Part shown: piece after piece, positions 1-36,928 of the stretch
Numbering within the stretch: position 1 is the first letter of the stretch
Layout: each line of letters begins with the position of its first letter
Origin: an uncultured bacterium
GTDB taxonomy: Bacteria; Bacillota; Clostridia; Oscillospirales; Oscillospiraceae
Assembly (NCBI GenBank): GCA_947643715.1
Contig: CANRXB010000026.1
Span: 1-36,928 of the forward strand
Direction of reading: 5' to 3'
Length of the DNA stretch: 36,928 nucleotides
The notes under the pieces: generated by a model
Seen by the model: the letters and a program-made list of their open reading frames with translations, nothing else
Database searches by the model: none
Told to the model about the DNA's origin: nothing
Position numbers and translations under genes: made by a program

Positions 1-1
1 C

Positions 2-247
2 GAGATGCGGGGAGACAACCCCAACGTGAAGGTGGAGATCAACCGCTTCAAGGGCCTGGGCGAGATGGACGCCCACGAGCTGTGGGACACCACCATGGAC
101 CCCGAAAAGCGCACCCTGCGGCGCATCACCTTGGCGGACGCGGTGGCAGCCGACCGTATCTTCACCGTCCTGATGGGGGAGAAGGTGGAGCCTCGGAAGG
201 AATGGATCGAGGAGAACGCGAAATACGCCCTCGACCTGGACTATTGA
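2..247 (+). CDS. gyrB: DNA gyrase subunit B, C-terminal end (5' truncated by window)
   Basis: Only the last 81 residues are present; the reading frame is open to the left edge, so the gene begins outside the window. The segment [19 protein letters not shown] is the conserved C-terminal GyrB block that follows the Toprim fold. GyrB is the ATPase subunit of gyrase, which introduces negative supercoils together with GyrA. The gyrA start lies 31 bp downstream on the same strand with no terminator between, so the two form the usual gyrBA operon found near oriC in Firmicutes. ParE has a similar C-terminus, but the gyrA partner with its GyrA box supports GyrB. Confidence 0.95.
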
Positions 248-278
248 GATGGGCACGACAACTTGAGCGGAGGTTTTT

Positions 279-2825
<2,547 letters not shown>

Positions 2826-3263
2826 ATGAAGAGCGTCATCTTGTATACCGACGGGGCCTGCTCCGGCAACCCCGGCCCCGGGGGCTGGGGCGCCATCCTG
2901 ATGTTCGGCGAGCATAAAAGGGAGCTCAGCGGCGGCGAGCCGCGCACCACCAACAACCGCATGGAGCTCACCGCCGCGATCCGCGGGCTGGAAGCCTTGA
3001 AGGAGCCGTGCGCGGTGGAGCTGTATTCCGACTCCAAGTACGTGATCGACGCCTTGGAGAAGGGCTGGGCCAGGGGCTGGAGGGCCAGGGGCTGGGTCAA
3101 GGCGGACAAGAAGCCGGCCCTCAACCCCGATCTCTGGGAACGGCTGCTGGAGCTGTGCGAGACGCATCAGGTCAAGCTCCATTGGGTGAAGGGCCACGCG
3201 GACAACGTGTACAACCAGCGCTGCGACGAGCTGGCGGTCAGCGAGTGGCAGAAGCTGAAATGA
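2826..3263 (+). CDS. rnhA: Ribonuclease HI
   Basis: 145 residues; hydrolyses the RNA strand of RNA-DNA hybrids. All catalytic residues of the type I family can be seen: Asp9 in [16 protein letters not shown], Glu47 in TNNRMELTA, Asp69 in YSDSKYV, and Asp134, with the mobile His124 in WVKGHADN. A basic helix-like handle region ([10 protein letters not shown]) lies at 81-90, as in E. coli RNase HI. The ATG follows the gyrA stop with no gap, and its ribosome site GGAGG (2816-2820) lies inside gyrA, so translation is probably coupled. Gyrase and RNase HI both limit R-loops, so co-expression makes sense, though that link is my inference. A strong hairpin follows immediately. Confidence 0.97.
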
Positions 3264-3270
3264 AAAAAGG

Positions 3271-3300
3271 AAGCGCCGGGGTCACCCGGCGCTTCTTATT
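3271..3300. terminator. Bidirectional intrinsic terminator between rnhA and the RHH gene
   Basis: A perfect 10-bp stem AAGCGCCGGG/CCCGGCGCTT (3271-3280 with 3285-3294) and GTCA loop. T-rich sequence follows on the plus strand, and an A6 run at 3263-3268 gives a U-tract on the minus strand. It ends rnhA and the convergent small gene whose stop codon is at 3296-3298. Confidence 0.9.
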
Positions 3301-3451
3301 TCTTTTCCTGCTCTAATCGTTCTAAATGATCGCGTAGGACCAGATTGATGTAACTGGATACAGAACGGTCCTCATATGCGGCAAGATCCTTTAATTTTTC
3401 AAGGATTGGATAATCTAAAGTGATGCTGATCGATTTCTTTATTGCTTTCAT
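3296..3451 (-). CDS. Small ribbon-helix-helix (CopG/Arc-type) DNA-binding protein
   Basis: 51 residues. The sequence begins MKAIKKSISITLDYPILEKLKDLA and continues with YEDRSVSSYINLVLRDHLERLE. A short basic beta strand (KKSISITL) followed by two helices, with SVSSYINLVL as the second, is the ribbon-helix-helix pattern of CopG/Arc regulators and of many type II antitoxins. These act as dimers that insert the paired strands into the major groove. The ATG at 3449-3451 follows AGGGGTGAT. It is divergent from a 57-residue gene, and the A+T-rich gap of about 105 bp holds a promoter bracketed by an inverted repeat that this protein may bind. Base composition is clearly lower in GC than gyrA or aspS, suggesting recent transfer. 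Whether it is an antitoxin cannot be told. Confidence 0.8.
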   Translation of the reverse strand: MKAIKKSISITLDYPILEKLKDLAAYEDRSVSSYINLVLRDHLERLEQEKK

Positions 3452-3496
3452 AGTATCACCCCTATAAGCGATAATACTATTTTTTACGAATATGTC

Positions 3497-3525
3497 TTGC
3501 GTTACACGATAAATTATTGTATTAT
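3497..3525 (+). promoter_or_regulatory. Promoter for the 57-residue gene
   Basis: TTGCGT (3497-3502), 17-bp spacer, TATTAT (3520-3525), in A+T-rich DNA 32 bp upstream of the ATG at 3557. The -10 matches consensus at 5 of 6 positions; the -35 keeps TTG. Confidence 0.6.
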
Positions 3526-3542
3526 ATTGGCAAATCGTGTAA
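3502..3542. promoter_or_regulatory. Inverted-repeat operator candidate flanking the -10 box
   Basis: TTACACGAT (3502-3510) and ATCGTGTAA (3534-3542) are a perfect 9-bp inverted repeat with a 23-bp spacer. Arm centres lie 32 bp apart, close to three helical turns, so bound dimers would sit on one DNA face around the -10 element. The divergent RHH protein is the obvious candidate ligand; this is inference. Confidence 0.6.
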
Positions 3543-3556
3543 TATGGAGGTGAGTC

Positions 3557-3730
3557 ATGATGAACGAAATAGAATTCGATGAAGCGTTGTCAAAGTACTT
3601 GGATGAAGCCAGGTGTGAGCAGATGCACGAGTCCATGTTCGAGCTCGTGCGCTCTGCGTTCACTTCCGGCTGGCAGGCCGCCATGGGATCGGACCTGAAA
3701 GGTGTCATGGATATCTGCAAGAGAAGATGA
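3557..3730 (+). CDS. 57-residue hypothetical protein divergent from the RHH gene
   Basis: Starts MMNEIEFDEALSKYLDEARC and ends in DLKGVMDICKRR. I do not recognise the family. It is largely helical by appearance, with an acidic N-terminal half, no membrane segment and no signal peptide. GGAGG (3546-3550) lies upstream of two adjacent ATG codons (3557 and 3560); the first is given. It has its own A+T-rich promoter region and its own terminator, so it is probably a real, separately regulated gene despite its size. Divergence from a ribbon-helix-helix gene would fit a small regulatory or toxin-antitoxin-like pair, but no toxin motif is visible. Confidence 0.65.
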   Translation: MMNEIEFDEALSKYLDEARCEQMHESMFELVRSAFTSGWQAAMGSDLKGVMDICKRR

Positions 3731-3732
3731 GC

Positions 3733-3769
3733 AAAAGAAGCCCCTTCCCGGCGGGAGGGGGCTTCTTTT
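3733..3769. terminator. Bidirectional terminator between the 57-residue gene and aspS
   Basis: AAAAGAAGCCCC (3733-3744) pairs with GGGGCTTCTTTT (3758-3769); the A/T-rich outer stem gives a U-tract in both directions. Confidence 0.88.
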
Positions 3770-3804
3770 GGCTTTCCAGCGTTGGCAGGATCGGCGGATC
3801 CAGG

Positions 3805-5583
3805 TCACTCCTCCTCTTGCTTCGTGCAGGCGATGTTCAGTTCGTCGAGCTGCCGCTGCTCCACGACGCCGGGCGCGCCCATCATCACGTCCTGGGCGTT
3901 CTTGTTCATGGGGAAGGGGATGATCTCCCGGATGGAGTCCTCTCCCGCCAGCAGCATGACCATGCGGTCCACTCCGGGGGCGATGCCGGCGTGGGGGGGC
4001 GCGCCGTAGGTGAAGGCGTTGTACATGGCGGGGAACTTGGCTTTCACGTCGTCCTCGCCCAAGCCGACCATCTGGAACGCCTTGATCATGATCTCGGGGT
4101 CATGGTTGCGCACCGCGCCGGAGGACAGCTCCACGCCGTTGCACACCAGGTCGTATTGATCGGCGGTGATGGTGAGGGGGTCCAGCTCCCCGCGGATGGC
4201 CTTCTCGATGGTGTCCGCCCCGCCGGAGGGCATGGAGAAGGGATTGTGGCAGAACTCCAGCTCGCCGGACTCCTCGCCGATCTCGTACATGGGGAAGTCC
4301 ACGATCCAGCAGAACTCATAGCGTTCCGTGTCCATGTGGCCGGGGCAGAAGGCGCCCAGCTTGCTGCGCAGCACGCCGGCGGTCTTTTGCGCGGTGAGCA
4401 GCTTCCCGGCGGTGAGGCCCACGAAGCAGCCGGGGACGAGGCCCAGGGCCTCCACCACCCGATCCTTGATGGGCTGGACGAACTTGGCGATGCCGCCGAC
4501 GATCTCGCCGCTCTCATCGTAGCGGAACCAGTAGGCTTTGTTGCCGGACTGCATCTCCACGTCGGCGCAAAGGGCATCGATCTGCTTGCGGGTGCCCTGG
4601 AAGCCGGACACGACCACCGCCTTCACCGTCTGATCCTCGAAGGGCGGGAAGCCGCAGCCGGCCAGCAGGGAGGTGGCGTCGGTGAGGGTCAGGTCGATGC
4701 GCAGGTCGGGCTTGTCGGAGCCGTAGCGGTCCATGGCCTCCAGGAAGGGGATGCGCACGAAGGGGGCCTGGGAAGCCACGTCGTATTTGCCGTACTTGGC
4801 GAAGATGGGGGGGAGCACCCGTTCCAGCACGGCGAACACGTCGTCCTGGCTGGCGAAGGCCATCTCCATGTCGAGCTGATAGAACTCGCCGGGGGAGCGG
4901 TCGCCTCGGGCGTCCTCGTCCCGGAAGCAGGGGGCGATCTGGAAATAGCGGTCGAAGCCGGAGGCCATGAGGAGCTGCTTGAACTGCTGGGGGGCCTGGG
5001 GCAGAGCGTAGAACTTGCCGGGGTGCTTGCGGGAGGGGACGAGGTAGTCCCGGGCGCCCTCGGGGGAGGAGGCGGTGAGGATCGGGGTGGTGATCTCCAG
5101 GAAGCCTTCGGCCAGCATGGCGGCGCGCAGGGCGGCGACCACGTTGCAGCGCAGGACGATGTTGTCCTTGACCTCGGGGTTGCGCAGATCGAGGTAGCGG
5201 TATTTGAGGCGCTGGGTCTCGTCGGCCTCGCGGCTGCGGTTGATCTGGAAGGGGAGCTCGTTGTGGCGGCAGCGGCCGAGCACCTCGATCCCGGCGGGGA
5301 CGACTTCGATGTCGCCGGTGGGGAGCTTGGGGTTCTTGCTGTCGCGCTCCCGGACGACGCCCTCCACGGAGATGGTGGACTCTTTGTTGAGGCCCTTGAC
5401 GATGGCCATCATGTCCTCGGTCTCGACCACGATCTGGGTGGTCCCGTAGAAATCGCGCAGGACGAGGAAGGCCAGGTTCTGGCCCACTTCGCGGACGTTC
5501 TCCATCCAGCCGACGAGCTTCACTTGCTGGCCCACGTGATCCATGCGCAGCTCGTTACAGGTGTGGGTGCGGGATTGGAACAT
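3805..5583 (-). CDS. aspS: Aspartyl-tRNA synthetase (bacterial type)
   Basis: 592 residues from the ATG at 5581-5583; charges tRNA-Asp. A TTG three codons upstream is open, but AGGAG (5593-5597) lies 9 bp from the ATG and touches the TTG, so the ATG is chosen. Domains in order: OB-fold anticodon domain (about 1-105), class II catalytic core with motif 2 FRDEDARGDRSPGEFYQLD near 220-240, the bacterial GAD insertion (about 290-410), and motif 3 GIAPGVDRMVMLLAG near the C-terminus. It follows hisS by about 50 bp with no terminator and ends at a strong terminator, so the hisS T-box very likely controls it too. Whether it also charges tRNA-Asn was not resolved. Confidence 0.97.
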   Translation of the reverse strand: MFQSRTHTCNELRMDHVGQQVKLVGWMENVREVGQNLAFLVLRDFYGTTQIVVETEDMMAIVKGLNKESTISVEGVVRERDSKNPKLPTGDIEVVPAGIEVLGRCRHNELPFQINRSREADETQRLKYRYLDLRNPEVKDNIVLRCNVVAALRAAMLAEGFLEITTPILTASSPEGARDYLVPSRKHPGKFYALPQAPQQFKQLLMASGFDRYFQIAPCFRDEDARGDRSPGEFYQLDMEMAFASQDDVFAVLERVLPPIFAKYGKYDVASQAPFVRIPFLEAMDRYGSDKPDLRIDLTLTDATSLLAGCGFPPFEDQTVKAVVVSGFQGTRKQIDALCADVEMQSGNKAYWFRYDESGEIVGGIAKFVQPIKDRVVEALGLVPGCFVGLTAGKLLTAQKTAGVLRSKLGAFCPGHMDTERYEFCWIVDFPMYEIGEESGELEFCHNPFSMPSGGADTIEKAIRGELDPLTITADQYDLVCNGVELSSGAVRNHDPEIMIKAFQMVGLGEDDVKAKFPAMYNAFTYGAPPHAGIAPGVDRMVMLLAGEDSIREIIPFPMNKNAQDVMMGAPGVVEQRQLDELNIACTKQEEE

Positions 5584-5633
5584 GGATATCAACTCCTATT
5601 CGTATCGTATTTTGGAAAATATACAATGGGTGT

Positions 5634-7004
5634 TCAAATCTTCTCGGGCTCGCGGATGGGCGCGGCGGCCCGGCGGGCATCCAGGGTGGGCAGAATCTGG
5701 GCCGGGACCTCGTCTGCGGCCATCAGGCGCTGTTCTCCGGTGGTCATGTCCTTCAGGGATACTTTCCCTTGGGCGATCTCGTCCTCGCCTAAGAACGCGG
5801 TGTAGGGCACGCCCAGGCGGTCGGCGTAGGTCATCTTCTGCTTGAACTTCTTCTGCTCGGTGTAGAGCTGGGCGCGTATCCCCTCGGCCCGCAGGCGGGT
5901 GGCCAGGGTGATGGCGGGGGCCATGTCGTCCGTCATGGGGAAGATGAGCACATCGGCGGGGGCGGTGTCCAGCTCGTCGTTGAGGTAGCCTTGTTCCTCG
6001 AGCACGTAGAAAAGGCGGGTGAGGCCGATGGAGATCCCAACGCCTGGGAGTTGTTTATCGGTATAGTATTCCGCCAAGTTGTCATATCGTCCGCCGGAGC
6101 AGATGGAACCGATCTCGGGGTGGTCGAGCATGAAGGTCTCATAGACGCTCCCGGTGTAGTAGTCGAGGCCCCGGGCGATGGTGAGATCCACGACGAAGTG
6201 GTCCTCGGGCACGCCGAAGGCGGAAAGGTATCTCACGACGGTGGACAGCTCGTCCAGCCCCTGATCGAAGGATCCGTGGCGGCCTCGGTATTCCTCTAAG
6301 GCGTTCAGGATCTCGTCATTACTACCTGTTATCGAAATGAACTTCAGGATCTCGTCGGCCTGCTCTTGGGAGAGGGAGACGCCGTCAGCCATGAGCAGTT
6401 CCCGGACCTTGTCGGGACCGATCTTTGGCAGCTTGTCCACGGTGCGCATCACGTCTCCGGACTTTTCCTCCAGGTGGAGCATGGAGAAGAAGCCGTTCAG
6501 GAGCTTGCGGTCGTTGACGTGGATCTGGAAGCGTTCCAGGCCCAGGGCGGTGAAGGTGTGGTAGATGATGGCGGGGATCTCAGCTTCGTTCACGATGTCC
6601 AGCTTGCCGTCGCCGATCACGTCGATGTCGGCCTGATAGAACTCCCGGAACCGTCCCCGCTGGGCGCGCTCGCCCCGGTATACCTTGCCGATCTGGAAGC
6701 GGCGGAAGGGGAAGGACAGGTCGGCGTAGTGCAGGGCCACGTATTTGGCCAGGGGCACGGTGAGGTCGAAGCGCAGGGACAGGTCGCTGTCCCCTTTGGT
6801 GAAGCGGTAGATCTGCTTTTCGGTCTCACCGCCGGCTTTGGCCAGGAGCACCTCGCTGGCCTCGATGATCGGGGTGTCTAATGGGGTGAAGCCATATAGG
6901 GCGTAGGATCTCCGAAGCAGTTCCGCCATGCGCTCGAATTGGGCCTGCCGGGCTGGGAGCAGCTCCATGAAGCCGGACAGGGTGCGTGGTCTTTGTTTCG
7001 CCAT
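5634..7004 (-). CDS. hisS: Histidyl-tRNA synthetase
   Basis: 456 residues, the usual bacterial length. The start MAKQRPRTLSG at 7002-7004 follows AAAGGAG; upstream in-frame codons lack a ribosome site. Class II features: motif 2 VYRGERAQRGRFREFYQADID near 108-128, the histidine-specific block LTIARGLDYYTG near 274-285, SGGRYDNL soon after, and a C-terminal HGTP anticodon-binding domain (LIFPMTDDMAPAITLATRLRAEG onward). It is the first gene after a T-box leader and runs into aspS, a hisS-aspS pairing common in Firmicutes. Expression should rise when uncharged tRNA-His accumulates. Confidence 0.97.
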   Translation of the reverse strand: MAKQRPRTLSGFMELLPARQAQFERMAELLRRSYALYGFTPLDTPIIEASEVLLAKAGGETEKQIYRFTKGDSDLSLRFDLTVPLAKYVALHYADLSFPFRRFQIGKVYRGERAQRGRFREFYQADIDVIGDGKLDIVNEAEIPAIIYHTFTALGLERFQIHVNDRKLLNGFFSMLHLEEKSGDVMRTVDKLPKIGPDKVRELLMADGVSLSQEQADEILKFISITGSNDEILNALEEYRGRHGSFDQGLDELSTVVRYLSAFGVPEDHFVVDLTIARGLDYYTGSVYETFMLDHPEIGSICSGGRYDNLAEYYTDKQLPGVGISIGLTRLFYVLEEQGYLNDELDTAPADVLIFPMTDDMAPAITLATRLRAEGIRAQLYTEQKKFKQKMTYADRLGVPYTAFLGEDEIAQGKVSLKDMTTGEQRLMAADEVPAQILPTLDARRAAAPIREPEKI

Positions 7005-7075
7005 GGTGATTCTCCTTTCGATGTTCGCTCGAGAGCCGGGCCGCATGTCCGCCCGGTATGATGCGTCCTCTATCT

Positions 7076-7115
7076 AAAAAAATGCTCTCCCCCCATAGAG
7101 CATGGGACGAGAGCA
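7076..7115 (-). terminator. T-box attenuator terminator
   Basis: Stem TGCTCTC/GAGAGCA with T7 on the minus strand, placed right after the T-box sequence; read through when uncharged tRNA-His stabilises the antiterminator. Confidence 0.88.
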
Positions 7116-7318
7116 CTGCTTGCGCAATACTTCGTGGTGCCACCCACGTTCGGCAGGCATAGCCTGCCCTTTGGGCCTTCTGGTGCGGGAAGGGGACCGG
7201 CCCGTCTCCGGGCCCGCTCCACCGGCGTCTTTCCCAGCCTCCTGCCGTGAACGCTTCCAGCCAAAGACGTTCTTCTCTGTCCGGCGGTGTGAGTGGTACT
7301 CATCCGGTCTCATCGCGG
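7076..7318 (-). ncRNA. T-box leader upstream of hisS-aspS
   Basis: Read on the minus strand, the leader begins with the stem I pattern GATGAG..GGATGAGTA, then the apical AGAGAAG and GGCTGGAAG blocks, and holds the near-invariant T-box GTGGGTGGCACCACG within 7131-7150 that pairs with the tRNA acceptor end. A CAC triplet at 7247-7249, just after the GGCTGGAAG block, is the natural specifier for histidine. The T-box is followed by a terminator TGCTCTC/GAGAGCA (7083-7089 with 7109-7115) and a run of seven T (7076-7082). There are only about 13 bp between this leader and the mgsA stop, so it acts as an attenuator downstream of mgsA unless a promoter lies within mgsA. Confidence 0.93.
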
Positions 7319-7331
7319 CGTGTTCGATGGA

Positions 7332-7745
7332 TCACACCTTCAGCGGTGTGGTGGGTTTGATGATCTGCCTCCAGTCCAGGTCGCCCCGTGCCAGGCCATG
7401 GATGAGCATCTCGGCGGTGGCCGCGTTGGTGGCGATGGGGACGTTGTGCTGATCGCACAGGTTGATGATGTAGTTCAGGTCTTTTTCCAGGTCATCGGAG
7501 TTGGGGTCGTTGAAGAACAGCACCATGTCGATCTCATCATAGGCGATGCGGGCGCCGATCTGCTGGCTGCCTCCCTGGGTATGGGCCAGGAAGAGCTGGA
7601 CGGGCAGGCCAGTGGCTTCCGCGACCTGACGGCCGGTGTTGCTGGTAGCGCAAACAGTATGCTTGGAAAGGATGCCGCAGTAGGCGATGCAGAATTGTAC
7701 CATCAGTTCTTTTTTGTTGTCGTGGCTCATCAGGGCTATATTCAT
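7332..7745 (-). CDS. mgsA: Methylglyoxal synthase
   Basis: 137 residues; converts dihydroxyacetone phosphate to methylglyoxal and phosphate, a bypass of lower glycolysis under phosphate limitation. It begins MNIALMSHDNKKELMVQFC, and the family blocks CATSNTGRQVAEATGL, AHTQGGSQQIGARI and VLFFNDPNSDDLEKDL are all present, including the phosphate-binding GGSQQIGA loop and the Asp of FFNDP. AAAGGA lies about 10 bp before the ATG. It follows minD by 28 bp and precedes the hisS T-box with no terminator. The minD-mgsA adjacency recalls the larger mre-min-rodA-mgsA clusters of Clostridia; the other members are not here. Confidence 0.95.
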   Translation of the reverse strand: MNIALMSHDNKKELMVQFCIAYCGILSKHTVCATSNTGRQVAEATGLPVQLFLAHTQGGSQQIGARIAYDEIDMVLFFNDPNSDDLEKDLNYIINLCDQHNVPIATNAATAEMLIHGLARGDLDWRQIIKPTTPLKV

Positions 7746-7773
7746 TCAGATCCGTCCTTTCTGTGGGATATCG

Positions 7774-8505
7774 CTATCGGATGCGCAGCAGTGGGACCCG
7801 TTGTCCCAAAAGACGCTTGGCGATGTTCAAATAGGCGGGCGCCGCTCCTTTATAAGTGGTGAGGACCAAGGGCACTCCGGCGGCGGTGGCCATGGTGACG
7901 GCAGGGTCCTCCGGCACGACCCCCAACAGGGGCAGGCCGGCGGCGTCCATGGCGTTATCGATGGAGGTGCGGAGCTTTGCGATGAGCTTGGGCTGGACCC
8001 GGTTCATCACGAGGTGGAGCTGTGGCAGAGCATGGAGCTCGGTCACGGTCCGCTGAGCGTCGCGAAGGGCGGCGGGATCCACGCAAGATACCACGATGGC
8101 TCGGTCGGCGGCGATTATGGCGAGCTGGAAGCCCTCCCCAAGCCCGGCGGGAGAGTCCATGAGGATGTAGTCGAAGTAATCCTTGGCCTCATCGACCAGA
8201 TCGTGGAATCGTTCCCGATCCAAGTCCTGACCGTTCAAAGGGGCGGTGAGCAGGAACAGGCCCCGTATCTCAGGTTGTTCCACGCACGCGCTTAGAAGAG
8301 AACAACGGTATTCCATCACATCGGTGAAGTCCATGACGGCTCGGTCGGAAAGCCCCAAGGCCAGGTCCAGGTTGCGCAGGCCGATGTCCAGATCGATGCA
8401 GAGCACCCTATGGCCCAGCGCCGCCAGGCAGGAAGCCGCGCCAGCGGTGAGCGAGGTCTTGCCTGTGCCCCCCTTTCCAGATGTGACCATGACGGCAGTG
8501 CCCAT
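7774..8505 (-). CDS. minD: MinD-like ParA-family ATPase
   Basis: 243 residues. The deviant Walker A SGKGGTGKTS (Lys11 and Lys16) and the MinD-style switch CIDLDIGLRNLDLALGLSD, followed by DYILMDSPAGLGEG, place it with MinD rather than with plasmid ParA. MinD is a membrane-cycling ATPase that positions the division site with MinC. The C-terminus AYLNIAKRLLGQRVPLLRIR could form the amphipathic membrane-targeting helix. The start has a strong AAGGAGGT. Neither minC nor minE is adjacent, so the symbol is family-based; an orphan MinD-like protein with a different partner remains possible. Transcription probably starts at 8533-8561 and continues into mgsA. Confidence 0.85.
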   Translation of the reverse strand: MGTAVMVTSGKGGTGKTSLTAGAASCLAALGHRVLCIDLDIGLRNLDLALGLSDRAVMDFTDVMEYRCSLLSACVEQPEIRGLFLLTAPLNGQDLDRERFHDLVDEAKDYFDYILMDSPAGLGEGFQLAIIAADRAIVVSCVDPAALRDAQRTVTELHALPQLHLVMNRVQPKLIAKLRTSIDNAMDAAGLPLLGVVPEDPAVTMATAAGVPLVLTTYKGAAPAYLNIAKRLLGQRVPLLRIR

Positions 8506-8532
8506 AGGACACCTCCTTCCGATACATAGAAA

Positions 8533-8561
8533 ATCATACCATGGATCGATGGAAATGGCAA
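8533..8561 (-). promoter_or_regulatory. Promoter upstream of minD-mgsA
   Basis: On the minus strand TTGCCA (8556-8561), 17 bp, TATGAT (8533-8538), about 27 bp before the minD start. The 117-bp rsmG-minD gap holds nothing else that I recognise. Confidence 0.65.
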
Positions 8562-8622
8562 CAAAAATCTTGAGAAAATCGGATCGGTCCAGATATTTCC
8601 ACCTATGGGTGCGGACGGCGCC

Positions 8623-9336
8623 TCATAGTGGGGACTTTTGTATTTTGGCCCATCGGCGGGGGTATCCAAACGGGGTGGAGGAGATCTTTTCTATGAGCAC
8701 CACGCGATGGACGACATCTGTGTGAGGGATGGTGCGGTCGAAGCACGGTCCCAATCTGCCTCCCAAGGTCTGGATGGCAGGCAAAGCGTCATGGATCTCG
8801 TCATCGCACCCGGGCCCTTTCATGGCCAAAAAGTGCCCGCCTGGTTTGACGAAAGGCAGACAGAGCTCGCACAGGGACCGAAGGTCTGCGACTGCCCGAG
8901 CCGTAGCAAGATCGAAACGTTCCCGAAGATCGGGGTCTCGTCCAGCCTCTTCTGCCCGGGCGTGGATGGCGTGGATGCCTTCCAGCTCCAGTGTATCGCA
9001 GACCTCCGTCAGCCAATCCACCCGTTTGTTCAGGGAGTCCAGCAGAGTGACCTCCAGGGATGGGACCAGGATCTTCAGCGGCACTCCAGGGAATCCGGCC
9101 CCTGTCCCTACGTCTATCAGGCTCTTGCCTTCAAAGTCGGTCCCCATGAGCAGCACGGCACAGTCCAGCATGTGCATGGTGGCTACGTCTTTTGGCTGCG
9201 TGATGGCGGTGAGGTTCATCACCCGGTTCTTTTCCAACAAGAGCTGGCCGTATCGGGCCAACAGGGCTGGGGCGTCGGACGGGACGCGTTGGGCCAGATC
9301 CAGGCAGGTCAGACCGGAACGGATCGTCGCCTCCAT
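8623..9336 (-). CDS. rsmG: 16S rRNA (guanine-527-N7)-methyltransferase RsmG (GidB)
   Basis: 237 residues; methylates G527 of 16S rRNA using S-adenosylmethionine. The Rossmann SAM site is DVGTGAGFPGVPL at 75-87, preceded by the family block NLTAI and followed by FDLATARAVADL and PFVKPGGHFLAMKG. The GGAGGG ribosome site sits inside the last codons of the upstream 118-residue gene, 4 bp away, so the two are likely translationally coupled. In many Firmicutes rsmG lies directly beside noc/parA/parB near oriC; here it is about 7 kb from noc, separated by serS and a small accessory cassette. Confidence 0.96.
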   Translation of the reverse strand: MEATIRSGLTCLDLAQRVPSDAPALLARYGQLLLEKNRVMNLTAITQPKDVATMHMLDCAVLLMGTDFEGKSLIDVGTGAGFPGVPLKILVPSLEVTLLDSLNKRVDWLTEVCDTLELEGIHAIHARAEEAGRDPDLRERFDLATARAVADLRSLCELCLPFVKPGGHFLAMKGPGCDDEIHDALPAIQTLGGRLGPCFDRTIPHTDVVHRVVLIEKISSTPFGYPRRWAKIQKSPL

Positions 9337-9340
9337 GATT

Positions 9341-9697
9341 TCACCCTCCTAACGCCGCCAGGAGGGCGGGCACTCCGAGGGCCAGGCCAAAGAACAGGCC
9401 GGCGGCACAGGCGATGAGAATCAGGACCCTTTTTGCAGCCCCGCCCGATCCGTCGCCTGCCCTGATCCGGTGGATCTCTACCACCGCCAGGGCCACGGAC
9501 ACTGGGATCAAGAACAGCGGGAACGTGCCAGGCAGATCCCGTCCTCCGGTGAACAGGGAATAGTTGAGGATGAACAGCAGCATGAGCACGTAAGCGATGC
9601 CCATCCAGGCGGCGGTCCGCTTTTCAAAGGAAGCGGGGACAAAGTCGCTGGATGGTGTTTTTTCGTCTTGGGATCGGATAGGATCTTGATCTTCCAT
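9341..9697 (-). CDS. Small membrane protein with three predicted helices
   Basis: 118 residues, family not recognised. A polar N-terminal segment of about 27 residues (MEDQDPIRSQDEK...) is followed by three hydrophobic stretches: WMGIAYVLMLLFILNYSLF, TFPLFLIPVSVALAVVEI and VLILIACAAGLFFGLALGVPALLAALGG. The start follows AGGAGG with good spacing. Its last codons contain the rsmG ribosome site, so it is probably the first gene of an rsmG transcript. No catalytic or transport motif is visible. Confidence 0.75.
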   Translation of the reverse strand: MEDQDPIRSQDEKTPSSDFVPASFEKRTAAWMGIAYVLMLLFILNYSLFTGGRDLPGTFPLFLIPVSVALAVVEIHRIRAGDGSGGAAKRVLILIACAAGLFFGLALGVPALLAALGG

Positions 9698-9724
9698 CAG
9701 TTTTCCTCCTCATTGCCTCCGGCG

Positions 9725-9880
9725 GGTCACTTTTCCCGCGTGGGAAAAGTGACCAAAAGGACGCTTAGGGGGAAGATCCGGTTCGGTTTCGGGAGCCAAG
9801 GGCGCTCCCTCGCTCACAGGATCTTCCCCCTAAGGACCCCTTTTACGCAGGGCCTCTGCTCCTTCCGGGTCGATGACCCT
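9725..9880 (-). repeat. Composite double-hairpin repeat, copy A
   Basis: Two nested structures in non-coding DNA. The first is a perfect 13-bp hairpin GGTCACTTTTCCC/GGGAAAAGTGACC (9725-9737 with 9742-9754, loop GCGT). The second has perfect 16-bp arms CTTAGGGGGAAGATCC/GGATCTTCCCCCTAAG (9764-9779 with 9819-9834) enclosing a small GGGAGC/GCTCCC hairpin. On the minus strand the element starts with a GC-rich block ending AGGCCCTGCGTAAAAGGGG. A second copy in opposite orientation is at 10765-10911. The gap from here to 9978 holds further GC-rich sequence with no convincing gene. Confidence 0.85.
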
Positions 9881-9978
9881 TCCGGCGCTCATTGCTTTCC
9901 GACTCGTTTCCTGTTGGCTTCGCTCAGCCGCTCACGTTCCTGCGTCACTCATCGTAGCCGCAGGTCACCTCCCGCGCC

Positions 9979-10188
9979 TCACGGTTCGTCGCTCCGGCCT
10001 GCCAGATAGTCCAGCGACACGCCGAAAAAGTCAGCGATCCTGGCCGCGTTTGAAATCGTTGGTTCGGTCCCTCCGTGTTCGTAGCGGCAATAGGTAGAGT
10101 ATCGGATATGGAGTATGTGTGCTGTATCTTCCTGAGTCAGCCCTCGCTTTTGCCTACATATGCGCAGCCGTGTGCTAAAGTTTTCCAA
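9979..10188 (-). CDS. XRE-family helix-turn-helix regulator
   Basis: 69 residues: one complete XRE/Cro-CI helix-turn-helix domain and almost nothing else. Key features are RLRICRQKRGLTQEDTAHILHIRYSTYCRYEHGGTEPT, with the turn between TQEDTAHIL and STYCRYE, and the C-terminal helix AARIADFFGVSLDYLAGRSDEP typical of the family. Translation starts at a TTG (10186-10188) behind AAGGAGG. It diverges from a 96-residue gene; the shared 114-bp region has a perfect sigma-A promoter for that gene with a palindrome in its spacer, a natural repressor site. Both genes lie between inverted copies of a hairpin repeat. Confidence 0.88.
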   Translation of the reverse strand: MENFSTRLRICRQKRGLTQEDTAHILHIRYSTYCRYEHGGTEPTISNAARIADFFGVSLDYLAGRSDEP

Positions 10189-10206
10189 GCACAGACCTCC
10201 TTATAA

Positions 10207-10235
10207 TTGACAACTTATATATGAAGTGTTATAAT
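10207..10235 (+). promoter_or_regulatory. Consensus sigma-A promoter with embedded palindrome
   Basis: TTGACA (10207-10212), exactly 17 bp, TATAAT (10230-10235): both hexamers match consensus perfectly. ACTT (10213-10216) and AAGT (10224-10227) form an imperfect palindrome across the spacer, where a small XRE protein could block polymerase. It drives the gene at 10303. Confidence 0.85.
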
Positions 10236-10302
10236 AGAAGTGCTGAATAGGATGGTGAGAGTCCACATCAAAAATTACTATTGAGAGCTGATTAAGGAAA
10301 GG

Positions 10303-10593
10303 GTGAATGACATGATACCAGAGTTGGAATCATTGTATGTCAAGTCGTATGAGAGATCTGACTTGTCATGGTGGCTGATGGACCGGGACATGATCCGGGA
10401 ATATGAGGAAAATGTCCGTCGTGTGGAGAACAGATATGAACGTCTATCGGAAGTACTGTCCGGCAAGGAGTTGGAAATGCTCCAGCGTTTGGCAGAAGTC
10501 AAAGACGACAGTACGGATGCAGAGCGGCGGATATTTTTTACGCAAGGGTTTTGTGCGGGGTTGCGGCTAGGGACGCTGTGTGCCCTTCGTTGA
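10303..10593 (+). CDS. 96-residue helical protein of unknown function
   Basis: Sequence starts MNDMIPELESLYVKSYERSDLSWW and ends FFTQGFCAGLRLGTLCALR. It is predicted to be nearly all helical and charged (REYEENVRRVENRYERLSEVLSGKELEMLQRLAEV), with no membrane segment. The layout, an N-terminal ELESLY segment, a central Glu/Leu-rich helix and a C-terminal F-x-x-G-F-x-x-G-x-R motif, reminds me of DUF6809-type proteins from clostridial mobile elements, but I cannot confirm that. A GTG start at 10303 follows AAGGAAAGG; an ATG at 10312 is the alternative. A consensus promoter lies 68 bp upstream, probably controlled by the divergent XRE protein. Confidence 0.7.
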   Translation: MNDMIPELESLYVKSYERSDLSWWLMDRDMIREYEENVRRVENRYERLSEVLSGKELEMLQRLAEVKDDSTDAERRIFFTQGFCAGLRLGTLCALR

Positions 10594-10764
10594 TCGTTGG
10601 GACGAGTAGGATGGATCGGTGGTCCAGCGGGAGGGATCATATACGGGGGACCACTCAGGCGCTGGGAGGGAGGGGCATCCTCATAGTACATAGACCGTCA
10701 GGCCCATGTGGGCCGGACAGCGAAGTGGGCGCCCATCCGTAAGCCACAGTAGCCGAAAGGGATC

Positions 10765-10911
10765 CTTGCCTCGTCCCGGGCGCAGGCCTCCGTAAAGCGG
10801 GATTCTCAAGGGGGAAAAAGTGCGAGCCTGCGAGCATTTTCCCCCTTGAGCGCTCTCTTTGGTCACTTTCTCTCGCGTGAGAGAAAGTGACGCCCCGCAG
10901 GGCGATGCCCT
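10765..10911 (+). repeat. Composite double-hairpin repeat, copy B
   Basis: Same architecture as copy A, in opposite orientation. A block CGCAGGCCTCCGTAAAGCGGG precedes 14-bp arms CTCAAGGGGGAAAA/TTTTCCCCCTTGAG (10805-10818 with 10837-10850), then a 10-bp link and a perfect 13-bp hairpin GTCACTTTCTCTC/GAGAGAAAGTGAC (10862-10874 with 10879-10891, loop GCGT), then CAGGGC/GCCCTG. Stems differ in sequence from copy A but keep pairing. The whole 10594-10930 interval contains this repeat and no gene I can support. Confidence 0.85.
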
Positions 10912-10930
10912 GATCCCGATGACTGCTTTG

Positions 10931-11311
10931 TCAGATCTCCGGATCGAAATCCTCTTCCGTGGCCTGGACACTCTCACTCTCTGCGGGGGCAGCGGTCTCA
11001 GTGGGGGTGGGCTCCACCACCGCGGCTTCGGGATCGTCGTCAGCGAACAGGACGGCTTCCTGAGGATCGTCGGTGAACATATCGCTCTCCTTCGTCTTAG
11101 CGGAGCCCATGATCAAATGATTGAGGACCCCGTCGCCGAGGTTGATGCCGACAGAGGTGCCTTGCTTGTTCTTGGCAGGGCCGATGTCTACCGAGATCAA
11201 AAGGGATCGGAACTTTTTCTTGCCGGTCTCTTTGTCCTGTGTGATGCGGCAGGGGACCACGGCGGCGGCAAGGGTGGCGATCCCAAGGACTTTCCAAAGC
11301 TTTTTCATCAT
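10931..11311 (-). CDS. Small hypothetical protein with N-terminal hydrophobic segment and acidic tail
   Basis: 126 residues. MMKKLWKVLGIATLAAAVVPCRI is a short basic plus hydrophobic start, either a signal/anchor segment or a single helix; the Cys at position 21 is not in a good lipobox. A middle part (KKKFRSLLISVDIGPAKNKQGTSVGINLGDGVLNHLI) looks like beta strands, and the last 45 residues are rich in Glu, Asp, Pro, Ala and Thr. I recognise the type as a recurrent hypothetical of Oscillospiraceae but know no function. AGGAG is 5 bp before the first ATG. It follows serS on the same strand after about 130 bp. Confidence 0.65.
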   Translation of the reverse strand: MMKKLWKVLGIATLAAAVVPCRITQDKETGKKKFRSLLISVDIGPAKNKQGTSVGINLGDGVLNHLIMGSAKTKESDMFTDDPQEAVLFADDDPEAAVVEPTPTETAAPAESESVQATEEDFDPEI

Positions 11312-11440
11312 GATTTCTCCTTAAAATTTAGAGTGTGGGGCCGATCGGTTCCCCTTGAACATCCTGCTGGAAGCCATATCGATCCAAGCAGGAGAGGGTA
11401 CGGAGGATGAGGTGAGGCTGCGGGTATTTCCTTCAAGGAT

Positions 11441-12742
11441 TCAGTGCTTCGGTGTGAGCACCTGGGTCCCGCCCATGTAGGGCTGGAGCACTGCGGGGAT
11501 CTTCACGGAGCCGTCGGGCTGGAGATTGTTCTCCAGCAGAGCGATGAGCATACGGGGAGGCGCGGCCACAGTGTTGTTCAGGGTATGCGGCAGATAGGTG
11601 CCGGTTTCCCCTTTCACTCGCATCTTCAGGCGGCGTGCCTGGGCGTCGCCCAGGTTGGAGCAAGAGCAGACTTCGAAATACTTCTTTTGCCGGGGAGACC
11701 AAGCCTCGATATCGCAGGACCTCACCTTCAGGTCGGCCAGATCGCCGGAACAGCATTCGAGCTGCCGCACAGGGATGTCCATGGAACGGAACAGCTCCAC
11801 AGAGTAGCGCCACATCTTCTCATACCAGGAGGCGGAGTCCTCCGGCTTGCAGACCACGATCATTTCCTGCTTTTCAAATTGATGGATGCGGTATACGCCC
11901 CGCTCTTCGATGCCGTGGGAACCCTTCTCCTTTCGGAAACAGGGGGAGTAGGAGGTCAGGGTCTGGGGCAGCTTCTCCTCGGGGATCATCTGGTCGATGA
12001 ATTTGCCGATCATGGAGTGTTCGCTGGTGCCGATGAGGTACAGATCCTCCCCTTCGATTTTATACATCATGGCGTCCATATCGGTCTGGGACATGACGCC
12101 TTCCACCACGTTGCCGTGGATCATGAAGGGGGGGATGCAGAAGGTGAAGCCCTTATCGATCATGAAATCCCGCGCATAAGCCAACACCGCCTCGTGGAGC
12201 CGGGCGATGTCGCCCATGAGGTAATAGAATCCCGCGCCGGACACGCGGCCTGCTGCATCCATGTCCACGCCGTCGAACCGCTCCATGATGTCGGTGTGGT
12301 AGGGGATCTCGAAATCGGGGACGATGGCCTCACCGAACCGCTCTACCTCCACGTTGGCGGAGTCGTCCGGGCCGATGGGGACGGCCGGGTCGATGATGTT
12401 GGGGATGGTGAGCATGATCTTGCGGATCTCTGCGGCCAATTCGGTCTCGAGCTTTTCCAGCTCTGCCAGGCGGTCAGCGTTGGCTTTCACTTTGGCTTTG
12501 GCCTCTTCGGCTTCCGCCAGTTTGGATGGATCCTTTTTGGCCTGGCCCATGAGGATACCGATCTGTTTGGACAGGTCGTTCCGGGCGCAGCGCAGGCTGT
12601 TGGCTTCGGTCATGGCCTCCCGATTGCGGCGGTCCAATTCGATGACCTCATCCACCAGGGGGAGCTTCTCCTCCTGGAATTTCTTTTTGATGTTTTCCTT
12701 AACGAGCTCCGGCTGTTCCCGGAGAAATTTGATGTCCAACAT
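11441..12742 (-). CDS. serS: Seryl-tRNA synthetase, divergent motif variant
   Basis: 433 residues. The N-terminal coiled-coil tRNA arm (about 25-110, ending IMLTIPNIIDPAVPIG) and class II core identify SerRS. Motif 2 reads FRKEKGSHGIEERGVYRIHQFEK (269-291), the serine-binding loop GTSEHS (238-243), and motif 3 NNTVAAPPRMLIALLEN near the C-terminus. The common bacterial enzyme has PTAEV, FR-EAGSAGRDTRG and NGSGLAVGRT at these places, so this enzyme belongs to a different subgroup whose motif 3 looks closer to archaeal/eukaryotic forms. The ATG follows AAAAGGATGAGA. It lies downstream of parA-parB, a linkage seen in other Clostridia. No T-box was found before it. Confidence 0.95.
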   Translation of the reverse strand: MLDIKFLREQPELVKENIKKKFQEEKLPLVDEVIELDRRNREAMTEANSLRCARNDLSKQIGILMGQAKKDPSKLAEAEEAKAKVKANADRLAELEKLETELAAEIRKIMLTIPNIIDPAVPIGPDDSANVEVERFGEAIVPDFEIPYHTDIMERFDGVDMDAAGRVSGAGFYYLMGDIARLHEAVLAYARDFMIDKGFTFCIPPFMIHGNVVEGVMSQTDMDAMMYKIEGEDLYLIGTSEHSMIGKFIDQMIPEEKLPQTLTSYSPCFRKEKGSHGIEERGVYRIHQFEKQEMIVVCKPEDSASWYEKMWRYSVELFRSMDIPVRQLECCSGDLADLKVRSCDIEAWSPRQKKYFEVCSCSNLGDAQARRLKMRVKGETGTYLPHTLNNTVAAPPRMLIALLENNLQPDGSVKIPAVLQPYMGGTQVLTPKH

Positions 12743-13011
12743 GAATATCTCATCCTTTTTGTTTTGGAATGGTCACTCTTCCGGCCGAGAGCTCTGGTCT
12801 TATGGCGCTTGCTTTCGAGGGTGGCATAGACCGAATCGCCGGTATGAGCTGAGATGCGGCGCCCTTTTCTACAAGCCGTAGAGAGGACGGGGAGGGGGGC
12901 TATTCTCCCGGTCTGTTCGTAAAAGGGGGAGGGAGGTCTTTTGGAGCGGTCTACGATCTCATCGAGGATATCTTGGGCCGATCGGTTGCCGTCCATTCAT
13001 TGCTCCTCGAA
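12743..13011 (-). other. parB-operon to serS spacer with a doubtful small reading frame
   Basis: The only candidate gene starts at the ATG ending at 12996, behind GAGGAG, and begins MDGNRSAQDILDEIVDRSKRPPSPFYEQ, which looks protein-like for about 30 residues. It then turns basic and low-complexity and runs 130 bp into serS in another frame. It may be a decayed or frameshifted gene, or chance. No T-box, riboswitch or terminator was recognised here. Confidence 0.35.
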
Positions 13012-13027
13012 TGTTTCACGTGAAACG
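13012..13027. promoter_or_regulatory. parS: parS site 1
   Basis: TGTTTCACGTGAAACG, 15 of 16 matches to the parS consensus bound by ParB/Spo0J. It lies just after the stop of the membrane coiled-coil gene. Confidence 0.92.
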
Positions 13028-13032
13028 ATTGG

Positions 13033-14037
13033 TCATGACGGACCGGCGTCACTGCTCTTGGATATCACACCGTCTGGTCCCTGTGTCAGTTCACCGCTGG
13101 CGATGAGCTCCGCTTTGATCTGTTCCAAGAGCACCAGTGTGCTGTCCTGGAACGCCTCGCCGGTCAGCCGTTCCACGTTCCCGCTTTCTGGAGCGCAGAA
13201 CTCGACCATCGATCGGGCGGCGATATCCGACTGGTGGGGATAGTGGAAGAGGATCTTCCACAGGCTGCGGGCGGTGTCTATGGTCCTGGACGTGTCCTCG
13301 TCCAACTCTGCCGCCAAGGCTTGGGCCACGGCGGCGTCCTCGGAGGAGACGCTTCCATCCGCTTCTATGGTTCGGACGACGAGTACATAGCCGTTTTCCT
13401 CCAGCCGGTCCCGCAGCTCCTTATATCGGCTCGTCTGTCCAGGCAGGAGATAGTTGCCCTCTTTTTGGAAGTCCGGTTCAAGATTGTTATAGAGGCGATC
13501 GCAGTCCTCCACGATACAGGCGGCCATGAGGAAGTCTTGTTCGTTACAGAAGCGTTCCAAATACCACAAGGTATTGACGATCTCGAGCTGACGGGTCCTC
13601 GCGTCCATCTGGCTTTGATATTCGTCGATCCTCTGCTGTAGGGCCTGGTTCTGCTCCTCGGCTGTGGAAGTGGATCCTTCCAGCTTGGCTTTGTCGTTCT
13701 GGAGGTCCACGATCTCCTCCTCCAAGAGCCGGATGCTTTCCAGCAGCTCCTCCCGAGAGGCGGTGGTGGTGCGCAGGTCGCTGAGGACGCTGGCGTTGTT
13801 GCGCTGCTGCACGAGATAGGCCAGCAGCAGCATGAGGAAGGCTGCGCCGAAGAGGACCGCCAGATAGACATATACGGAGGAGCGTTTGTTCCTCTGCTCC
13901 TGGAGGGAGACTGCGCTCTCCTTGTGTGAGGGAGAGGCTTCGTCAGGTGTGCTCCCTTGGGACTCTGACGATCGCTGGGAGGGGGAGGATGTGGTATCCT
14001 TGGGGCTGTCGTTCAGGATATCTTCCGCGTCGCTCAC
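13033..14037 (-). CDS. Single-pass membrane protein with cytoplasmic tail and coiled coil
   Basis: 334 residues, family not recognised. A Ser/Asp-rich tail of about 50 residues precedes one transmembrane helix VYVYLAVLFGAAFLMLLLAYLV (about 55-76). A coiled coil follows (about 85-150: EELLESIRLLEEEIVDLQNDKAKLEG...), then a folded domain to the C-terminus. The GTG start overlaps the parB stop by 4 bp (GTGA), so it is translated with parB. Topology, a bitopic protein with a long extracellular coiled coil, resembles divisome or wall-associated proteins, but that is only shape. Its tie to parA-parB hints at a role in linking segregation to the envelope, which is inference. Confidence 0.8.
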   Translation of the reverse strand: MSDAEDILNDSPKDTTSSPSQRSSESQGSTPDEASPSHKESAVSLQEQRNKRSSVYVYLAVLFGAAFLMLLLAYLVQQRNNASVLSDLRTTTASREELLESIRLLEEEIVDLQNDKAKLEGSTSTAEEQNQALQQRIDEYQSQMDARTRQLEIVNTLWYLERFCNEQDFLMAACIVEDCDRLYNNLEPDFQKEGNYLLPGQTSRYKELRDRLEENGYVLVVRTIEADGSVSSEDAAVAQALAAELDEDTSRTIDTARSLWKILFHYPHQSDIAARSMVEFCAPESGNVERLTGEAFQDSTLVLLEQIKAELIASGELTQGPDGVISKSSDAGPS

Positions 14038-14933
14038 AGCTCATCGCCCCCTTCCGAGGGCGCGTCCGCCGGTGTGAGCCGGCCCAATTGCTCCAACAGA
14101 TCGTTGAGGTCGTCTACATCGTAATATTCCAGCTCCAGCTTGCCCTTTTTCCGGCCACTGGAAATGGTGACCTTCCGCCCAAGGCGCAGGGAGAGGTCCT
14201 TTTGAGCAGCCTCGATATAGATGTGATTCTCATCCACCGGCTTCGGCTTCTTCTCCTCTGGGGGCGCCAAGGTGAAATGCTTGGCGGCGGCTTCGGCCTG
14301 CCGCACGTTCAAGCCATCCGCCACGATCTTTTGGGCGAAAGCGATCTGTGCCTGTTCTCCCTCTACCATGAGAACGGTCCGCCCGTGTCCGGCGGTGAGC
14401 GTACCGTCCACCAGCATTTCCCGAACGGCAGGGGGGAGGGCGGTGAGGCGCAGCGCATTGGCGATCGCGGGGCGTGATTTGCCCATCCGTTTGGCCAATT
14501 CCTCTTGGGTGAGGCCAAAATCGGTGAGCAGGGCCAGGTAGCCCTCCGCTTCTTCCACAGGGTTCAGGTCTTCCCGCTGGAGGTTCTCGATGAGTCCCAG
14601 CTCCAAGACCTTCCGATCGTCCGCTTCGATGATGATCGCGGGGACCTCTTTCCGGCCCGCCAGTTTGGCGGCCCGCCACCGCCGCTCCCCGGCGATGATC
14701 TGATAGTAACCGGTGCCCAGCCGCCGGACCGTGAGGGGCTGGATCACGCCGTGTTCCTCGATGGAGGCGGCCAGATCGGCCAGCGATCCGTCATCGAATC
14801 GTTTCCTGGGCTGGTTCAGGCCGGGTTCCACCTGAGATATGGGCAAGAGGATGGAGCCTGATTCCTGGTTCTGGAGCGTGGCGTCCCCCATGAGGGCGTC
14901 CAGCCCCTTGCCCAGACCTTTGGCTTTTGCCAT
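14034..14933 (-). CDS. parB: Chromosome partitioning protein ParB (Spo0J)
   Basis: 299 residues from the ATG at 14931-14933 (MAKAKGLGKGLDALMGD, the typical ParB start, with the ParA-stimulating basic segment). An ATG three codons upstream sits too close to AAAGGA. Visible domains: the N-terminal CTPase/ParB-N fold with GERRWRAAKLAG and ENLQREDLNPVEEAEGY, the helix-turn-helix LTQEELAKRMGKSRPAIANALRL that reads parS, and a C-terminal dimerisation region. ParB loads on parS as a CTP-dependent sliding clamp and recruits SMC. Three parS sites lie within 3.1 kb. It is 34 bp after parA. Confidence 0.97.
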   Translation of the reverse strand: MAKAKGLGKGLDALMGDATLQNQESGSILLPISQVEPGLNQPRKRFDDGSLADLAASIEEHGVIQPLTVRRLGTGYYQIIAGERRWRAAKLAGRKEVPAIIIEADDRKVLELGLIENLQREDLNPVEEAEGYLALLTDFGLTQEELAKRMGKSRPAIANALRLTALPPAVREMLVDGTLTAGHGRTVLMVEGEQAQIAFAQKIVADGLNVRQAEAAAKHFTLAPPEEKKPKPVDENHIYIEAAQKDLSLRLGRKVTISSGRKKGKLELEYYDVDDLNDLLEQLGRLTPADAPSEGGDEL

Positions 14934-14967
14934 TGGGTTCATTCCTTTCTAAGCTCCTTCTTGAGCT

Positions 14968-15735
14968 TCATTTCGCAGCGATGGGGCTGCGGCGGAGAAA
15001 TTCCTTTGCCAACCCTTCGTAAGCTTCCGCCCCTCGGGACAAAGGATCGTAAACAGATACGGGCACGCCATGGCTGGGGGCCTCGGACAGCCGCACGTTG
15101 CGAGGGATCACCGAGGCATATACCTTGCCTGGGAAATGGCGTTTGACCTCTTCCGCCACCTGGAGGGACAGGTTGGTGCGGCCGTCATACATGGTGAGGA
15201 CCACGCCCTCCAGCTCCAACGTGGGGTTGAGCCGCTGCTTGGCCAGCCGGACGGTGTACATAAGATCGGAAAGACCTTCCAGCGCGTAGTACTCGCATTG
15301 CACGGGGACCAACAGCGTATCGGCAGCACACAGTGCGTCCAGGGTGAGCAGTTCCAGGGAGGGAGGACAATCGATGAAGATGAAATCATAGCCGCTCTTG
15401 ACCTCTTCCAAGGCGTCTCGGAGGCGAAACTCTCTCCGGTCCAGGCCGATGAGTTCTACGGTAGCGCCGGACAGGGCCTTGTTAGACGGTATCACGTCCG
15501 CCCAGCGGGTGGGGACGATGGCCTTGTCGATCGGCGCGCCGCCCAAGATGACGTCATAGACGCTGGGGGAGCGGGTCTTGTCCAGGCCAAAGCCGGAGGT
15601 GGCGTTGCCCTGAGGGTCGAAATCACATACCAGGACCCGTGCCCCTTGGGCGGTGAGGGCGGCAGCAAGGTTGACGCAGGATGTCGTTTTGCCCACGCCG
15701 CCTTTTTGATTCACGATGGCGATGCTCTTGCCCAT
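14968..15735 (-). CDS. parA: Chromosome partitioning ATPase ParA (Soj)
   Basis: 255 residues from the ATG at 15733-15735 behind AAAGGGGAG; in-frame codons further upstream have no ribosome site. It shows the ParA deviant Walker A NQKGGVGKTT (Lys11, Lys16), the switch DFDPQGNATSGFG, and Walker B FIFIDCPPSLELLTLDAL. ParA dimerises with ATP, binds DNA non-specifically, and is stimulated by ParB; in endospore formers Soj also acts on DnaA. It is the first gene of parA-parB-(membrane protein), with a clear promoter at 15801-15829 and a hairpin upstream that insulates it from noc. Confidence 0.97.
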   Translation of the reverse strand: MGKSIAIVNQKGGVGKTTSCVNLAAALTAQGARVLVCDFDPQGNATSGFGLDKTRSPSVYDVILGGAPIDKAIVPTRWADVIPSNKALSGATVELIGLDRREFRLRDALEEVKSGYDFIFIDCPPSLELLTLDALCAADTLLVPVQCEYYALEGLSDLMYTVRLAKQRLNPTLELEGVVLTMYDGRTNLSLQVAEEVKRHFPGKVYASVIPRNVRLSEAPSHGVPVSVYDPLSRGAEAYEGLAKEFLRRSPIAAK

Positions 15736-15800
15736 GGGATGCTCCCCTTTCTCCTTGTGCGAAGTGAGTGTTTTCACAACACTTTGCGGCAGTGGAATCA

Positions 15801-15829
15801 ATTATATCCTGTTTGGGGAGCGATTTCAA
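15801..15829 (-). promoter_or_regulatory. Promoter of the parAB operon
   Basis: Minus strand TTGAAA (15824-15829), 17 bp, TATAAT (15801-15806); the parA start is about 65 bp downstream. Confidence 0.82.
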
Positions 15830-15864
15830 CCGTTTTACAAAAATAACATCCCGATGAAAGAGAC

Positions 15865-15894
15865 AAAAAAGGCAGGTCCTCCTGCCTGCCTTTT
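15865..15894. terminator. Terminator-like hairpin upstream of the parA promoter
   Basis: GGCAGG (15871-15876) pairs with CCTGCC (15881-15886 or 15885-15890), flanked by A6 on the left and T4 on the right, so it can act in both directions. It probably shields parAB from upstream transcription. Confidence 0.6.
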
Positions 15895-15904
15895 GACAAG
15901 TGGG

Positions 15905-15920
15905 TGTTTCACGTGAAACA
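15905..15920. promoter_or_regulatory. parS: parS site 2 (perfect)
   Basis: TGTTTCACGTGAAACA matches the parS consensus at all 16 positions; located in the noc-parA gap. Confidence 0.96.
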
Positions 15921-16043
15921 TGTCGGACGGTATAAGAGCTGGGCCGGACGACAGATCCTTGTGTCGGCATCAGGATATCTGTGCACAGAGGCGTCCAACG
16001 TTCGTGGATCGTCATGGGCGATCGACTTTGGAAGAGAATGACA

Positions 16044-16077
16044 AAAAGGGAGCTGCCCCCCGAATGGAGGCAGCTCC
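16044..16077 (-). terminator. noc terminator
   Basis: On the minus strand GGAGCTGCC pairs with GGCAGCTCC (16069-16077 with 16049-16057), followed by T5. It is about 85 bp after the noc stop and just downstream of parS site 3. Confidence 0.85.
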
Positions 16078-16110
16078 TTCTCTTGCAGGATGGCAGGGAG
16101 GTATGCAAAA

Positions 16111-16126
16111 TGTTTCACGTGAAACG
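16111..16126. promoter_or_regulatory. parS: parS site 3
   Basis: TGTTTCACGTGAAACG, 15 of 16 to consensus, same variant as site 1; it lies between the noc stop and its terminator. Confidence 0.92.
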
Positions 16127-16159
16127 ATCCGTACAGATAAAAGCTATGTAGGGAATGGC

Positions 16160-16951
16160 TCACTTCGGGATATGGATGGTGAGAGTGATCTCGCTGTCCG
16201 TTTCCTCGCGGCCGCAGTGGGCGTTCACACCAGCGGACTGCATCACCGCAAGACTGCGCTTCACCGTGTTGAGGAAGAGCCGCACATCACGGATGCGGTA
16301 TACCGGCGCGGCCCGGCGTGAGGGCGGGTCCCGGCGGCAGAGACGCTCGATGTAGCTCTCGGTCTGGGCCACGTTGAGCTGCTGCTTGCGGATGTGCGCC
16401 AAGGCTGTGCGCTGTAGCTCCGGGGTGCCCAGGCGGAGCAGGGCACGGGCATGACGCTCGGTGAGATGGCTGGCGCGCAGCTCGGCGATCACGTCCTCAG
16501 GCAACCTCAACAGCCGGAGCTTGTTGGCCACAGCGGATTGGCTCTTGCCCACCTTTCGAGCTGCCTCCTCCTGAGAGAGATGATGCCTATCGATGAGCTG
16601 GCGCAGGGCGGCCGCCTCTTCCCACAGGTCCAGATCCTTCCGCTGGAGGTTCTCCACCAGGGCCAGGAGGGCGGAGGTGTCGTCGTCTGCCTCGATGGGG
16701 AGGCAGGGGACGCTGGTCAGGCCCGCCAATACCGCAGCACGGAGCCGGCGCTCCCCGGCGATCAGTTCCCAGCCGTTCCGGATGCGCCGCACGGAGAGCG
16801 GCTGGAGGATGCCCACTTGAGAGATGGACATGGCCAGCTCGGCCAGATCCCCTGGGGTGAAATCCCGGCGGGGCTGATGGGGGTTGGCCCGGATGTCACT
16901 GATGGGCAGTTCCAATATCTGCCGTTTGTTCGTTTTCTGAAAGAGACCCAT
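16160..16951 (-). CDS. noc: Noc-type ParB paralogue (nucleoid occlusion protein)
   Basis: 263 residues. It has the ParB-family N-terminal fold with GERRLRAAVLAG and ENLQRKDLDLWEEAAALRQL, then the helix-turn-helix LSQEEAARKVGKSQSAVANKLRLLRLP. It is shorter than ParB, begins MGLFQKTNKRQILELPISDI (Noc proteins carry a short amphipathic membrane-binding start), and lies directly upstream of parA-parB, the standard place for Noc. In Bacillus, Noc binds its own palindromes and blocks division over the nucleoid; I saw no copy of the Bacillus Noc site here. It could instead be a second Spo0J-like parS binder. Confidence 0.88.
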   Translation of the reverse strand: MGLFQKTNKRQILELPISDIRANPHQPRRDFTPGDLAELAMSISQVGILQPLSVRRIRNGWELIAGERRLRAAVLAGLTSVPCLPIEADDDTSALLALVENLQRKDLDLWEEAAALRQLIDRHHLSQEEAARKVGKSQSAVANKLRLLRLPEDVIAELRASHLTERHARALLRLGTPELQRTALAHIRKQQLNVAQTESYIERLCRRDPPSRRAAPVYRIRDVRLFLNTVKRSLAVMQSAGVNAHCGREETDSEITLTIHIPK

Positions 16952-17046
16952 AAAGAACGCCTCCCGCTGTGATCATGACGAAAGCATACCACAGCCGGGA
17001 GGCGAATTCCATCGAAGAGGGAAGGACAAGCCCTGTTTTACGGGGT

Positions 17047-17898
17047 TCATGCCCGCATGAAGCCTTTTCCGAAGATCTCGCTGGAGTTGGTCACGAGGAT
17101 GAAGGCATGGGGATCGGTGGATCTCAAGTAGAGCCGAAGGGCGACCGCCTGGGAGCGGGACAGGGCGGTGAGCACCACCCACTTGGACTCATGGGAGTAC
17201 GCACCCTCGGCCTGCCAATAGGTGGCGGAGCGATGGAGGGTGTGAGTGATGAAGTCACAGGTCTGCTCGGGGCAAGATGTGACGGCCAAAAAGCTCTTCC
17301 GGCGGTTGAGGGATTCGATCACCGAATCCACCACCACCGATTTGAGCACCAGGCCCAGCACCGAATACAGCCCGGCCTCGATGCCGACGAAATACAGGGT
17401 GGAAGCGGCGATGACCACGTCCACATATAAGAGCGCCATACCGATATCCAGGCTGGAGAACCGTTTGAGGATCATAGCCAGGATGTCGGTGCCGCCGGTG
17501 GAGCTTTGCAGGTTGAACAGGATAGCGGCGCCCAGGGAGGGCAGGATCACAGCGAAGAACAGCTCCAGCATCTTTTGGTCGGTGAGGGGAGCGGGCAGAG
17601 GGAACAGCCACTCGAAACCGGACAGCATGGCGGAGAAGAGCACGGAGCAGTATACGGTGCGCACGCCAAAGCTGCGGTCCAACGCCAGGAAGCCGAGCAC
17701 GAGGAACGCCAGGTTGATGACGGAGGCGAAGGTGGAAGCGCTCACCCCTGGGACCACGGCGTTGAGGATGACGGCCAGGCCGGTGACGCCGCCGGTGTTG
17801 AAGCTGTTGGAGAACTTGAAGAGATAGACCCCCACAGCGACCAAAAACGTACCCAGAGTGAGCAGGAGATAATCGCGCACGGTCTCCTTGAAACGCAT
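17047..17898 (-). CDS. YitT family membrane protein
   Basis: 283 residues. The first 200 contain five or six hydrophobic helices with the family signatures NTGGVTGLAVIL near the first loop and NLQSSTGGTDILAMIL later; the C-terminal 80 residues (FLAVTSCPEQTCDFITHTLHRSAT...FILVTNSSEIFGKGF) are the soluble DUF2179 domain. Function in the family is not firmly established; a transport role is assumed. The ATG follows AAAGAGGG at a rather long distance. A sigma-A-type promoter is at 17982-18010. It ends about 95 bp before noc; that gap has a weak noc promoter at most. Confidence 0.93.
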   Translation of the reverse strand: MRFKETVRDYLLLTLGTFLVAVGVYLFKFSNSFNTGGVTGLAVILNAVVPGVSASTFASVINLAFLVLGFLALDRSFGVRTVYCSVLFSAMLSGFEWLFPLPAPLTDQKMLELFFAVILPSLGAAILFNLQSSTGGTDILAMILKRFSSLDIGMALLYVDVVIAASTLYFVGIEAGLYSVLGLVLKSVVVDSVIESLNRRKSFLAVTSCPEQTCDFITHTLHRSATYWQAEGAYSHESKWVVLTALSRSQAVALRLYLRSTDPHAFILVTNSSEIFGKGFMRA

Positions 17899-17981
17899 GA
17901 CAAAAGCCCTCTTTCAAATGTGCGCCCGGTCGGTGGAGCCGGACGATATCTCGGGCCGCAACTCGATGCTGCGGCCGAGCT

Positions 17982-18010
17982 ATTGTACCAAAAAAAAGCG
18001 GGAAGGGCAA
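17982..18010 (-). promoter_or_regulatory. Promoter of the yitT-family gene
   Basis: Minus strand TTGCCC (18005-18010), 17 bp including an eight- or nine-T run, TACAAT (17982-17987). A GC-rich hairpin (CCGCA/TGCGG, about 17953-17981) lies in the resulting leader. Confidence 0.65.
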
Positions 18011-18065
18011 GAGGAGATCGAAAGGATAAGAGTGGAAAAACGGGAAAAAAGAAAGGAGAGAGAAC

Positions 18066-18377
18066 GTGGAGCGATTGGAAGAACGCATCCGCCGGGACGG
18101 CGCAGTGGAGGATGGAGAGATGCTGAAGGTGGACAGCTTCCTCAACCATCAGCTAGATGTGGAGCTGTTCACCGCCATGGGGAAGGAATGGGCACGGCTG
18201 TTTGCCGGGACGAAGATCGATAAGGTCCTCACCGCAGTGGTGGCAGGGGCCAGCGTGGCCATCGAGAAAGCGTTCCAGCCTGGTGGGGATCGTATCCGGG
18301 CAAAAGACGTGCGGCAGGATCCGGTCCATGTCGCCAGGGAAGATCGAATTTCTGCTGAGCAGTGCATGTGGAGGTGA
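18066..18377 (+). pseudogene. xpt: Xanthine phosphoribosyltransferase remnant (xpt), internally deleted and frameshifted
   Basis: A GTG start behind AAAGGAG opens a frame MERLEERIRRDGAVEDGEMLKVDSFLNHQLD that matches the N-terminus of Xpt, through GTKIDKVLT. At about 18233 it jumps straight to VVAGASVAIEKAFQPGGDRIRA, which in Xpt comes some 80 residues later, so the whole PRPP-binding core is missing in frame. After DVR (18314) the family sequence resumes one frame over as RIRSMSPGKIEFL (18316-18354), showing a second, out-of-frame loss. The in-frame stop is at 18375-18377 (103 codons against about 190 expected). It cannot be an active enzyme. I saw no purine riboswitch upstream. Confidence 0.85.
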
Positions 18378-18395
18378 CGGACCCCATTCGCAGGC

Positions 18396-18430
18396 AAAAA
18401 GTCGGACCGGGGCCTTTCAGGCCCCGGTCC
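18396..18430 (-). terminator. Strong hairpin downstream of tadA
   Basis: GGACCGGGGCCT (18404-18415) pairs perfectly with AGGCCCCGGTCC (18419-18430), 12 bp with a 3-base loop. T5 follows three bases later on the minus strand, so it fits a minus-strand terminator about 100 bp after tadA. Confidence 0.75.
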
Positions 18431-18447
18431 AGTGAATGGAGGATAGA

Positions 18448-18528
18448 ATGAAAAAGAAAGGATGTCTCTTGCAAGTATCAAGATACGCCGGAGATGTTTC
18501 AAAAGTTTGCGTTAAAGTGTTACAGTAA
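18448..18528 (+). CDS. Possible 26-residue peptide
   Basis: MKKKGCLLQVSRYAGDVSKV and six more residues to a TAA. The case for it is a textbook ribosome site, GGAGG at 18438-18442 with 5-bp spacing, and a lower GC content than the flanks. It is basic and amphipathic, convergent with tadA, and lies between the tadA stop and its putative terminator. It could be a truncated form of a longer small protein, or chance. Confidence 0.35.
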   Translation: MKKKGCLLQVSRYAGDVSKVCVKVLQ

Positions 18529-18530
18529 TG

Positions 18531-18983
18531 TTAAATCTTCCGCAGTCCCTGGAAGAAGTCCTCCAGCAAGCCTCGACATTCCCGTTCCAGCAGCCCGCCA
18601 TAGATCCTGGGACGGTGATTGAAGTGTTCCTCGAACAGGTTGAGCACTGAGCCGCAGCAGCCTGACTTCTCCTCCCTGGCCCCGTAGCGCACGGTGGAGA
18701 TCCTAGAGTTGATGATGGCCCCGGCGCACATGGGGCAGGGTTCCAAGGTGACGTACAGGGTGCACCCGGTCAGCCGCCAGGAGCTACACGCAGCGCAAGC
18801 CTGACGGATGGCCTCTATCTCAGCGTGGGCGGTGGCCAGGTGGTCTGCCTCCCGGCGGTTGCGGCCCCGGCCGACGATCTTGCCGTCGGGATCCGTCACC
18901 ACGCAGCCCACCGGCACGTCGCCGCTGGTCAGGCAGGCCCGGGCCAGATCCAGGGCCTCCAGCATATAGTCCTCATGAGTCAT
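18531..18983 (-). CDS. tadA: tRNA-specific adenosine deaminase
   Basis: 150 residues from the ATG at 18981-18983, behind GGAGGGG. Zinc-dependent deaminase that makes inosine at the wobble position of tRNA-Arg(ACG). The HAE motif in ATAHAEIEAIRQAC (His53, Glu55) and PCPMCAGAI (Cys83, Cys86) are the zinc and catalytic residues, and NSRISTVRYGAREEKSGCCGSVLNL is the TadA-specific stretch. An upstream in-frame ATG inside the preceding terminator has no ribosome site. TadA versus a guanine deaminase: the PCPMCAGAI plus GARE-KSG pattern favours TadA. Confidence 0.93.
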   Translation of the reverse strand: MTHEDYMLEALDLARACLTSGDVPVGCVVTDPDGKIVGRGRNRREADHLATAHAEIEAIRQACAACSSWRLTGCTLYVTLEPCPMCAGAIINSRISTVRYGAREEKSGCCGSVLNLFEEHFNHRPRIYGGLLERECRGLLEDFFQGLRKI

Positions 18984-19002
18984 GACATCCCCTCCAGAAC
19001 GA

Positions 19003-19032
19003 AATGGACTTCCCCATGTGGGGAAGTCCATT
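19003..19032. terminator. Hairpin terminator between the sigma partner gene and tadA
   Basis: AATGGACTTCCCC/GGGGAAGTCCATT, a perfect 13-bp stem (19003-19015 with 19020-19032) with an ATGT loop. The U-tract is short, so termination may be partial and tadA could be partly read from upstream. Confidence 0.75.
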
Positions 19033-19039
19033 CTATCAC

Positions 19040-19765
19040 TTATGGAGCTGGAAGGGTAGTGTCAGTTTCGGCGGCAGACGGCACGAACGGGATCTCGAGC
19101 TCCTTTGCGGCGGCCACTACCCATTGGCGGTCCTGGGTGACCATGGTCCAGTCCATCCCGAACGGGCCCATGCTGCCCCATCGCGACTCAAAACTTTCCG
19201 CATCATAGGTCACGCCGTCCACAATATAATAGATCCTCTCTACGTTCACACCGCCCCCGCTCCCGAAGCCCATCCAAGGCGCGTCGGTCCATTCGTACCA
19301 GCCGTAGTCATCGATCGTACCGCCTACGATCATATAGTCCACCAGGCCGATCTCTGGGTCGCAGCCGTCGTAGATGTATGGCGTATCCTCATCGATGAGA
19401 TCGGTGATGTCGGTGCGCTGTCCATCGGCGATGAACCATAGCCGTCCGTCCTCCAGGGAGACCGGGGACTTCTCGATACAGGTGAGTCTCCGCTCACCGG
19501 GGAGCTCTTGATAGATCGCAGTGCCGCCCAGGATCTGGAACACCCTGGTGGGCACCCCCGCGCCTACCAGCACCACCAACACCGCCGCCAGCACCGCGAT
19601 CAGGGCAAGCTTTTTCTTCGCCGGCATCGACCGCTTTTCCACCGGCGCGGCGTTGGCCAGTACCCAGCCCTTCACCGCGTCCGCAGAGGCAGCGCTGCCC
19701 CCGGTCGGGAAGAATTCCGTGTCCACATATTCATCCATCAGCCTTGAGATCTCGATGCGCCTCAT
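19040..19765 (-). CDS. Membrane protein paired with an ECF sigma factor (possible anti-sigma/sensor)
   Basis: 241 residues from the ATG at 19763-19765, which is 9 bp from AGGAGG; an ATG two codons upstream is too close. An N-terminal cytoplasmic part of about 50 residues (MRRIEISRLMDEYVDTEFFP...) precedes one transmembrane helix LALIAVLAAVLVVLVGAGV, then an extracellular domain of about 165 residues rich in Asp, Gly, Tyr and Trp. The gene overlaps the sigma gene by 35 bp, which indicates coupling. This bitopic layout behind an ECF sigma gene is that of anti-sigma factors, but I see no zinc-binding anti-sigma motif (HxxxCxxC), so the role is inferred from position. Confidence 0.75.
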   Translation of the reverse strand: MRRIEISRLMDEYVDTEFFPTGGSAASADAVKGWVLANAAPVEKRSMPAKKKLALIAVLAAVLVVLVGAGVPTRVFQILGGTAIYQELPGERRLTCIEKSPVSLEDGRLWFIADGQRTDITDLIDEDTPYIYDGCDPEIGLVDYMIVGGTIDDYGWYEWTDAPWMGFGSGGGVNVERIYYIVDGVTYDAESFESRWGSMGPFGMDWTMVTQDRQWVVAAAKELEIPFVPSAAETDTTLPAP

Positions 19766-20297
19766 GGCCATATCCCTCCTTTCGCAAAATCGTCCTCAAT
19801 GTGTCCCGCCCCCGGCGCAGCCAGGTCTTGGCCGTAGACAGGTTCAGCCCCATGGCCAGGGCCGCCTCCTGGACGGTCTGGCCGTAGTAATAGTGCCGGA
19901 CGAACAGCTCACGCTGCGGCCTGTCCAGTTGGGACAGCGCCTTGTTCACGATCCGCGCGGTCTCCCGGCGGTCCAGCTCCCGGTCGGGCCCGTCCGTTTC
20001 CAGGAACAGCACGTCATGCTCCAAAGGCAGGGCCACATGGTCCGACCGGAGGAGGTTGAAGGCCCGGTTTCGAGCGATAGCCCCCAGGTAGCCTTTCACC
20101 TTGCCCGGGCGCAGCTTTTCCCGGTTGTCCCAGGCGGCCAGGAACACGTCCGCCGTCAGTTCCTCCACGTCCGCCTGCCGCCCCCGCAGGATGCGGGAGA
20201 TCACGGAGGAGACATAGGACGTATATCGGTCCAGGAGCACCTCCAAGGCGGACAGATCCCCTCGATGCAGGGCCTTGACCAGTTCTTTTTCCGTCAA
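19731..20297 (-). CDS. ECF-type RNA polymerase sigma factor
   Basis: 188 residues from a TTG (20295-20297) behind AAAGGGGG; the frame is open further upstream but an ATG there has no ribosome site. Region 2 is seen in LLDRYTSYVSSVISRILRGRQADVEELTADVFLAAWDNREKLRPGKVKGYLGAIARNRAFNLLR, and region 4 in LDRPQRELFVRHYYYGQTVQEAALAMGLNLSTAKTWLRRGRDTLRTIL with its helix-turn-helix. Regions 3 and 1 are absent, as in the ECF class. It is the first gene of a two-gene unit with the membrane protein it overlaps. The signal and target promoters cannot be read from the sequence. Confidence 0.92.
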   Translation of the reverse strand: MTEKELVKALHRGDLSALEVLLDRYTSYVSSVISRILRGRQADVEELTADVFLAAWDNREKLRPGKVKGYLGAIARNRAFNLLRSDHVALPLEHDVLFLETDGPDRELDRRETARIVNKALSQLDRPQRELFVRHYYYGQTVQEAALAMGLNLSTAKTWLRRGRDTLRTILRKEGYGHEAHRDLKADG

Positions 20298-20403
20298 AGG
20301 AACGCCCCCTTTCGTGGAGGATGGACGGGCCCGAAAAGGTGCAGGCCCAAGGTGGAACGCGTTTCCATCTATCATAACACAGGAAACGTGGATATGGTTT
20401 CAG

Positions 20404-20441
20404 GAAAAAGGAGGAGGGGCCCGCCAGAAGCAGGCCCCTCC
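20404..20441 (-). terminator. Terminator of the thl-CoA-transferase operon
   Basis: Minus strand stem GGAGGGGCC/GGCCCCTCC (20433-20441 with 20413-20421) followed by a short A/T-rich run with T5. Confidence 0.82.
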
Positions 20442-20463
20442 ACACGATGTATGATATGTAGCG

Positions 20464-21804
20464 TCAACGCTTGTTGCTGTGGCGCCAGATGCCCATCTTG
20501 CCGGCTTCGGCGATGAGTTCGTCCCGGAAGTCGGGATGGGCGATGCTGATGATGGCCGCGGCCCGCTCCCAGGTGGACAGGCCCTTCAAGTTCACCATGC
20601 CGTATTCGGTGACCAGGTACTGTACGCAGGACCGGGGATCGGTGGCGATGGAGCCTTTGGCCAAGGTGGGCACGATGCGGCTCTTCACGCTGCCGTCCTT
20701 GCCGGTGACGGTAGAGGACAGGCAGATGAAGCTCTTGCCGCCATTGGACAGGTAAGCGCCCATCACGAAGTCCAGTTGACCGCCGGTGCCGGAGATCTGC
20801 CGGAGGCCGGCGGATTCGGCGTTCACCTGCCCGAACAGGTCCAGGTCGATGGCGTTGTTGATGGAGATGAAGTCGTCCAACTGGGCCAATACCCGCACGT
20901 CGTTGGTGTAGTCCACGGGAGCCGCCATCACGTCGGGATTGCGGTCCACGTAGTCGTAGAGCTTTTGGGTGCCCGCCGCGAAGGCGTACACCTGCCGGCC
21001 CTTGTCCAAGTTCTTGCGCAGCCCGGTGATCTTGCCCGCCAGGGCGATGTCCACGAAGCCGTCCACATACATCTCCGTGTGTACGCCGAGATCCTTCAGG
21101 TCGGATTGGGCGATCATGGAGCCCACGGCATTGGGCATACCGCCGATGCCGAGCTGGAGACATGCCCCGTTGGGGATCTCGGGCACGATGAGGTTGGCCA
21201 CCGCCTTGTCCACGTCCGAGGGCTCGCCGCCGGCGCCGAGCTGGGCGATGGGAGGATCGTCCCCTTCGACGACGAAGTCCACATCCTTGATGTTGATCTC
21301 GCTGCCGGTGAGGCCGTATACCCAGGGCATGTTCCGGTTGACCTCCACGATGATGGTCTTGGCCTTGGCCAGCAGGTCGGCCAGATGGGAGGCGGCCAGC
21401 GCGAAGCTGAAGTTCCCGTGGTTGTCCATGGGGGTGACCTGGAGCATGGCCACGTCCACCTCCACGTTCTCCCGATAGAACCGGGGCAGCTCGGAGTAAC
21501 GGATGGGGGCGAAGAAGCCCATGCCCTTGGAGATGATCTTGCGGTCCACGCCGGAGCAGTGCCAAGCGTTCCAGGTGAAGTGGTCGCCCGCGTCGTCCGC
21601 TTTGGCGATCTCGGGCATCCACATGGTGACGCCGCCCCGCACCTTCACGTCGAACAGCTCGTCTTTCCGGGCCGCGAGGGCTTTGTCCAGGGCCACAGGA
21701 TGGTTGGTGCACCAGGTATAATCTACCCAGTCGCCGGACTTGACTGCTTTCACCGCTTCCTCAGCGGTGGTCAGTTTCTCTTTGTACAGGGCTAGATAGT
21801 CCAT
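20464..21804 (-). CDS. Butyryl-CoA:acetate CoA-transferase-like enzyme (acetyl-CoA hydrolase/transferase family)
   Basis: 446 residues. The sequence tracks clostridial But/4-hydroxybutyrate CoA-transferases throughout: [86 protein letters not shown] and [41 protein letters not shown]. The catalytic glutamate that carries the CoA should be Glu244 in HTEMY. It moves CoA from butyryl-CoA to acetate, the last step of butyrate formation. The ATG is 12 bp after thl, so the two are one operon. The loop [11 protein letters not shown] differs from the GYFSFG form I know from typical But enzymes, so a related substrate such as 4-hydroxybutyrate remains possible. Confidence 0.88.
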
Positions 21805-21816
21805 CTCAGGCCCCTT

Positions 21817-23076
21817 TTAGCACTTCTCGAAGATGGTGGCGACGCCCATGCCGCCGCCGATGCACAGGGTGGCCAGGCCGCGCTTGGCGTCGTCCCGCTT
21901 CTGCATCTCGTGGAGCAGGGTGACGATGATGCGTGCGCCGGAAGCGCCCACGGGGTGGCCGATGGAAATGGCGCCGCCGTTGACGTTGACCTTGCTCATG
22001 TCGAAGTCCAGCTCCCGGGCCACGGCGATGGACTGAGCGGCGAAAGCCTCGTTGGCCTCCACGAGATCGATGTCCTTGATGGTGACGCCGGCCTTCTTCA
22101 TGGCCTCGCGGGAAGCGGGGACGGGACCCACGCCCATGATCTTGGGATCCACGCCCCCGTGGCCCCAGCTCACCAGCTTGGCCATGGGCTTCAGGCCGTA
22201 CTTCTCCACGGCCTCGCCGGAGGCCAGCACGATGGCGGCGGCGCCGTCGTTGATGCCGGAGGCGTTGGCGGCGGTGACGCGCTGGACATGCTTGCGGGCG
22301 TCGGCCTCATGTACCTGGGTGAGCTCGAAGGTATGGACCACTTCGTCCTCCACGCCCTCGGGACCCACGGGGAACGCGCCGCGCAGCTTGGCGATGCCCT
22401 CGGCGGTGACCCCGGCCTTGGGGAACTCATCCACCTTGAACTCCACCATCTCTTTCTTCTTCTTGACCATGACGGGGACGATCTCGTCGTCGAAACGACC
22501 GGCCTTCTGGGCGGCCTCGGTCTTCTGCTGAGAGCCGGCGGCGAAAGCGTCCAGCTCATCGCGGGTGATGCCCCAGATGTCGCAGATGTTCTCGGCGGTG
22601 GTGCCCATGTGGTAGTTGTTGTAAGCGTCCCACAGGCCGTCGCGGATCATGGTGTCCACGACCTTCTTGTCGCCCATCCGGGCGCCCCAGCGCTCGTCGG
22701 GGAGGGCGTAGGGAGCGGCGCTCATGTTCTCAGTGCCGCCGCACACGATCACGTCGGCATCCCCGGCGCGGATGGCCCGGGCGGCCTCGATGACGGACTT
22801 CATGCCGGAGCCGCACACCATGCCCACGGTGTAGGCGGGGACGGAGAAGGGGATGCCGGCCTTGACGGCCACCTGGCGGGCAGGGTTCTGACCCTGGGCG
22901 GCAGTAAGGATGCAGCCGAACATGACCTCGTCCACCTGCTCAGGCTTCACGTTGGCGCGGTCCAGGACCGCCTTGACCACAGTGGCGCCCAGGTCGGTGG
23001 CGGGGACGTCCTTCAGGCTTCCGCCGAAGGAGCCCACCGCAGTACGGCAGCAGCTTACGACATATAGATCTTTCAT
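21817..23076 (-). CDS. thl: Acetyl-CoA C-acetyltransferase (thiolase) with an internal insertion
   Basis: 419 residues. Condenses two acetyl-CoA to acetoacetyl-CoA, the entry step to butyrate. The nucleophile Cys88 is in GMVCGSGMKSV, the second catalytic set is GHPVGASG with its His, and CIGGGMG with its Cys near the C-terminus; NEAFAAQ is present. Typical family members have about 392 residues. The excess is accounted for by an extra segment at about 238-266 (GPEGVEDEVVHTFELTQ...) just before VTAANASGINDGAAA. The start follows GGAGGT. hbd, crt, bcd and etf genes are not in the window. A sigma-A promoter is at 23135-23163. Confidence 0.95.
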   Translation of the reverse strand: MKDLYVVSCCRTAVGSFGGSLKDVPATDLGATVVKAVLDRANVKPEQVDEVMFGCILTAAQGQNPARQVAVKAGIPFSVPAYTVGMVCGSGMKSVIEAARAIRAGDADVIVCGGTENMSAAPYALPDERWGARMGDKKVVDTMIRDGLWDAYNNYHMGTTAENICDIWGITRDELDAFAAGSQQKTEAAQKAGRFDDEIVPVMVKKKKEMVEFKVDEFPKAGVTAEGIAKLRGAFPVGPEGVEDEVVHTFELTQVHEADARKHVQRVTAANASGINDGAAAIVLASGEAVEKYGLKPMAKLVSWGHGGVDPKIMGVGPVPASREAMKKAGVTIKDIDLVEANEAFAAQSIAVARELDFDMSKVNVNGGAISIGHPVGASGARIIVTLLHEMQKRDDAKRGLATLCIGGGMGVATIFEKC

Positions 23077-23134
23077 GGGAATCGACCTCCAGTCAAAATT
23101 TGAGCCTCTACTTTGTTAGAACTCTGACACATTG

Positions 23135-23163
23135 ATTATAAACATATCCGCCCGAAAAAGCAA
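23135..23163 (-). promoter_or_regulatory. Promoter of the thl-CoA-transferase operon
   Basis: Minus strand TTGCTT (23158-23163), 17 bp, TATAAT (23135-23140), about 58 bp before the thl start. The rest of the gap to the ATPase stop has a weak imperfect hairpin (about 23170-23191) that may end the ATPase transcript. Confidence 0.72.
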
Positions 23164-23212
23164 CAGGCAAACGGAGGGTTTCGCCCCGTTCCCCCAAAAT
23201 TTTACGCCCGGT

Positions 23213-25837
23213 TCATTTCGACCTGCGCAGGGCTTTTTCGAGCTCGCACACCGCCAGCGGAGTGAGGGACAGCGCCAGCACCACCAGCCACTCCACCGGG
23301 GAGAGCGGGCACACCTGGAACACCGCCATCAGCGGAGGGACGAGCAGCACGGAGAGCTGTAGGGCCATGCCCACCAGGAAAGCTTTGTTCATGGAGGGAT
23401 TGGTGAACAGGCCGATGTGGAAGATGGAGCGCCGCTCGCTGCGCACGTCGAAGGCATGGAAGAGCTGGCAGAAGGTGAGCGTGGCAAAGGCCATGGTATT
23501 GGCGGTGGCGTCCGCCAGGGAGGGGTCGCTGAGCACATACTCGCCCAGCCAGTAGGCGGCCAGGGTGAGCAGGCCCACCATCGCGCCCTGCCAGGCCAGG
23601 CGGATGGAGAAGCTGCGGGTGAACAGGGGCTCGCTGGCGGAGCGTGGCTTCTCCTCCATGAGATCGGGCTCCACCGGCTCCATGCCCAAGGCCAGGGCGG
23701 GGAGGGAATCGGTGACCAGATTGAGCCACAGGAGCTGCACCGCCACCAGCGGGGGCTGATGGAAATTGAACAGGGTGGCCAGGAACAGGGTCACGATCTC
23801 GCCGATGTTGCAGGAGAGGAGGTAATGGATGGCCTTCTTGATGTTGGAATAGATGCCCCGGCCCTGTTCCACCGCCCGGACGATGGTGGCGAAGTTGTCG
23901 TCGGTGAGGATCATGTCCGCCGCGCCCTTGGCCACGTCGGTGCCGGTGATGCCCATGGCACAGCCAATGTCCGCCACCTTCAGGGCGGGGGCGTCGTTCA
24001 CCCCGTCCCCGGTCATGGCCACTACCATGCCTTTCTTCTGCCACGCCTTGACGATGCGCATCTTATGCTCCGGGGACACCCGGGCGTAGACGGCGAACCT
24101 GTCCACGTCCTGTTCCAGCAGCTCCTGGGGCATGAAGTCCAGGTCCTCCCCGGTGATGGCCAGGTCCCCGGGCCGGAAGATGTCCAGTTCCTTGGCGATG
24201 GCGACGGCGGTGAGCTTGTGGTCGCCGGTGATCATCACCGGGCGGATGCCCGCAGCGTAGCACTGTTCCACCGCCTTTTTGACCTCTGTCCGGGGCGGGT
24301 CGATCATGCCCACCAGGCCCACGAAGGTGAGGCCGGTCTCCAGCTCCTGAGAGGTGGGCTGGCCGCTGGGCGATGCGTCGAGGTCTTTGTACCCGCAGGC
24401 GAGGACCCGCAGGGCCTGCTCCGCCATGGAGGCGTTGGCGCTCTCCACGTCCCGGGCCAGGGAAGCGGTGAGGGGGACCACCGACCCGGCAAGGATATGG
24501 GTGCATCGGGACAGCAGTACGTCCGGAGCGCCCTTCACCATCACCCGGTATCTGCCGTTCACAGGGTGGACGGTGCTCATCAGCTTCCGGTCGGAGTCGA
24601 AGGGGAGCTCGGCCACTCGGGGCAGCTCCTTTTCCATGGCGTTCTTGTCCAGGCCGTCCAGCAGGGCGGCGTCCACGAAGGCGGTCTCTGTGGGGTCCCC
24701 GGTGGTCCTGGCCTTGCCGTCCTCTCCGATGGTCAGGAGAGTGTCGTTGCACAGAGCGCCGATGGTGAGGGCCTCTTTGCGGTGCCGGTCTCCAGGCGTC
24801 CATACCTGCTTGACGGTCATCTTGTTCATGGTGAGCGTGCCCGTCTTGTCCGAGCAGATCACGCCGGCACAGCCCAAGGTCTCCACCGCGGGCAGCTTTT
24901 TCACGATGGCGTTGTGTTTCACCATGCGCTGCACGCCCAGGGCCAGCACGATGGTGACGATGGCGGGCAGACCCTCCGGGATGGCGGCCACGGCCAGGGA
25001 GACGGCGGCCATGAGCATCTCCAGGAGCGGGCGGTGGTAGAGCATCCCCACCCCGAACATGACGGCGCACACCGCCAGGCATACGAAGGACAGGGTCTTG
25101 GAGATCTCCGTCAGCCTGTGCTGGAGGGGAGTGGAGGTGTCGTCCTCCCCCATGAGCATCCCGGCGATGCGTCCCACCTCGGTGTCCATGCCGGTGGCGG
25201 TGACCACGCATACGGCCCGGCCGTTGGTGATGACGGTGGAGGAGATGACCATGTTGCTCCGGTCGCCCAGGACCGTTTCCGCCGGGAGGACGTCCTGGGC
25301 CTGTTTGCTGACAGGCACGGACTCTCCGGTCATGGCGGATTCGTCGGCTTTCAGGTTGGCGCACTCCAGGATCCGGGCGTCGGCGGGGACCAGATCCCCG
25401 GCCTCCAGCACGATGATGTCTCCGGGGACCAGAGCGTCCGTCTCCAGGCGGAGCTGTTCCCCGCCCCGGATCACTTTGGCCAGGGGGGCGGACATCTTTT
25501 GCAGGGCCTCCAGCGCTTTTTCCGCGCTGTCCTCCTGGGAGATGGAGATGCAGGCGTTCACCCCCACGATGACGAGGATGATCAGCGCTTCCATCCAATC
25601 CTCCCCGCCGGACGACAGGAGGGACAGCGCCGCTGCGGCCAGCAGTACCAGGATCATGGGGTCCCGAAGCTGAGCCAGGAAGCGAGCGGCCAGCGAAGCC
25701 TTCTTGGCCCCTGCCAGCCGGTTGGGACCGTATCTCTCCAGCCGCTCCTGCGCCTGGCGGGGGGAAAGGCCGGAGCTTCGGCTGGTCTCCAGCCCGGCCA
25801 GGGTCTGGCCGGGGGTCTTGGCGTACCATTGGCTCAT
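23213..25837 (-). CDS. P-type (type II) cation-transporting ATPase, calcium or manganese exporter
   Basis: 874 residues, complete P-IIA pump: actuator loop TGES (170-173), PEGLP in M4 (287-291), phosphorylated Asp330 in CSDKTGTLT, MTGDGVNDAPALKVADIG hinge, and six C-terminal helices. Cation site II residues of SERCA-type pumps are kept: the Glu of PEGLP, the Asn and Glu of CNIGEIV in M5, and the Asn, Thr and Asp of LNLVTDSLPA in M6. Such pumps are usually annotated as calcium exporters, but a single site II also suits manganese. The gene is controlled by a leader that reads as a manganese-sensing yybP-ykoY riboswitch, which makes Mn export a real alternative. AAAAGGAG lies 10 bp before the ATG. 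Confidence 0.94.
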   Translation of the reverse strand: MSQWYAKTPGQTLAGLETSRSSGLSPRQAQERLERYGPNRLAGAKKASLAARFLAQLRDPMILVLLAAAALSLLSSGGEDWMEALIILVIVGVNACISISQEDSAEKALEALQKMSAPLAKVIRGGEQLRLETDALVPGDIIVLEAGDLVPADARILECANLKADESAMTGESVPVSKQAQDVLPAETVLGDRSNMVISSTVITNGRAVCVVTATGMDTEVGRIAGMLMGEDDTSTPLQHRLTEISKTLSFVCLAVCAVMFGVGMLYHRPLLEMLMAAVSLAVAAIPEGLPAIVTIVLALGVQRMVKHNAIVKKLPAVETLGCAGVICSDKTGTLTMNKMTVKQVWTPGDRHRKEALTIGALCNDTLLTIGEDGKARTTGDPTETAFVDAALLDGLDKNAMEKELPRVAELPFDSDRKLMSTVHPVNGRYRVMVKGAPDVLLSRCTHILAGSVVPLTASLARDVESANASMAEQALRVLACGYKDLDASPSGQPTSQELETGLTFVGLVGMIDPPRTEVKKAVEQCYAAGIRPVMITGDHKLTAVAIAKELDIFRPGDLAITGEDLDFMPQELLEQDVDRFAVYARVSPEHKMRIVKAWQKKGMVVAMTGDGVNDAPALKVADIGCAMGITGTDVAKGAADMILTDDNFATIVRAVEQGRGIYSNIKKAIHYLLSCNIGEIVTLFLATLFNFHQPPLVAVQLLWLNLVTDSLPALALGMEPVEPDLMEEKPRSASEPLFTRSFSIRLAWQGAMVGLLTLAAYWLGEYVLSDPSLADATANTMAFATLTFCQLFHAFDVRSERRSIFHIGLFTNPSMNKAFLVGMALQLSVLLVPPLMAVFQVCPLSPVEWLVVLALSLTPLAVCELEKALRRSK

Positions 25838-25917
25838 GGTTCAACACTCCTTTTCTTCACTTCTACTATACGGATCTGCGGGGTCGAATGATAGGGAAGA
25901 GGGACAAGCGGGGAAAC

Positions 25918-25956
25918 AAAAAAGACTTATCCGCAGTCCCAGACTGCGGATAAGTC
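25918..25956 (-). terminator. Riboswitch-controlled terminator before the P-type ATPase
   Basis: Perfect 15-bp stem GACTTATCCGCAGTC/GACTGCGGATAAGTC (25942-25956 with 25924-25938), 3-base loop and T6 on the minus strand. Its 5' arm contains the CTTATC (25949-25954) that can instead pair with GATAAG (26035-26040) to close the aptamer. Confidence 0.9.
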
Positions 25957-26042
25957 TTATCGTTTCATACGAGACCAGGCGGAGGCCGCCTTGCTGTTGG
26001 CGCTCGTCGCGGGACAGGTCCCGCCGATTACTCCCTTATCAC
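25921..26042 (-). ncRNA. Leader RNA with yybP-ykoY-like (Mn2+) riboswitch
   Basis: A transcript from the promoter at 26049-26077 begins with GATAAGGGAGTAATC, which resembles the conserved 5' loop (GGGGAGUA) of yybP-ykoY riboswitches, and continues with GC-rich stems (GGCGGGACC...GTCCCGC, GGCGGCCTCCGCC). It closes with GACTTATC. P1 would be GATAAG/CTTATC, mutually exclusive with a perfect 15-bp terminator, so ligand binding should favour read-through into the ATPase gene, as known for transcriptional members of the family. The second conserved loop is less clear to me (CGATAAGAC), so the family call is probable rather than certain. Confidence 0.78.
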
Positions 26043-26048
26043 AGGAAG

Positions 26049-26077
26049 ATGATAGCAGAGATCGGGGCGTCTGTCAA
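26049..26077 (-). promoter_or_regulatory. Promoter of the riboswitch-ATPase unit
   Basis: Minus strand TTGACA (26072-26077), 17 bp, TATCAT (26049-26054), immediately after the stop of the foldase gene. Confidence 0.85.
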
Positions 26078-26093
26078 GAGCGGGACAGCAGGA

Positions 26094-27284
26094 TCAGCCC
26101 ACGCCGCCGCTCTCCACCGGAGCGCTCTCGGCAGGGGCGTTTTGGGCGTCCAGGGCCTGCTGATAGGCCGCGAGCCGGTCGTAGAAGTCCGGCACGTTCA
26201 GGTTGGACAGCGCGTCGGAGCGGACGATCGCCGAGCTCTCCTGCCACTGCGTCAGGAGCTGGCTCAGTGCGTCGGGACGGAAGGAGGACTGCCACTCGGC
26301 CTTGTCCTCGTCGGTGAGGGGCAGGCGCAGCATGATGTGGTAGCCGTAGTCCGTCTCCACGATGCCGGACAGCTCTCCTTCTGCCAGCTCCAGAGCGGCC
26401 TCCCGGAAGCCGCCCACCAGGGAAGACTCGCCGTCGAAGACATAGCCGTCCGGCGCGGCCAGAGCGCCGTCCTCAGTACGGCCGTCCTCGCTGTGGGCGT
26501 TCATCAGCTCGTCGAACTTGGCGGGCATGTCCTCCGCCGCCTGGAGCTGGGTCAGCAGATCCTCGGCCTGGATCTTTTTCTCCGACACCGCGCTGTCCGC
26601 CAGCAGCTCTCCGCTGTCGTCCACCGTTTTGAGCAGGATATGCTTGACGCGGAACACCCCTTTGGAGGTGAGGTAGTCCTCCAGCTCTTCCGGGCTGGGG
26701 TCATGGGTGGCGGCTTCCAGCACGTTGGAATAATAGTGATCCATGGAGAAGATGAACTCGAAGCTCTCGTCGGAGAGGCCCCAGTAGGGGAAGATGGCCT
26801 CTATATCGGTCTCTTCGATCTGCTTACGGATCTCCTCATGCTGGGCATCGGTGAGCAGGCAGCCGAGCTCCGCCGCTTTCTGGCGCATGAGGGCGTGGTA
26901 GATCGACAGAGAAACGCTCTCTTCCAGCACGGTGTCGGCCACGTCCTCCAGCGTCATGCCGAAGTAGGGGAGGTACTGCTGCATGCTCGAGCAGGTCATA
27001 GCCAGCATGTAAAGGTACAGGTCCGCAGGTATGTCCGTACCGTTGACGGTGAGCATGACGTCTGAGGCGGACAGTCCGGCGGAGAACTCCAGCACGCCTT
27101 GGGACAGGTCCACATCGATGGAGGGGGCGGCATCCGGGTCGGTAGAGGGCGCGGCGGACCCGCTGGCACTGGGCGATACGTCAGGGGATGCGGAGGCATC
27201 GGGATCGTCGCCGGCGCAGGCGAACAGGGACAGGGCCATGGCCCCTGCCATGAGCAGGGCCAGAGATCGTTTCCAAATCTTCAT
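26094..27284 (-). CDS. PpiC-type peptidyl-prolyl isomerase lipoprotein (PrsA/SurA-like foldase)
   Basis: 396 residues from the ATG at 27282-27284, preceded by GGAGCG. The signal peptide MKIWKRSLALLMAGAMALSLFAC ends in a lipobox with Cys23, then an Asp/Ser/Pro-rich linker (about 24-60). The middle is a SurA-N-like helical region, and a parvulin domain starts at FRVKHILLKTVDDSGEL and ends with ETDYGYHIMLRLPL. The protein is expected on the outer face of the membrane, helping exported proteins fold. A promoter with TATAAT is at 27338-27366. Whether catalysis is kept cannot be judged from motifs alone. Confidence 0.9.
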   Translation of the reverse strand: MKIWKRSLALLMAGAMALSLFACAGDDPDASASPDVSPSASGSAAPSTDPDAAPSIDVDLSQGVLEFSAGLSASDVMLTVNGTDIPADLYLYMLAMTCSSMQQYLPYFGMTLEDVADTVLEESVSLSIYHALMRQKAAELGCLLTDAQHEEIRKQIEETDIEAIFPYWGLSDESFEFIFSMDHYYSNVLEAATHDPSPEELEDYLTSKGVFRVKHILLKTVDDSGELLADSAVSEKKIQAEDLLTQLQAAEDMPAKFDELMNAHSEDGRTEDGALAAPDGYVFDGESSLVGGFREAALELAEGELSGIVETDYGYHIMLRLPLTDEDKAEWQSSFRPDALSQLLTQWQESSAIVRSDALSNLNVPDFYDRLAAYQQALDAQNAPAESAPVESGGVG

Positions 27285-27337
27285 GATTCGCTCCATTCAC
27301 GAGAGTAGATTCACGGCGAGATGAGCCGCTGAGGTAT

Positions 27338-27366
27338 ATTATACATCATCGGATCGGGAAATGCAA
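27338..27366 (-). promoter_or_regulatory. Promoter of the foldase gene
   Basis: Minus strand TTGCAT (27361-27366), 17 bp, TATAAT (27338-27343), about 54 bp before the start codon. Confidence 0.72.
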
Positions 27367-27388
27367 ACGCAGATCCACACGGATTGGT

Positions 27389-27430
27389 CTGAGAGCTGCC
27401 CGGCCCGCGAAGGATGGCCGGCGCTCTCAG
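27389..27430 (-). terminator. Imperfect hairpin at the end of the 117-residue gene
   Basis: CTGAGAGC (27389-27396) pairs with GCTCTCAG (27423-27430), with further GC pairing inside; it overlaps the stop codon and lacks a clear U-tract, so terminator function is uncertain. Confidence 0.45.
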
Positions 27431-27780
27431 AACAGCAGGACCCGGATCGTCAGCGCGGCCATGACCGCCGCTACGCTCAAGGTGGCGGTGAGTTCGGCGG
27501 CGAACATGGCCCGGCTCCTCTTGTCCTTCCGGCGGGCGCGCCACTGTGCGGGCGCGTCTTCGTCCGGCTCTTCGTCCAGCCAGTCGGCTATTTCCGGCTC
27601 ATCCTGGGCCTGTTCCAGCCACGCGGTCAGATCGATCACGTTGTCCCCACCCGGATGGCGGGCCCCCTGCGCGGGGCCGTGCGCCGAAGTGGGCCGATGT
27701 TCCTTGGCCGAGCTGCTTTCAAAGCCTGCGGCCATGGCGCTGTGGTCCCAGCCGGTGGAAGTGTAGGATATGGTGTGCAT
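27427..27780 (-). CDS. Small protein with one C-terminal transmembrane helix
   Basis: 117 residues from the ATG at 27778-27780, 9 bp after GGAGG. Not recognised. A polar, Ser/His/Ala-rich N-terminal half (MHTISYTSTGWDHSAMAAGF...) leads to an acidic stretch VIDLTAWLEQAQDEPEIADWLDEEPDED, a basic patch WRARRKDKRSRA, and a final hydrophobic helix ELTATLSVAAVMAALTIRVLLF. This suggests a tail-anchored protein with its N-terminus in the cytoplasm. The frame is open back to 27879 without a ribosome site. It has a promoter with a perfect -35 at 27898-27926, and its leader contains another small frame with an even better ribosome site. Confidence 0.6.
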   Translation of the reverse strand: MHTISYTSTGWDHSAMAAGFESSSAKEHRPTSAHGPAQGARHPGGDNVIDLTAWLEQAQDEPEIADWLDEEPDEDAPAQWRARRKDKRSRAMFAAELTATLSVAAVMAALTIRVLLF

Positions 27781-27847
27781 CGTTCGGAACCTCCTCTCGA
27801 CCTCGCGACATCCGGGCGCCGCCGCTTTGGTCCCATAAAACGGGCAT
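27719..27847 (-). CDS. Possible 42-codon leader ORF overlapping the 117-residue gene
   Basis: MPVLWDQSGGARMSRGREEV and on to a TGA at 27719-27721. It is the first frame in the transcript and has the best ribosome site here, AAGGAGG 4 bp before the ATG (27845-27847), itself inside the palindrome CCTCCTAAGGAGG. It overlaps the start of the 117-residue gene in another frame, so only one may be real, or its translation may regulate the second. Confidence 0.3.
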   Translation of the reverse strand: MPVLWDQSGGARMSRGREEVPNDAHHILHFHRLGPQRHGRRL

Positions 27848-27897
27848 CTATCCTCCTTAGGAGGAATGTTTTTCGACATTTTGTGCCGCTTTTTCTT

Positions 27898-27926
27898 ATG
27901 ATAATATATCCGTTCGATTTTGTCAA
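27898..27926 (-). promoter_or_regulatory. Promoter upstream of the small membrane protein
   Basis: Minus strand TTGACA (27921-27926), 17 bp, TATCAT (27898-27903); the same hexamers as the riboswitch promoter at 26049-26077. Confidence 0.82.
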
Positions 27927-27949
27927 GGGGGTTTCAAAATTTTGTTCGA

Positions 27950-27991
27950 GAAAAATAAAAAGGAGCGCTCCCGGTCGGACCGGGAGCGCTC
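27950..27991 (-). terminator. Terminator of the M23 peptidase gene
   Basis: GAGCGCTCCCGG/CCGGGAGCGCTC (27980-27991 with 27963-27974), short loop, then a T-rich run on the minus strand; about 15 bp after the stop codon. Confidence 0.9.
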
Positions 27992-28005
27992 GAGAAAGCT
28001 GTGCC

Positions 28006-29712
28006 TTATTGCAGATAGTTCCTGGGATTGACGCTGGTGCCGTTGACGCGCACCTCGAAGTGGCAGTGAGGACCACTGGCATTGCCGGTCATGCCCGCCC
28101 GGGCGATGATCTGGCCCTGGTACACCTTTTGCCCCACGCTCACCAAAACGGAGGAATTGTGGGCATAATAGGTGATGGTGCCGTTGTCGTGCTGGATGGC
28201 CACCAGGTTGCCATAGCTCCCGCTCCAGCCCGCCTTGATGACAGTGCCGCCGTCGGAGGCTTTGATGCCGGTGCCCATGGGGCAGGCGATGTCCAGCCCG
28301 AGATGGAAGTCATAGCTCCCCCACAGATTGCGGGAACCGAAGTTGGAGGTGATCCTGCCCCGCACCGGCCAGATATAATAGCCGTTGGAAGCGGTGACGG
28401 GCCGGGGCGTCGTGCCGGTGTAGGAATAGGTGATCGTGGCCTCTTTCAAAGTCTCGGTGGACTTGACCTCACGGCCCATCTCCACGCCGTTGATATAGGC
28501 CACATAGGCGTTCACCCGCTCCAGGCCGTCCTCGCCCTCTTCCTTCACCTGGGTATCGCCCACATAGAGGTCGGGCGTCTCGATATACTCCACGGGGCTG
28601 GGCACGGTCTCCTCGTAGGTCTCGTCCGCCACCATCTGGACCGACAGATAGGGCACCGCCTGACGGATGACCAGTTCCTGGTCCACCCACAGCTTATCGA
28701 CGATGACGTCAGGGTTGAGTACGGACAGCTCGTTGGGCCACATGTCCAGAGAATAGGCGATGGCGTTGAAGGTGTCGCCCTTCTTCACCGTGTAGACCGC
28801 CTGCTCCTCCTCGAGCTGGTGCAGGGTGGTGCGGATGCTCTCAGTGTCGAACTGCGTGTTGGCGGGCAGCTCGATGGGGTATACCTCCACCTCCTCCACG
28901 AACTCGTAGCTCACGGTGTCCACGGTGAGGTAAGGCTGGGCCACTTCGTCCAGCATGTTGTAGAGTTCGTCCTTGGTGGGGGCGTAGCCCAGCTCCTGGC
29001 CGTCCACACGCAGGCCGTAGGCGGTCATCAGCGCGCCCACGTCGTCGAACAGGGTGTCCTCCATCTGGGTGGTATCGCTCAGCTCGCCGGGGTTGACGTA
29101 CACCGGGGTCAGGGAGATGTCCGCGTCGTAGTTGAAATGCTCCCCCAGGATGTCGGAGGCACGGGACTCGATGTTGCCCACGATGGTGTCCACTTCGTCC
29201 TGGCCGGACACCACGCCCACCTCCTGGCCGTTCACGTTGAACGCAAACGCCCTGATATAGCTCCCATTGAACGTGGAGGCGCAGACGACGACGGCCAGCA
29301 GCGTCACGTACAGCAGCGGGGAGACGGGGTGGCGGTCCACCACCGAGCGGACCTTCGCCACAGCCGCGCTCACGCTGTCCCAGCCGTCGGCAGTGGCGTC
29401 GCAGATCCACTCCCAACACGCGCCGCCCGTGCGGCTCAGGGCCTTGAACGCCCGTGCGGCCTTCTCCTTCAGCGTTCCGCGCTGGGCGTTGGCACGTACT
29501 TTTTCGATCAGCGCGTGGGACAGGCGCTTCTCTTTCTTCACCTTGGCCGACCGGGCCCGGGCAGCTTCCCGCTCCGCTTTCTTTTCTGCGGCCTCGGTCT
29601 CCTCGATGTATCTCCTCCAGGAACGGGGCTGTCCGGAGGCGTTCTCCTCCTTGGCCCCGATCTTCTCTGTGGTATCTTCGGTAGGCTTGTGATCTCTCTC
29701 GGTCTGCTCCAC
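28006..29712 (-). CDS. Membrane-anchored M23 family metallopeptidase with LysM and G5-like domains
   Basis: 568 residues from a GTG (29710-29712) behind GGAGGG; an upstream TTG at 29766 has no ribosome site. Order: charged cytoplasmic segment of about 125 residues, one transmembrane helix (130-148), a region of unknown fold, LysM (307-349: YTVKKGDTFNAIAYSL...), a G5-like beta domain (about 353-432), and a LytM/M23 domain (467-562). Zinc ligands are visible as His470 and Asp474 in FHLGLD and His551 in GPHCHFE, with His518 and His549 as catalytic histidines. It should cut peptidoglycan cross-bridges at the cell surface. A WalR-like box is in its leader. Confidence 0.93.
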   Translation of the reverse strand: MEQTERDHKPTEDTTEKIGAKEENASGQPRSWRRYIEETEAAEKKAEREAARARSAKVKKEKRLSHALIEKVRANAQRGTLKEKAARAFKALSRTGGACWEWICDATADGWDSVSAAVAKVRSVVDRHPVSPLLYVTLLAVVVCASTFNGSYIRAFAFNVNGQEVGVVSGQDEVDTIVGNIESRASDILGEHFNYDADISLTPVYVNPGELSDTTQMEDTLFDDVGALMTAYGLRVDGQELGYAPTKDELYNMLDEVAQPYLTVDTVSYEFVEEVEVYPIELPANTQFDTESIRTTLHQLEEEQAVYTVKKGDTFNAIAYSLDMWPNELSVLNPDVIVDKLWVDQELVIRQAVPYLSVQMVADETYEETVPSPVEYIETPDLYVGDTQVKEEGEDGLERVNAYVAYINGVEMGREVKSTETLKEATITYSYTGTTPRPVTASNGYYIWPVRGRITSNFGSRNLWGSYDFHLGLDIACPMGTGIKASDGGTVIKAGWSGSYGNLVAIQHDNGTITYYAHNSSVLVSVGQKVYQGQIIARAGMTGNASGPHCHFEVRVNGTSVNPRNYLQ

Positions 29713-29780
29713 GAAATTTCCCTCCTGTTTGGCGTTCGCTTTTTCGGACACGAGAAAACGTGACAAAGAAACGGAAAAGG

Positions 29781-29797
29781 GTTACAAAACGGTTACA
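29781..29797 (-). promoter_or_regulatory. WalR-type box upstream of the M23 peptidase
   Basis: Minus strand TGTAAC-CGTTT-TGTAAC fits the WalR consensus TGTWAH-N5-TGTWAH at every position. It lies just downstream of the -10 box, about where transcription would start, a position that would suit repression. Confidence 0.65.
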
Positions 29798-29802
29798 GGC
29801 AC

Positions 29803-29831
29803 ATCCTACACCATTTTGTCCCGTTCGTCAA
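29803..29831 (-). promoter_or_regulatory. Promoter of the M23 peptidase gene
   Basis: Minus strand TTGACG (29826-29831), 17 bp, TAGGAT (29803-29808). Confidence 0.65.
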
Positions 29832-29997
29832 CCCCTGAATTTCCAGGATCGGACCAAGATAGGTTATGAGAGCCTGTTTTGGGCGGGGCGGATCGCGTCG
29901 CTCCGCGGAGACTTTTGGAGAGAAGCGGCACATTTTGCAGGACCTCCGGCAAAACATACAAAAACAGGTCCGTTTTTTCGCCCTTTTGCCCAGCCTC
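29832..29997. other. Intergenic stretch without a recognised gene
   Basis: Between the divergent M23 and thiT promoters. The only structure seen is GGACCT/AGGTCC (29940-29945 with 29966-29971) followed by T6 on the plus strand, a weak terminator-like hairpin with no gene in front of it. Confidence 0.5.
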
Positions 29998-30026
29998 TTG
30001 ACAGGGGCGCCCCGTTGCCGTACAAT
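29998..30026 (+). promoter_or_regulatory. Promoter of the thiT operon
   Basis: TTGACA (29998-30003), 17 bp, TACAAT (30021-30026), 28 bp before the riboswitch. Confidence 0.88.
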
Positions 30027-30053
30027 GGTCGTACCATGAACGTGGATGAAAGA

Positions 30054-30152
30054 ACACAGGGGCGCTGGGGATCTTTCCCGGCTGAGATGTGGGGCGAGAA
30101 GCGGCTCCCGGTCCCTCGTACCTGATCCGGGCAATGCCGGCGTAGGGAGTGT
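30054..30152 (+). ncRNA. TPP riboswitch (THI element)
   Basis: The conserved blocks are all present in order: GGGGCGCTGGGG, GGCTGAGATG, ACCTGATCCGGGCAATGCCGG and CGTAGGGAGT; ACAC/GTGT at the ends closes P1. It binds thiamine pyrophosphate and should switch off thiT and the HAD gene when thiamine is plentiful, through the terminator at 30186-30230. Confidence 0.97.
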
Positions 30153-30185
30153 ATCCGACGAGAAGAGCCATCGTGTCGTCCCTCC

Positions 30186-30230
30186 TGCCCGCCGCATCGC
30201 GCTGTCCGTATGCGGGCATCTTTATTTTTA
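30186..30230 (+). terminator. Expression-platform terminator of the TPP riboswitch
   Basis: TGCCCGC (30186-30192) pairs with GCGGGCA (30212-30218), followed by a T-rich run (30219-30229), just before the thiT ribosome site. Confidence 0.85.
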
Positions 30231-30246
30231 GAGGAGGGGGGACGTG

Positions 30247-30837
30247 ATGTCGCACAGCAGATCGCATCTCACCGTGCGCTGGCTGGTGGAGAGCGCCGTC
30301 ATGATCGCCATCGGCACCGTGCTCAGCGAGTTCCCCAAGATCGATCTCCCTCTGGGCGGCGGCTTGACCATATGCTCCATGCTGCCCCTGGTGCTCGTCT
30401 CCTGGCGGTACGGCTGCGGCCGGGGGCTGGTGTGCGCTGCGGCGTACAGCCTGCTCCAGCTCCTGCTGGGGTCGAACAACTTGCAGTATGCTGCCTCCGC
30501 CCTCATGGCGGCCGGCATCGTCTTGTTGGACTATCTCGTGCCCTACACCGTCATCGGCTTGGCCGGGATGTTCAAGGGCAGGACCCACGACCCCCGCGTG
30601 GCCTTGGTGCTGGGCATCGCGAGCACGTTCCTGCTGCGCCTGCTGTGTCACTTCATCACCGGCTGGTGGATCTGGGACGCTTTGTGGCCCAACGAGTTCG
30701 GCTGGACCGGCCCGGTATATTCCATCGTTTATAACGGCAGCTACATGGCCGCAGAGATCGCGATCACCTGCACGGTGGCCTGGGCCCTGTGCTCCACGCC
30801 GCTGAAAAGGTACTTCGACGGCGAAGATCTGAGATAA
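30247..30837 (+). CDS. thiT: Thiamine ECF transporter S component ThiT
   Basis: 196 residues from the ATG at 30247, 9 bp from AGGAGG; a GTG directly before it (30244) is an alternative. Six hydrophobic helices; the start SRSHLTVRWLVESAVMIAIGTVLSEFPKIDLPLGGGLTICSMLPLVLVSWRYG and the later HFITGWWIWDALWP match ThiT, whose Trp and Tyr residues stack on thiamine. It is the membrane substrate-binding subunit of a group II ECF transporter; the shared EcfA/A'/T energising module is not in this window. A TPP riboswitch directly upstream confirms the substrate class. The HAD gene follows in the same operon. Confidence 0.96.
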   Translation: MSHSRSHLTVRWLVESAVMIAIGTVLSEFPKIDLPLGGGLTICSMLPLVLVSWRYGCGRGLVCAAAYSLLQLLLGSNNLQYAASALMAAGIVLLDYLVPYTVIGLAGMFKGRTHDPRVALVLGIASTFLLRLLCHFITGWWIWDALWPNEFGWTGPVYSIVYNGSYMAAEIAITCTVAWALCSTPLKRYFDGEDLR

Positions 30838-30849
30838 GGACTGATCCAC

Positions 30850-31665
30850 GTGGGCAGATTCGACGGCGTACTGTTCTTCAGCGACTACGACGACACCTTG
30901 TATAACAGCCGCCGCACCGTTTCGCCGGAGGACCGGGCGGCCATCCGCTACCTCATCGAGAACGGCGGGCGTTTCTCCATCGCCACCGGCCGGGCCCACC
31001 GCACCTTCACCCCGCAGATCGAGAAAGAGGATCTGCCCATCAACGCCCCTGTGGTGCTCTCCAACGGCGCGGCCATTTATGACTACGCCGGGGACCGCTA
31101 CCTGCTGGACTCCTGCCTGGATAAGAGCGCGCCCCACTGGCTGGCAGAGCTGTGCGGCGTTTTCCCGGCCCTGGGCTTCGAGGCGTATCACGGGGAGGAC
31201 ATCTACGTCCACAACCCCAACCGCATCACCTGGGAGCATCTGGCCAAGGTGGGCGGGACGCAGATCCTCTGCCCCATCCTGGAGATGCCCACGCCCTGGA
31301 GCAAGGTCATCCTCCAGCAGGATCAGCCTTATCTGGAGGAGGTGCGGGCCCACCTCCTGGCGCGGTGGGGGGACAGATGCGAGGCGATCTTCTCCAACCG
31401 CTATCTTCTGGAGATCACCGCCAAGGGCTGCGACAAGGGGGCCATGGTGGCGAAGGTGGCCCAGCTCCTCTATATCTCCCCAAAGCATCTCTATTGCATC
31501 GGGGACAATGAGAACGACATCCCCATGCTGGCCCTGTCCGCCATCCCCTTCGCCCCGGCCAACTGCTCCCAGCCGGTGAAGGACTGGGGGGCCCGGGTGC
31601 TCAGGCACTGCGATGAACACGCCGTGGCCCAGGCCATCGAGATCCTGGACTCCATCTATCGATGA
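30850..31665 (+). CDS. HAD-superfamily (Cof-type, IIB) phosphatase
   Basis: 271 residues; GTG start 9 bp after AAGGA, which overlaps the thiT stop. HAD motif I is SDYDDTL (Asp12, Asp14), motif II is VVLSNGA, and motifs III/IV are the late Lys of GCDKGAMV and GDNENDIPMLALS. The large cap between motifs II and III is the Cof/type IIB kind. It is co-transcribed with thiT under the TPP riboswitch, so a thiamine-related phosphate ester is a sensible substrate guess; E. coli Cof is known to act on the thiamine precursor HMP-PP. The family is promiscuous, so the exact substrate is open. Confidence 0.92.
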   Translation: MGRFDGVLFFSDYDDTLYNSRRTVSPEDRAAIRYLIENGGRFSIATGRAHRTFTPQIEKEDLPINAPVVLSNGAAIYDYAGDRYLLDSCLDKSAPHWLAELCGVFPALGFEAYHGEDIYVHNPNRITWEHLAKVGGTQILCPILEMPTPWSKVILQQDQPYLEEVRAHLLARWGDRCEAIFSNRYLLEITAKGCDKGAMVAKVAQLLYISPKHLYCIGDNENDIPMLALSAIPFAPANCSQPVKDWGARVLRHCDEHAVAQAIEILDSIYR

Positions 31666-31669
31666 GAAA

Positions 31670-31705
31670 GGCCCTGTCCGCCCAGCGGACAGGGCCTCGT
31701 TTCGT
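31670..31705. terminator. Terminator between the HAD gene and the HD gene
   Basis: GGCCCTGTCCGC/GCGGACAGGGCC, 12-bp perfect stem (31670-31681 with 31685-31696), T-rich on the plus side and TTTC on the minus side, so it probably serves both convergent genes. Confidence 0.85.
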
Positions 31706-31716
31706 TCCTGCGGGCC

Positions 31717-32301
31717 TCAGCGCTCTTTCTCCAGGAAATAGGACGCTTCCATGTCCGCCGTGGCCAGGGCGAAGGCCAAGGGATACTGCTGCAGCGCCTG
31801 GCCGACCATCCGGTTGTCCTCCGTGCCGGAGAAGCCCATGTGCCAGCGGATGGCCATGGCTTCCTCTCGGGTGAGGCGCATGAAGCCGGAGATGATATAC
31901 ACCGATTTCTCGCCGTGACCATAGGGCAGCTTGTCCTCGTAGTAGAACGTGGGGACCTTCTCCCATTTCCCGGTGGAGTCGTCCTTCACGTTCCTCGTCC
32001 CCGCCTTGTAGCAGCCGATCTTGCACAGGTCGTGGAGCAGGCCGGCGATGGCCGCCGACTCCATCTCATACTCCAGGCCGTACAGCTCCTTCACCCGAGG
32101 GCGTTCCAGGTACGCCTCCAGGCAGCGGAACACGTTGACGCTGTGGTCGCACAGCCCTCCGGCATAGGACCCGTGGTAGCGGGCGGAGGCGGGAGCGGTG
32201 AAAAAATCGCTCTTGTCCTGGAGATAGTCCAGCAGCTCTTCGGCCCCCTCCCGGTGGATATGTTCCTGATAGATCTGGATGAATTCCTCTTTGCCCGGCA
32301 T
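31717..32301 (-). CDS. HD-domain hydrolase
   Basis: 194 residues. The metal-binding residues of an HD phosphohydrolase fold are seen in GGLCDHSVNVFRCL, AGLLHDLCKIG (the HD pair), and YGHGEKSVYIISGFMRLTREEAMAIRWHMGF. A region NVKDDSTGKWEKVPTFYYEDKLPYG between them is typical of a group of uncharacterised clostridial HD proteins. The substrate is unknown; nucleotides are common for the fold. The ATG follows GAGGAGGG. It stands alone between two terminators on the minus strand. Confidence 0.85.
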   Translation of the reverse strand: MPGKEEFIQIYQEHIHREGAEELLDYLQDKSDFFTAPASARYHGSYAGGLCDHSVNVFRCLEAYLERPRVKELYGLEYEMESAAIAGLLHDLCKIGCYKAGTRNVKDDSTGKWEKVPTFYYEDKLPYGHGEKSVYIISGFMRLTREEAMAIRWHMGFSGTEDNRMVGQALQQYPLAFALATADMEASYFLEKER

Positions 32302-32339
32302 GACGCGCCCTCCTCAAAGAACAGTCTTTCCCCCATTAT

Positions 32340-32382
32340 AGCAAAAACGCGGCCTGCCTGCAAACGTTTTGCAGGCAGGCCG
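32340..32382 (-). terminator. Terminator of the gntR-ABC operon
   Basis: CGGCCTGCCTGCAAA pairs with TTTGCAGGCAGGCCG (32350-32364 with 32368-32382), a 15-bp stem, with T5 on the minus strand. Confidence 0.9.
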
Positions 32383-32420
32383 TTCCATGGACTTCTCCAA
32401 AAGGTCCGTTTATCGTCCCA

Positions 32421-34205
32421 TCAGGACCACACGGCCGAGTCTGCCAGCCGCTCCAATGTCTCTAAAGTGCGCTGGGAACCGTCCTGTACGGCGATATAGA
32501 TATAGATGGAGCGATCGTGTTCATCGTCTACGATCGTGAGTTCCAGGTTGCGTTTGACGCCCATGTTCCGGTCCATGCTCAGGGAGCGCGCGCCGATGTC
32601 GCCGGCCAGGAGATCCTCCTTCATCGCCTCATACAGAGCCTGGGCGTCTTTGGCATAGTAATGGCTCGTGGCGGAGTTGGTGCCGTAGCGGTCCGGGTCG
32701 TAGGTGACGGACTCCACCCGGCCGCCCTCGGCCAGCAGCTCCTCCGCCCGGTCCAGGTCGTAGGCTTTCCAATACAGCCCCCGGTGGGCATAGAGCCGTT
32801 CCACCGCCCAGGACGCCGTCCCCTCCTGGTCCACCTCGCTGGGGCTGACCCAGACGCTGTACCGCCGGGAGAGGGTGGAGCCGTCCTCCAGATGGTAGGT
32901 CAGCCTCACGCTGTTCATATCGTCGGCGTCTGCGGCAGGGACATATCCGCTGCGCTGGTCCACTGCGGCGTGATGGAGGTCGATGAAGAGCTGGACGATC
33001 TCCGGGTCGTCCACATCGACCAGGATATGGTCGGCGTCATCATTCAGATAGATCATGTCCAAACCGGACACCTCCATCCATGCCACCTGTTCCGCGGCGG
33101 GGACGCGGGTCTCGAACCCGGTGAAGTCGAAGCCCACTACCATGAACAGAGCGACGAACGCTCCGGCGACCGCCACCGCACCCTTCCACTTATGGAAGAC
33201 CCGGAAGGATCGGTCCAGCAGCATCTGGGCCGCGAAGTAGCCGATCGTCCCCCACACCAGGATGGAGGCCATCAGCCCCAGCTCCTGGACATGGATGAAC
33301 ACGGCGGTGATCACGCCGAAGAGCAGGCCGGTGCATATGGCCACACCGAACTTGAACACCGGGCGCATGGCGCGCACCGACACCACGTCCCCCGCGCTCT
33401 CCAGCCGCCTGTTCCGGTAGAGGAAGAAGGCCCCCACCGACAGCGCCACGGCGACGGCGGCGTATATCGCCAGTGTTTCCAGCCCGTAGTAGGACAACCC
33501 GATCCGACTCCCCGAGACCCGCACGGATGTGCCCAAGTTCATCACCGGGGTGGTCCAGATGACGATCTCCTCCATCAAACTGCCGAACCCGGAGAACCCG
33601 TAATAGAAGCGGTCGCACATCGCATAGGACAGGTTCATCAGCCCTAAGACCAATACGTTGAGGATGCCGTAGAAAGCGGGCAGCGCCAGGATGTGGCCGG
33701 TGAACGCGCCGCAGAACACCGCCATCGTGTAGAACAGGAAGCACTCCCCGCAGGACGCGGCCAGCCAGACCAGCAGCCCCTCTAGACACACGACGCCTCC
33801 CGCCAGCTCCACCAGCAGGGTGAGCAGGGCGACGGCTAGGTTGGGCACGATCAGGAAGGACAGCCCGGCCAGATAGTGGGTGAGGAACAGCGCTTCCCGC
33901 CGCATGGGCAGGGCACCGAAGAAGTTGGCGGACCGATGGTCGTACAGGTGGCTGAACGCAGCCATGGCCGCCAGGACGCCGAACACCAGCGCGAACGGCA
34001 GCACCATGCTCACGGAGCGGGGGACGGTGCTCCAGGCGAAATCGTGTATGGGATCTTTGTTCCATGTAGCGGTGCGCAGCAGCGTCAGTCCGTTCAGGGG
34101 CAGCGTGATGAGCCAGGCCGCCGAATACGTCGCCCAGAGCGGCCAGAAGCGGAGGAACGTTTTCTTGAAGACCGTCCGATCAAAGAACGATGTCCCGGAC
34201 CGCAT
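32421..34205 (-). CDS. ABC-2 type exporter permease with extracytoplasmic/soluble C-terminal part
   Basis: 594 residues from the ATG at 34203-34205, 7 bp after GGGAGGT; a GTG three codons upstream is less well placed. About eight to nine hydrophobic helices fill residues 20-385, with a cytoplasmic segment near 265-290 (RNRRLESAGDVVSVRAMRPVFKFG) followed by more helices. The last 215 residues are soluble (VSGLDMIYLNDDADHILVDVDDPEIVQLFIDLHH...). It overlaps the ATPase gene by 26 bp and must form a transporter with it. Together with a YtrA-type regulator the locus resembles ytr-like exporters that respond to cell-wall antibiotics; the cargo here is unknown. Confidence 0.88.
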   Translation of the reverse strand: MRSGTSFFDRTVFKKTFLRFWPLWATYSAAWLITLPLNGLTLLRTATWNKDPIHDFAWSTVPRSVSMVLPFALVFGVLAAMAAFSHLYDHRSANFFGALPMRREALFLTHYLAGLSFLIVPNLAVALLTLLVELAGGVVCLEGLLVWLAASCGECFLFYTMAVFCGAFTGHILALPAFYGILNVLVLGLMNLSYAMCDRFYYGFSGFGSLMEEIVIWTTPVMNLGTSVRVSGSRIGLSYYGLETLAIYAAVAVALSVGAFFLYRNRRLESAGDVVSVRAMRPVFKFGVAICTGLLFGVITAVFIHVQELGLMASILVWGTIGYFAAQMLLDRSFRVFHKWKGAVAVAGAFVALFMVVGFDFTGFETRVPAAEQVAWMEVSGLDMIYLNDDADHILVDVDDPEIVQLFIDLHHAAVDQRSGYVPAADADDMNSVRLTYHLEDGSTLSRRYSVWVSPSEVDQEGTASWAVERLYAHRGLYWKAYDLDRAEELLAEGGRVESVTYDPDRYGTNSATSHYYAKDAQALYEAMKEDLLAGDIGARSLSMDRNMGVKRNLELTIVDDEHDRSIYIYIAVQDGSQRTLETLERLADSAVWS

Positions 34206-35082
34206 AGTCCTCACCTCCCATCTCGTAAATGAAGATCTCCTCCAGGGTCAGGGGCAGGGCCTCCATGAACAGGGGATCGGCCCGCTTGAACTTTTCCGTG
34301 ACCTCTTCCGCCGTCCCCCGGACGATATAGGTATATACCCGTCCCACGTGGTCGGTGTGGATGATGTGCAGGTCCTCGGGCAGCTCGGGCGCCTCCTCGT
34401 CCCGGAAGGCGGTCTGGAGCTTCACGGTGCCTCCCTGCAATTCGCTCAGGGAGCGTTCCAGCGCCACCTTGCCGTGGCTCAGGATCCCCACATGGTCGCA
34501 CACGTCCTCCAGCTCCCGCAGGTTGTGGGAGGACACCAGCACCGTGGTCCCCCGCTCGGCCACGTCCCCCATGAGCAGGGACCACACCTGCCGGCGCATC
34601 ACCGGGTCCAGGCCGTCCACCGGCTCGTCCAGCAGCAGGTAGTCCGGCTTGCAGCTCAGGGCCAGCCAGAAGGCGGACTGCTTCTGCATCCCCTTGGACA
34701 GCCGCCGGATGGGCCGTTTCTCATCCACCTCGGGGAACGCCTCCTTCAAACGCTGGTAGCGGTCCATGTCGAAGCCGGGGCGGGTCCCCCGGTGGAACTT
34801 CATCATGTCCTGGGTGGTGGCGGAGCCGAAAAAGTACAGCTCGTCGGGGATGACCGCGATGCGGCTCTTCACGGCGGGGTCCTCATAGACGGGCGAGCCC
34901 TCCAGCAGGATCTCCCCGGAGTCCTGCCGGTACGTCCCGCACAGATGGCGCAGGATGGTGGACTTGCCCGCGCCGTTGGGCCCTACCAGGCCGTAGATGG
35001 AGCCTCGGGGCACGGTCATGGTCAGCCCGTCCAGTGCGCGGAAGCCGTCGAAATCCTTGACGACGTTCTTCACCTCGATCAT
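34180..35082 (-). CDS. ABC transporter ATP-binding protein
   Basis: 300 residues. Walker A GPNGAGKST (34-42), Q-loop region, signature LSKGMQ (128-133), Walker B LLLDEPVDGLD (149-159), then the switch His in VLVSSHNLRELEDVCDHVGILSHG. The C-terminal 80 residues are the usual extra domain of exporter ATPases. It couples ATP use to the permease that overlaps its 3' end. The ATG follows GGAGGG, and the gntR stop lies only 3 bp upstream, so gntR-ATPase-permease is one operon read from 35580-35608. Confidence 0.96.
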   Translation of the reverse strand: MIEVKNVVKDFDGFRALDGLTMTVPRGSIYGLVGPNGAGKSTILRHLCGTYRQDSGEILLEGSPVYEDPAVKSRIAVIPDELYFFGSATTQDMMKFHRGTRPGFDMDRYQRLKEAFPEVDEKRPIRRLSKGMQKQSAFWLALSCKPDYLLLDEPVDGLDPVMRRQVWSLLMGDVAERGTTVLVSSHNLRELEDVCDHVGILSHGKVALERSLSELQGGTVKLQTAFRDEEAPELPEDLHIIHTDHVGRVYTYIVRGTAEEVTEKFKRADPLFMEALPLTLEEIFIYEMGGEDYAVRDIVL

Positions 35083-35085
35083 TGT

Positions 35086-35538
35086 TCATCCCTCCTCATC
35101 ACGCTGTGCCGGTCCGCGGCGCGCGGCTTCCTTACGACTCGGGCTGGTCTCCGGGCCGCCCTGCGGCCCGTCGCTCGCCCTCGCTCCAGTCCCTCCGCAC
35201 CGCACTTCTATCTCCGCCGGCGTCATCCCCAGGTACACCAGCTCCTGCACGATGGTGTCCAGCTTCGCCAGCAGCTCCTCCCGGCGCTTGTCCGTCACGT
35301 CCTGGGGCAGCGCCGCGAAGCTCCCCTTCCCCGGGACCGAATAGGCATAGCCCTCTTGCTCCAAGGATTCGTAGGCCCGCTGGATGGTGTTGGGGTTGAT
35401 GGCGAGCTGCCCCGCCATGGCCCGCACGGAGGGCAGTTTGTCCCCCGGCGGGATGGCCCCGGTGATGATGAGCCGGCGCAGCCCGTCCCGCACCTGTTCG
35501 TAGATGGGGCGGCTGTCCCGGTAATTCAGGCTCAACAT
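35086..35538 (-). CDS. GntR-family (YtrA-type) transcriptional regulator with unusual C-terminal tail
   Basis: 150 residues. The winged helix is complete: RPIYEQVRDGLRRLIITGAIPPGDKLPSVRAMAGQLAINPNTIQRAYESLEQEGYAYSVPGKGSF (10-74), then a short dimerisation helix (82-112), as in YtrA proteins of about 125 residues. From about 113 on, the protein is a Gly/Arg/Pro-rich tail (GGTGARASDGPQGGPE...) encoded by DNA with a GGGCCGC/GCGGCCC hairpin (35153-35169) that looks like a repeat inserted into the gene end. It probably represses its own operon through GTACTA-N7-TAGTAC just downstream of the promoter. Confidence 0.9.
   Translation of the reverse strand: MLSLNYRDSRPIYEQVRDGLRRLIITGAIPPGDKLPSVRAMAGQLAINPNTIQRAYESLEQEGYAYSVPGKGSFAALPQDVTDKRREELLAKLDTIVQELVYLGMTPAEIEVRCGGTGARASDGPQGGPETSPSRKEAARRGPAQRDEEG
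35106..35195 (-). repeat. GC-rich repeat-like segment forming the gntR 3' end
   Basis: Read on the minus strand it contains GGGCCGC-AGG-GCGGCCC and then CGAGTCGTAAGGAAGC, which resembles CGAGTCGGAAAGC next to repeat copy A (about 9890-9910). This may be a partial member of the same dispersed family. Similarity is by eye and short. Confidence 0.45.
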
Positions 35539-35556
35539 GGCCCCGCCTCCTTTCTT

Positions 35557-35575
35557 GTACTATCCGTACTAGTAC
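35557..35575. promoter_or_regulatory. GntR operator candidate
   Basis: GTACTA (35557-35562) and TAGTAC (35570-35575) form a perfect inverted repeat with a 7-bp spacer, centred a few bases downstream of the expected transcription start. Confidence 0.7.
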
Positions 35576-35579
35576 AGTT

Positions 35580-35608
35580 ATCATACCACGACCGCGGGCC
35601 GCTGTCAA
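35580..35608 (-). promoter_or_regulatory. Promoter of the gntR-ABC operon
   Basis: Minus strand TTGACA (35603-35608), 17 bp, TATGAT (35580-35585). Confidence 0.85.
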
Positions 35609-35655
35609 GCAAGAAAAATCCCCCAAAAATCCCTTTTAATGATAGCAAATAAGGG

Positions 35656-35684
35656 CTGACAAAGCAGCTTGCACCTGCTATAAT
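35656..35684 (+). promoter_or_regulatory. Promoter of the second HD-domain gene
   Basis: CTGACA (35656-35661), 17 bp, TATAAT (35679-35684), about 90 bp before the ATG. Confidence 0.8.
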
Positions 35685-35775
35685 GTTGTTGGACGGCCTC
35701 GATAGAGCTGCCGCATATCAAGATATCCATGACCGACTCGTTTCGATTCCCAATCACAGAAAGGGGTCTTTTCCT

Positions 35776-36273
35776 ATGTCCAAACACGATCTGAACACCG
35801 CTGCTTTCCTCCAGTGCGTGGGCTCTCTGCTGGACAGCAGGGAGGTCAGCTCCATGAAGCAGTGGCGTCATCACTTCTCCATCACCTGTTTCCAGCACTC
35901 CCTGTTCGTGTCCTATGTGGCGTTCCGCCTGGCCCGCCGCCTCGGCTGGGACTACCGGGCCGCCGCACGGGCGGGGCTGCTCCACGACCTTTACCTATAC
36001 GATCCCGCCGACGGCTCCGCCCACCCGGGCAACCAATGCCTGGACCATCCTGAGTTCGCCCTGCGCAACGCCCAGGCCCTGTGCCCCGACCTGTCCGACA
36101 AGGAGCGGAACGCCATCGTGTCCCATATGTTCCCCCTGGCGGTCCATCTGCCCCGGTGCCGGGAGGCGCTGGTGGTCAACATCGCCGACAAGGTGTGTGC
36201 CACACTGGAGGTGGTCCACCTGTACCAGACCCGGCGCATCCAGCGCTGGCTGCCGGTGAACGCCCATAGCTGA
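35776..36273 (+). CDS. HD-domain phosphohydrolase
   Basis: 165 residues from the ATG at 35776 behind AAAGGGG; the frame is open upstream across the promoter, where translation is not expected. HD residues are visible in HFSITCFQHSLFVSYVAF (first His), RAGLLHDLYLYD (HD pair) and ADKVCATLEVV (last Asp). The spacing and the HPEFALRNAQ stretch match a group of small clostridial HD hydrolases. It is unlike the HD protein at 31717 beyond the fold. Substrate unknown. It has its own consensus promoter and no terminator is obvious before the prs promoter. Confidence 0.85.
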   Translation: MSKHDLNTAAFLQCVGSLLDSREVSSMKQWRHHFSITCFQHSLFVSYVAFRLARRLGWDYRAAARAGLLHDLYLYDPADGSAHPGNQCLDHPEFALRNAQALCPDLSDKERNAIVSHMFPLAVHLPRCREALVVNIADKVCATLEVVHLYQTRRIQRWLPVNAHS

Positions 36274-36365
36274 CGGCATCATCCGACAATTTCACCGCTT
36301 TCCTCCGTTTTTTCTCCTCGCTTTTCGTATGATTGCAACAATTTTTCAGAACTTTGAAAAATCTC

Positions 36366-36393
36366 TTCAAAAAGTCCTGGTTTCTGGTATAAT
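36366..36393 (+). promoter_or_regulatory. Promoter of prs
   Basis: TTCAAA (36366-36371), 16 bp, TATAAT (36388-36393), giving a leader of about 85 nt. Nothing else was recognised in 36274-36486. Confidence 0.65.
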
Positions 36394-36486
36394 GCTCTAC
36401 GACAGATCCTTTCGCTGACCGCTGAAGGTCGAAATAGTTGGAATCAGGAACATCACAACTTTTGGTAAGAGAGGAAGATGGGAAGC

Positions 36487-36928
36487 ATGATCTCACACGG
36501 CAAGGACTTGAAGATCTTCTCCGGCAGCTCCAACAAGGCGTTGGCCTTGGGCATCTGCAAGGAGCTGAGTATCCCCCTTGGCAGCGCCGAGACCGGCGCC
36601 TTTTCCGACGGCGAAAACTTTGTGTCCATCTTTGAGACCGTCCGCGGTTCCGATGTGTTCGTGGTCCAGTCCACCAGCTCTCCCGTGAACGACAACCTGA
36701 TGGAGCTGCTCATCATGATCGACGCGCTCAAGCGTGCCTCCGCCGGCCGGATCACCGCCGTCATCCCGTATTTCGGCTACGCCCGGCAGGACCGCAAGAC
36801 CAAACCGCGCGACCCCATCTCGGCCAAGCTGGTGGCCAACCTGATCACCCGAGCGGGTGCCGACCGGGTGCTGACCATGGACCTCCACGCCAACCAGATC
36901 CAGGGCTTCTTCGACATCCCGGTGGACA
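36487..36928 (+). CDS. prs: Ribose-phosphate pyrophosphokinase, N-terminal part (cut by window end)
   Basis: 147 codons to the window edge. Makes PRPP from ribose 5-phosphate and ATP for nucleotide, histidine and NAD synthesis. It begins [20 protein letters not shown], then [66 protein letters not shown] with the ATP-binding FGYARQDRK and, near the end, [17 protein letters not shown] with the metal-binding His. An ATG three codons earlier (36478) has the ribosome-like AGAGGA very close; 36487 is preferred because relatives I remember start MNSHGKD or similar. Confidence 0.95.

Follow-up and report, generated by a model that had tools for sequence, protein, structure and literature searches.

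A dispersed element with hairpin ends, probably non-autonomous and MITE-like, encloses an XRE-DUF6809 gene pair in Oscillospiraceae

Introduction

What is a divergent pair of small genes doing between two inverted copies of an elaborate hairpin repeat? The question arises in the window, by which we mean the whole stretch of 36,928 nucleotides analysed here, where inverted double-hairpin copies stand on both sides of an XRE regulator and a DUF6809 protein. A first-pass annotation had read the two repeats as the ends of a single XRE-bearing unit, possibly a mobile cassette. We conclude that the window unit is probably one copy of a dispersed, non-autonomous element of a MITE-like or foldback-like kind, with hairpin ends and a family-wide distribution, that carries an XRE-DUF6809 pair at this locus. 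Such an element takes up intergenic DNA and carries regulators, and it raises a specific question, namely what enzyme recognises its ends.

Results

Two inverted double-hairpin ends bound the window unit

Two covariance models were used throughout, R1, built from three ends of the window's own genome (G000), and R2, a refined version with both window ends among its seeds. An inverted-repeat search of the window recovered the two inverted copies with their parts in the order first described, and Pfam assigned the two divergent genes between them to XRE/HTH_3 (minus strand) and DUF6809 (plus strand). The features of the unit are as follows.

9714-9846, minus (outward sense): left end, copy A; short hairpin, link, long-arm hairpin and CGTAAA block
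9725-9754, minus: short hairpin of copy A; 13 bp with a 4-nt loop, arms 9725-9737 and 9742-9754, 100% paired
9755-9843, minus: long-arm hairpin of copy A; arms 9755-9782 and 9816-9843, 28 nt, 82% complementary
9979-10188, minus: XRE family regulator; 69 aa, TTG start, Pfam HTH_3 (E 4.8e-15)
10207-10235, plus: promoter-like TTGACA-17-TATAAT directed toward DUF6809; 12 of 12 consensus bases
10303-10593, plus: DUF6809 protein; 96 aa, PF20648 (E 4.7e-8, 34.2 bits against a cut-off of 27)
10699-10904, plus: longer right terminal block, common to the pth-mfd unit (88.8% over 206 bp)
10792-10903, plus (outward sense): right end, copy B; 136.5 bits with R1 and 106 bits with R2, seed of both models
10805-10850, plus: long-arm hairpin of copy B; 14-bp arms 10805-10818 and 10837-10850, 100% paired
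10862-10891, plus: short hairpin of copy B; 13 bp, arms 10862-10874 and 10879-10891, 100% paired
10897-10912, plus: tip palindrome GCAGGGCGATGCCCTG, past the right hairpin; variant forms at several other ends

As had been claimed, the stems of the two copies differ in sequence and remain paired, completely so in both short hairpins and in the arms of copy B; the long arms of copy A form a core of ~16 pairs in the predicted fold. Copy A scores 71.9 bits with R1 and 83.8 bits with R2, of which it is a seed. Folding z-scores are -6.88 for copy A and -5.29 for copy B, with 0 of 200 shuffles equally stable in either case, and the short-hairpin pattern occurs twice in the window against an expectation of 0.00. 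At the left tip, a GCAGGGCGATGCCCTG-type palindrome is not clearly visible. The earlier reading had pointed to target duplications as something to look for beyond the two ends; none could be defined by eye or by alignment, because the outer palindromes run into the flanks and leave no sharp outer border. Elsewhere in the window, a TPP riboswitch lies at 30048-30165 (59.8 bits, gathering score 54.3).

In G000 itself the short-hairpin pattern has five occurrences, two in the window, two on contig C6 and a single one on C13. The two on C6 face outward, span ~1.1 kb, lie between genes that we take, from their sequence, to be pth and mfd, and enclose an XRE gene together with a divergently oriented gene for a 99-aa protein. 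The 99-aa protein has no Pfam score at E<=0.1 and is 33% identical over 94 aa to its partner at the same site in G236; it is itself a seed of the cargo HMM, whose score for it proves nothing. R2 makes seven matches in this genome at E<=1e-5 (two each on C26 and C6, and one each on C19, C18 and C13). An XRE gene lies on the inner side of the end on C19, C18 and C13, accompanied on C19 by a DUF6809-like gene and on C18 by a further divergent ORF seen by eye; on C18 other sequence intervenes between the genes and the end. A second end was not recognised on C19, C18 or C13. Contig C6 begins with the same 55 bases that end the window (36874-36928), so the two contigs probably join, which would place the pth-mfd unit ~27 kb from the window unit. 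The same genome also holds a relic of a Y1 transposase with three stops (G000:C40:19923-20180).

Stem changes are compensatory and nearly all Watson-Crick

Pairing was assessed on 62 ends, 61 of them distinct, aligned to the model, a fitted alignment that in itself favours pairing and in which 97.3% of the cells are paired. Both partners have changed in 18 of 30 pairs, where shuffles give 10.7, and double-sided changes fill 190 cells, where shuffles give 41 and controls with a slid partner column give 11-31. These compensatory changes back the pairing that had been put down to selection on structure; the count of further pair types, 39 against 36.1 in shuffles, is unexceptional (67 of 500 shuffles reach 39). 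Very few of the paired cells in the two hairpins are G-U, namely 5 of 789 and 2 of 785 (0.3-0.6%; 7 of 1574 in total), compared with 21 of 187 (11%) in a small control of eight folded tRNAs. The pattern extends to 30 ends from outside the genus, where variation affects both partners of 14 of 14 and 10 of 13 hairpin pairs and G-U accounts for 8 of 386 and 8 of 366 paired cells. The weak outer 3-bp helix departs from it, with G-U in 13 of 154 paired cells among the 62 ends and 28 of 81 among the 30 extra-genus ends.

Stems that differ in sequence and pair almost exclusively by Watson-Crick rules point to DNA palindromes, and we read the hairpins as palindromes that are probably maintained at the DNA level, with repair by arm copying as the alternative. 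Covariation of this nearly Watson-Crick-only kind also suggests a way to separate DNA-level from RNA-level hairpins.

Could the ends instead be RNA structures, acting as 3' stabilisers or terminators of two divergent mRNAs, so that the whole unit is a resident regulatory locus? Outward transcription of both genes crosses the ends in sense orientation, both ends have strong folds, and the outer 3-bp helix contains G-U. We nevertheless regard this as unlikely, given how nearly all changes in the hairpins are Watson-Crick and that 12 of the 26 pairs described below enclose no recognised gene. Between 9690 and 10940 there is a single terminator-like match, a stem of five pairs at 9713, where shuffles give 1.3, and no Rfam family reached its gathering score with the ends; at relaxed settings only weak, sub-threshold matches to the mir-967, mir-9229 and mir-TAR models appeared.

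Alternatively, template-switch correction of palindromes might maintain the stem complementarity with no selection on a binding structure, the element being a passive dispersed repeat; arm copying of this kind is expected to leave few G-U pairs and few mismatches, as seen in both hairpins. Several stem positions, however, are invariant across the 61 distinct ends while their neighbours vary, a pattern that arm copying alone leaves unexplained, and we judge this explanation quite unlikely.

The ends are dispersed, face outward in pairs, and enclose variable cargo

A covariance-model search of family genomes, which had been proposed as a check, finds the repeat widely dispersed. R1 has matches in 37 of 42 genomes of the same genus (E<=0.1), and the element comes with a searchable model, R2, which has matches in 58 of the 200 genomes sampled from a single bacterial family, representing 45 of its 106 genera (E<=1e-5, with 18 candidates scored per genome).

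To lessen choice bias, a greedy census was made of the R2 matches listed for 10 genomes, partly at E<=1e-6. Among the 166 ends in these listed matches there were 45 outward pairs, two inward pairs, three direct pairs and 69 single ends, in keeping with the claim that the repeats are the two ends of one unit. One of the two inward pairs (contig C25 of G207) arose only because the greedy procedure had already assigned one member, the left one, of a genuine outward pair, and some of the singles have a weaker partner that was missed, as on contig C8 of G228, where the partner has a lower score. Pair sizes among the matches listed run from 571 to 1863 bp, with clusters near 600, 780 and 1060-1430 bp. 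Overall, two inverted ends made of DNA palindromes bound a unit of ~0.4-1.9 kb with a variable interior.

Within the genus, where 20 regions had been chosen for showing nearby ends, the cargo of 26 outward pairs (the window and C6 units included) was typed by eye and by HMM. Nine pairs enclose an XRE gene with a DUF6809-like gene, three an XRE gene with a ribbon-helix-helix (RHH) gene, one two XRE genes, one an RHH-like gene with another protein, and 12 no recognised gene. Pfam searches of the 79 ORFs of at least 80 aa inside these pairs returned HTH and DUF6809 families only (E<=0.001). No transposase gene was found inside the 26 pairs, by Pfam on ORFs of at least 80 aa and by eye on shorter ones, and there was no autonomous relative carrying a transposase among the pairs read.

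A small XRE, DUF6809 or RHH gene lies within 1.35 kb on the inner side of 35 of 91 ends and on the outer side of one of 91, the full 1.35 kb being present for 88 inner and 82 outer sides; the seeds of the cargo HMMs come from the same loci, many of them picked via pairs, which inflates the inner count and leaves the outer count unaffected.

Outside the genus we considered 31 loci, namely the 29 best R2 loci together with L008 and L011. An outward partner is present in 12 of them (E<=0.001), giving units that measure, between their outer edges, 391-590 bp in 11 cases and 934 bp in one; a thirteenth outward pair, at L189, is cut by the contig end. The cargo HMMs detect no cargo gene in the 12 paired loci, and by blastn their ends are much more shared than their interiors.

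Some copies, then, have no recognised gene and others have a small regulator pair. The XRE-bearing class described in the first-pass annotation does recur, as XRE with DUF6809 or with RHH, but the link that it drew between repeat and XRE genes is not a specific one, with 12 of 26 genus pairs and 12 of 31 extra-genus loci devoid of a recognised cargo gene. A scatter of single, gene-less repeats had been named as the outcome that would speak against a cassette, and the picture is divided: the ends are often paired, yet 69 of the 166 in the matches listed are single, and often gene-less.

The 2.1-Mb genome G214 is especially rich in ends, with 148 matches (E<=0.001), and 12 of the 13 pairs listed for it measure 520-584 bp, the remaining one 288 bp. 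Directly outside several pairs in this genome (L139-L158) there are more repeated palindromes. At the outer tips of L139, L140, L141, L142 and others, overlapping palindromes follow one another, by eye, in the order a-b-a'-b', from which an H-type pseudoknot might form when the DNA is single-stranded. We also note that related ends occur on the IMG/VR contigs L246, L254, L264, L267, L268 and L269, some as outward pairs, and that further pattern matches, in different surroundings, have the TTTGGTTACTTT hairpin in common.

Sites are occupied in some species, empty in others, and differ in cargo

The gene order around the window unit, parA-rsmG-o118-(gap)-o126-serS, is kept in the 20 relatives fetched of 41, with o126 unrecognised by tblastn in three of the 20. 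In none of these 20 does blastn (supplemented by covariance models on three of them) find both ends in the rsmG-serS gap; relatives that have the site and lack the unit, for which the annotation had suggested looking, thus exist. The gap of G231 has one degenerate end (34.8 bits) and no gene, that of G237 an XRE gene alone with no recognised ends and a 20.8-bit R2 match inside the XRE frame, and that of G212 an XRE-DUF6809 pair that lacks ends. An ORF that presumably encodes MscL is present in the gap of 10 of these 20 genomes, including G212 (L041, L042, L044, L046-L052).

At pth-mfd, G000 and G236 have a unit and G066 has none. A further site (site 2) has an XRE-DUF6809 unit in G207, G208 and G235, a gene-less unit in G211, and none in G221, and in L138 it retains a remnant with a partial DUF6809 frame. 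The rsmG-serS, pth-mfd and site 2 positions are therefore occupied in some species and empty in others, a difference that may reflect gain or loss. At another site (site 1), the cargo differs between species: G207 and G235 have XRE-RHH (XRE 92% and RHH 82% identical), G208 has DUF6809-XRE, and G211 has no gene that could be recognised; the flanks are 83-96% identical to those of G207.

The site 1 element of G208 changes its affinity along its length. Across the left 270 bp it is 90-94% identical to its G207 counterpart (for the first 100 bp, another copy in G208 is an equally good match), its cargo has no counterpart in the G207 element, its right end is closer to the site 2 element of its own genome (90.5% over 358 bp; 0.90-0.96 against 0.79-0.87 per comparison window), and past the right end the flanks match G207 again at 92-97%. 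This switching of similarity identifies the element as a mosaic of two copies, so the ends can act as homology for the exchange of cargo. In a comparison of 21 elements from four genomes, mean end identity is 0.848 at the same site (n=30), 0.863 within the same genome (n=196) and 0.841 between unrelated ends (n=584), and, of 42 ends, 22 have their nearest neighbour in the same genome, six at the same site, 12 elsewhere and two at the other end of the same element. Because the means are so close, the case for exchange rests mainly on the one mosaic and on G211. Occupation of the same sites in several species suits slow turnover more than active jumping.

The unit might also have arisen by chance, two unrelated solo repeats having landed beside a resident XRE-DUF6809 locus. 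The XRE gene of G237 and the XRE-DUF6809 pair of G212, both in the rsmG-serS interval and both without recognised ends, would fit such a history, as would the 69 single ends among the census matches listed. It is made improbable by the preponderance of outward over inward pairs in the same listed matches (45 against two), by cargo that lies inside 35 of 91 ends and outside one, and by the recurrence of this arrangement at the pth-mfd site of both G000 and G236.

The gene pair in the window and its relatives

Relatives of the window XRE protein are 78% identical in G234, 68% in G226 and 67% in G225, and XRE-DUF6809 pairs of the window type stand at other loci, without ends, in these three genomes. 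In eight comparisons of such partners, conservation is lower for DUF6809 (or the protein in its place) than for XRE in six (for example 54 against 78%, 29 against 68%, 33 against 69% and 73 against 97%), the same in one (96%) and higher in one (69 against 52%). The DUF6809 protein may be an anti-repressor or an effector controlled by XRE. An imperfect palindrome, ACTTATATATGAAGT, lies between the two hexamers of the promoter at 10207-10235, for which shuffles yield 0.7 matches of at least 9 of 12 bases, and is a putative operator; the stretch from hexamer to hexamer resembles that beside the related XRE-DUF6809 pair in G234.

Nine of 10 aligned cargo proteins match PF20648 at E<=0.01, the pth-mfd protein being the exception. 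Among 30 DUF6809 loci taken from across the family, ends accompany none (E<=0.01) and a divergent XRE gene, by the cassette HMM, accompanies three, so there is no general link between DUF6809 and the element. The 10 DUF6809 cargo proteins had no match in PHROGs at E<=0.01, and PADLOC anti-phage models gave only weak JetD scores from two models (E 0.028 and 0.033), each for one of the 10 proteins. One cassette DUF6809 protein had no match in phage and plasmid collections at E<=0.001, and a scan of viral contigs with four such proteins yielded no confirmed case. Our literature search, which covered mostly open-access papers by title and abstract opening, found none that treats DUF6809 by name.

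Discussion

How might a unit of this kind move and persist? On the reading that we prefer, a non-autonomous element with hairpin ends, an enzyme supplied in trans would recognise the palindromes, either as DNA hairpins or as paired duplex sites, and would move the unit into intergenic gaps. The XRE protein would repress the common divergent promoter and so hold both itself and DUF6809 low, making the XRE-DUF6809 pair a self-contained module able to sit beside any gene. The occurrence of XRE-DUF6809 pairs without ends in G234, G226, G225 and G212 counts against this account, and no mobilising enzyme was identified among the transposase families looked at (Y1/RAYT and Tn3). A REPIN-like element mobilised by a Y1/RAYT transposase, for which one could cite the similar outline (inverted palindromes, high copy number, no transposase of its own) and the single Y1 match in each of the copy-rich genomes G207 and G214, is highly improbable, since PF01797 has no match in copy-rich G208, G236, G237, G235, G211, G221, G204 and G145, several of which are incomplete genomes, and G224 and G227 have 12 and 10 PF01797 matches and no repeat (E<=0.1).

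A bolder proposal, which we put forward tentatively and consider doubtful, is that these units form a new class of cassette, in which ends conserved as palindrome sets, and not as sequence, would be read by a structure-reading recombinase and interchangeable, self-repressing XRE-DUF6809 or XRE-RHH pairs would be swapped between sites through the ends, in integron-like fashion and without an integron integrase. No description of this repeat was found in the mostly open-access literature as surveyed by titles and abstract openings.

Comparison with known elements

The unit shares several features with MITEs: it is short (the longest pair among the matches listed is 1863 bp), has no transposase gene in the pairs read, ends in terminal inverted repeats, and exists in many copies, as seen in the 45 outward pairs among the matches listed and the 148 ends of G214. 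By this analogy, it would work like a MITE with cargo.

TIMEs, the Tn3-derived inverted-repeat miniature elements, have 38-bp Tn3 ends and target duplications of 5-6 bp (PMC4133298). They are likewise non-autonomous, have inverted ends and no transposase, and include larger derivatives with gene modules (PMC4133298); here, in contrast, the ends are palindrome sets of ~85-170 bp and no duplication was found. Identity with TIMEs was rejected, as a Tn3 transposase match was present in 0 of 42 genomes (E<=0.001).

The REP/REPIN-RAYT system offers a second comparison. REP sequences resemble the present ends in being palindromic, numerous and of alternating orientation (PMC2817692), and differ from what we describe here, double-hairpin ends and units of 0.4-1.9 kb. 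Identity with REPIN/RAYT was also rejected, the distribution of Y1 being unfit to the copy-rich genomes.

In mobile insertion cassettes (MICs), the ends copy a known insertion sequence. A passenger gene between inverted ends, with no transposase, is common to MICs and to the present unit; no insertion sequence with such ends was met among the loci read here. Integron cassettes, finally, have one attC per unit. They resemble the element described here in that structure is kept more than sequence and in their small, exchangeable cargo, and the difference lies in the architecture, which here comprises two inverted ends per unit.
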